36,450 nt of DNA from an uncultured Pseudomonadota bacterium. GTDB lineage: Bacteria > Pseudomonadota > Alphaproteobacteria > Rs-D84. The notes under the pieces were generated by a model. It was given only the letters and a program-made list of their open reading frames with translations. It was not told the origin of the DNA and ran no database searches. Made by a program: the position numbers and the translations under genes. The DNA lies in contig CACYHY010000003.1 of NCBI GenBank assembly GCA_902774305.1, positions 1 to 36,450 on the forward strand, given 5' to 3'. Positions 1 to 36,450 of this stretch are shown here, one piece after another (position 1 is the stretch's first letter; each line of letters begins with the position of its first letter).

Positions 1-99
1 GACAGTTGGATTAGGCCCAAAACGTTCACCATCCCCGGCAGTTCCATAATTTCCACTAATTCCATATTGAGCATTTTCAGAAGTAGTAGTAAGTCCTTG
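1..99. repeat. Left copy of 99-bp terminal direct repeat
   Basis: These bases are identical to 36352-36450. The repeat lies inside the glycine-rich tail gene, and the frame continues perfectly when the two copies are collapsed. That favours an overlap left when a circular assembly was written out linearly over a physical terminal repeat. Confidence 0.95.
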
Positions 100-918
100 C
101 CATAATCCAGCATTGATTGTTGCAGGATACACATTTGGTAGCGTAGCATCACTACCAGCACCACCACCAGCTTCTAAATCTCCACCAGCACCTCCGCCAC
201 CAACACTTCCTCCTAAAGTTGAACCATAATCTGTGCCAGCACCACCACTTGCTCCACCACCGCTGCCGCCTACACCGCCAGCCGCTAAAATCTGTGTAGT
301 GCCAGAACGATATATGTTTCCTCCGTGAGCACCATACAACGTTGGAAAATCTACTGTGTTCCCATTTGTACCTGCAGCACTCATACTACTACCACTATTT
401 TGACCATAGACATTCGTTACCACACCATTAGAGAACCGATAATAACCTCCGCCAGCACCACCTGCACCCCAACCAAATACTAGCCAATCACCACTGCCAC
501 CACCACCACCACCACCAAGGGCATATATATATTCGTTATTTATATAAATATAAGTCGGTTTTCCACCTCCACCACCAGATGCTCCATAACATATAGTAGA
601 TGCATCTACTATCTTATGTCCGCCAACCCCTCCGTTTCCGCCGTTTTGATGTGTTTTTCCTGCATCACCAACCCAATAATTAAGCACTTGCGGAACTATA
701 TAATGCTTAGTAACAACAGTTAATTTGCCTCTACTACCACGACCACTATTTCCCCGCATTCCGCTATTTTCATTATCTCCACCCCCAGCTCCCCCAGCAC
801 CACGCAAAACAAACCTATAATCTCCAGCCGGCAAATAAAGCGTTCCAGAGCCAGAAGTAAAAAATAATTTTTGTGGAATTGAATTTACTCTAAACAAACC
901 ATTCATTAAACTAGGCAT
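1..918 (-). CDS. Glycine-rich tail protein, 5' part of a gene crossing the circular joint
   Basis: The frame opens with ATG at 918 (AAAGGAG seven bases upstream) and runs off the window at base 1. It continues in frame at 36351 and stops at 36286, giving about 327 residues on the circle. The N-terminus (FTSGSGTLYLPAGDYRFVL) is followed by long Gly/Ala/Ser-rich segments, including a seven-glycine run, and the end is GVGGCLLIERLI. This matches the layout of glycine-rich phage tail and adhesin proteins (Gly_rich type): a beta strand, then poly-Gly blocks and a hydrophobic last strand. It is the last of a run of small tail proteins after the nozzle gene, so a surface-exposed tail-tip or receptor-contact role is likely (inference). 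A trinucleotide repeat lies inside it. Confidence 0.8.
   Translation of the reverse strand, partial: MPSLMNGLFRVNSIPQKLFFTSGSGTLYLPAGDYRFVLRGAGGAGGGDNENSGMRGNSGRGSRGKLTVVTKHYIVPQVLNYWVGDAGKTHQNGGNGGVGGHKIVDASTICYGASGGGGGKPTYIYINNEYIYALGGGGGGGSGDWLVFGWGAGGAGGGYYRFSNGVVTNVYGQNSGSSMSAAGTNGNTVDFPTLYGAHGGNIYRSGTTQILAAGGVGGSGGGASGGAGTDYGSTLGGSVGGGGAGGDLEAGGGAGSDATLPNVYPATINAGLWQGLTTTSENAQYGISGNYGTAGDGERFGPNPTV
497..517. repeat. Trinucleotide repeat (CCA)x7 encoding a poly-Gly run
   Basis: Seven CCA units in tandem read as GGT-type glycine codons on the minus strand within the glycine-rich tail gene. Copy-number slippage would add or remove glycines without a frameshift. Confidence 0.8.
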
Positions 919-928
919 AACAGCTCCT

Positions 929-1612
929 TTATTGACCAATTGAATAATACCAATAACCGTCTATTTTATTATAAATAAACATAACTTGATAATCTTTAGT
1001 TGTATCTATTGATATTACAGACCCTAAAGTTCCGTGTATTACACTCATATCAAAACTATAATTATTACATTGAATTACTGCAGTTATAGTATGCGATATT
1101 CCATCAGGAGCAACTATCGGCATAGTATCAAGAACAGCATCTCCAGACAAACTTATATAATATTGTGTATTGTCTTGTAAAGTTATAGTTCCAGATTGAT
1201 TAGTTAATACTACAGGTGTTACAGTATTAAATGCATCTACAACACTCTGTGTTACATTGCTCCCATCTTTTTTTAATGAATTTGTTGCTATATTATTTAT
1301 TTGCGTTTCATTTGTATTAGATTTAGTTTGTAAATCAGCAAAATTTTGGTTTAGTTTAATACAATTAATACCTTTCCCCGCACTAAATATTTGTGTTTGA
1401 GAAACGCCTATAACATCATCTGTAGCTGGGGTTCCAGTAAATGTAATTCCATAATCCGCCAAATCAACAGCTCCAGGGTGGGACAAAGCACTCCAATCTG
1501 CACCATCATATGCAAACATTTCAAATCCCAACTGCGATTGACTAACAAAAGTATCTTCGTCAACAGTTAAATTTGATAAACTTGTTCCAACTATTTGTGT
1601 TATTGTTATCAT
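929..1612 (-). CDS. Tail appendage protein of unknown function
   Basis: A 227-residue protein with ATG at 1612 preceded by TAGGAGT. It is rich in Thr, Ser, Asn and Asp. A short polar helical stretch near residues 85-115 (LNQNFADLQTKSNTNETQINN) resembles the coiled-coil linkers of tail fibres, and the C-terminal half looks all-beta. It lies between two other small tail proteins, downstream of the nozzle gene. A tail-tip or short-fibre role is inferred from position and composition; I recognise no named family. Confidence 0.7.
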   Translation of the reverse strand: MITITQIVGTSLSNLTVDEDTFVSQSQLGFEMFAYDGADWSALSHPGAVDLADYGITFTGTPATDDVIGVSQTQIFSAGKGINCIKLNQNFADLQTKSNTNETQINNIATNSLKKDGSNVTQSVVDAFNTVTPVVLTNQSGTITLQDNTQYYISLSGDAVLDTMPIVAPDGISHTITAVIQCNNYSFDMSVIHGTLGSVISIDTTKDYQVMFIYNKIDGYWYYSIGQ

Positions 1613-1621
1613 TTTGTACTC

Positions 1622-2116
1622 CTATATCCCTTTGGCCATTCTTACATTTAATTTATTGTTTGTTTCGTATAAAAATACTATATTTACTAATCCACCAGAC
1701 CAAGCTTCGCTATTATCTATAAAACTAATATTAGCCGCGCCACCAACATAGTTAATTTGTACAGGGCTTAAACTTCTTGTGCCACTTGTCTTAAAAAGAA
1801 CTCTAGCCTCTCCATTTATTCTTTCAACATCAATAATAAGTTGTTGTGATGTAGTAATTGGTGTAACATTATAAAACTCAGTGTTTGGAGTAGTAATATG
1901 TAATGATGTTCCAGGGAAAGATGTAGAATTAATAAAATTATCTACACCATTGTAAACACCACTTAAATCACCATTTATAAAAGCTAATTGGTTGTCTGCA
2001 TCTTTTATAGATAATAAATGTTCATTAGACGCTTTCCTTAATGTAGAAAAGTTAGCATTCCATTCATCTGCCAAAACAAACGAACCCGGTGAAAATGTAT
2101 ATAATTCGTTTATCAT
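1622..2116 (-). CDS. Small tail-associated protein, unknown function
   Basis: A 164-residue protein whose start sits right at the nozzle gene's stop (TAA at 2119-2117, ATG at 2116). Its ribosome site (GGAGT) is inside the end of the upstream gene, so the two are translationally linked. The N-terminus (FVLADEWNANFSTL) resembles the start of small phage tail proteins, where an 'A-EWN-NF' segment forms a short helix. The rest looks like beta-rich sequence with many Asn, Thr and Ser. A structural tail-tip component is the likely role (inference). Confidence 0.7.
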   Translation of the reverse strand: MINELYTFSPGSFVLADEWNANFSTLRKASNEHLLSIKDADNQLAFINGDLSGVYNGVDNFINSTSFPGTSLHITTPNTEFYNVTPITTSQQLIIDVERINGEARVLFKTSGTRSLSPVQINYVGGAANISFIDNSEAWSGGLVNIVFLYETNNKLNVRMAKGI

Positions 2117-3790
2117 TTAGTACTCCAATAATTCATCTGTAATTACTGTATTTTTAGCTTCAATGCCAGATATGTTAAATTGCTGAGCGGGGTCAGTTGT
2201 ATAAATATCTATTTGCAAATATCTCCAGAATGGTGGTCTTTCTGCTGTTATTAACAATTCAGTTTGTAACATTGTGAAGAACACTCTTCCTGACAAATCA
2301 TCATCATCTATAACAAATTGTGAACCATCTGATGGCACATTATCATCATTTGAATATGTTGCTACATTAGTATAACCAGCACGATATATTTTAGCTTCAA
2401 ACGACTCACCACGGTCTGTTGTAAACTTAATATAAAAATCATTACTTGTTTGTGGCTCTAAAATTATAGCAAATGGATATAAATGGCTTTTTACTGAACT
2501 TTGAGAATCTAACCATATAAGATTAGTACGATAATGCGAATAATAACCGTTTTCATTTGGTGTTTGTTGCCGACCAACATTCCAATCATCATTAATTGTT
2601 AAGACATTATTAGCCCCATAACAAACGTATTCTTTGTTCAAAAATGTAACTGCTCTAGAATGTTCTGGGAAACTTTCTTCCGTCCACTCTCTTACATCTA
2701 CATCGTAAACTAAAGATTGTCCATCATATTTTAATAAACGAACCCGACGACCTATTACATTTACAGTAACATTTTCAACATCATTCAGATAGTCTTGAAT
2801 ATCGTCTCCTACAGGGTCATTAAACCCAATAGTTCCGTCAATATTATCACGTAATGTAAATATATTATGTGCCCAAGAGTCAACATAAGCACACTGTCCA
2901 TTTATTGTAAAGACAGCGTTGCCAAAAACACCTTGTGCAGTTAATGGTAATACTTTTATATCATTTTGACTTGTGCCAGTAATATTATAAGAACGGTTGC
3001 GACAAAAAGCAGTCAAGCCGTGATATTCTTCTATATATTGTACATATTCGCCAGTTTCAACGTGAAATGCACTTGTATCTGTTGCATCTGTAATTGGATC
3101 TTCAGAAAAATTAAACGGATTACCAGCTTCACTAAACCACACACCATAAATAGTTTCCCGGCTATTGCCACCAGTAGAATATGTTGTTATGCCATTTACA
3201 GCTAAACGAGAACGATATGGCCTAACACTTGTAATATTAGTTAAAGGACAACTAACTCCAGCACCAGATGCATTTATTAATATATAAAACCAATCTGTTC
3301 CAGTCATTTGGGTTGCACCTGTGATAGCAGCATCAGCAGAATAATATACAAAGCCTAAATAATTAGATCCAAAGGCAACAACCATACCGAGTCTATCGCC
3401 CCACTGAGTCATACAAACATCTGTAACGTCTGCATCTGTAGTAAAATTAAATTCTGCTATTTTTGTCTGTGTGGAATCTCCCAAAGAATCTAATATTTTC
3501 CAAACATTTATTCTGTGATTTACAGAATCTAAAGTAAATGCAATTAGTTGTTCTGATGCAGTATATCCTGAAATATTAGCAGAAAACAATCTAATTACAG
3601 GTTCAGTCATTGTAGTAAAAACATCAAACCAACCAGAAGAACGAATACTACGCATTTGTCCCGATTTTTCTTTTGACAACCTAACATTATGTGCAATATC
3701 GGCACCAAATTCTACTTCTGAATTTATCGTGTTTAATTTTCTAATGCCACGAAAATTTTTCCACAAAAGATTTACATTTCTAGTCGTCAT
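2117..3790 (-). CDS. Tail nozzle / packaged-DNA stabilisation protein (P22 gp10-like)
   Basis: This 557-residue protein has the size and texture of podovirus nozzle proteins (P22 gp10, functionally T7 gp12), which close the tail channel after DNA packaging. Visible features are an N-terminal RGIRKLNTINSEVEFGADIAHNV region, a mid-protein YRSRLAVNG segment, then YGVWFSEAGNPFNF. The last pattern (a 'site evaluated, then W/YFS-xGNPxxF' block) recurs in this family's beta-propeller part. ATG at 3790 overlaps the upstream small gene's TGA (ATGA), indicating translational coupling. It follows portal and adaptor genes, the expected place. The family assignment rests on motif memory and synteny. Confidence 0.75.
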   Translation of the reverse strand: MTTRNVNLLWKNFRGIRKLNTINSEVEFGADIAHNVRLSKEKSGQMRSIRSSGWFDVFTTMTEPVIRLFSANISGYTASEQLIAFTLDSVNHRINVWKILDSLGDSTQTKIAEFNFTTDADVTDVCMTQWGDRLGMVVAFGSNYLGFVYYSADAAITGATQMTGTDWFYILINASGAGVSCPLTNITSVRPYRSRLAVNGITTYSTGGNSRETIYGVWFSEAGNPFNFSEDPITDATDTSAFHVETGEYVQYIEEYHGLTAFCRNRSYNITGTSQNDIKVLPLTAQGVFGNAVFTINGQCAYVDSWAHNIFTLRDNIDGTIGFNDPVGDDIQDYLNDVENVTVNVIGRRVRLLKYDGQSLVYDVDVREWTEESFPEHSRAVTFLNKEYVCYGANNVLTINDDWNVGRQQTPNENGYYSHYRTNLIWLDSQSSVKSHLYPFAIILEPQTSNDFYIKFTTDRGESFEAKIYRAGYTNVATYSNDDNVPSDGSQFVIDDDDLSGRVFFTMLQTELLITAERPPFWRYLQIDIYTTDPAQQFNISGIEAKNTVITDELLEY

Positions 3791-3909
3791 TTTTTGCGTA
3801 CCACCCTTTGATATTCTTTACCTTTATGTGTTTCAATAATAATAGTATCACCTTTCTCGGTTACCATCTCACGAAACGGATTTACAAAAGGCGTTGTCTT
3901 AATCGGCAT
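3787..3909 (-). CDS. 40-residue basic protein, unknown
   Basis: ATG at 3909 is preceded by AAAAAAGGAAAAAG, and TGA at 3787 overlaps the nozzle ATG by the classic ATGA arrangement. The peptide starts MPIKTTPFVNPFREMV and ends in a basic QRVVRKK. Its start overlaps the end of the upstream 118-residue gene by 11 bases. The tight fit at both ends supports a real coupled gene in the adaptor-to-nozzle interval. Function unknown. Confidence 0.7.
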   Translation of the reverse strand: MPIKTTPFVNPFREMVTEKGDTIIIETHKGKEYQRVVRKK

Positions 3910-4255
3910 CTTTTTCCTTTTTTATACTAGCTTTAATTGCGTTTCTTTTCGCCATCAACACTTGTAATTCTTCTGGTTCTCCATCATAAGCTTTGCAAAT
4001 TGCATCAATCATATCGCCTAACTCTGGATAAGCTTGACGGCGTAGTTCTTTATAGTCATAAGGAGGTTCGCTATGAATTTCTTCAATATGGTCTTTATGT
4101 TCCTTATACTGAACAATATCACCTTTACCTGTTACAATCAAAGGTTTCCAACCATCTTTTACCATACGTTCTAAGTTGTTATTATATCCAATAATACGGT
4201 TCCAAACTGCCGGAGCTTCTATTAACTGTCCGTTTTCTAATTTGTACATACTCAT
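3899..4255 (-). CDS. Small tail-module protein, possible assembly factor
   Basis: A 118-residue protein starting at ATG 4255, which overlaps the adaptor stop (ATGA); AAAGGT lies seven bases upstream. The segment YKELRRQAYPELGDMIDAICKA resembles the 'R-x-AYP-x-xGDQLDAI' stretch common in small phage tail-assembly or chaperone-like proteins, which suggests but does not prove such a role. The C-terminus is charged (IKASIKKEKDAD). It sits between adaptor and nozzle genes. Confidence 0.65.
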   Translation of the reverse strand: MSMYKLENGQLIEAPAVWNRIIGYNNNLERMVKDGWKPLIVTGKGDIVQYKEHKDHIEEIHSEPPYDYKELRRQAYPELGDMIDAICKAYDGEPEELQVLMAKRNAIKASIKKEKDAD

Positions 4256-4938
4256 ATTTCAAACCTTTGTGCTTTGTAGAATGGTGTTTTTGCAAACTCT
4301 AACAAAGAATTCAGAGCTGCATTAAATTCTGCCTGTTGGGCTGCATATACACTTGGTTGTGCACCTTCGTTCAAATATACCCTTGTTAAAGTTACCACGC
4401 ATTTTGCATACGGCTCATATATTGTTTCAGGCACATTTAAGAATTGATTTTCTGTTGAATAAGTTGCACCAGTGACATCGAAATATTTCATTAAGTTAGC
4501 ATCTTCACGACTGTCGTGATATGCTATGTTTTTATCATAATATTTAATTGTCATTGTATGCATAGAATCTTTTTCAGCAGGTGCAATTACAATTTCTTCG
4601 TTCTGCCAATCTTGTGTCCATTGTGTTGGACAACCTTCTTTTGCAGTTAATTCAGCAACATATTCTAACGGACATTTATTCTCGTTATTCTGGTCTGCTA
4701 AAACCAAACCTTTTACTATACCATAAGGCATTGGATAAGTGGTTCTATCTAACAAAGTTGTATATGTTATTTCTCTCTGATTCCAAATCCAGTTATACAT
4801 ATCACGCATATTTCCGCAAGCGTGTTCAAAAGCAACCAAAACAGATGGTGTAACATCAGCAACATCAATAACTTGGCGATTATCAATAATAGAACGCTGA
4901 TTTAGAGTTTCTATTATAAGTTCTTTGAATGATTTCAT
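4252..4938 (-). CDS. Head-to-tail adaptor (T7 gp11 / P22 gp4-like)
   Basis: A 228-residue protein immediately after the portal gene; ATG at 4938 has AGGAGT upstream. Size and position fit the adaptor ring that docks on the portal (T7 gp11, P22 gp4). Sequence cues are an N-terminal FKELIIETLNQR helix, then DVTPSVLVAFEHACGNMRDM and a W-rich WNWQRE-like segment. A YEPYAKCVVTLTRVYLNEGAQPSVYAA helix near residue 185 matches the long helical region of such adaptors. The call is mainly by synteny and size. Confidence 0.7.
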   Translation of the reverse strand: MKSFKELIIETLNQRSIIDNRQVIDVADVTPSVLVAFEHACGNMRDMYNWIWNQREITYTTLLDRTTYPMPYGIVKGLVLADQNNENKCPLEYVAELTAKEGCPTQWTQDWQNEEIVIAPAEKDSMHTMTIKYYDKNIAYHDSREDANLMKYFDVTGATYSTENQFLNVPETIYEPYAKCVVTLTRVYLNEGAQPSVYAAQQAEFNAALNSLLEFAKTPFYKAQRFEI

Positions 4939-4947
4939 TTTTTACTC

Positions 4948-6831
4948 CTAATCCGCTGTTGTAGATGCTCTGTTTTTCACCTGTGTTTCAGGGGTTACTC
5001 TCGTTACAGGAACTGTCATTGTGCCGTCCCCATTTGGCACTTCTACTGATTCTGGCATAACACCTAATTCTTCCCAAGACTTACGCAACACTTTACGATA
5101 TTCGTCGTCTTGGATTTGTGCCATCATCTTAGATGCCTTGGCAATATTATTTTGGTCAACCTGTAATTGCTGACCCATTTGTGCCAACTGTTGCAACACT
5201 TCATCAGACAGCCCCGCAAACGTTTGGATAATCTGTTGTGTACGACCATCGTTCAAGTAATCGGCTGGATTTACACCCATAGCTTGTAATGCACGTGCCG
5301 CTGTATCTTGAACTTTTGGCATTGTTGGGTCTGCCATACCAACTTTTTCTATCAGAGCAACAATATTCTGCATCTGCAACTGTTCGTTTGCATATTCCCA
5401 AGCAGTTTTAACAACATTGCCGTCTAATTCTTGACCGTCAACCATTTGCACACAATCTTTCAAGTAACGGCTAACAACATTCAACATAATACCTGAAATA
5501 ATCATATTTGGAATCAGAGATTCGCTAACAGCAATACGTTTAACTTCCTCTTCTGTCAAAGCTTCAGATTTTACAGATAATTGACCGTTGTCAATACCAG
5601 CAATTTCCTTTTCCAACTGTTTTGTTGTTTCTTGGAACGACTGTAAAGCAGGCTGAGCATCAATTACTTCTTTGATAATAGCATTTGGGTCTTGCATACC
5701 AAGACGATATGTAATGATTTTACCTGGCTCTTGTTTTACAACACTCTCTTCAAAGAATCCTGTAGGTGCATAACGAGTTGGGTTTAGTTGTAATTTAACA
5801 GCATCACGAGTATCGTTAAATGCATCTTCTTCGGCTTTACAAAGGTCTGCTATGTAGAATAAAGGCGACACCCCACGAGCACCATTACCTCTTGCGTGGA
5901 AGGGATAATAATAAATGTCTGGGGTGTATATACCTTTAGGAGCAAAATATGCCAAGAATGCACGACCAATTATAACAGCCACGTAATTTTCATAAGCCTT
6001 TCCATTGATATAGAAAGTTCCAAACATAGTCAAGACTTCTATTTGGTTATAGCGATATACACTATTAATATCTTGTTCGTCTTGCGATTCCATATTTGGA
6101 GTTGTCTGTTGTGGAAAAGTATTTTCAAATTCTTGTTTATCAAGCTCATAGCTTTTATTCGACAGAATTTCACGACGTGTTTTCCACTGTTTAATAATTT
6201 TATCGCATTCATAAAAATCGTCCGTGCAAGGTGTAATCAGGGGGTCATACACAAAGTTGCACGGGTCAATACGAACAAAGTTTAGACGACGACCAACTTC
6301 TTGACGAACAACAAAGGAATTTTCACGAACGGAAACAATAGAAGCGGGGTCAACCATACCGATTTGTTCGATTGGCATAACTTCTTTCTTATAAATTGTC
6401 TTGTATTCTGAACTAGCAACCACCTCGCCTGTATCTAACATATCTTTAATAGAAACCAACAGGCATTTTTTATTTTCTTGGTCTAATGCTAAATTATAAA
6501 CTTTATCGTGGTTATCTTTGCCAAGTTTCAGATAAGACGAAATCTTATCATAAAATGTTTCATACAAAATACCGTATAGTTTATTGTAATATTCATACAT
6601 ACGGTTTAATTTTATATTTGAGTGCCAGTCTTTTTTCTTTTCTGGCTGTTTAATATCACAAATCGTTGGAGTGGCACGGTCACGAATAACTCGTGTGTTA
6701 TCTTGTAAAGATTCAACTGGCTTGCTCCAAGCATTCCAGCGAGAAACAACATAGTCACAGACATCTTTTTTTTCGTCTGATGTTAATTCTCTTTTCTTTA
6801 CTTCGCCTAATTCGTAATCGCAAACTATCAT
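4948..6831 (-). CDS. Portal protein
   Basis: This is the dodecameric head-to-tail connector through which DNA enters and leaves the capsid. The chosen start is ATG at 6831 (MIVCDYELGEV, 627 residues, AAGAGTAAAAAT upstream). An in-frame TTG at 6882 would add 17 residues but begins inside the hairpin at 6855-6881, so I reject it. Portal-like features are KLYGILYETFYDKI near the N-terminus, NFVYDPLI, then YYPFHARGNGARGVSPLFYIADLCKAEEDAFND, a typical wing/stem segment of podovirus portals. There is a long Gln-rich helical C-terminus (QMGQQLQVDQNNIAKASKMM). Capsid lies upstream and adaptor downstream; portal after capsid is not the usual order. Confidence 0.85.
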   Translation of the reverse strand: MIVCDYELGEVKKRELTSDEKKDVCDYVVSRWNAWSKPVESLQDNTRVIRDRATPTICDIKQPEKKKDWHSNIKLNRMYEYYNKLYGILYETFYDKISSYLKLGKDNHDKVYNLALDQENKKCLLVSIKDMLDTGEVVASSEYKTIYKKEVMPIEQIGMVDPASIVSVRENSFVVRQEVGRRLNFVRIDPCNFVYDPLITPCTDDFYECDKIIKQWKTRREILSNKSYELDKQEFENTFPQQTTPNMESQDEQDINSVYRYNQIEVLTMFGTFYINGKAYENYVAVIIGRAFLAYFAPKGIYTPDIYYYPFHARGNGARGVSPLFYIADLCKAEEDAFNDTRDAVKLQLNPTRYAPTGFFEESVVKQEPGKIITYRLGMQDPNAIIKEVIDAQPALQSFQETTKQLEKEIAGIDNGQLSVKSEALTEEEVKRIAVSESLIPNMIISGIMLNVVSRYLKDCVQMVDGQELDGNVVKTAWEYANEQLQMQNIVALIEKVGMADPTMPKVQDTAARALQAMGVNPADYLNDGRTQQIIQTFAGLSDEVLQQLAQMGQQLQVDQNNIAKASKMMAQIQDDEYRKVLRKSWEELGVMPESVEVPNGDGTMTVPVTRVTPETQVKNRASTTAD

Positions 6832-6854
6832 ATTTTTACTCTTATTTGTATTTG

Positions 6855-6881
6855 TGGTGGGGGCGAACGGTACCCCCACCA
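6855..6881 (-). terminator. Strong hairpin between capsid and portal genes (attenuator or partial terminator)
   Basis: Arms 6855-6863 and 6873-6881 are perfect 9-bp complements (TGGTGGGGG / CCCCCACCA) around a 9-base loop. Read on the late strand it lies directly after the capsid stop and before the portal ATG. There is no U-run after it (CACAAATACAAATAAG follows), so full intrinsic termination is unlikely. Partial termination or protection of the capsid mRNA 3' end is more plausible, in the manner of T7, whose main late terminator also follows the capsid gene. Confidence 0.65.
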
Positions 6882-6894
6882 ACCACAGCAGTCA

Positions 6895-7836
6895 TTAAGC
6901 AACTGTAACCGCACATTTGACAATCGCAGTTGGGTGAGAAACCACACAGCCACAGCTTGTCAAAACAGACCACAACATTTGGAAGTTGTTTTGTGCAGGA
7001 ATCATACGGTCACTGATTTTCTTAATAGCAAAGTGAGCCGCTGATTTGATTCCAGCGAAGATTGTGCAGACGTTGGAAGCATTTGTTTCCAAGTTTGAAG
7101 ATTCTAACACCACCAAACCTGCGATTGTTCCACGAACAACACCATCTTTCCACAAAGCATTCTTATCTGTCATATCGACTTTCACAAATGCTGGTTCTTT
7201 CAAAATGAAACGCATTACATCTGGGTTTACACAGACATAACCAACTTCTTTCAAACCACGGTCGCCCGCCAAGTCAGAAACATTGGACACTGGAGTTGCA
7301 CCGGCTTTTTTCAAAACAGCGGCAGCTTGCAACAACAAGTCATAAACGTCACCAGCAGCGGCGGTTGTAGCATTGAACGCAGTCAATGTTGTACCAGCAG
7401 CAGCAGTAATTGTGTTCATAACAAATGTGTCAACATATTTTGACAAAGCATACAAACCACGTTCGATAATCTTTGCTTGGAAAGCAACATCAGCAGTTTT
7501 CAAAGCATAGTCTTCGAATTTAACTGCAGTAGATGGAGTTTCTGTCAATTGCAATACATAATCATCGACAGCGGCTGTGCCGTAAGAAATTGTACCTTCA
7601 GTACCTGCTGTACCTGGAGTTGCACTACGTGTGTAGTAATTCGCAACAGTTACAGAAGAATCGTTTACCATACGTAAATGAATCGCATCAGAGTTATCTG
7701 ACAATTCAGAAGAGTGGTCAACGGCGATGTGTTTATACACACCAACCAAGGATAAGTTTTTCAGCAACACCTTAGACCATTTTTCCGAAACGGCATTATA
7801 AGGTGCGATACCATTCAAAAATGCATTATTAGACAT
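6895..7836 (-). CDS. Major capsid protein
   Basis: A 313-residue protein directly downstream of scaffold and spanin-like genes, with AAAGGAAAAAACA before the ATG. The texture is that of an HK97-fold coat: SEKWSKVLLKNLSLVGVYKHIAVDHSSEL at the N-terminus, an Ala/Thr-rich centre (TITAAAGTTLTAFNATTAAAG), then VGYVCVNPDVMRFIL and VVRGTIAGLVVLESSNL. The pairing 'V.P....L' and 'G.I.G..V..S..L' is typical of phage coat proteins with a P-domain/A-domain arrangement. It has its own 142-bp leader with a conserved 22-bp element and is followed by a stable hairpin, both consistent with high expression. Confidence 0.85.
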   Translation of the reverse strand: MSNNAFLNGIAPYNAVSEKWSKVLLKNLSLVGVYKHIAVDHSSELSDNSDAIHLRMVNDSSVTVANYYTRSATPGTAGTEGTISYGTAAVDDYVLQLTETPSTAVKFEDYALKTADVAFQAKIIERGLYALSKYVDTFVMNTITAAAGTTLTAFNATTAAAGDVYDLLLQAAAVLKKAGATPVSNVSDLAGDRGLKEVGYVCVNPDVMRFILKEPAFVKVDMTDKNALWKDGVVRGTIAGLVVLESSNLETNASNVCTIFAGIKSAAHFAIKKISDRMIPAQNNFQMLWSVLTSCGCVVSHPTAIVKCAVTVA

Positions 7837-7944
7837 TGTTTTTTCCTTTATTTTGTCTAAGTTAATTCTGTGTTTCGGATCAAAAAATTGTCTGTTCGCT
7901 TCGGGCCTTTCGGTTATCCAATTTGAATCAGGTTTTTAGCTTCC

Positions 7945-7966
7945 TTACTATATAATAAACAAATCT
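7945..7966 (-). promoter_or_regulatory. Late 22-bp element, copy 1 (ahead of capsid)
   Basis: On the minus strand the element begins AGATTTGTTTATTATATAG. It is identical to 35912-35933 and has one mismatch to 27487-27508. It sits 109 bp before the capsid ATG in an otherwise non-coding leader. It contains an AT-rich -10-like core (TATATAGT) but I find no -35 at the right distance. I infer a late promoter or other shared control signal. Confidence 0.6.
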
Positions 7967-7978
7967 CACTATATTTTT

Positions 7979-8317
7979 TTATTTTTTTATAAAAAATTTT
8001 GCAAAATATGCTCCGACCACTAAAATTATTAACCAAATTGTCCTTTCCCACTTAATTTGGGTGTCTTTTATCTTAGCTTCGCACACATTTTCTGCCACTT
8101 GTCGCTTTGTTTCCAACGCTTCAAACTTCGCCAATACTTCGCTAGTCTGACATTCGGCTGGCAAACTCTGTTTGGTTTCAACAATAGCCTGCTGAACCCC
8201 ACTAAAAGCAGATTCAACAGGCGTTTTGCGAGAACAACCAGAAAGCATCAGACAAAATACAAAGATTACAAAAATCCAAATAAGACATCCGCATATCATT
8301 TCTAGTGTTTTGTTCAT
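7979..8317 (-). CDS. Candidate unimolecular spanin (lipoprotein with C-terminal membrane segment)
   Basis: 112 residues with AAAGAGGT before the ATG. The N-terminus has a long hydrophobic signal (LIWIFVIFVFCLML) ending in a lipobox, LSGC, at about residue 28. A charged, helical periplasmic stretch with four more Cys follows, then a C-terminal transmembrane segment (TIWLIILVVGAYFAKFFIKK). An outer-membrane lipoprotein anchored also in the inner membrane is the definition of a u-spanin (T1 gp11 type), which fuses the two membranes in the last step of Gram-negative lysis. The odd point is its place between scaffold and capsid, far from the other lysis candidates. An unrelated membrane lipoprotein remains possible. 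Confidence 0.6.
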   Translation of the reverse strand: MNKTLEMICGCLIWIFVIFVFCLMLSGCSRKTPVESAFSGVQQAIVETKQSLPAECQTSEVLAKFEALETKRQVAENVCEAKIKDTQIKWERTIWLIILVVGAYFAKFFIKK

Positions 8318-8327
8318 TTTTACCTCT

Positions 8328-9308
8328 TTAAGACAATAAAGACTTCATTTCTTCTTCCAGTTGGTCTTGAATACTCATTGATTCTACTGGCTTTTTTGGT
8401 TTTGGAGTTTCAATATGAGTAGTAGATTTTACAGAAACAGCTTTTTTCTCTACTTGCTTAGCAAATTCTTTTTTAGCCGCTTCATAGCCCTTTTCATATT
8501 GAGTTTTGCCATAAGATTGAATTTCCTTTTTCACCATACGAACATCGACAGTGGTTGGATTCAACTTAATCGCCATAGCCATCAGGTTTTGATTTTGCTC
8601 GTCGTTCATAAATTCTGGATCTTCTTCCGCCATTTTGTCTAATTCTTCTGCCAAAGGCTTTAATAAGATTTCTTGACGGTGTGCATTAGCTTCCTGACGA
8701 ATTTTAGCAGCCACATCCATCGTGGCAACTTCTAAACGACGGTCAACACGAGCATCTAAATACCCACGAGCCTTTTCTAAGTATTCAGGGTTCAATGTTT
8801 TCTTAAACTGAGTCAGCAAATACTGTGCTTCTTTTGCTTGTTCAGGGTCAGTAATTGTATCAAAAGCCTTATCAACAATCTTCCAAGATTCTTCAGCAAT
8901 CTTTACATCGACAGCTTTATCAAAGTCATCACTTTTTACTTGTGCGACTTCTTTTACTTCTTGAGCCTTTTCCCCCATTTTCCTTTCCAAATTTTGATAT
9001 GCTTTTTCCAAATCTTCTTGTGATTTGAATTTTCCTAAAATCAACTTTGGTTCTTCAGGTTTTGGTTCTTCTTGTGCCGGCTGTTCTTCTTCATTGGCAG
9101 GCTCTTGTTCTTCAACAGCTTGTTCTTCCTTTACAGGCTCTTCCTGAGCAGGTTCTTCAGCAGGTGTTTCTTCCTTGGCTGTTTCTGGTTCAGTTGGCTG
9201 TTCTTCTTCAGTAAATTCAGCTTGTAAATCAGCAGCTAATCCTGATAATTCATTGCTTTCTTCGCCAGCAACCGCTTTCTGCAATTCTTCTTCTGTAATA
9301 TCGTTCAT
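8328..9308 (-). CDS. Capsid scaffolding protein
   Basis: 326 residues, strongly acidic and helical, one of the clearest scaffold profiles. The N-terminal 95 residues are a Glu/Pro/Ala-rich low-complexity region (TEEEQPTEPETAKEE and similar), followed by LILGKFKSQEDLEKAYQNLERKM, a segment found in T7-like and other podovirus scaffolds. The middle is coiled-coil, and the C-terminus is Lys-rich before IQDQLEEEMKSLLS, likely the coat-binding helix-turn-helix. Scaffolds fill the procapsid and leave before or during packaging. ATG at 9308 has AAAGGAG upstream; only the spanin-like gene separates it from the capsid gene. Confidence 0.85.
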   Translation of the reverse strand: MNDITEEELQKAVAGEESNELSGLAADLQAEFTEEEQPTEPETAKEETPAEEPAQEEPVKEEQAVEEQEPANEEEQPAQEEPKPEEPKLILGKFKSQEDLEKAYQNLERKMGEKAQEVKEVAQVKSDDFDKAVDVKIAEESWKIVDKAFDTITDPEQAKEAQYLLTQFKKTLNPEYLEKARGYLDARVDRRLEVATMDVAAKIRQEANAHRQEILLKPLAEELDKMAEEDPEFMNDEQNQNLMAMAIKLNPTTVDVRMVKKEIQSYGKTQYEKGYEAAKKEFAKQVEKKAVSVKSTTHIETPKPKKPVESMSIQDQLEEEMKSLLS

Positions 9309-9320
9309 TTATTTACTCCT

Positions 9321-9542
9321 TTATTTATTAAATATAATATTTTTTAATGCAATAAAGCAGGGGGCTAAAACTAGCATTAAAATAGTCCCTAAAGTTATAC
9401 TAACCAATAAAAGAGCTATATTTATAATTACTCTAGGAATATCAATTATCCAATTAAATATTGGTTCCCATAATTCTATAATGCCAGATTTATATAAATC
9501 AAAACATTCGTGCCATATTTGTTTGAAAGTTTTTTTTGCCAT
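9321..9542 (-). CDS. Small membrane protein, unknown
   Basis: 73 residues, with AGGAGTAAAAA before the ATG. An amphipathic, aromatic N-terminus (FKQIWHECFDLYKSGIIELWEPIF) is followed by about 30 hydrophobic residues (VIINIALLLVSITLGTILMLVLAPCFIAL) able to form one long or two short membrane helices, then NIIFNK. It lies just before scaffold. It could be a second holin-like or membrane-targeting protein, but the sequence alone does not decide. Confidence 0.65.
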   Translation of the reverse strand: MAKKTFKQIWHECFDLYKSGIIELWEPIFNWIIDIPRVIINIALLLVSITLGTILMLVLAPCFIALKNIIFNK

Positions 9543-9545
9543 TTT

Positions 9546-9737
9546 TTACTCCTGTGTTGTGGTTACGTTTTGGAGTTCTACGATGGCATAATATGCCATC
9601 ATAAAACCCTTAAATACTTGTTCGTTTTCCCTATGCATTATCTGGGGTGCTTGTTCCTTCAGCAGATACTCCAGAATCTGGTTCGTTTCCGGTGCTCTCG
9701 CTGCTATTTGCAACAACTTCTTCTCGTTTGTCGTCAT
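9546..9737 (-). CDS. 63-residue protein overlapping the previous gene
   Basis: ATG at 9737 is preceded by AAAGAGGTAGAAA, a strong ribosome site. The protein is MTTNEKKLLQIAARAPETNQ onward, with a helical FMMAYYAIVEL segment. Its first 107 bases overlap the 3' end of the 188-residue gene in another frame. The good start signal and the neat fit before the next ATG (9542) suggest it is expressed. Function unknown; small genes in the terminase-to-scaffold interval are common in podoviruses. Confidence 0.6.
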   Translation of the reverse strand: MTTNEKKLLQIAARAPETNQILEYLLKEQAPQIMHRENEQVFKGFMMAYYAIVELQNVTTTQE

Positions 9738-10197
9738 TTTCTACCTCTTTTTGTGCTTTTTTTGTTGTTTTATGTGATTTTTTCACATTTTTTGCAGATT
9801 TTTCATCAATTTTGACTTCTTTTTCAACTTCAGCTATTATTTTTTTATTGTCTGCATCCAAAGTTTCCATATCTTTCTTTACTTCATCTTCGCCACGGAC
9901 ATTAATATCTGCTTTAGCTATCGCATCTGCAGCAACAGCTGGGTCACAATCTTCTGTCATTGTAGAGAATGGTTCTATAGCATCTTTCAATGCATTTTGC
10001 CAACCATCACGAATATCAATACCTAGCAATTCGTTGAATTTAATACGGTCTTTCATAGCCTCAACAAATGCAGACTTTGTTAAAGGATAGCAGTGACTAA
10101 ATGCACCGTTACGACCAAAATGTACACCATTGCACACTACAGCAAATCCACCCATAGATTCAGGTTCAAATGAAAAAGCAATTAATTTTCTAACCAT
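9631..10197 (-). CDS. Protein with charged, Lys/Glu-rich tail, unknown
   Basis: 188 residues; GGAGTTAAAAAA precedes the ATG. Residues 1-80 look globular (MGGFAVVCNGVHFGRNGAF, then FVEAMKDRIKFNELLG). Residues 100-165 are a highly charged helical region (KKDMETLDADNKKIIAEVEKEVKIDEKSAKNVKKSHKTT is the pattern across the region), and the tail is Ser/Pro/Asp-rich. The last 107 bases are shared with the 63-residue gene, so the disordered tail may be free to vary under the constraint of the other frame. No family recognised. Confidence 0.65.
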   Translation of the reverse strand: MVRKLIAFSFEPESMGGFAVVCNGVHFGRNGAFSHCYPLTKSAFVEAMKDRIKFNELLGIDIRDGWQNALKDAIEPFSTMTEDCDPAVAADAIAKADINVRGEDEVKKDMETLDADNKKIIAEVEKEVKIDEKSAKNVKKSHKTTKKAQKEVENDDKREEVVANSSESTGNEPDSGVSAEGTSTPDNA

Positions 10198-10418
10198 TTT
10201 TTTAACTCCATTTTTGTTCTTTCGAAATCACAGAATTTTTGCAAACCCTTGTGATAACGTTGTTCGGTTTGTCTTTCCAACTTTCCAGCCCACATAAAGT
10301 AAGTTGTTATGTTGGCATCTTTTGTTTTGTGCCGACAATACAATTCGTAAGCCAGCCCAGCCCTTTCGGGATATTTTTTAGTAAGATACTGCCATTTAGC
10401 AATCTCTTTCTCCGTCAT
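10182..10418 (-). CDS. 78-residue protein coupled to terminase
   Basis: The ATG at 10418 overlaps the terminase TGA (ATGA) and has a very strong GGAGGAG about seven bases upstream, so I take this start over a longer in-frame extension into the terminase gene. The protein (MTEKEIAKWQYLTKKYPERA...) is basic and helical, with many Tyr, Lys and Arg, and ends in ELKKWLEN. Its C-terminus overlaps the next gene's start by 16 bases. Function unknown. Confidence 0.7.
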   Translation of the reverse strand: MTEKEIAKWQYLTKKYPERAGLAYELYCRHKTKDANITTYFMWAGKLERQTEQRYHKGLQKFCDFERTKMELKKWLEN

Positions 10419-11776
10419 ACATACACTCCTCCGCCTGCAGCCTTTCTCAGAGATAGTTCCCACATCTCTTTTATAGTTTGTGTTCTTGGTTTTTCAACCT
10501 TTACAAAATTCTCTAATACAGGGTCGTTCGTCATTACACAGTATGAAGCCGCATCAAAGATATGCGACTTGGCATAGTCAATCGTTTTCATACCAGGACG
10601 AGCAGGCACTTCAATAATATTGCCGTTTTTATCATAACTTAATAACTTGCACGAGTGGCACAAATGCCGACACTCTGGATTTACCAGTATATGTGGCTTT
10701 CCATCTAGCCCCCGAACGTGCCAATCAAAGTTATTAACCCTATTACTAATACTGGTATTTGCCTTTGGAACCTGAAAATCAAACCGTATCCGTTCCTTTG
10801 TAAGCACTTGCTCAATAATAGCATAGTTTGAAAATTCGCTGTTTGACGACCTATTGCGACCCGAAGCATCTCCGTTTATAACCAGTGGTCTGCCGTCGTA
10901 CTTTTTTTTATACAGTTTTACAAACTCTTCAGCAACCCTATATGTAGATACATTTTCTAATACAATCTCATCACTAAAGTAAAAATCACTGCCACCGTTC
11001 CAATGGCATATAACCGAGCATTGCGGATTGACGTTAAAATCAAGCGACCAGTAGATTGTATTGCTTTCCTTGCCAATTCCGATGTTCTTTTCAGGGTTCC
11101 AAGAACGAACCACTGGCATATCTACGGCTGTACGCAATCTGCCAAGGTAGATTCGCTCATAGTCATCAGGGCGATTGGCTTTCATCATAGCAATATCTTG
11201 CAAAACAGACTTTGGCAACTTGAACGGGTTATACCGAAAATCCTTGTAGCAGTAATACACGTCAGGGCGTCTAGGAGCCTCAGGCCCGAATAACTGAAAC
11301 ACCACATCAGACTCTTCATCAGGGTTTCCAGCAATAATAATAAACGACCCCGCCTTACGTATAGTCGGGGCAAATGATTCCCAAGATGTCGTCGATATAG
11401 CCTGGGCTTCTTCAATAAACGCAACGTCTATATTCGCCATAGAACGTATGTTATGTTGGTTTGTTTCCTTCAGCCCCTTAAAAATAATTTCACTGCCAGT
11501 TGCCGGGCAGTAGATACTTTCTTTGTAAATTTCAAAAGGCAGGGCATTGTTTATAATCTCGTCAGAAAGCTGTGCGTGAACCGAGTCCTTAATCGAATTC
11601 TGCGTTTCACGAACACAAGCAATTTTTAGCCTTTTCATCATAGCAATAGTCAGCAACGCCCTCGCAATATTAGTGGACTTCGCCAAACCAAGTCGCCCAC
11701 TAAGATACACCAAGTAGCGATACTTGTAGTGACGTATATTCTGAATAATTGGGCGGTAGTCGCTGATTATGTCCAT
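10415..11776 (-). CDS. terL: Terminase large subunit
   Basis: 453 residues with both halves of the packaging motor. The N-terminal ATPase shows a Walker A at about residues 26-36 (SGRLGLAKST; the usual GxGKS/T reads GLAKST here), the 'CVRETQNSIKDSV' adenine-side segment, and Walker B at about 115-123 (IDVAFIEEAQ, hydrophobics then E-E). The C-terminal RNase-H-like nuclease shows its acidic residues in SLDFNVNPQ, VINGDASGRNRS and SHIFDAASY. It pumps DNA into the procapsid and cuts it. The start overlaps the small-subunit stop (TAATG). The departure from a canonical Walker A is worth noting but occurs in terminases. Confidence 0.92.
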   Translation of the reverse strand: MDIISDYRPIIQNIRHYKYRYLVYLSGRLGLAKSTNIARALLTIAMMKRLKIACVRETQNSIKDSVHAQLSDEIINNALPFEIYKESIYCPATGSEIIFKGLKETNQHNIRSMANIDVAFIEEAQAISTTSWESFAPTIRKAGSFIIIAGNPDEESDVVFQLFGPEAPRRPDVYYCYKDFRYNPFKLPKSVLQDIAMMKANRPDDYERIYLGRLRTAVDMPVVRSWNPEKNIGIGKESNTIYWSLDFNVNPQCSVICHWNGGSDFYFSDEIVLENVSTYRVAEEFVKLYKKKYDGRPLVINGDASGRNRSSNSEFSNYAIIEQVLTKERIRFDFQVPKANTSISNRVNNFDWHVRGLDGKPHILVNPECRHLCHSCKLLSYDKNGNIIEVPARPGMKTIDYAKSHIFDAASYCVMTNDPVLENFVKVEKPRTQTIKEMWELSLRKAAGGGVYV

Positions 11777-12252
11777 TATTCGACCACCTCGCTTTCATCC
11801 GCTGTCAACTGCTTATCAGCTTCAACCGGCTCATCCAGGGAAGGTATAAATCTTACCTCAATCACCGAGCTCCCACTGCCAACACCAGACTCCGTCGCTA
11901 TCTTGCTTACAGCACTCACACCCTGCAGAGCCTTTACAGTCGCTTCCAACACAGCTCGGTTCGGAGACTGCCCGTTGCGACTAGCCTGCATCAGCTGGCT
12001 CTCCAGATGCCTAAGCATCACATTACTATCAAGTTCCTTAATCTTTGCCAACCAGCTTTTTTGCCCCTCGTTTTCCATTTTCAAACAGAAGGTATTATAA
12101 CCATATAAAGGCAAATCTCGCCACTCGTCTTGGAAATATAATCTCTCTAACTGACTAACCCTACTATCGTGGGTCAACATCTCAGCAAACTGAACCCCAG
12201 GATGTTTGTCAGTCAGCTCAACAGCACAATTAAAATATTTTTCGCCGTCCAT
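11776..12252 (-). CDS. terS: Terminase small subunit (by position)
   Basis: The gene immediately upstream of terL, overlapping it by one base. I prefer ATG at 12252 (MDGEKYFNCAVELTDKHPGV, 158 residues) with GGACGGAAAGG upstream. A longer frame from TTG at 12297 would start inside a likely promoter (12277-12304). The protein has a charged, helical N-terminal half (YFQDEWRDLP, then ENEGQKSWLAKIKELDSNVMLRHLESQLMQAS) and an acidic disordered tail. Small terminases bind the packaging start site and regulate TerL; the call rests on location and size. Confidence 0.65.
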   Translation of the reverse strand: MDGEKYFNCAVELTDKHPGVQFAEMLTHDSRVSQLERLYFQDEWRDLPLYGYNTFCLKMENEGQKSWLAKIKELDSNVMLRHLESQLMQASRNGQSPNRAVLEATVKALQGVSAVSKIATESGVGSGSSVIEVRFIPSLDEPVEADKQLTADESEVVE

Positions 12253-12276
12253 AGCCTTTCCGTCCTTTGTATATAC

Positions 12277-12304
12277 ATTATCATAAAGGCTAAGCAAAAG
12301 TCAA
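12277..12304 (-). promoter_or_regulatory. Sigma70-type promoter for terminase genes
   Basis: On the minus strand TTGACT (12304-12299) and GATAAT (12282-12277) are separated by 16 bases. It lies between the HNH gene and the terminase start, and would let packaging genes be expressed without the HNH gene. Confidence 0.6.
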
Positions 12305-12307
12305 GCA

Positions 12308-12847
12308 TTATTTTGTAGATACAAACTCCCATCCAGCACTAGATCTTCTTCCGTGCAAGCAATCTCTTATTTTTTCTTCATCTTTTCCAGTAGCCCTAGC
12401 AGCAGCTCTTATTGATTCGTATTCTTGTCCTGTTTTCCAATTACGTATTCTTTTACCAGAAATACCTTCAGCTAATCCCGCTTTTTCAGCGTGCTGTCTA
12501 TTTTCTAAATCTGTAACCCACTCCAAATTTCTAACCCTATTATCAGTCTTAACACCGTCTATATGATTTACTTGCGGTTTGTTTTCAGGGTTTGGTATAA
12601 AACCGATAGCTACCAATCTATGAACTCTATATTTTTTCCCAACCATAACGACAGTTTTATAACCATCTCGCCCAACTTGTGTTTTCAATATATGTCGTTT
12701 TTTCCAATGCATAACTCGACCATAATTAGAAACTTTATACCCCGGCACAACAGTATCTACCCACTTTTCCCAACCAGTAGCCCCATACTCATCATTATCA
12801 TCCAGGCTAATAACTTTACCCTTTTCCCCCAGCGTGCGTTTTAACAT
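12308..12847 (-). CDS. HNH homing-type endonuclease with NUMOD4 domain
   Basis: 179 residues; AAAGGAGTAAAG precedes ATG 12847. Order of modules: NUMOD4-like segment at about 25-50 (GWEKWVDTVVPGYKVSNYGRV), HNH core at about 75-112 (YRVHRLVAIGFIPNP, then QVNHIDGVKTDNRVRNLEWV), and a C-terminal NUMOD1-like DNA-binding part (YESIRAAARATGKDEEKIRDCLHG). The H-H-N catalytic pattern is intact. Free-standing enzymes of this sort cut phage DNA and spread by gene conversion, and often sit next to terminase genes as here. It is the first gene of the late block. Some relatives help packaging by nicking at the terminase site, an alternative role I cannot exclude. Confidence 0.85.
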   Translation of the reverse strand: MLKRTLGEKGKVISLDDNDEYGATGWEKWVDTVVPGYKVSNYGRVMHWKKRHILKTQVGRDGYKTVVMVGKKYRVHRLVAIGFIPNPENKPQVNHIDGVKTDNRVRNLEWVTDLENRQHAEKAGLAEGISGKRIRNWKTGQEYESIRAAARATGKDEEKIRDCLHGRRSSAGWEFVSTK

Positions 12848-12880
12848 CTTTACTCCTTTTTATTATTCTCTTTTTTTTGT

Positions 12881-12909
12881 ATTATACACCCCCCTAGTTA
12901 AAATGTCAA
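12881..12909 (-). promoter_or_regulatory. Consensus sigma70 promoter for the late (leftward) block
   Basis: On the minus strand a perfect TTGACA (12909-12904), 17-base spacer and perfect TATAAT (12886-12881). It lies 34 bases before the first late ATG. A full-consensus promoter suggests direct use of host RNA polymerase, unless a repressor bound in the adjacent repeats delays it. Confidence 0.8.
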
Positions 12910-13467
12910 GTAAGTTTTTGGTGTTCCTACTATTTTACTCTATGCCGTCCCCCCCTGCCCAGCCGCACGCCCGCCGAAAAAAACCACCCCGCAGGCCATC
13001 GATCAAACCCCAGCAGCCCGCCGCGTGATCCGAGCAACCCCGGCCACCAATCCCAGCCGACAAAAAACTTGACAAACGCAACCCACACCGATTCGGATCA
13101 ATCCGAGCAACCCCGCGCAAATCCGCCATTTTTTACCAATTCCACCGATGGCCGCCGAAATTCTGCCGATAACAACACGCCCGCAAAGCCCCAAGAATCC
13201 GCCTTTTTTAGCCTATTTTACCAATTATACCAATAATTTATATATATCGTATACGAATAACAATAATATATATAATAGTTTTGAAATTTGGGGCAAAATC
13301 GGCTAAATGGCTAAAAAATGAACAAATCCGCCCTTTACGGCCCGCCCTTATCGGCAAAATAGAAAAAATTTATCGGTCAAATGGGTAAAATCCCGGGTCG
13401 ACGAATAGAACGCAACCCGCCAAAACCAGCCCAAAATACAAAAATAAAAATTTTTTTACAAAATCAC
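12910..13467. other. Divergent non-coding control region with GC-rich patch, repeats and AT-rich stretch (origin or operator candidate)
   Basis: No gene is credible here. From about 12940 to 13200 the GC content rises sharply above the rest of the genome. Inside it are a 15-bp direct repeat (13028-13042 and 13101-13115, ATCCGAGCAACCCCG) and a dyad TCGGAT-ca-ATCCGA (13093-13106). The segment AAAAACTTGACAAACG at 13063-13078 recurs at 13535-13550, just before the first early gene. At 13201-13290 the DNA becomes very AT-rich and holds a 10-bp palindrome TCGTATACGA (13247-13256). Three loose iteron-like copies follow (CGGCTAAAT 13300, CGGCAAAAT 13352, CGGTCAAAT 13374). Replication origin and early/late switch are both reasonable inferences. 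Confidence 0.5.
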
Positions 13468-13496
13468 TTGACAACTGACGGAAAATATATTATATT
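13468..13496 (+). promoter_or_regulatory. Sigma70 promoter for the early (rightward) block
   Basis: TTGACA (13468-13473), 17-base spacer, TATATT (13491-13496), 77 bases before the first early ATG. It mirrors the leftward consensus promoter at 12881-12909 across the control region. Confidence 0.75.
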
Positions 13497-13572
13497 TATA
13501 TTGAGCAAAAGGAACAAACAAACCTGACGGCTCGAAAAACTTGACAAACGAACAAAAAAAGAGGTTTAAAAA

Positions 13573-13776
13573 ATGGCACGAGAAAAAATAACTTTGAAAC
13601 AAATCCGCCAAATGAACGCGATCGACATCACAACGGCCGACCGAATTCCTGGGCTTCGTATAATTGCGAAGAGTTTCGGCGTTTATGGGATGAATGGCGC
13701 GATTTTGACCGACGACCAAGGGAATTTATATAAAATTATAGGCCGTACGTCTTCGCTTTTTATGTATTCATATTAA
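13573..13776 (+). CDS. First early protein, 67 residues, unknown
   Basis: AAAAAAAGAGGTTTAAAAA precedes the ATG. The protein (MAREKITLKQIRQMNAIDIT...) has a basic N-terminal helix and a short beta-rich region (GMNGAILTDDQGNLYKIIGR). As the first gene behind the early promoter it would be made at once after infection, a place often used for host-takeover or anti-defence proteins (inference from position only). Confidence 0.7.
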   Translation: MAREKITLKQIRQMNAIDITTADRIPGLRIIAKSFGVYGMNGAILTDDQGNLYKIIGRTSSLFMYSY

Positions 13777-13814
13777 AAACAAACAAACTACAAACAAAAA
13801 AAGAGGTTTTTACA

Positions 13815-13937
13815 ATGGACAATAAAAAATACTACAAAATCACAAAAAACGGCGTTTTTCGTATAATGTGGGGGACTGAGGAGCAAGCCCGCGAATATTG
13901 CGCGGCGTTGGGTGCTACTTATGAAGAAACAAAATAA
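13815..13937 (+). CDS. 40-residue early protein, unknown
   Basis: ATG 13815 follows AAAAAAAGAGGTTTTTACA. The peptide begins MDNKKYYKITKNGVFRIMWG and continues EEQAREYCAALGATYEE. It ends at TAA 13937. The spacing and the same GAGG-type ribosome site as its neighbours support it. The compact beta-then-helix look recalls small DNA-mimic or inhibitor peptides, but there is no family match I can name. Confidence 0.65.
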   Translation: MDNKKYYKITKNGVFRIMWGTEEQAREYCAALGATYEETK

Positions 13938-13951
13938 AAAGAGGCGGAGAG

Positions 13952-14134
13952 ATGCAGAAATTAAAAGACTTTTTTGAATGCGTGGGGGCTGTTTTTGCTC
14001 TGGCTTGGGATTATGCACGGGATTTTTTGAAATGGATCAGCGGGGGCGCTAGCCTTGGCGAGATTTTGGGCGCCTGTGTGATCCTGGGGCTCTTATGGTT
14101 TGGGGGTGTGGTGCTGTGGGCTGTTTTTGCCTAG
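13952..14134 (+). CDS. Small early membrane protein, 60 residues
   Basis: AAAAAGAGGCGGAGAG lies before the ATG. An amphipathic N-terminal half (LKDFFECVGAVFALAWDYARDFLKW) is followed by a clear transmembrane stretch (ILGACVILGLLWFGGVVLWAVFA) that ends the protein. It could act at the inner membrane, for example against superinfection; nothing in the sequence decides this. Confidence 0.65.
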   Translation: MQKLKDFFECVGAVFALAWDYARDFLKWISGGASLGEILGACVILGLLWFGGVVLWAVFA

Positions 14135-14152
14135 CCTGCCGAGATAACAAAG

Positions 14153-14192
14153 CCAAGCCCGGCGGGGTTTGGTCTTGCTATTGGTGGCAAGA
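14153..14192 (+). other. Two tandem hairpins in an early intergenic gap
   Basis: Hairpin 1: CCAAGCCC (14153-14160), loop GGCG, GGGTTTGG (14165-14172), 8 bp with one G-U pair. Hairpin 2 follows directly: TCTTGC (14173-14178), 8-base loop, GCAAGA (14187-14192). No U-run follows. They may stabilise or process the mRNA between the membrane-protein gene and the next gene. Confidence 0.5.
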
Positions 14193-14221
14193 ATTAAAAA
14201 CAAACAAAAAGAGGTGAAAAA

Positions 14222-14518
14222 ATGAAAAGATTTTATTTTGTAATTACAGAAACAAAACCGACCCGCACTTATGGCGGCGCAAGACAAAAAGCGCAAATTT
14301 ACACAATAAAAAAAGGTCGTTTAGTTTATTGTTGCGGAGCTGATTGGCACACAAGCGCGATGCGTGGCCCCGTTCACGAGGTTTTTCAAAGTTTAATGGC
14401 AAATAAATTTATCCCAAAAAAATACGAAAAATCGAGCGTTTGCGCGTGGCGTGGTGCTGGGTATTTTGCGGGCCCAGTTTGTGAAAAATACAGCATCGAA
14501 GAAATGCCACAGTTCTAA
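14222..14518 (+). CDS. 98-residue basic early protein, unknown
   Basis: AAAAAGAGGTGAAAAA precedes the ATG. The protein begins MKRFYFVITETKPTRTYGGA, is rich in basic and aromatic residues with four Cys (Cys-Cys in YCCGADWH), and ends in EEMPQF. It looks like a small alpha/beta fold with KAQIYTIKKGRLVYC as a likely beta hairpin. No family recognised. Confidence 0.7.
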   Translation: MKRFYFVITETKPTRTYGGARQKAQIYTIKKGRLVYCCGADWHTSAMRGPVHEVFQSLMANKFIPKKYEKSSVCAWRGAGYFAGPVCEKYSIEEMPQF

Positions 14519-14590
14519 GGGGGATCAGCGGCCGCGCTTGAGCATTTTAAAAATATACTTGACGAACATTTTAAAAAAAGAGGTTAGAAA

Positions 14591-14731
14591 ATGGGACAAA
14601 AAGATTTTATTCAAAAGGCTATAAATATAATTTTTGCGGCCGATGCGGAGGGCTATCCGTTGCCGGCACATACAAAAATATCAAAATTGCAAATTTTAAC
14701 AAGCGAATATTTAAAAACAAACAAACAATAA
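14591..14731 (+). CDS. 46-residue early protein, unknown
   Basis: ATG 14591 follows AAAAAAAGAGGTTAGAAA; TAA at 14731. Sequence MGQKDFIQKAINIIFAADAE, then a Pro-rich turn and a basic helix to LKTNKQ. The frame is well placed between two supported genes with the same ribosome-site style. Function unknown. Confidence 0.6.
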   Translation: MGQKDFIQKAINIIFAADAEGYPLPAHTKISKLQILTSEYLKTNKQ

Positions 14732-14747
14732 TAAAAGAGGCGAAACT

Positions 14748-15215
14748 ATGAAACAACTTGAAACTTTATTTAATAACACACTCGAACAATTAGACGACGA
14801 TTTACAAAATTTTGTTGACTTTGATTTTGATTATATCAGCGATCAAATTTCTTCAATGGCTAGCGAATCGGTGCCGATGTTTTATAATGATTTGATAAAA
14901 TGGGCGGCCGATCCCGAAGCTCAAGAGGCAATCGAAAATTCGGTTGCTGAGTTTGGTTTTCCAACTGATGCGAATAATTTTGATCTTATGAAATTATACT
15001 CCCAAGGCTACTATTACAACACGGAACAAAAATTCTATAAAAACAAAGAAACTTGTTTATTGTGTTGGTGCTGGTCTTATATTTGGAAAGATCTCAAAAT
15101 ACAAGAAATCACCGAAGAACAGCAAGAAACAATCGAAAATTTGCCCTTTGATGACTTCGACAAATTCGACGAAATCAGAGATCAAATCAAACATATTTTA
15201 GGCTTGACGGAATAA
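14748..15215 (+). CDS. Acidic 155-residue early protein, possible DNA mimic
   Basis: ATAAAAGAGGCGAAACT precedes the ATG. The protein is markedly acidic throughout, with Asp/Glu clusters (LDDDLQNFVDFDFDYISD near the N-terminus and FDDFDKFDEIRDQI near the C-terminus) and a Cys/Trp patch in the middle (CLLCWCWSYIW). Very acidic early phage proteins often mimic DNA to block restriction or other host nucleases (T7 Ocr, ArdA classes). I see no ArdA motif, so the role is only suggested by charge and location. Confidence 0.65.
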   Translation: MKQLETLFNNTLEQLDDDLQNFVDFDFDYISDQISSMASESVPMFYNDLIKWAADPEAQEAIENSVAEFGFPTDANNFDLMKLYSQGYYYNTEQKFYKNKETCLLCWCWSYIWKDLKIQEITEEQQETIENLPFDDFDKFDEIRDQIKHILGLTE

Positions 15216-15228
15216 AAAGGGGGAGCAA

Positions 15229-15453
15229 ATGAAAATGTCAATTTTGAAAGATGCCGGCACTCGTGCGGAATATAAACGCCGGTGGCAGATAATGACGAAC
15301 GCAGGCCGGAGGGGGTTTGATGTTGCTTTAGTTGATGCATTTTATACGAAAATGGCCGCCAAGGGCTACGAACACGAGACTATTTTTTCGGCTTTGTGTT
15401 ATGCCGCCAGGGAAGGTATATTCGGACAAATACAAAAAGGAGCGAGAGAATGA
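15229..15453 (+). CDS. 74-residue early protein, unknown
   Basis: AAAAAGGGGGAGCAA precedes ATG 15229; a second in-frame ATG (15235) is less well spaced. Basic, helical: AGTRAEYKRRWQIMTNAGRRG, then TIFSALCYAAREGIFGQI. The TGA stop overlaps the next gene's ATG (ATGA), so the two are coupled. Function unknown. Confidence 0.65.
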   Translation: MKMSILKDAGTRAEYKRRWQIMTNAGRRGFDVALVDAFYTKMAAKGYEHETIFSALCYAAREGIFGQIQKGARE

Positions 15454-15611
15454 AACAAAAGACGAAGCGAATTTTGCGGGTTTTTCTGTTGCTGGGGGCT
15501 GGTTTTCTGTTGGGGCTGGCGAGTATGTCAGAATCACACAAACAAGCCTACAAAGTGGGATTTTGGGCCGGTTACAATGTCGGCTATGAAAAAGCACTAG
15601 AACAATTCTAA
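15450..15611 (+). CDS. Small membrane-anchored or secreted protein, 53 residues
   Basis: ATG 15450 overlaps the upstream TGA and has AAAAAGGAGCGAGAGA before it, so I choose it over a longer frame starting inside the upstream gene. The N-terminus is a signal-anchor (MKQKTKRILRVFLLLGAGFL, then LGLASMSES), followed by a short polar, aromatic tail (VGFWAGYNVGYEKALEQF). It would sit in the inner membrane with the tail in the periplasm. Confidence 0.65.
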   Translation: MKQKTKRILRVFLLLGAGFLLGLASMSESHKQAYKVGFWAGYNVGYEKALEQF

Positions 15612-15625
15612 AAAAGGGGGTTAAA

Positions 15626-15820
15626 ATGTATATTTTTACGAATGAAGAATACAACGCACTTTTTGAAGCAATCGAAAGAGGCGACACAACAAAGCAAATT
15701 TTTTATATGTATAGGGCACACTTTCGAAAACTAAAAGAAAACGAAAAAATTCGAAAGCGAGTAAACGAAAAACGAAAAACGAATAAAAACTACGGACGAC
15801 CAAAGCCAAAAAATAAATAA
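15626..15820 (+). CDS. 64-residue protein with very basic tail, unknown
   Basis: AAAAAAGGGGGTTAAA precedes the ATG. An N-terminal helix (YIFTNEEYNALFEAIERG) is followed by a tail in which almost every second residue is Lys or Arg (KRVNEKRKTNKNYGRPKPKNK at the end). Nucleic-acid binding is a fair inference from charge. Confidence 0.6.
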   Translation: MYIFTNEEYNALFEAIERGDTTKQIFYMYRAHFRKLKENEKIRKRVNEKRKTNKNYGRPKPKNK

Positions 15821-15832
15821 AAGGGGGCACAA

Positions 15833-16207
15833 ATGAGCGAAAAGAATCAAGCGGGGCAATTATGCCCTGAAGACTATAAAAACGCACTACGGGGCGAAAT
15901 TTGCGGGCTAATTGGACACAATCCAGACGATGCCGAACTTGAAAAGATGACAAAATACGCCGCCGACTACGTCGCAGACTGTCAAGCGGCTGGCAAGTTG
16001 CCGAATTTGTCGGGGCTGGCTTTTGCGCTGTTGATGTGTAAAAAAGAACAGTTCAAACAATGTGCAGAATGTGGCGATTGTTTTCTATGGGATGAAATCA
16101 ACACCGAAACGGGCGAACACTGCCTAAATTGCCGCCCCTATTATGATCCGGACGGGATGCCTGGCGGGTGGGACGATTTGAAAATAGAAAGGGGCGAGCA
16201 AAACTAA
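15833..16207 (+). CDS. Zinc-ribbon protein, 124 residues
   Basis: AAAAGGGGGCACAA precedes the ATG. The N-terminal two-thirds are helical; residues about 77-102 hold two CxxC knuckles (CAECGDCF and CLNC) of a likely zinc ribbon, followed by YYDPDGMPGGWDDL. Zinc ribbons here usually bind nucleic acid or protein partners. It is the last gene before the first internal early promoter (16223-16253). Confidence 0.65.
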   Translation: MSEKNQAGQLCPEDYKNALRGEICGLIGHNPDDAELEKMTKYAADYVADCQAAGKLPNLSGLAFALLMCKKEQFKQCAECGDCFLWDEINTETGEHCLNCRPYYDPDGMPGGWDDLKIERGEQN

Positions 16208-16222
16208 AAAAAACTTGCTTTT

Positions 16223-16253
16223 TGTCTTAAATATAAAAAAATGGTGTTATACT
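16223..16253 (+). promoter_or_regulatory. Extended -10 promoter, copy 1 (recombination genes)
   Basis: TGTCTTAAA at 16223 and TGT-TATACT ending at 16253, with an A-rich spacer. The 31-bp layout matches 19928-19958 and 23049-23079 exactly in length. The TGn motif directly before the -10 is typical of extended -10 sigma70 promoters that tolerate a weak -35. Confidence 0.65.
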
Positions 16254-16284
16254 ACAAAAAAACAAACTAAAAAAGGGGGTCAAA

Positions 16285-16905
16285 ATGACTACGTTAGAAA
16301 AACTACAAAAATTATATATTGAACTACAAGGGGCGAACATTGATCAGTATGTCGATAAGAAAAACACAGGGCGAACTGTGCTGGATTATCTGAGCTGGGG
16401 CGCTGCTGTTGATTTTTTCACCAAAGGATGCCACAAACTGAATTTAGATTGGACATATTCGCATCGCTTTATTGATATGCAAAGTCGGGGGGCATTTGTT
16501 GAAACCACTATAACAATTTTAGACGCAGAAAACGGGGAAACCATCGATAAGGTGATGTCGTTGCCTTGTATGACTTTAACACAGCAGGCGGCGAAAGATG
16601 CCGATGTGATGGTTATAAATAAAACACAGATGCGCTGTCTTGTAAAATGTATGACTTTATTCGGGCTGGGATTGAAATTATACTTGAAAGACTTTAGCGA
16701 ATTAAACGAAGTGAAGATGGCGAGCGAAAAAATAAAAGACAGAATTTCCGATTTGAAAGACAGAATTTCCGAGTTGTTAAATAAAATAGATCCATCTGTT
16801 GATACGTCCCAGTTTGCTAAATATAAAGACAGCGAAAGTATCGAAGAGCTAACGGCTATCGGTAAGCAAGTAAGAAAAATTTATGACACTCAAGGAGCTT
16901 TATAA
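16285..16905 (+). CDS. Single-strand annealing protein, DUF1071 type
   Basis: 206 residues; AAAAAAGGGGGTCAAA precedes the ATG. The pattern DYLSWGAAVDFFTKGC near residue 35, then VETTITI..GETI..VMSLPCMT and INKTQMRCLVKCMTLFGLGL followed by LYLKD is the DUF1071 signature ('YLSW-A', 'VKNLAxFGLGLYIY'). This is a Rad52-like annealing family used by phages with a partner exonuclease. The C-terminal 50 residues are helical and contain a short internal duplication. A YqaJ exonuclease follows, making a recombination pair. Confidence 0.8.
   Translation: MTTLEKLQKLYIELQGANIDQYVDKKNTGRTVLDYLSWGAAVDFFTKGCHKLNLDWTYSHRFIDMQSRGAFVETTITILDAENGETIDKVMSLPCMTLTQQAAKDADVMVINKTQMRCLVKCMTLFGLGLKLYLKDFSELNEVKMASEKIKDRISDLKDRISELLNKIDPSVDTSQFAKYKDSESIEELTAIGKQVRKIYDTQGAL
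16735..16776 (+). repeat. Tandem 21-bp repeat within the annealing-protein gene
   Basis: Two units (16735-16755 and 16756-16776) differ at one base and encode KDRISDL-KDRISEL, lengthening the C-terminal helix by seven residues, one heptad. This looks like a recent in-frame duplication. Confidence 0.8.
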
Positions 16906-16958
16906 TGCATATTTTAGGAATAGTTGTGGGATTGGTATTTTTAGGTATGTTTGACTAA
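16905..16958 (+). CDS. Tiny 17-residue hydrophobic peptide
   Basis: ATG 16905 overlaps the upstream TAA (TAATG) and has CAAGGAGC seven bases upstream. The product MHILGIVVGLVFLGMFD is a single short membrane helix, ending at TAA before the next ribosome site. The strong start signal argues for translation; it may also simply carry ribosomes to the exonuclease gene. Confidence 0.45.
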   Translation: MHILGIVVGLVFLGMFD

Positions 16959-16969
16959 AGGGGGACAAA

Positions 16970-17683
16970 ATGCGAATTTACACAAAGGAAGAGCTACCCC
17001 AGCACTTAGAAAACGGAACAGCGAATCCAGATTGGTTAAACTTGCGTGCAAGTAGATTTTCAGGCTCGGATTTCTATTTGTTTATGTCGTTGCTAGAAAA
17101 AGGCAAATTGACAGACACCGCTGAATCGAAATTATACGAAAAAGCCTTGGCATCTCTTGGCGAAGAAGTTTCGGAAAGTATCACCAGCGCAGCAATGGAA
17201 AAAGGAACAGAACTCGAGCCTTTTGCCAGAGAATTATACGTGGAAGAAACCTTCGAAGATGTGCGAGAAGTCGGGTTTGTTGATTGTGAAGTATTGCGTG
17301 CTGGGTGTAGTCCTGATGGTATTATTTATGCGAACTCGGGCAGCGAAACACGGTTCGGAGAATTGTTGTTTGTGCAAGGTGAATCTGCCGAGCAGGTGGG
17401 AATTAAAAAGATTATCGAGATAAAATGTCCAGACATAAAAAACTATGTAAAAATGGTTGCTCAGCATAAAATTCCAACAGCCTATAAAGTACAGATGCAA
17501 TATAATTTATTTGCAACTGGGGCAAAGTGTTGCGATTTTGTGGTGTATCATCCAGATATGAAGCTTTATATCGAAACGGTGTATCCTGACGAGCAAATAC
17601 AAAAAGAAATTGTACAGGTGTTAGAAAAACTGAATCCGATGTATGATGACATTGTTAAAGATCTTAATGAACTAAAAAAATAA
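16970..17683 (+). CDS. YqaJ-family 5'-3' exonuclease
   Basis: 237 residues; TAAAGGGGGACAAA precedes the ATG. The lambda-exonuclease fold motifs are all visible: LRASRFSGSDF (substrate-binding Ser/Arg), KGTELEPFARELY (Glu of motif I), GCSPDGII (catalytic Asp), IIEIKCP (E-x-K) and PTAYKVQMQYNLFATG (motif with Gln, Tyr). It resects double-stranded ends so that the neighbouring DUF1071 annealing protein can load. A compact two-gene recombination set of this kind often serves replication and concatemer formation in phages. Confidence 0.88.
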   Translation: MRIYTKEELPQHLENGTANPDWLNLRASRFSGSDFYLFMSLLEKGKLTDTAESKLYEKALASLGEEVSESITSAAMEKGTELEPFARELYVEETFEDVREVGFVDCEVLRAGCSPDGIIYANSGSETRFGELLFVQGESAEQVGIKKIIEIKCPDIKNYVKMVAQHKIPTAYKVQMQYNLFATGAKCCDFVVYHPDMKLYIETVYPDEQIQKEIVQVLEKLNPMYDDIVKDLNELKK

Positions 17684-17695
17684 AGGGGTTAAAAG

Positions 17696-17881
17696 ATGTT
17701 GGTTATTTTGTTTATTATAAGTTTGCCTTTTGTGTTGTTTTTTGCGTGGGGATTTATTGCTTTCATAGTTGAAAACTTGATAGAATGGTTTTGCAAAGTG
17801 TTTCACGTTGAAATGGCTGAAGGGTGTAATATTTTTGATTATTTAGACGGTAGTTATAAGAAAAAAGAAATAAAAAAATGA
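17696..17881 (+). CDS. Small membrane protein, 61 residues
   Basis: AAAGGGGTTAAAAG precedes the ATG. About 28 hydrophobic residues (MLVILFIISLPFVLFFAWGF, then IAFIVENLIEWF) form a membrane helix or hairpin, followed by a soluble tail ending in KKKEIKK. One of several small membrane proteins in the early block; function unknown. Confidence 0.6.
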   Translation: MLVILFIISLPFVLFFAWGFIAFIVENLIEWFCKVFHVEMAEGCNIFDYLDGSYKKKEIKK

Positions 17882-17902
17882 GCAACTAAAAAAGGAGTTG
17901 AG

Positions 17903-17962
17903 ATGTCGGCTTATGATATATTATTATGGTATTGGTCGCATATACCTGCTAATGACAGGTAA
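17903..17962 (+). CDS. Tiny 19-residue peptide
   Basis: ATG 17903 follows AAAAAGGAGTTGAG, a better ribosome site than many larger genes here have. The product is MSAYDILLWYWSHIPANDR. It is followed at once by the folded element at 17969-18033, so it could be a leader peptide whose translation influences that fold (inference). Confidence 0.45.
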   Translation: MSAYDILLWYWSHIPANDR

Positions 17963-17968
17963 ACGAGA

Positions 17969-18033
17969 TTGGGCACCCGATTTAACCTCTCGGGCGTTTG
18001 GCTCTCAGCTGGGTAGAGTGCCCAAAACCCAGC
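17969..18033 (+). ncRNA. Candidate structured RNA with potential pseudoknot
   Basis: TTGGGCAC (17969-17976) pairs perfectly with GTGCCCAA (18018-18025), enclosing a CCGA/TCGG hairpin (17977-17980 with 17990-17993) and a CTC/GAG hairpin (from 18002). The loop of the second hairpin contains GCTGGGT (18008-18014), which is perfectly complementary to ACCCAGC (18027-18033) downstream. The outcome is a pseudoknot or an alternative fold. The 18000-18018 part also resembles a tRNA D-arm, but no anticodon or T-arm follows. It lies between a 19-residue peptide gene and the VapE-like gene. Confidence 0.5.
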
Positions 18034-18055
18034 ATTAAAAAACACTATGTCAAAC

Positions 18056-18083
18056 TTGACTTTATAAAAAAACATAGTATTAT
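18056..18083 (+). promoter_or_regulatory. Sigma70-like promoter for the VapE-like gene
   Basis: TTGACT (18056-18061), 16-base spacer, TATTAT (18078-18083), placed just after the folded element and 33 bases before the gene's ATG. The A-rich spacer is like those of the other early promoters. Confidence 0.6.
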
Positions 18084-18116
18084 AAAACCAGTCAATATAA
18101 GGAAAGGGTATTGAAA

Positions 18117-19910
18117 ATGGCTTACGAACTTTTTATTACAGATAATCAGCAAGCTTTAGATCAAAATAAAATATTTTTACCACGTATTGTAATTGCTCGC
18201 AAAGAGATTCCAGATATAGCATTCCCAGAAGACGTAACGGACGTTATTTTAGACGGCAGCGATACTGAATTATTGGATATTTTTAAGAATGCAAAAAAAT
18301 GGTATTTGCCAAAAGGTCTTGATTTTAGTGAAAATCTTGATATAATGAATAAGTCGTTTATCGGCGGTAGAGTTGCTTATACGCCAACTCCCCTCAAGCA
18401 ACCCACCGTCGATGACGATTATTTATCGGGGGAAGCCCTTTCCAAATCTAATTCTCCTGTTTCCCCCGACCTTGATTCTTTTACTGAAGATGATTATACA
18501 CAAAATGAAATTCCACTTACAGACCAAATAGAACTATTGCAACCGTTATTAGAAGGCAAAAAAATAGGTGCTGGGTCGATTGCCGAACTGACTTGTCAAC
18601 TCATAGACTTATGTAAAAGCAATACCTTGTTTATGCGTGACACCGTGACAGGACTTTATAAAAGTGCATTTGCTCGCAAACCTTTAATATCAGAACACCA
18701 AGCAGAAACTATTTTTGAAACGCATTTTTGGGATAAATTATCAATCAAAACAAATTCTTATGTCACAGACAAGGAAACCGGTATTACTACAAAGGGTTAT
18801 AAATATCGTGATATAAAACCACAAGAATTAAAATTATTATGGAAAAACATAGGGTTATATAGCACATTCAATTCACGCAAGGAATTTTACGATGCGATAC
18901 CTGAGTGGGATGGTGTGGAACGAATTAAAACATTTATGAAAAAATACTTTGAGTGCGACACTAACCCAAACTTTTTCTTACTATTGATGACGAGTATTGT
19001 TGCAAAGTTCAGCCCAAGAAATGATTACTGCCCGTATTTTTTTGATATTGTGTCAAAATCAAAAGGTATTGGAAAATCGTTCCTGTGTAGACGGCTTATT
19101 CCAAGCAAATACTGTGGCTTTTTAACAATGGCAACACGCAGTAAAGACGACTTCTATGTGAATGCCTACGATGGAAATAATGTGTTAGTTGTTGATGACG
19201 AGTGTACTTGGGTTGGCAAAGGCCCCGGCAAAATAGATATGGAACAATTCAAAACTTTAGTCACCACACCACAAGATAAATTCTCAAGAAAATTTCAAAA
19301 TCCAGAATTACACGACAGGTCGTTTATAATTATAAGAACCTGCAACGATGTGAACCAAGTATATTCCACTAACGAACGGCGGCAAATTATTTTTGAATGC
19401 CACCTGCCCGAGCAAGAGTGCCGCATAAAAGAAGATTTGTTGCCAGACAGCTTTTTTGAACAAATGCTTGCTGAAGCAAAAGATTATTATGTTAAGAACG
19501 GCGTTTATAAAATGACCGACGATGACCGAATTGATGTAAAAGAAACCAACTTGAATAATTATAATTGGGAAACACCTGAGAATTATATTATATTAGGTTA
19601 TATCAAAGCAATTCGTGACGAACCGGATAAGTGGGGTGTTAAACCCGTTGCACAAAAGTTTCATAACAGGCAGTGGGGTGGGCATAAGAATTACTGTGAG
19701 TATTGCGACGAACGCAGAAAACAACCACTGCCGAGCCGTGCTTTTTGGCGGTCAATCGCAGCTTTAAGTGAACTGCCTGAAAACAAAATTTGTATTATTT
19801 CCGACCAGAAATATGCTTTGGAAGACGGTGGGTTTGCTAGGATATTTGCCATAGACCCGCTAACGCCAATGACAGACGATGCCGATGAGATACCCGATAT
19901 ACCATATTAA
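18117..19910 (+). CDS. VapE-like P-loop ATPase, probable replication helicase
   Basis: About 597 residues. I choose ATG 18117 (MAYELFITDNQQ) with AAGGAAAGGG eight bases upstream, over a TTG two codons earlier. The middle carries EWDGVERIKTFM, the typical opening of the virulence-associated E domain, then Walker A SKGIGKSFLCRR, Walker B NVLVVDDECTW, and a sensor/arginine-finger region (RSFIIIRTCNDVNQVYSTNERRQ). VapE-type proteins replace a DnaB-like helicase in many phages and islands. The first 230 residues show no primase motif that I recognise. With no DNA polymerase in the genome, this is the main candidate to start replication with host enzymes. Confidence 0.82.
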   Translation: MAYELFITDNQQALDQNKIFLPRIVIARKEIPDIAFPEDVTDVILDGSDTELLDIFKNAKKWYLPKGLDFSENLDIMNKSFIGGRVAYTPTPLKQPTVDDDYLSGEALSKSNSPVSPDLDSFTEDDYTQNEIPLTDQIELLQPLLEGKKIGAGSIAELTCQLIDLCKSNTLFMRDTVTGLYKSAFARKPLISEHQAETIFETHFWDKLSIKTNSYVTDKETGITTKGYKYRDIKPQELKLLWKNIGLYSTFNSRKEFYDAIPEWDGVERIKTFMKKYFECDTNPNFFLLLMTSIVAKFSPRNDYCPYFFDIVSKSKGIGKSFLCRRLIPSKYCGFLTMATRSKDDFYVNAYDGNNVLVVDDECTWVGKGPGKIDMEQFKTLVTTPQDKFSRKFQNPELHDRSFIIIRTCNDVNQVYSTNERRQIIFECHLPEQECRIKEDLLPDSFFEQMLAEAKDYYVKNGVYKMTDDDRIDVKETNLNNYNWETPENYIILGYIKAIRDEPDKWGVKPVAQKFHNRQWGGHKNYCEYCDERRKQPLPSRAFWRSIAALSELPENKICIISDQKYALEDGGFARIFAIDPLTPMTDDADEIPDIPY

Positions 19911-19927
19911 AAAAATATTTAACAAGG

Positions 19928-19958
19928 TGTCTTAAAATAGAAAAAAAGGTGTTATAAT
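19928..19958 (+). promoter_or_regulatory. Extended -10 promoter, copy 2
   Basis: TGTCTTAAA at 19928 and TGT-TATAAT ending at 19958, same 31-bp length as 16223-16253 and 23049-23079. It drives the run of membrane, lipoprotein and enzyme genes from 19985 on. Confidence 0.7.
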
Positions 19959-19984
19959 TAAAACGAGCAACAAAAGGAGTAAAA

Positions 19985-20248
19985 ATGTTACGAGATATGT
20001 TTGGTGAATTTTTAGCACCAGTGTTATTAGCTGTTTTTACTGTGGTGTTTATAATATCAGTGGTTTTTGGAATAAATACTATATTTAACTCAAAAGAATG
20101 TAAAGTGTGGGGTGGCGAATACTCTATTGCCGCGGGGTGTTTGGTTAAATATAATGGAAAAACTTTAACCTTAAATCAATATAAAAACATATCAGCCATA
20201 GAAATTACACAACCAATCGAACACAATGTCATAATAAAGAGCAAATAA
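19985..20248 (+). CDS. Membrane-anchored protein, 87 residues
   Basis: AAAAGGAGTAAAA precedes the ATG. One strong membrane segment (APVLLAVFTVVFIISVVFGI) is followed by a periplasm- or cytosol-facing beta-rich domain with two Cys (ECKVWGGEYSIAAGCLVKYN) that could form a disulphide. The next gene, a lipoprotein, starts on its stop codon, so the two may act together at the envelope, for example in excluding other phages (inference). Confidence 0.65.
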   Translation: MLRDMFGEFLAPVLLAVFTVVFIISVVFGINTIFNSKECKVWGGEYSIAAGCLVKYNGKTLTLNQYKNISAIEITQPIEHNVIIKSK

Positions 20249-20361
20249 TGTCAATAGATTGGAAATGGTTTTTAATAGGGTTGGTTCTTGGTTTATTACT
20301 TGGTTGCCAGCCGACAACAGAATACCAGAATTACTATATCTGGGAACAAATAGGGGGTTAA
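20248..20361 (+). CDS. Small lipoprotein, 37 residues
   Basis: ATG 20248 shares its A with the upstream TAA. The N-terminus FLIGLVLGLLLGC is a lipoprotein signal with lipobox LLGC at residue 20; the mature part is only about 18 residues (CQPTTEYQNYYIWEQIGG). Size and type resemble small phage lipoproteins that block receptors or serve as outer spanins. The pairing with the preceding membrane protein is suggestive, but no long periplasmic linker is present. Confidence 0.6.
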   Translation: MSIDWKWFLIGLVLGLLLGCQPTTEYQNYYIWEQIGG

Positions 20362-20362
20362 G

Positions 20363-21136
20363 ATGATAGTGTGTTGGTTTTCTTGTGGTGCGGCATCTGC
20401 CTGTGCAACAAAACTAGCCATTGAAAAATATGGTAGAGAGAATATTCGTGTTGTGAATAATCCCGTTATCAACGAACACCCAGATAACAAACGGTTCTTG
20501 GAAGATTGTGAAAAGTGGCTTGGCATTAAAATTGAAAGTGCCACTAACCCTTGTTTTAAGCATTGCGATATTACAAAGGTATTTGATGATTACGGAGTTA
20601 TGTCAACACCACACTTTGCACCTTGCACATTGGAATTAAAACAAAATGCTAGGGCGCAGTGGGAACAAGATAACAATTATAATAAAGATACTGATGCGAT
20701 TGTTATGGGTTATACAGTGGAAGAAAAACAACGGCAAGAACGGTTTAATTCAGCACCAAAGAACAAAGGTTATAAACTGATTTGTCCACTGATAGATGCT
20801 GGTTGGGATAAACATCGGTGTTTTAATGAACTTGAAATGGCAGGCATTAAATTGCCAGAGATATACACCAAGTTTGAATTTCCAAATGCAAATTGTATTG
20901 GTTGTGTAAAATCTGGTTCGGTCTGGTATTGGCAGTTGGTTCGCAAACGCTTTCCAGAAATCTTTAAGCAGAGAGCAGAACAATCACGCAGATTGGGTTG
21001 CCGGCTGGTTGATATGGGGAAAGACCACGAGCCAAGGCATATATTTTTAGACGAATTGCCAGAAGATGCGGTTGGCAGAAAACCAAAATCGTGTTATGTA
21101 GAGTGTGGTATATTCTGCACATTAGGGCAACAATAA
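20363..21136 (+). CDS. PP-loop ATP pyrophosphatase, PAPS-reductase-like
   Basis: 257 residues; ATAGGGGGTTAAG precedes the ATG. The N-terminus CWFSCGAASACATKLAIEKY is the PP-loop (usual SGGxxS; here SCGAAS), after which VVNNPVINEHPDNKRFLED and PCTLELKQNARAQW follow the family's order. Ten or more Cys occur, including CIGC near residue 178 and a terminal CYVECGIFC cluster, which could bind metal or an Fe-S centre. Phages often carry such enzymes; roles proposed for relatives include sulphur assimilation and thiolation of nucleic acids (DndC-like). The substrate cannot be read from sequence. Confidence 0.8.
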   Translation: MIVCWFSCGAASACATKLAIEKYGRENIRVVNNPVINEHPDNKRFLEDCEKWLGIKIESATNPCFKHCDITKVFDDYGVMSTPHFAPCTLELKQNARAQWEQDNNYNKDTDAIVMGYTVEEKQRQERFNSAPKNKGYKLICPLIDAGWDKHRCFNELEMAGIKLPEIYTKFEFPNANCIGCVKSGSVWYWQLVRKRFPEIFKQRAEQSRRLGCRLVDMGKDHEPRHIFLDELPEDAVGRKPKSCYVECGIFCTLGQQ

Positions 21137-21148
21137 AGGAGAAAATAA

Positions 21149-21364
21149 ATGAAAAAAATATTATTAGTTTTGATTTCGGTTTTAACACTTTGTTCGTGCG
21201 AAGACCCGTCACCTTATTTAGAAACACCTAAATGTAGAGCATTCAAAAACTATCCTGATTTTCGTGTTTGTTCAATGCCAGATGGCGTTGTGTGTTATGT
21301 AGCACATGTTGGTCGTGGTGGTGGAATATCGTGTATCAAAACAGAACAAAGGGGGTTAAAATGA
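21149..21364 (+). CDS. Lipoprotein, 71 residues
   Basis: AAAGGAGAAAATAA precedes the ATG. Signal MKKILLVLISVLTLCSC with lipobox LCSC places the lipidated Cys at residue 17. The mature part has four more Cys (KCRAF, VCSMPDGVVCYV, SCIK), likely two disulphides in a compact envelope domain. The TGA overlaps the next ATG. An outer-membrane role such as receptor blocking is possible. Confidence 0.7.
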   Translation: MKKILLVLISVLTLCSCEDPSPYLETPKCRAFKNYPDFRVCSMPDGVVCYVAHVGRGGGISCIKTEQRGLK

Positions 21365-21711
21365 ACGATAGACCAATTATAAATAATTCAGCAAATGACT
21401 TTACTGTGCGTATGAGCATAAGACGAGTTGATATAGACAGAGAAATTGCGACATTGCGTGGGCAAATAAATCTTTTAAAAGCACAAAGCATTATAACAGA
21501 AGACACAGAAGATTTACTGTGGCATCAATTAAGAGAAATCATAGTACATAAAAACAAAATAGAATCCGATTATTACGATATGCGTAATACTTTGGAACAA
21601 CACGAAAAGAATCAAGAAATTGCTTTGTCCGCTTTGCGTGAAATTGGTAAAGCAGATTCAACCGCAGGATTCAAAGCAAGAAACGCAATCAACGCAATAA
21701 CAGGGAAATAG
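21361..21711 (+). CDS. Coiled-coil protein, 116 residues
   Basis: ATG 21361 overlaps the upstream TGA and has AAAGGGGGTTAAA before it; a longer frame upstream is just the other frame of the lipoprotein gene. Residues 20-85 form a long helical, heptad-like region (RVDIDREIATLRGQINLLKA; then LREIIVHKNKIESDYYDMRN). No catalytic motif seen; function unknown. Confidence 0.65.
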   Translation: MNDRPIINNSANDFTVRMSIRRVDIDREIATLRGQINLLKAQSIITEDTEDLLWHQLREIIVHKNKIESDYYDMRNTLEQHEKNQEIALSALREIGKADSTAGFKARNAINAITGK

Positions 21712-21720
21712 GAGAATAAA

Positions 21721-21912
21721 ATGAGAATAATAATACTATCCCAACCAGGATGTTCAAAATGTAAAGCATTGTCTGCTAGATTTGCAGATGCAGAAGTGTT
21801 TGAATTGCAACCAGCTTTACTATTGCAGTTGGCACGAGAGTTAAATATATCTTCTCTTCCGATTGTAGTTTTATCCGGCGACAACCAAGAATTAGAGGAG
21901 TTTATGAAATGA
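21721..21912 (+). CDS. Mini-thioredoxin / glutaredoxin-like protein
   Basis: 63 residues; AGGAGAATAAA precedes the ATG. The N-terminal strand RIIILSQPGCSKCKALSARF carries a CxxC active site (CSKC), followed by VFELQ and later SLPIVVLSG, the cis-proline loop of the fold. This is about the smallest size that keeps the core strands and helices. It would reduce a disulphide or supply electrons. A PAPS-reductase-like gene lies two genes upstream, and such reductases need a thioredoxin-type donor, so a partnership is plausible. The end overlaps the M15 peptidase start by four bases. Confidence 0.7.
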   Translation: MRIIILSQPGCSKCKALSARFADAEVFELQPALLLQLARELNISSLPIVVLSGDNQELEEFMK

Positions 21913-22295
21913 AATTTGACGTTACAGAATTACTACAAGCAGGCTCGCATAAATGGAAAAAATCCGATGTCGATGCCGTGACTTTACGAAACCTAGAAGA
22001 CCTGTGCCTGAAAGTTAATGCCTTGGGGTATAAGCCACTAATGTATGCTTCGTCTTGTTTGCGTTCCTTAGCAGACCAAAAACGTATCAATCCAAAGGCT
22101 CTCGGCTCATCACATTTATACGGTGCCGCTGTGGATATAGCAGATGCTGACGGCAAGTTAAAAAAATGGCTCGTAGCGAACAAATCTAAACTCGTGGAAT
22201 GTGGACTATGGATGGAGTCGCCCGACGCTACAAAAACGTGGTGTCACCTGCAAAGCTACGCACCAAAGTCAATGAATAGAATTTTCAATCCATAA
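21909..22295 (+). CDS. M15 peptidase, candidate endolysin (L-Ala-D-Glu or D-Ala-D-Ala peptidase)
   Basis: 128 residues; AGAGGAGTTT precedes the ATG. Zinc-peptidase motifs: MYASSCLRSLADQ (the Ser/Arg of 'xSxxRS'), GSSHLYGAAVDIAD (H-x(6)-D zinc ligands) and TWCHLQ (third His; the usual W-x-H). This is the M15 fold of many phage lysins, which cut peptide crosslinks of peptidoglycan. No signal peptide is visible, so a holin would be needed. Its place in the rightward early block, away from the holin candidates (26715-27449), is unusual. Confidence 0.8.
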   Translation: MKFDVTELLQAGSHKWKKSDVDAVTLRNLEDLCLKVNALGYKPLMYASSCLRSLADQKRINPKALGSSHLYGAAVDIADADGKLKKWLVANKSKLVECGLWMESPDATKTWCHLQSYAPKSMNRIFNP

Positions 22296-22306
22296 GGAGA
22301 GTAGAA

Positions 22307-23035
22307 ATGCTAGACGACTTGATAGGAAAAATTACTTGTGCTGATTGTATAGACATCTTGAAACAGTTGCCAGACAAGTGTATAGATTGTTTTTTTTCAG
22401 ATATTCCTTATAGAATTTCACAAGGCGGTTGTTCAACAACATCGGCTTTTGGAACAAAAAACAAATGGCAAAATAATCCCGAAAAACTAGAGCTTTACAA
22501 AAAAGGAAAAATTTTTACAGAAAATGATATAGAACCAAGTGAATATTTGCCTGATATTTATAGAATTATGAAAGACAAAGCACACGGTTATATTATGGTA
22601 AATAGTTCTAATCTCAAAAACACTATTCAACAGATAGAAGATGCTAATTTTATCATAAATAATATTCTCGTGATGAAAAAAAACAACTGTGTGACTAACC
22701 AGTGGTATATGAAAGATATAGAATTTACAATATTTTTTAGAAAAGGCGGTGCAAAACCATTAAATAATTGCGGAATAAAAAGTTGTTTAAGTGTTATTAT
22801 GCCAAAAGATAAAATACACGAAACGCAAAAACCGGTTGAATATGTCCAAACACTTATAGGAAATTCAACACAGGAAAACGACCTTGTCCTTGATTGTTTC
22901 AGTGGTTCTGGCACAACAGCCGTTGCCTGCCACAATCTTCATCGTCGGTTTATCTGTATTGAAAAAGACCCTGAATACTGGAAAGCCAGTTGTGAAAGGT
23001 TAGAACAAGAACAAAGACAACAAACTTTATTTTAA
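22307..23035 (+). CDS. DNA methyltransferase (N4/N6 amino type)
   Basis: 242 residues; AAGGAGAGTAGAA precedes the ATG. Motif IV reads SDIPYRI (the D-I-P-Y form of DPPY) near residue 32. The SAM-binding motif I appears late (LVLDCFSGSGTTAVAC, about 193-208), just before RRFICIEKDPEYWKAS. This order, catalytic motif first, is that of the beta class. No partner restriction enzyme is present, so it is an orphan, most likely protecting phage DNA from a host system or marking it. Target site unknown. Confidence 0.88.
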   Translation: MLDDLIGKITCADCIDILKQLPDKCIDCFFSDIPYRISQGGCSTTSAFGTKNKWQNNPEKLELYKKGKIFTENDIEPSEYLPDIYRIMKDKAHGYIMVNSSNLKNTIQQIEDANFIINNILVMKKNNCVTNQWYMKDIEFTIFFRKGGAKPLNNCGIKSCLSVIMPKDKIHETQKPVEYVQTLIGNSTQENDLVLDCFSGSGTTAVACHNLHRRFICIEKDPEYWKASCERLEQEQRQQTLF

Positions 23036-23048
23036 TTTTTTTCAATTT

Positions 23049-23079
23049 TGTCTTAAATTAGAAAAAACTATGTTATAAT
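23049..23079 (+). promoter_or_regulatory. Extended -10 promoter, copy 3 (SSB-like gene)
   Basis: TGTCTTAAA at 23049 and TGT-TATAAT ending at 23079; identical length and layout to 16223-16253 and 19928-19958. It would raise the SSB-like protein independently. Confidence 0.7.
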
Positions 23080-23105
23080 ATCAATGTAAACCAAAAGGAA
23101 ACCAA

Positions 23106-23456
23106 ATGAAAACGCAAGAAACTAAAGTAAAAGTATTAGATAAAGAAACCAAAACCGGCACTACAAATGGTCGTGATTGGGAAATAACCGAATACACAAT
23201 CGTTGAAGAAACAGAATATAAAGATGGTTCTGTAACTGAAATTAAAGTTCGTGCCACCGCAGCACAATCGCTTGGTGAATTGGAAGTTGGTGCCGAATAC
23301 AATGTCGTATTGTTCATCTCATCTCGTGACTATGAAAAAGACGGCAAAAAGAACTTCTGGAACTCATTCCGTATTACCAAGGCAGAAAAAGTCAGTGATG
23401 CCGAACCAAAAGAAGAAGTTGTTGTGCCTGCCGAAGAAGATTCATTACCATTTTAA
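23106..23456 (+). CDS. SSB-like single-strand DNA-binding protein
   Basis: 116 residues; AAAAGGAAACCAA precedes the ATG. The body is all-beta with a pattern like the DUF3127 single-strand-binding family (NGRDWEITEYTIVEETEYKDG; then GELEVGAEYNVVLFISSRDY). The tail is acidic and ends DSLPF, the usual SSB C-terminal tip (D-x-x-PF) that recruits partner enzymes. It would coat ssDNA during replication and recombination. Confidence 0.78.
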   Translation: MKTQETKVKVLDKETKTGTTNGRDWEITEYTIVEETEYKDGSVTEIKVRATAAQSLGELEVGAEYNVVLFISSRDYEKDGKKNFWNSFRITKAEKVSDAEPKEEVVVPAEEDSLPF

Positions 23457-23471
23457 GCAAAAGGAAAGCAA

Positions 23472-23672
23472 ATGAAGTTATTGTCAGTACAAGAAGTGGC
23501 AAAAATTCTAGGCTGTGGCGAAAGCACGGTTAGAACAAATGCTAAAAAAGGAACCTTTGGGTTTAGAGTTGTTAAAGTTGGATCATTGTGGAAATTCCCA
23601 AGCAACGAAGTCTATAAATATTTATATGGCGAAGGCTGGGAAGAACACGTACCAGAACCGGAGATGATATAA
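23472..23672 (+). CDS. Helix-turn-helix DNA-binding protein (MerR/excisionase type)
   Basis: 66 residues; AAAAGGAAAGCAA precedes the ATG. LLSVQEVAKILGCGESTVRT is the helix-turn-helix, followed by the wing VVKVGSLWKFPSNEVYKYL. This is the HTH_17 family used by excisionases and small regulators. With no integrase gene, a regulator role for the early/late switch is more likely than excision. Its stop overlaps the next ATG (TAATG). Confidence 0.8.
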   Translation: MKLLSVQEVAKILGCGESTVRTNAKKGTFGFRVVKVGSLWKFPSNEVYKYLYGEGWEEHVPEPEMI

Positions 23673-23896
23673 TGAAAACAGCGGAATCATTAAAAGAAGC
23701 TTTGGCAAAGTATAAAGACGAGCTCGCCAACATTCGTCAAAAAATAAAAGAAGTTGACGATGTGTGGCTTCAAGCAGGGTGTGTGATGGACAATCAGTCT
23801 TTTGTGGTAGCCTGTGCTGAAGAGTTAAAAGAGCTGAGAAGATTAGAGTCCGAAGCTGATTTTAGAGTTAGATTTACAGAGTGGGTATTAGCCTAA
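23672..23896 (+). CDS. 74-residue coiled-coil protein, unknown
   Basis: Starts on the stop of the helix-turn-helix gene (TAATG). Sequence AESLKEALAKYKDELANIRQ is a heptad-rich helix; a second helix (CAEELKELRRLESEADFRVR) follows. Probably an alpha-helical hairpin; function unknown. Confidence 0.65.
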   Translation: MKTAESLKEALAKYKDELANIRQKIKEVDDVWLQAGCVMDNQSFVVACAEELKELRRLESEADFRVRFTEWVLA

Positions 23897-23906
23897 AGGA
23901 GATAAA

Positions 23907-24125
23907 ATGAATTTAGCAGAAAACGGAAAAGAGATACAAGCTATAATTGATGAAGAAACACAAGCTATGATTGAAAGCTTGCAACCAAAAGCACTTCGTG
24001 TGTTGCTAAAAGCCGAAAAAGAGTTCTTTGATGCGATTGAAATGTTGCACAAAAAACATTATGGCTTGACATCCGTCGAAGAAATTAATAAACTTACAAA
24101 GGCAATAATGAAACTTTGTAAATAA
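23907..24125 (+). CDS. 72-residue helical protein, unknown
   Basis: AAAGGAGATAAA precedes the ATG. It is helical throughout (AIIDEETQAMIESLQPKALR, then VLLKAEKEFFDAIEMLHKKH), ends LTKAIMKLCK, and is followed directly by the folded stretch 24126-24203. No family recognised. Confidence 0.65.
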   Translation: MNLAENGKEIQAIIDEETQAMIESLQPKALRVLLKAEKEFFDAIEMLHKKHYGLTSVEEINKLTKAIMKLCK

Positions 24126-24203
24126 CAGTTTGGGGCTGGCGTGTTTTTGGGTAATCTTTCTTTCTCTCTCTCCACACCCAAGCACATCGCCCCACACCAA
24201 CTG
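24126..24203 (+). ncRNA. Candidate structured RNA with long interrupted hairpin and pyrimidine loop
   Basis: Nested complementary arms: CAGTT (24126-24130) with AACTG (24199-24203), TGGGGC (24131-24136) with GCCCCA (24189-24194), GTG with CAC, and TTGGGT (24148-24153) with ACCCAA. The apex is a tract of mostly C and T (CTTTCTTTCTCTCTCTCC). Competing pairings exist with the downstream bases, for example ACATCG 24184-24189 with CGATGT 24211-24216. The rest of the gap to 24303 holds a small AAAACT-aga-AGTTTT hairpin (24255-24269). No protein frame fits this 178-bp gap. Confidence 0.5.
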
Positions 24204-24303
24204 AGTGTGTCGATGTCAATCCCTGGTTGCGAAACCATTCTGTATTAGCCAGATAAAACTAGAAGTTTTGAAACAAGGCACACTCAACCCTAGGGGTGTA
24301 AAA

Positions 24304-24459
24304 ATGAAATCTTGGAAAAATGAGCGCAAACGCAGATACCGTCGTTTAAAAATGCGAAAAGATATATCTGAGTGGGCAGACCAGCTTAAAAAAATGTATT
24401 GTAGCAGTTTTAGAACTATAAGTTTTATTGGGAGCACAAATGAACCTGAATCTAATTAA
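24304..24459 (+). CDS. 51-residue basic protein, unknown
   Basis: ATG 24304 follows TAGGGGTGTAAAA; a longer in-frame opening would cover the structured stretch and lacks a ribosome site. The N-terminus is extremely basic (KSWKNERKRRYRRLKMRKD), suited to RNA or DNA binding. It overlaps the next gene by 20 bases. Lying right behind the candidate RNA, it could bind it (speculation). Confidence 0.55.
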   Translation: MKSWKNERKRRYRRLKMRKDISEWADQLKKMYCSSFRTISFIGSTNEPESN

Positions 24460-24781
24460 TCTTGATTGCACTCAATGGAGTAAGGCTGACTGGAACGATG
24501 CGTATAACCAGTATTGCCAGCATAATATGTTCGGTGCTAAAACCAAGCGAGAATATTATGATATGGTGATAGCAAACTTTGAAAAATTAGCACATAAAGA
24601 AAAACAGTTTCACGAATTAAATCAAAAATGGTTACAAGGCTGGCGAAACGCTGTTGTGTGGGCAAAAAAACGCAAATGTAATATAAATGGCGAGTCGTTA
24701 GAAAAAATTCGTCCGGAGATTGATTTGGAGAGTTTGCAAAACGACGTGAGGGAGATACAATGGCAGTTAGCACAAAAATAA
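24440..24781 (+). CDS. 113-residue protein, unknown
   Basis: ATG 24440 (MNLNLINLDCTQWSKADWND) has GGGAGCACAA upstream; a TTG 12 bases earlier is too close to that site to be used. Rich in Trp, Tyr and Lys, helical (YDMVIANFEKLAHKEKQFHE). It overlaps the upstream gene by 20 and the ERCC4 nuclease gene by 22 bases, and probably works with it. No family recognised. Confidence 0.65.
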   Translation: MNLNLINLDCTQWSKADWNDAYNQYCQHNMFGAKTKREYYDMVIANFEKLAHKEKQFHELNQKWLQGWRNAVVWAKKRKCNINGESLEKIRPEIDLESLQNDVREIQWQLAQK

Positions 24782-25227
24782 CTCTTATTCTCGATACACG
24801 CGAAAAATTGCCCTTAGATTTTTCGTATAGTAAATCAGTAGATTCTGTTGTTAGAAAAAAATTAGATGCTACAGATTATTCAATTTTAGGATTTGAAAAT
24901 AAGTGGGGGTGTGAACGGAAAGCCCAGGGCGATCTTGTAAATACATTACTAGGGGATCACGATAGATTTAAGAGAGAGATGGAAAGATTAAAAGATTATG
25001 ACGAAGCTTATATATTAGTTGAAGGTACTCACGAAGAACTGGCAAAATATTGTCTGCATTTCGGAAATGGGAAGGCTTTAAATACTATTTATGGCACATT
25101 ATTAAAATATGAAAAACATTATCCTGTAACTGTTCAATTTTGTAAAGACCGTCGATTTATGTCTGATTATATAATCCGTAAAGCAAAAGAATATCTGGAG
25201 AAACAAAATGGCGAAACACATATTTAA
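24760..25227 (+). CDS. ERCC4-domain (XPF-like) nuclease
   Basis: 155 residues; GGGAGATACA precedes the ATG. ILDTREKLPL is the D-x-R-E start of the domain, DATDYSILGFENKWGCERKA gives the conserved GD/E-R-K catalytic motif (ERK at about residues 51-53), and the remaining length matches the single-domain nuclease. Such phage enzymes cleave branched or forked DNA. Here it would resolve recombination and replication intermediates before packaging, a job otherwise missing in this genome. Confidence 0.82.
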   Translation: MAVSTKITLILDTREKLPLDFSYSKSVDSVVRKKLDATDYSILGFENKWGCERKAQGDLVNTLLGDHDRFKREMERLKDYDEAYILVEGTHEELAKYCLHFGNGKALNTIYGTLLKYEKHYPVTVQFCKDRRFMSDYIIRKAKEYLEKQNGETHI

Positions 25228-25912
25228 TAGATATTCTACAACACAAGAACTTACTGAGCAGTTTGCCGGGAAACGACAAGGTTCTTATACTATATTATAT
25301 GCAATAAGAAAAACACTTCCGTATAAAAACGGTCTGTATGTTCATTTTGTTTGTCAATGTGATTGTGGTAAAAAGATAACAGTAATTGCAAATGCATTTA
25401 AATACTTACACAAATGTCAGTCTTGTTGTCAAAAAACTCACAACAAATCATATACTAAATTATATAGATCTTATACTTGTATGAAAGAGAGATGTTATTA
25501 TCCACACAATAATAGATATTATAAATATGGTGCACGTGGAATAAAAATATGTAAAGAATGGTTAAATGATAGGCAAACTTTTTTTAATTGGGCACTAAAA
25601 AATGGATATGAAGACGGTTTAACTATAGATCGTATAGATGTTAATGGAGATTACTGTCCTGAAAATTGTAGATGGATTAGTAGAGAAAAACAAACGAAAA
25701 ATAGAACTACAACATTTTGGATAGAATATAATGGCAATCGTATGTGTTTGGCTGATTGGGCTAGGAAAATTGGTATTAACTCTTGTACATTATCAGCAAG
25801 ATTAAAAAAAGGATGGAGTATTGAACAGGCATTAAGCACACCTGTTCGCAATAGAAAGTTTTTAAAAGGAAAGGAGCCAGAATGTCAAGAAAACCAGCAT
25901 ATATGCAAGTAA
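25208..25912 (+). CDS. HNH-type homing endonuclease with N-terminal zinc ribbon
   Basis: 234 residues; GGAGAAACAAA precedes the ATG. Residues 48-76 hold a CxCxC...CxxCC zinc ribbon (FVCQCDCGKK, then CQSCCQ). The core is YKYGARGIKICKEWLND, then GLTIDRIDVNGDYCPENCRW, the family's 'YGxRGIxVCxEW ... LxIDRIDxxGxYxPxNCRW' pattern. A helix-turn-helix-like end follows (LADWARKIGINSCTLSARLK). Codons are more AT-rich than those of the neighbours, and it overlaps both neighbours (20 and 31 bases), which points to a mobile insertion fitted into the operon. Confidence 0.85.
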   Translation: MAKHIFNRYSTTQELTEQFAGKRQGSYTILYAIRKTLPYKNGLYVHFVCQCDCGKKITVIANAFKYLHKCQSCCQKTHNKSYTKLYRSYTCMKERCYYPHNNRYYKYGARGIKICKEWLNDRQTFFNWALKNGYEDGLTIDRIDVNGDYCPENCRWISREKQTKNRTTTFWIEYNGNRMCLADWARKIGINSCTLSARLKKGWSIEQALSTPVRNRKFLKGKEPECQENQHICK

Positions 25913-26232
25913 GGGTGTTGCGAGCTTTTTATACGTGGCACCCTGATTTTTTAGTTGATGATGAACTGCACTATCAAGTATTGCCCACAGGCAAATGGAT
26001 CGCTGAGTGGACAATTCGTCGAAAAGATTGTGATTACTACGAGCATTATATTGCCCAATGTGCATCAGAGCACGAGGCGAAGAATTTAATTGATCTTTTA
26101 GAAAGTTATAGCCTTGGGGATTCGCCTTGGCGTGTTGTGCATAAATCAGACACGGTTTTTACTTGCGGAAAACTAAAGTCGGTTTTATCACGTTATAATA
26201 CTGTTGTTGATGGTTTTTCAGGGGCTCAGTAA
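25882..26232 (+). CDS. Last early-block protein, 116 residues, unknown
   Basis: AAAGGAGCCAGA precedes the ATG, inside the end of the HNH gene. Aromatic and charged (YTWHPDFLVDDELHYQVLPT, EWTIRRKDCDYYEHYI), ending GFSGAQ. The TAA (26230-26232) abuts the convergent stop of the last late gene. No family recognised. Confidence 0.65.
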   Translation: MSRKPAYMQVRVLRAFYTWHPDFLVDDELHYQVLPTGKWIAEWTIRRKDCDYYEHYIAQCASEHEAKNLIDLLESYSLGDSPWRVVHKSDTVFTCGKLKSVLSRYNTVVDGFSGAQ

Positions 26233-26454
26233 TTAACGAACTTTTTGTTGAAACCTTGTTGCGTTTATACAATCGTTTTCAAGGATTATTTTTAACACCT
26301 TCTCATCCTCTGCTGTTCGGGTCACTACACCTGGTGTGCGTGGTTCTGCCATAAACCACATATCATCGCCAGCAAAAACCTGATATAAATCGTATTTATA
26401 GTAATTTTGAATTGCCCAAGTTTTCAAGTAATATTTTAATACTTTATTTGACAT
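26233..26454 (-). CDS. Last late-block protein, 73 residues, unknown
   Basis: AGGGGCTAGCCG precedes the ATG at 26454. Sequence MSNKVLKYYLKTWAIQNYYK then YDLYQVFAGDDMWFMAEPRT; Tyr- and Trp-rich. Its stop touches that of the convergent early block with no gap. It follows the small HNH gene by three bases. No family recognised. Confidence 0.6.
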   Translation of the reverse strand: MSNKVLKYYLKTWAIQNYYKYDLYQVFAGDDMWFMAEPRTPGVVTRTAEDEKVLKIILENDCINATRFQQKVR

Positions 26455-26457
26455 CGG

Positions 26458-26715
26458 CTAGCCCCTTTGTTTTCCGTGATTCCTTATCTCGTTTAACTGT
26501 TTCCAAAGTTTATATTCTTCGGCAGTTAAAGCACCCTTTTCGCTATTGCATTTTTTACACGCCAGTATTTTATTACTTTCGCCACACTCTTTTTGTCTTG
26601 ACTTTGGTGGCTCGTGTTCGATGGTTGCTTCTGATAACGGGAAATTTTTAAGACAATAGGGGCAGGTAAAACTTACACTTGCCCCATATAACTTTTTCCA
26701 CTTTTTCTGTTTCAT
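26458..26715 (-). CDS. Small HNH endonuclease
   Basis: 85 residues starting on the stop of the preceding membrane gene (TAATG). CPYC near residue 18, IEHEPPKSRQ (catalytic His), then NKILACKKCNSEKGALTAEE with the second CxxC and the closing Asn/Lys region form the zinc-bound HNH core. Short single-domain HNH proteins near packaging genes assist terminase cutting in some phages; here it sits beside lysis genes instead, so a mobile or DNA-degradation role is equally likely. Confidence 0.8.
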   Translation of the reverse strand: MKQKKWKKLYGASVSFTCPYCLKNFPLSEATIEHEPPKSRQKECGESNKILACKKCNSEKGALTAEEYKLWKQLNEIRNHGKQRG

Positions 26716-26972
26716 TATTTTTTCTTTATTGTCTTGGCTAAGTCAGCGACCCACTCTTTAGCTTCAAATGCCCTTGTGAACACATAAGCAAGCAAACCAA
26801 CTATGGCTGGGCTGGCACGTAATGCCGCCTCTGCCCACGTCATCTCTCCTTCGGTGTCCATATCTATTGTGGCTGTAAATACTGTTAAAATAAGACCTAG
26901 GAAGAGAGAAAATCTCCCTATGCATATTTCGTGTACATCGTCACTAAACATTTCGCGCAAGAATTTTTTCAT
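26715..26972 (-). CDS. Membrane protein, holin candidate
   Basis: 85 residues; AAAGGCTCGTAA precedes the ATG. Two membrane segments (RFSLFLGLILTVFTATI and PAIVGLLAYVFTRAF) joined by a short acidic loop (DMDTEGEMTWAEAALRA), with a Lys-rich C-terminus (KTIKKK). This is the layout of class II holins. A neighbouring second holin-like gene (27267-27449) suggests a holin/antiholin pair. Which one triggers lysis cannot be told from sequence. Confidence 0.55.
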   Translation of the reverse strand: MKKFLREMFSDDVHEICIGRFSLFLGLILTVFTATIDMDTEGEMTWAEAALRASPAIVGLLAYVFTRAFEAKEWVADLAKTIKKK

Positions 26973-27256
26973 TTACGAGCCTTTTTATATTTGCCTTTAG
27001 CAACATTTTTTTTCCATTCTGCGTGTATGGCGTCAATTTCTGAATTACCACCACGCTTTTTATATTCGTCGTATATTGCACATATAATCGAGACCTCTGT
27101 GGGACGATGTTCGATAAAATACAGATACCGTAAACGAAGCAACCCCTTGGTATTTTCTTTGGTTTCCATAATTAAGAGGTCTATTTTCTTTTCAAAACGG
27201 CTCTTATATGTCCACCATTTAGCTATACCTGCTATAATGCTCGCTAAGTATTTCAT
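26969..27256 (-). CDS. 95-residue protein in lysis region, unknown
   Basis: AAAGGCATATAAA precedes the ATG. A weakly hydrophobic N-terminus (MKYLASIIAGIAKWW) is followed by a helical region (KIDLLIMETKENTKGLLRLR) and GGNSEIDAIHAEWKKN. The 'YDEYKKRGGNS.ID' part resembles small proteins next to holins in other phages, but I cannot name a family. It is coupled to the holin candidate by an ATGA-type overlap. Confidence 0.6.
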   Translation of the reverse strand: MKYLASIIAGIAKWWTYKSRFEKKIDLLIMETKENTKGLLRLRYLYFIEHRPTEVSIICAIYDEYKKRGGNSEIDAIHAEWKKNVAKGKYKKARK

Positions 27257-27266
27257 TTTATATGCC

Positions 27267-27449
27267 TTATTTTACAAATAATTTAACAAAACTCAGGATA
27301 GATACAATCATACCTGCACCAGCAGCAATATACATACCAGCATCAATATCCCAGATAGCCAGAACTGCTGTAATAGGTGCAATCAGATATTCGACTGTTT
27401 TGATTGTTTTATCTATAATTTCAGTTTTAGTCATTGTTTTTTTAGCCAT
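27267..27449 (-). CDS. Small holin-like membrane protein
   Basis: 60 residues; AAGGAGTAAATT precedes the ATG. Basic N-terminus, then IKTVEYLIAPITAVLAIWDI and AGMYIAAGAGMIVSILSFVK, two membrane helices, closing with LFVK. Size and Gly/Ala-rich second helix fit a small holin. It is the first lysis gene downstream of the late 22-bp element at 27487-27508. Confidence 0.65.
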   Translation of the reverse strand: MAKKTMTKTEIIDKTIKTVEYLIAPITAVLAIWDIDAGMYIAAGAGMIVSILSFVKLFVK

Positions 27450-27486
27450 AATTTACTCCTTATTATAATGCTTTACGAAATACCTC

Positions 27487-27508
27487 TTAATATATAATAA
27501 ACAAATCT
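27487..27508 (-). promoter_or_regulatory. Late 22-bp element, copy 2 (ahead of lysis genes)
   Basis: One mismatch to the copies at 7945-7966 and 35912-35933, same strand. It lies 38 bases before the holin-like ATG and directly behind the hairpin 27507-27530, so a terminator and a new start signal appear to be joined here. Confidence 0.6.
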
Positions 27509-27530
27509 AAGGGGTGAAACCACCCCCTAG
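27507..27530 (-). terminator. Probable intrinsic terminator behind the tail-fibre genes
   Basis: Arms 27507-27516 and 27521-27530 pair over 10 bp with one G-U (CTAGGGGGTG / CACCCCTTAG) around a 4-base loop. On the late strand the stem is followed by ATTTGTTTATT, which is U-rich. It lies between the tail-fibre genes and the lysis genes. Confidence 0.65.
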
Positions 27531-27531
27531 A

Positions 27532-27567
27532 CTACTTTTTTCCACCTTTCTTTTTTCCGCAAGGCAT
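27532..27567 (-). CDS. Tiny 11-residue Lys/Gly peptide
   Basis: ATG at 27567 has AAAGGAGTGTAAAA upstream, and TAG at 27532 is two bases from the terminator stem. The product is MPCGKKKGGKK. The ribosome site is as good as those of real genes, so translation is plausible; a role is unknown. Confidence 0.4.
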   Translation of the reverse strand: MPCGKKKGGKK

Positions 27568-27583
27568 TTTTACACTCCTTTTG

Positions 27584-27964
27584 TTATATAATTGGGTCTG
27601 TTGGATAAGGATACCGCTGTTTAATTTCTTCCACCTTGGCATCTCGTTCTGCAATCAGTTGTTCTATTTCAGCAACGATTTCAGGTGTTTGTTCTTTGTC
27701 ACGCAACCGCTGTATGTGCGCTGTAATACCATCAACTTCGTCTTTATATGCCTGCTCACGCTTTTTTGATTGTTCTTCTTCTGTTGGTGCAGGTATTTCA
27801 GACTTTAACAGATATTCTGCTTTATTTTCTTCATAATAATATAAACCGTAATCATCAACAGTATGTTCTGTATCTTCTATAATAGAATCTTTTATCATAA
27901 ATGGAAATTCTGTATCTGTGTCTGATATTGCTATGATTTTGTTGTCTTTAATTGCTTTATACAT
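27584..27964 (-). CDS. Tail-fibre accessory or assembly protein
   Basis: 126 residues; AAAGGGGGTTACA precedes ATG 27964, chosen over a longer frame reaching into the upstream gene. N-terminal half is beta-rich (KDNKIIAISDTDTEFPFMIK, YGLYYYEENKAEYLL); C-terminal half is a long charged coiled coil (EVDGITAHIQRLRDKEQTPE and on). It follows the tail-fibre genes, where fibre-assembly chaperones usually lie; the role is inferred from that. Confidence 0.6.
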   Translation of the reverse strand: MYKAIKDNKIIAISDTDTEFPFMIKDSIIEDTEHTVDDYGLYYYEENKAEYLLKSEIPAPTEEEQSKKREQAYKDEVDGITAHIQRLRDKEQTPEIVAEIEQLIAERDAKVEEIKQRYPYPTDPII

Positions 27965-27975
27965 TGTAACCCCCT

Positions 27976-28368
27976 TTATTGTGCGCCTTCGGCATATACG
28001 AACCAAAATGTTGGGGTGTTTGTTGAATAATATGTTGCGACAACCCGACCTTTTTGGACAGGAAGAAATACACTCAAATCTAACCCGCTACCGCCACTAT
28101 GCACAAGAGAATCCAACGAACCACCTTGAATTTCTAAATATCTGCCAACAGCAGACGCTGTCGCACGAGCAACAAAATACCCATCGGCAGGTGCAATATA
28201 AGAGCCACCAGATGCAACGGCTGTTAAAGTATCTACCCTACTGCTTGGCATACCCATATTTGCACATACTTCTTTCCCTGCATTTGTTATATTATCCAGC
28301 GCAACATTAGCTTTGCCTGATATATTTTCTAATCCTGCAATAGTATTTCCACCTTGTTTTATACTCAT
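27976..28368 (-). CDS. Tail-fibre tip or accessory protein, 130 residues
   Basis: AAAGGAGTGATATT precedes the ATG. Begins MSIKQGGNTIAGLENISGKA and continues as a beta-rich domain (GGSYIAPADGYFVARATASA, GRVVATYYSTNTPTFWFVYA) of the kind found as receptor-binding or head domains at fibre ends. It follows the large fibre gene by 12 bases and probably forms part of the same organelle. Confidence 0.65.
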   Translation of the reverse strand: MSIKQGGNTIAGLENISGKANVALDNITNAGKEVCANMGMPSSRVDTLTAVASGGSYIAPADGYFVARATASAVGRYLEIQGGSLDSLVHSGGSGLDLSVFLPVQKGRVVATYYSTNTPTFWFVYAEGAQ

Positions 28369-28380
28369 AATATCACTCCT

Positions 28381-31300
28381 TTATGCTGCCATACCTTTGA
28401 CTTCCCAGTAGAATTGAGCATCAGAATAACCAGAATTACTACCAGTAGCCCAAGTGTGGATAAAATAAACACTACTAGCCGAACTCCATTGTTTTTGTGA
28501 ACGGACAACAAATACACTTGTTGGCGTGGTTGCTGCAGTTGTTCTTGTGGTTGTGCCAATAGCAGAGTATTCTGTATTAGCCATCGTTACAGGCAAATTG
28601 ACATCAACCCCACTACTAGCAGAACCCGTAGCAATACCCCCTTGTTCTACCCAACCATCTGCGTATTTACGATACCAAGTATAGTTATTCTGTGCTGTTG
28701 GTGCTTGAAACTCAATTACTTCGTGTCCTTTCCCAACAAAATTATTATCCACTTCTGTCTTTGTATAAACACTTGCGCCACCACTTACATCGTCTGTAAT
28801 ATAGCATATCCAATCTGGATGTTGGTTTTCTATATCCTGTGCATTATATTCAGCCAGTGTTCCCACCCAATCATATACAGGGTTCGTTGCACCTGTTGCT
28901 GTATTTGCATTTACTGTTGCAACCGCTTGGATTTCATCATCGCTGTTCTTTGTAATAGTTAAATCGTCAATCGCATCTATTGAACCCCCACCGCCAGAAT
29001 CCAGCGCAATAGTATCCCCGCTTGACTGATTTAATGTGAAACTACCCTTTGTTACACCACCTTGTGTAATAGTGATTGTCGGGTTGTTGACCGTTGGAAT
29101 TGTTGGCTTGTTTGACAAGTCGTTATAACTGCCACTTGTTGCTACTGTTGCAAGTGTTGGTTTGTTTAAGATTTGTGCAACACCGCTGTTTGCGTTCCAA
29201 TCGCTATTAACCTGTGCTGCTGGTATTGTTGGTTTATTGCTTAAATCATTATATGAACCGCTGGTCGCCACCGTTGCTAAATTGCTTGTCAAAGTATAGT
29301 TTTGCAAGTTGTTGACAGCATTAGTTATGAAACCTGTGTCGTTTGTTAATTGGCTAACTGCCGTTGGAATATCAGACAGCATAGCAACATCATTATTGTT
29401 GAACTTTGGTCTAGCATTTGAACCAGCAAGCAAAAGTGCCTGTGTGGATGTGCCTACGTGTATTCCACTTGTATCACGATACAGCATTGTATATGACACG
29501 CCACTTGTGGTGTTTTTAATACTGGTCGTTCCACTCAAAACGATATCTGCACTAAATGTTTTTAATCCAGTGATTGTTTGAGCAGTATTCTTTGTGACGA
29601 AATTTGTTAAGTCGCCCATAACAAGATAACCGGCATCGTTCACAAGTTCTGAAACGTTGTCACCTGATTGTAAAGCTGTGTCGGCTTTTGTTCCTTGTGC
29701 CGCTGTCGCATAAGCGCTTGAATTTGTATATGCTGCACTACCTAAACCTGTTACTGCCACATCCGCACTTGTGCCGTTTGTATTTACACTTATTGTACCG
29801 TTTGCTGTGCCACTGGCTACTGCACGCACACCGCTATTGGTTAATGTTGTGCCGGTTAATGTTATGCCGTCTGTGGCTGTAATATTGTCTTGTTTTGCAT
29901 TTAACAAAGCATCTGTTTCTGCTTTGGTATATGTTTCAGATTCAGAACCAATATACACCCACGCACCAACACCGCCTGTTATTACCCAACGATAATACGA
30001 TGGTGCGTTATTATGCGTTGAATCTGATATAACCTTTACAACGTCATTATTGCCCAAACTGGATGTGTCATACGCCTGTAATTCTGCATAAGTACCAACA
30101 ATATCAACAACGTCAGATTTTGACACAATCGCATCTATTTGGGATTGCAACCCATTGTCTGCATTTTGGCGGTTTGTTATTTCATCTGCAATATTACTAG
30201 CATTTGTCGCAATTTGACCAATGTTAGTTGTGTTTGCACCACTATTTAATGCATCTTGTTGTGCGTTTGACATCGCTGTCCAACCGCCAGACGTATTCCC
30301 CATATTGTATGCAGATGTGGATTTTGGTTGTTTGCTGTCAATCTGCGTTTGTATATTGCTGGTTACACCATCCACATAGTTTAATTCTGTTGTACTGGCT
30401 GTTATGCCATCTAATACGTTTATTTCGCTTGCTGTGGCGGTTATCCCTAAATCTGCCAATGTTTGGTGCTGGGTTAAATAACCTGCATCATTTACCAATT
30501 CTGACACATTATCGCCCGGTTGTAATGCACTATCTGCTAATGCACCTTGTGCTGCTGTTGCATAATCTGTGCTATCTGTATATGCAGCCGTTCCTAAATC
30601 CGCAATATTGGCTTTCAAGTCCAAGGCGTTTTGTGTCGCAGTGCTAATTGGTTTATCTACATCGCTTGTGTTATCAACATTGCCAAGCCCAACTTGTGCC
30701 TTAGTAACTTGGTGTGGGTTGTTTGTATTAGCAATATGGTTGTCCATAGTGCCTTTGTTAGTAGTTATTTGACCTTGCAAATCATCTAAATCGTCTTGTA
30801 ACCCGTCAACGTCACTAATTGTTAACTGCTCCCACGACATTAAAGAGCCGTTCGTCATTAAAAACTTGCCAGAATTACCTGTTTGGTCTGGGATTGGTTG
30901 GTTCCAACCAACAAACAACATTTCATCGCCATCTCTCTGAAATACCGCATAAGCTGTATCACCATCAGTAACTTGGGCAATATAAGCACCATTGCTAAAG
31001 TAATCATTTGGCAATAAACCATCACGCAACACTTCTTCAACATTAGCAAATGTGCTTGAAATCGCCACGGCTTCAACCTTGCGTTGTAAACACGTCAAGA
31101 CTGTCATTCCGCCATATATGTTTGCAGATGCATCGGCTGTGCCACACAATAACTGCAGTTTCATAGTTGACAGGCCTTGGGCTTTAATAATATTTGTATT
31201 GCTCTCTGCGAAATCAATCACAAACTCTTTGCAGAACTTATTAGCTTGCTCGGCAACTGTAAATGTTTTAGAAATTATGTTGCTCGAACCAAAGGTTATC

Positions 31301-31731
31301 AGCACAGTAAAATCAATCGTATTGCTGGTTGGCGAAAGCAGATTATCACCGCAAACTTTCAAAATCCACTTGGTCTGTGGGTTAAAAACCATCGCTACTG
31401 GGTGATTTGGGTCGCCTGTGCTTGGAAATGTGTATTCTGCATTTATCCAAAGCCCCGCACCACTCGTCGCCATACTGGTTGTAAAATCTTCGCCGTTGCC
31501 GTTTACTATGTTCGCTGGGGTTAATGTCTGAAGGCTATCTACTTTCCAATTCATTGTGCCGTTGGCTACGACAGTTGCATTACCACGATGGTCAGAATAA
31601 GTATTGAAATCGTTTGAGTCGCCAGCAGGCATATTTGTAAACATAGTCGGAGTGGCTGTGTTCTTTATCTCCACAACCGACTTTTCTGTGCCTTTCCCTT
31701 GTAAACGTTCTATAAACTTATTCTCAGCCAT
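28381..31731 (-). CDS. Long tail fibre protein with synonymously diverged internal repeats
   Basis: 1116 residues; AAAGGTACTAAA precedes the ATG. The first 290 residues are a folded attachment region (virion end). Then come fibre repeats: NNPHQVTKAQVGLGNVDNTS, a well-known tail-fibre motif, near residue 340; the ELVNDAGYL unit twice (about 400 and 685); and SGSYNDLSNKPTIP twice (about 820 and 862). The C-terminus (YSAIGTTTRTTAATTPTSVF onward) ends in a beta-rich tip. Repeats form the trimeric shaft; the tip contacts the host. At the DNA level the repeats are kept different by codon choice. It is the largest gene here. Confidence 0.9.
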   Translation of the reverse strand: MAENKFIERLQGKGTEKSVVEIKNTATPTMFTNMPAGDSNDFNTYSDHRGNATVVANGTMNWKVDSLQTLTPANIVNGNGEDFTTSMATSGAGLWINAEYTFPSTGDPNHPVAMVFNPQTKWILKVCGDNLLSPTSNTIDFTVLITFGSSNIISKTFTVAEQANKFCKEFVIDFAESNTNIIKAQGLSTMKLQLLCGTADASANIYGGMTVLTCLQRKVEAVAISSTFANVEEVLRDGLLPNDYFSNGAYIAQVTDGDTAYAVFQRDGDEMLFVGWNQPIPDQTGNSGKFLMTNGSLMSWEQLTISDVDGLQDDLDDLQGQITTNKGTMDNHIANTNNPHQVTKAQVGLGNVDNTSDVDKPISTATQNALDLKANIADLGTAAYTDSTDYATAAQGALADSALQPGDNVSELVNDAGYLTQHQTLADLGITATASEINVLDGITASTTELNYVDGVTSNIQTQIDSKQPKSTSAYNMGNTSGGWTAMSNAQQDALNSGANTTNIGQIATNASNIADEITNRQNADNGLQSQIDAIVSKSDVVDIVGTYAELQAYDTSSLGNNDVVKVISDSTHNNAPSYYRWVITGGVGAWVYIGSESETYTKAETDALLNAKQDNITATDGITLTGTTLTNSGVRAVASGTANGTISVNTNGTSADVAVTGLGSAAYTNSSAYATAAQGTKADTALQSGDNVSELVNDAGYLVMGDLTNFVTKNTAQTITGLKTFSADIVLSGTTSIKNTTSGVSYTMLYRDTSGIHVGTSTQALLLAGSNARPKFNNNDVAMLSDIPTAVSQLTNDTGFITNAVNNLQNYTLTSNLATVATSGSYNDLSNKPTIPAAQVNSDWNANSGVAQILNKPTLATVATSGSYNDLSNKPTIPTVNNPTITITQGGVTKGSFTLNQSSGDTIALDSGGGGSIDAIDDLTITKNSDDEIQAVATVNANTATGATNPVYDWVGTLAEYNAQDIENQHPDWICYITDDVSGGASVYTKTEVDNNFVGKGHEVIEFQAPTAQNNYTWYRKYADGWVEQGGIATGSASSGVDVNLPVTMANTEYSAIGTTTRTTAATTPTSVFVVRSQKQWSSASSVYFIHTWATGSNSGYSDAQFYWEVKGMAA

Positions 31732-31741
31732 TTTAGTACCT

Positions 31742-32116
31742 TTAGTAAATTTTGCTCATTTCGGATTTTTTAGGAACAATCAAATATTCATCTCTATTAT
31801 CAAGTAATTTTTCCATAATAGCTCCAGTTGGGCTCTTTCTTGGAACATCAGACATATTTTGATTATATTTTAAACCACGAGCTTGTAAAGCACGATCACG
31901 AATATCATTAAGCCATAATGTAAGTGGCCCTGTTTTTAAAAATTGTTGTACACCTAACTCCACATCACGTAATGCTTCAGGAGTAACATAATCCGGATTA
32001 TATCTACCACGATATAAATTCATAATATCTTCGTCTGACATTTGTGGGTTTGGATTAGTAAAAGCTCTATCATAGCCACCGCCTAGTTTTTGTAATATTG
32101 CTTCTAAAGTGTTCAT
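31742..32116 (-). CDS. 124-residue protein between ejection and fibre genes, unknown
   Basis: AAGGAGCTAAA precedes the ATG. Basic and helical with Pro/Asn-rich turns (GGGYDRAFTNPNPQMSDEDI; RALQARGLKYNQNMSDVPRK). Its place between internal virion proteins and the fibre gene suggests a virion component. No family recognised. Confidence 0.6.
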   Translation of the reverse strand: MNTLEAILQKLGGGYDRAFTNPNPQMSDEDIMNLYRGRYNPDYVTPEALRDVELGVQQFLKTGPLTLWLNDIRDRALQARGLKYNQNMSDVPRKSPTGAIMEKLLDNRDEYLIVPKKSEMSKIY

Positions 32117-32125
32117 TTTAGCTCC

Positions 32126-32434
32126 TTATTCTTCTGTATCTTTCATTGCATCACGCAAATCGTTCAAAGCCTTGGCAACACCATCTTCCGCAACAGGAAT
32201 ACTGTCGTCAAATTCAAGTAATAAAGCCTGCAAGAGTAATGTATGATTTTTAACATCTGAAATTAAGTTACGAACAGTGTCAGTGGCACGTTTATAACCG
32301 CCCTCTGATAAACTCGTAATAAGCTTAAAATACTCTTTTTGCAGGTCAATCGCTTTGCCAACACAATCAATTATTTTTATTGCCGAGTCGGCTTTACGAT
32401 ATTCTTTTTCCACCATCATTGGTTCTTGAGCCAT
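32126..32434 (-). CDS. 102-residue helical protein, unknown
   Basis: GAGGATTAAAA precedes the ATG. Charged helical sequence (MMVEKEYRKADSAIKIIDCV; KEYFKLITSLSEGGYKRATD; then LLLQALLLEFDDS). Located directly after the large ejection protein; could be a small internal or chaperone protein. Role not readable. Confidence 0.6.
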   Translation of the reverse strand: MAQEPMMVEKEYRKADSAIKIIDCVGKAIDLQKEYFKLITSLSEGGYKRATDTVRNLISDVKNHTLLLQALLLEFDDSIPVAEDGVAKALNDLRDAMKDTEE

Positions 32435-32436
32435 TT

Positions 32437-34215
32437 TTAATCCTCTTCAATTAATTTAGTTCCTGTTACATTTACATAAGGCTGTAAATTTTCCGCCGCA
32501 GGCCCTAAGACTTTACCTGCACGACCTGTTTTTTCTAACAAACGTTTAATAATTGTTGGTCGTCTTTCTTCGCCAGATATAAGTTGACGTATATAATTAC
32601 GTTGTATTCTATCTTGCATTACACGAATAGGTGACTTAATCAATGGCCCTAAGCCAACAATACTTAAATTCTTTAACAATTCGCCAGGTAATGTTTTTGC
32701 TTTGTCAACAGCTTTTAATTCTGTAGGCAATTCATTAACCAAATGTTGTTTCATATTTGCACTTTCAACATCTTTTAAGTATTTATTTATAGCCTTTTGT
32801 TCAGTTTGATTTGGTTTGAATGAACGTAAAGCATACTTAATGTCATTATTAAATTCTTCCATTGTATTAACAGATCTACCACTAAAGCTTTTATAACCAA
32901 TGACATCATCGGCAAACTTATCTAGTCTTGCTGGAATTTGTTCTAAAATTCTGTTAAATCTAGACAACGGTGCTTTCGGAATCATAGCATCTTTAGAAGC
33001 TTTCTTTATTGCATCAGAATAATGAAAGTTTTTCAACTCACCTTTAATTTTATTATATAATTCACGATTAGTTTTTGCTAATTCTGCTAAAGAATCCATT
33101 ATCTCCGTGCCACTTGCACCGTGTTCTTTAGACAAATATTCAACAATATTAAACTCCCCTTCTGGACTAATCCAACCGTTTTTCATACCTTGTTTTAGTT
33201 CTGCTTCTGACATCTCAGACACAGGTTTAATTTTTTGAAAAGCTTTTATAAGTCCTTCTTGTGGTTCCGTAACTGGTTTGCTAACTTTAGCCACTCCACG
33301 ACCAAAAGCACCTAATCCTGCCCCCAATCCACTCAAAGCCACATCGCCACCACCAAATATTAATGAATTAGTTAAAGTTTTGCTTAAAGCATCACCAACA
33401 GATTCTTGCGATAAAGCTTCTGGAACTGAGAATAAAGCACCAGTAGCCATACCTTTCCCTAAAGTATTTGCTATACGGCCCGCACGAGTTGCATCACTAG
33501 CAATTTTTACACCTTTTGTTGCTTTACTAGCTAGCCCTAGAGGTGCCACCGAACCAATTAATTGCCCTGTAAGTTCCATAGCAGGATTTGTTTCAGCTAA
33601 AGACCGACCATAAGCACCAGCCTGTCTTAACCCAGCACGCCATAATGTGTCTGCTTGATCTTCAAATTCCATACCACGTGGAACCACATCGGTATTTGCA
33701 TATTTTCCACCACTTAAAATATTTGCTAATCCACCATATAAATTAGAAGTAGCACCACGAGCAACAGCACCAGAAACAGCACCAGACTCAGAACCCATTT
33801 CGTAATCAGTCCACTGTCCATCTTTTACGAACTCATTCATTAATTCTTTTGGAACCTGATTATATTGAGCAACTTTATAAACCATATCCCAGTCGCCACC
33901 AGATTCGTCGTAAACAGATTTTAATTCATTATAAATATCACGGTTTGTTTGAATTTTTGCAACCTTGCGTGGCATATTAAATTGTTCGTCCCAACCAGAC
34001 AAAGCTTTAGATATAGACTCATCACGATTACCAGTAGCTTTATATTCAGTTTCTAACACTTTTCTTTCAGGCGATGCCATTGTCCCCCAAGCGTCTTGCA
34101 CATCAGATAAATCTCTTTCAACGTATTCTTTGACCATTTCTGGTGTCATATTACCACCAGTGGTTTCAGAGATTGCACTAGCAAAATTTCTATATAATTC
34201 TTCTTTGTCGGCCAT
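32437..34215 (-). CDS. Internal virion / DNA ejection protein (large)
   Basis: About 592 residues. I prefer ATG 34215 (MADKEELYRNFASAIS), just past the upstream stop, over an in-frame ATG at 34227 that has no ribosome site. The centre (about residues 145-310) is a Gly/Ala-rich, partly hydrophobic stretch (SGAVSGAVARGATSNLYGGL; then LGLASKATKGV; ALSGLGAGLGAFGRGVAK) like membrane-active segments of podovirus ejection proteins. The flanks are charged and helical. It is in the cluster where T7 gp15/gp16 analogues lie, so transport of DNA across the envelope is the likely role. Confidence 0.7.
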   Translation of the reverse strand: MADKEELYRNFASAISETTGGNMTPEMVKEYVERDLSDVQDAWGTMASPERKVLETEYKATGNRDESISKALSGWDEQFNMPRKVAKIQTNRDIYNELKSVYDESGGDWDMVYKVAQYNQVPKELMNEFVKDGQWTDYEMGSESGAVSGAVARGATSNLYGGLANILSGGKYANTDVVPRGMEFEDQADTLWRAGLRQAGAYGRSLAETNPAMELTGQLIGSVAPLGLASKATKGVKIASDATRAGRIANTLGKGMATGALFSVPEALSQESVGDALSKTLTNSLIFGGGDVALSGLGAGLGAFGRGVAKVSKPVTEPQEGLIKAFQKIKPVSEMSEAELKQGMKNGWISPEGEFNIVEYLSKEHGASGTEIMDSLAELAKTNRELYNKIKGELKNFHYSDAIKKASKDAMIPKAPLSRFNRILEQIPARLDKFADDVIGYKSFSGRSVNTMEEFNNDIKYALRSFKPNQTEQKAINKYLKDVESANMKQHLVNELPTELKAVDKAKTLPGELLKNLSIVGLGPLIKSPIRVMQDRIQRNYIRQLISGEERRPTIIKRLLEKTGRAGKVLGPAAENLQPYVNVTGTKLIEED

Positions 34216-34216
34216 T

Positions 34217-34696
34217 TTAATATCCATATTTTTCAGCTATTGAACGAATTTCTTGAATATCAGTTTGTTTTGGTTGTTCTTGTGCGTTTCTTGGTATTCC
34301 ACCCATTGCACGAACTCTATCAAAGAAATTTAATGTAGCTTCAATATTGTTTCCTGTAGGAATTTGCATTTCAGCTTCACGAGCACCTTGGAAAGCATCC
34401 TTAAACCCTTGACTACGCAATAATTGCACCAAGGCAGGTTCCATATTCCTTGTTTTTGCTCTACCCTGATTAACTCTCGTATTACCAAAAGCAGATAATA
34501 TTTGAGATGTCAAAATTTCAGCAGCTCTTTCAGGGATACCTTCACCTAACCACTCGTCAGCACTTTTTAATCCATAAGCATCTTCGACGGCTTTACGATA
34601 ATCGGCCTCTAACGCATTAAATGCCTGAGCATATCTATCTCTTTGTGCCTGTTGTTTTTGTTGATCCACTAAAGCTTTTAACAATATTGCATTCAT
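34217..34696 (-). CDS. Probable internal virion protein, 159 residues
   Basis: AAAGGGATTACA precedes the ATG. Ala/Gln/Arg-rich helices (LVDQQKQQAQRDRYAQAFNA), then ILTSQILSAFGNTRVNQG and a disordered tail. Its place between two ejection-protein genes makes an internal core role likely; no named family. Confidence 0.6.
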   Translation of the reverse strand: MNAILLKALVDQQKQQAQRDRYAQAFNALEADYRKAVEDAYGLKSADEWLGEGIPERAAEILTSQILSAFGNTRVNQGRAKTRNMEPALVQLLRSQGFKDAFQGAREAEMQIPTGNNIEATLNFFDRVRAMGGIPRNAQEQPKQTDIQEIRSIAEKYGY

Positions 34697-34706
34697 TGTA
34701 ATCCCT

Positions 34707-35264
34707 TTATTTATTTCCTAATAACATAGCCCAAGCAAGCATATTACTATCAGTCGAACTTTCTGGATAGGAATAACCATAGTCAGTAGTTACAGTGCCT
34801 CCCATTGCTTTATCATACGCAAGTCTATTAGCCAAATCTTGTAAGTCAGCCTTATATTTTTGTTGCGCTCTATCTACTAAAGCATTAGTTGGCGTTGACA
34901 TAGCACTACCAAAAGAACGAGCAAAATCCGTCAGCCAAGAACCAGGCCCTTGTTGTTGTGAAATACCAGCTAAAGCATTTGCAATAGAATACCCTGTGCT
35001 TTCACGTGCTTTTAATGCATCATTTAATCCCTTTGTTGAAAGCCCAAGTTGTCCTCGAGCTGTCAACAAATCATCTAAAGCATAAGGAGTTGTAACTTGT
35101 GTTTGTACCGTTTTTATAGGCTTTTGAGTACTCGCAAACATCATTAAAGGGTCAACACCAAAAGATGCTGGGGAATATCCTTCTGCCATCCCTGTTTGTG
35201 GGTCTATACGAGTTTGATTTTGTGAAAAATCTGGTCTTACAAAAGTTTTTTCTACTGTAGCCAT
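34707..35264 (-). CDS. Probable internal virion protein, 185 residues
   Basis: AAGGATAATAAA precedes the ATG. A Pro/Gln/Thr-rich N-terminus (RPDFSQNQTRIDPQTGMAEG) is followed by helical, Ala-rich sequence (GYSIANALAGISQQQGPGSW; ARSFGSAMSTPTNALVDRAQ). It is typical of ejection-cluster proteins; call by composition and synteny. Confidence 0.6.
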   Translation of the reverse strand: MATVEKTFVRPDFSQNQTRIDPQTGMAEGYSPASFGVDPLMMFASTQKPIKTVQTQVTTPYALDDLLTARGQLGLSTKGLNDALKARESTGYSIANALAGISQQQGPGSWLTDFARSFGSAMSTPTNALVDRAQQKYKADLQDLANRLAYDKAMGGTVTTDYGYSYPESSTDSNMLAWAMLLGNK

Positions 35265-35268
35265 TTTA

Positions 35269-35898
35269 TTATCCTTCTTTATTATTTAATGCTGCTTTAG
35301 TTGCACCACCTGCCAATGCCGCACCAGCTGGGCCACCAACTATAGCTCCAGCAACTGTAGCAATACCGCTAAGTAAATTATTCTGCCAAGCATTATAGTT
35401 TGCTGTATTAGTCATATTAGCAGCTTGTTCAGCACCTTGATTGCTTTGTAAACGAGACAATATATTATTTGCCATAATATTACCTTGATTAAAGTAATTG
35501 CCTTCAATTCCAGACAATGCAGACAAAATATTTTGAACACGAGCATCTTCTTGTGTCATAGCTTGACGCATATCAGTAGCACGATTTGCAGCCAAACTAT
35601 TTAATATAGCCTGTGTTGCAGAACCACGAGCACCACGAGCAATAGCTTGAGCCCCTAATTCACGAGCATATTGTTGGTTGCTAGCATCTAACAATTCTTG
35701 ACGGGCACGAAAAGATTCATTGTTATATGAAGGGTTTATTAACTCATTCAAATATTGATTAATTCCACTTTGTGCAGCTTGAATACTTTGTGTTGCAGTT
35801 GGTGAAAGACTCACAATATCGGAATTAGCTGAACCAAATTCACCCCAATTATATTTTGTGCCAATTGATGCTGGCTTTACATCTGACGGTTGACCCAT
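35269..35898 (-). CDS. Internal virion / ejection protein (T7 gp14-like)
   Basis: 209 residues; AAAGAGGTAATTAAA precedes the ATG and lies inside the tail of the 22-bp element. Ala/Gln-rich helices (ARQELLDASNQQYARELGAQ; MRQAMTQEDARVQNILSALS) end in a hydrophobic Gly/Ala stretch (GIATVAGAIVGGPAGAALAG). Helical body plus Gly-zipper membrane segment is the hallmark of gp14-type proteins that form the outer-membrane part of the ejection channel. Confidence 0.7.
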   Translation of the reverse strand: MGQPSDVKPASIGTKYNWGEFGSANSDIVSLSPTATQSIQAAQSGINQYLNELINPSYNNESFRARQELLDASNQQYARELGAQAIARGARGSATQAILNSLAANRATDMRQAMTQEDARVQNILSALSGIEGNYFNQGNIMANNILSRLQSNQGAEQAANMTNTANYNAWQNNLLSGIATVAGAIVGGPAGAALAGGATKAALNNKEG

Positions 35899-35903
35899 TT
35901 TAA

Positions 35904-36284
35904 TTACCTCTTTACTATATAATAAACAAATCTATCGGTTGTTTTTATTTTTTTACCGACTTTTTCTAATAAAATTTTTGCAGGTCGTTTGTCTGTCTTA
36001 AAATATAAGTCTCCAAAATTCAAAGCAATCTGTTTTATAATCTTATCGCAAGGGACTTTTTTATGCCGACCAGCCCAACCAGAACAAAAAGTTCCTTTTA
36101 TTCCATCTGACTCATCATTATACACAGCAAATCCTGCAATTATATCACCTACATCTTCAGTTCGAACAACAAACATCGTAGCACCTTTATAAGCTAACCA
36201 CGGTTCGTGCATATTTTCTTCCCAAAGAATTATAGGGTCTGGCATCCAGTTAATAGGCGTGCCAAAAATCTCTTCTATATACAT
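35904..36284 (-). CDS. Small gp13-like protein preceding ejection genes
   Basis: 126 residues; the start (36284) lies two bases after the glycine-rich gene's stop, with AAAGGC as a weak ribosome site. Sequence INWMPDPIILWEENMHEPWL, then AGFAVYNDESDGIKGTFC and a final AKILLEKVGKKIKTTDRFVY. The strand order (YKGATMFVV / IIAGFAVYND / KILLEKVG) and location just before ejection genes recall T7 gp13 and other GNAT-like phage proteins. Its last residues (DRFVYYIVKR) are coded by the 22-bp late element. Family call tentative. Confidence 0.6.
   Translation of the reverse strand: MYIEEIFGTPINWMPDPIILWEENMHEPWLAYKGATMFVVRTEDVGDIIAGFAVYNDESDGIKGTFCSGWAGRHKKVPCDKIIKQIALNFGDLYFKTDKRPAKILLEKVGKKIKTTDRFVYYIVKR
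35912..35933 (-). promoter_or_regulatory. Late 22-bp element, copy 3 (ahead of ejection genes)
   Basis: Identical to 7945-7966, same strand. It overlaps the last codons of the gp13-like gene and is 14 bases from the gp14-like ATG. A short complementary pair (TCGGT / ACCGA) with an A-rich loop lies just upstream on the late strand. Confidence 0.6.
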
Positions 36285-36285
36285 A

Positions 36286-36450
36286 TTAAATTAGCCTTTC
36301 TATAAGGAGGCACCCTCCAACTCCATTCGTAGCATAACTTATCCTGTCTACGACAGTTGGATTAGGCCCAAAACGTTCACCATCCCCGGCAGTTCCATAA
36401 TTTCCACTAATTCCATATTGAGCATTTTCAGAAGTAGTAGTAAGTCCTTG
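36286..36450 (-). CDS. C-terminal part of the glycine-rich tail protein (rest at 1-918)
   Basis: In frame with the gene that leaves the window at base 1. The unique part, 36286-36351, encodes the last 21 residues (VDRISYATNGVGGCLLIERLI) and the TAA; 36352-36450 repeats bases 1-99. The closing 'GVGGCLLIE' matches the last strand expected of glycine-rich tail proteins. Confidence 0.8.
   Translation of the reverse strand, partial: QGLTTTSENAQYGISGNYGTAGDGERFGPNPTVVDRISYATNGVGGCLLIERLI
36352..36450. repeat. Right copy of 99-bp terminal direct repeat
   Basis: Identical to 1-99; see the left copy. Collapsing the two gives a circle of 36,351 bp. Confidence 0.95.

Follow-up and report, generated by a model that had tools for sequence, protein, structure and literature searches.

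A -35-less element changing in concert ahead of three late operons of uncultured gut phages: a probable late promoter and a candidate winged-helix factor

Introduction

To our knowledge, only a few model phages have had their late-gene switching worked out. In T4, late promoters use TATAAATA. They are short -10-region promoters without a -35, at which a phage factor redirects the host polymerase, and the proteins involved are gp55, gp33, and the gp45 sliding clamp. Both the sigma-like gp55 and the clamp are needed (PMC2988020). In phage Mu, several late promoters with a poor -35 (Plys, PI, PP, and Pmom) depend on one phage activator, C, which has its site at the -35 or further upstream (PMC4461284). 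On the protein side, the BldC family has a MerR-like winged-helix fold, which resembles that of the phage excisionases (Xis, phrog_66). BldC and Xis bind asymmetric, non-palindromic sites. BldC occupies runs of 9-bp repeats as a chain, and its boxes are asymmetric and AT-rich, GATTTCCCC being one of them (PMC5859096).

The element described here, as read below, would share with the T4 type the short -10 region, the missing -35, and a phage factor redirecting the host polymerase, and with the Mu type the set of several late promoters with a poor -35 under one phage activator. Its candidate factor resembles BldC in its predicted fold, in having a single domain of <70 aa, and in the asymmetric AT-rich site that it would read.

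Phage genome and copies of the element

The window, i.e., the whole stretch of 36,450 bp analysed here, comprises a complete phage genome, circular and with a 99-bp repeat at its ends, and forms contig 3 of a 943-kb assembly. Early genes are carried on the plus strand and late genes on the minus strand. Megablast against cultured phages gave no match, and the identity of terminase relatives among cultured phages does not exceed about 32%. The VapE-like primase/helicase at 18111-19910 is the largest early protein and has only weak matches in cultured phages; the proteins scanned included no recognised DNA polymerase. Among the early genes, at 20363-21136, stands a phosphoadenosine phosphosulfate reductase-like gene (phrog_424), which G004 alone shares out of the nine relatives that were compared first.

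The sequence-only reading had reported a 22-bp element in three copies, all on the late strand. This was borne out, and the copies and the genes that follow them are:

6895-7836, minus strand: major capsid protein gene (phrog_267, 5.6e-14), downstream of the capsid copy
7945-7966, minus strand: late element, capsid copy, AGATTTGTTTATTATATAGTAA; proposed -10 TATTAT at 7952-7957, proposed start at ~7945
27267-27449, minus strand: 60-aa gene, downstream of the third copy
27487-27508, minus strand: late element, third-operon ('lysis') copy, AGATTTGTTTATTATATATTAA; proposed -10 at 27494-27499
35269-35898, minus strand: 209-aa gene, downstream of the ejection copy, with the ribosome site AGAGG immediately after the element
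35912-35933, minus strand: late element, 'ejection' copy, AGATTTGTTTATTATATAGTAA, overlapping the end of gene 35904-36284; proposed -10 at 35919-35924

The sequence AGATTTGTTTATTATATAGT is exact at 7947-7966 and 35914-35933 and carries one mismatch (T for G) at 27489-27508. The window contains no further match at up to 3 mismatches, and at the same threshold dinucleotide shuffles of the window (n=100) gave no copies at all; for one given 18-mer, 2e-5 copies are expected in a sequence of the same composition. The 18-mer has no additional copy in the rest of the 943-kb assembly, and the looser core GATTTGNNTATTAT has one further match beyond the phage contig, the single loose match in the host chromosome. 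The proposed placement ahead of the capsid, ejection, and lysis modules holds for the capsid gene; the names 'ejection' and 'lysis' found no confirmation in family searches. At most second and third operons of the phages compared, a ribosome site follows within a few bases of the element.

No -35-like hexamer is common to the three copies, and the pattern expected of a host sigma70 promoter (a TTGACA-like -35 at 16-18 bp) is absent from the element. The earlier statement that no copy has a sigma70 -35 is thus correct for what the copies share, but the lysis copy has a weak TTCACC-18-TATATT match, of a kind no commoner in the window than in shuffles. An asymmetric sequence of about 20 bp that lacks a -35 and stands once per late operon would also suit a T7-like single-subunit RNA polymerase encoded by the phage. 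Such an enzyme is nonetheless very improbable, and was rejected, as no gene was found and no early reading frame is large enough: PF00940 is absent from the assembly and from seven relatives (the control genomes gave no match either), and the unassigned early genes, none larger than about 260 aa, are too small. The open reading frames already point to the absence of any polymerase gene, in line with the first claim that none is recognisable.

Conservation and concerted change

Searches of viral contigs for terminase and capsid yielded 15 related records that include late starts, and one more relative, a contig in a MAG from yak rectum, came from a search of genome contigs (16 records in total). 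All three late starts are covered in 10 relatives and the window (11 phages), and one or two starts in 6 more. In every readable late start of the relatives, the element lies at the same site on the late strand, despite flanks that have often diverged. A search for the 22-mer in related genomes, which had been suggested as a check, thus found it kept at the same three places even where the neighbouring genes differ. At the third site, the first gene of the operon is the 60-aa gene in the window and belongs to other families in the relatives; as the element stands ahead of non-homologous genes there, it is conserved for itself and not together with a gene. The element was not found in a more distant relative (L092/G023, terminase 33%). 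Matches to the 18-mer pattern in the unrelated viral contigs L001, L002, L004, and L005 were discarded, being solitary and looking like chance. One 18-kb contig of the phage group (G013:C90; L068, L084), with a capsid protein 92% identical, is part of a MAG labelled Clostridia (yak rectum), a bin label that may be wrong for this contig.

An alignment of 30 sites from ten phages gives the consensus G-A-T-T-T-G-N-N-T-A-T-T-A-T, followed by a looser part ending in TAA. Over all types the core is GATTTG-NN-TATNNT, with a conserved A 7 bases beyond the TATNNT hexamer. Upstream of the box, the per-site alignment shows nothing common to the three sites but an A-rich stretch. The NN pair (positions 7-8) is TT, TG, GA, or GG, depending on the phage, and is identical at the three sites within each of the 11 phages. 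Most phages have TT, while TG is found in G011 and G012, GA in G002 and G008, and GG in G016, G017, and G018. The GG types have in addition exchanged TATTAT for TATTTT at all their sites, and base 15 is G at all three sites of both G010 and G012. Among TT-type phages, 19-21 of 21 positions of the element are identical where identity in the 60 bp upstream falls to 54-85%. Between the window and G002, the relation is inverted: no stretch at the capsid site is less conserved than the element (9/21), with 73% identity upstream and 90% downstream.

The within-phage uniformity of NN was reproduced in 1 of 200,000 shuffles of the types over 8 lineages, in a model that does not include relatedness. 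Three separated sites that change together to the same letters imply one trans-acting reader, which points to a single phage-specific factor that would recognise all of them. The element is almost certainly a late-gene switch read by such a factor.

The same observations bear on a repeated gene end, or chance AT-rich similarity, as the origin of the copies. The copy at 35912 is indeed also coding sequence (...DRFVYYIVKR*, giving RFVYYI), as had been noted. However, the other two copies are intergenic, they are kept in every relative and change in step, and phages of the GA and GG types would read RFGY in the same frame. A duplicated gene end, which the sequence-only reading had offered as its alternative, is refuted by the non-coding copies and the relatives, and chance similarity is vanishingly improbable.

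Organization of the proposed promoter

The element is read here as the late promoter of a group of gut phages of about 36-40 kb, in which a GATTTGNN box takes the place of the -35 and the winged-helix protein described below is the most likely factor; the probability of this reading is put at roughly two in three (0.68). Host RNA polymerase would open the DNA at the -10 hexamer TATTAT (TATNNT over all types), and transcription would start near the closing AA of the element, as follows from taking TATTAT as the -10. The -35 being absent, a factor produced from the phage early genes would read the GATTTGNN box directly upstream of the -10 instead. The NN bases (TT, TG, GA, GG) would serve as the specificity key, the same at all three promoters and switched together. 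The sequence-only reading had placed the -10 at TATATAGT. This stretch falls on less conserved columns, and the start would then lie inside the ribosome site, and TATTAT with the GATTTGNN box is more likely. The original proposal of a -10-only late promoter working with a phage-encoded factor is thus supported by the relatives and by the concerted change, with the -10 relocated and the box added.

The plus strand carries early promoter-like repeats, in which TTGTC is followed after ~20 bases by TATAAT with a TG extension. These repeats and the two genes downstream of one of them are:

16220-16254, plus strand: early promoter-like element, copy
19925-19959, plus strand: early promoter-like element, copy
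23046-23080, plus strand: early promoter-like element TTGTC...TGTTATAAT, preceding the genes for the single-strand DNA-binding-like and winged-helix proteins
23106-23456, plus strand: single-strand DNA-binding-like protein (phrog_4932, 8.3e-6), directly upstream of the winged-helix gene
23472-23672, plus strand: 66-aa winged-helix DNA-binding protein, candidate late specificity factor (HTH_17; BldC/Xis-like model), present in all 11 three-site phages

GA-type and TT-type phages have the same TGTTATAAT at these early promoters but different late elements, so a shift in the -10 preference of the host sigma does not account for the types. Host sigma as the sole cause was rejected on the constant early TGTTATAAT, the variable late element, and the one loose match in the host chromosome. 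The bases after TTGTC vary by lineage (GTCTTAAA, GTCGACAA, GTCCACA, GTCGGAAA) with TGTTATAAT constant, hinting at a second lineage-specific regulator.

The winged-helix protein might instead repress the late genes early in infection, with the element as its operator and host sigma70 as the usual reader of the promoter. In favour of this, the box overlaps the proposed -10 or borders on it, GATTTGNN and TATTATNN may be taken for the two units of an 8-base direct repeat, and the sites bound by BldC-family proteins are AT-rich direct repeats (PMC5859096). However, with no -35 and neither a canonical TATAAT nor an extended -10, host sigma70 alone should be weak at the element, and its invariance over 14-21 bp exceeds the need of an operator alone, which makes pure repression improbable.

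Hairpins and leader of the late transcripts

Three structured regions adjoin the late element or lie downstream of it:

7892-7931, minus strand: conserved structured leader, an imperfect hairpin with a GAAA or UUCG loop, separating the capsid gene from the capsid element
27504-27533, minus strand: terminator-like hairpin whose 3' side runs into the element; hairpin sequences differ here in relatives
35934-35960, minus strand: weaker hairpin immediately ahead of the ejection copy

All phages have a hairpin abutting the element of the third operon, with z reaching -7.7 in the strongest case and a weak hairpin in G018, and the sequences of its arms vary among phages with pairing retained. Weaker hairpins are found at many ejection sites and none at the capsid site. 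Most simply, the transcript from upstream would terminate at the point where the next one begins. As the upstream hairpin runs into the element at the third and many ejection sites, termination may be a second function of part of the element. The hairpin cannot account for the element as a whole, which stands at the capsid site without one. The A-rich stretch upstream of the box can pair with the element in the hairpins at two sites. An A-tract at about -33 from the box was considered as an UP element and set aside, because it can pair there with the T-rich part of the element.

Hairpins adjoining the element at two of three sites would also fit a cleavage or processing site in one long late transcript, creating new 5' ends before the three operons, and a trans-acting RNase or RNA-binding protein could likewise co-vary with its sites. 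Such an RNA-level signal has a low probability: the capsid site lacks the hairpin, the invariant part holds a -10-like hexamer, and terminator-like hairpins call for a new start downstream.

The leader hairpin of the capsid transcript was followed in 12 aligned sequences, in which GAAA and UUCG loops are exchanged and the stem is longer in the most distant relatives. Of the pair cells, 91% pair, and three pairs have changed on both sides, only modestly above shuffles. Rfam gave no match, the capsid leader included.

A winged-helix protein as candidate factor

Among the conserved early genes, no DNA-binding regulator other than the 66-aa protein (HTH_17 match, 1.4e-8) was recognised, and this protein would be expressed from the early promoter alongside the single-strand DNA-binding protein. 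Its AlphaFold model (pLDDT 88) has BldC and Xis as nearest folds. The best PDB match is BldC (6ama/6amk; Foldseek E 0.007-0.02, probability 1.0), and in the model the protein has a single MerR-like winged-helix domain and no effector domain, as would be expected of a BldC-family member. In the window, its best PHROG match is phrog_66 (Xis). A role as excisionase was rejected as unlikely, since a tyrosine integrase (PF00589) gave no match in seven relatives or on the window contig, with control matches in all 14 genomes.

The distance between versions of this protein correlates with motif type better than that of any other shared protein in each genome set tried (r 0.64-0.67; permutation p 0.003-0.04, uncorrected for about two dozen proteins and resting on 8 independent lineages). 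A 93-aa late protein (10182-10463), a neighbouring 74-aa protein, and an ERCC4-type nuclease correlate as well, and two neighbouring early proteins also score. G002 and the window, which differ in motif type, share 95% identity in the capsid and 89% in the terminase, but only 53% in the 66-aa protein; for G004, which has the TT type as the window does, the values are 85% for the capsid and 60% for the 66-aa protein. Given the small test (8 lineages), the many proteins, and the two scoring neighbours, the protein is a lead, and its role as the late factor, binding GATTTGTT DNA, is put forward as a testable guess. The unassigned small early genes had been named as the place to look for a factor, and this protein is now the concrete, if predicted, candidate among them.

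A different phage factor, a tiny sigma-2-like protein such as T4 gp55, might be hidden among the early genes, with the winged-helix protein serving another role. A -10-only promoter with an invariant core is its expected product, and several small early proteins without a family are conserved in nearly all relatives. On the other hand, Sigma70_r2 has no match on the window contig (there are only two, on host contigs), a result to be read with the high divergence of gp55 in mind (PMC2988020). With a conserved GATTTGNN box ahead of the -10, a second contact is to be expected, and the model of the other universal small protein (24428-24781), too poor to classify, shows no sigma-like match. Taken with these points, a sigma-2-like factor seems rather unlikely.

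Discussion

The proposed late promoter would work like the T4 and Mu C-dependent late promoters and falls under the sequence definition of neither, and it is called here a variant of factor-dependent late promoters. The T4 sequence TATAAATA is not what is found: the element has the core GATTTGNNTATTAT (TATTATAT/TATTTTAT) and, upstream, a GATTTGNN box. No relative of gp55 was detected, and a sliding clamp was not named among the proteins scanned. Compared with activation of the Mu C or P2 Ogr type, the three sites share nothing upstream of the box except the A-rich stretch, and the conserved bases immediately adjoin the -10. There is a resemblance between GATTTGTTT in the element and the BldC protomer site GATTTCCCC, and since BldC recognises asymmetric AT-rich 9-bp boxes, an asymmetric GATTTGTTT box is plausible on this resemblance. 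In contrast to the BldC chain, there would be one box plus a -10 here, and the protein is phage-encoded and known from sequence and a model. Excisionases share the predicted fold, but these phages have no integrase match.

A bolder proposal, still tentative, is that a winged-helix phage protein of <70 residues, BldC/Xis-like, replaces the -35 contact of host RNA polymerase through GATTTGNN against the -10, that the NN key is re-cut at all three promoters when the protein changes, and that the group thereby holds at least four orthogonal promoter-factor pairs. The compact -35-less late promoter proposed for this uncultured group comes with a natural series of co-changing sites (TT, TG, GA, GG) beside variants of one small DNA-binding protein, so that both the identity of the factor and its recognition of DNA can be tested by swapping pairs. 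Should the 66-aa protein prove to be the factor, it would rank with the smallest proteins known to confer promoter specificity and could supply orthogonal expression pairs.
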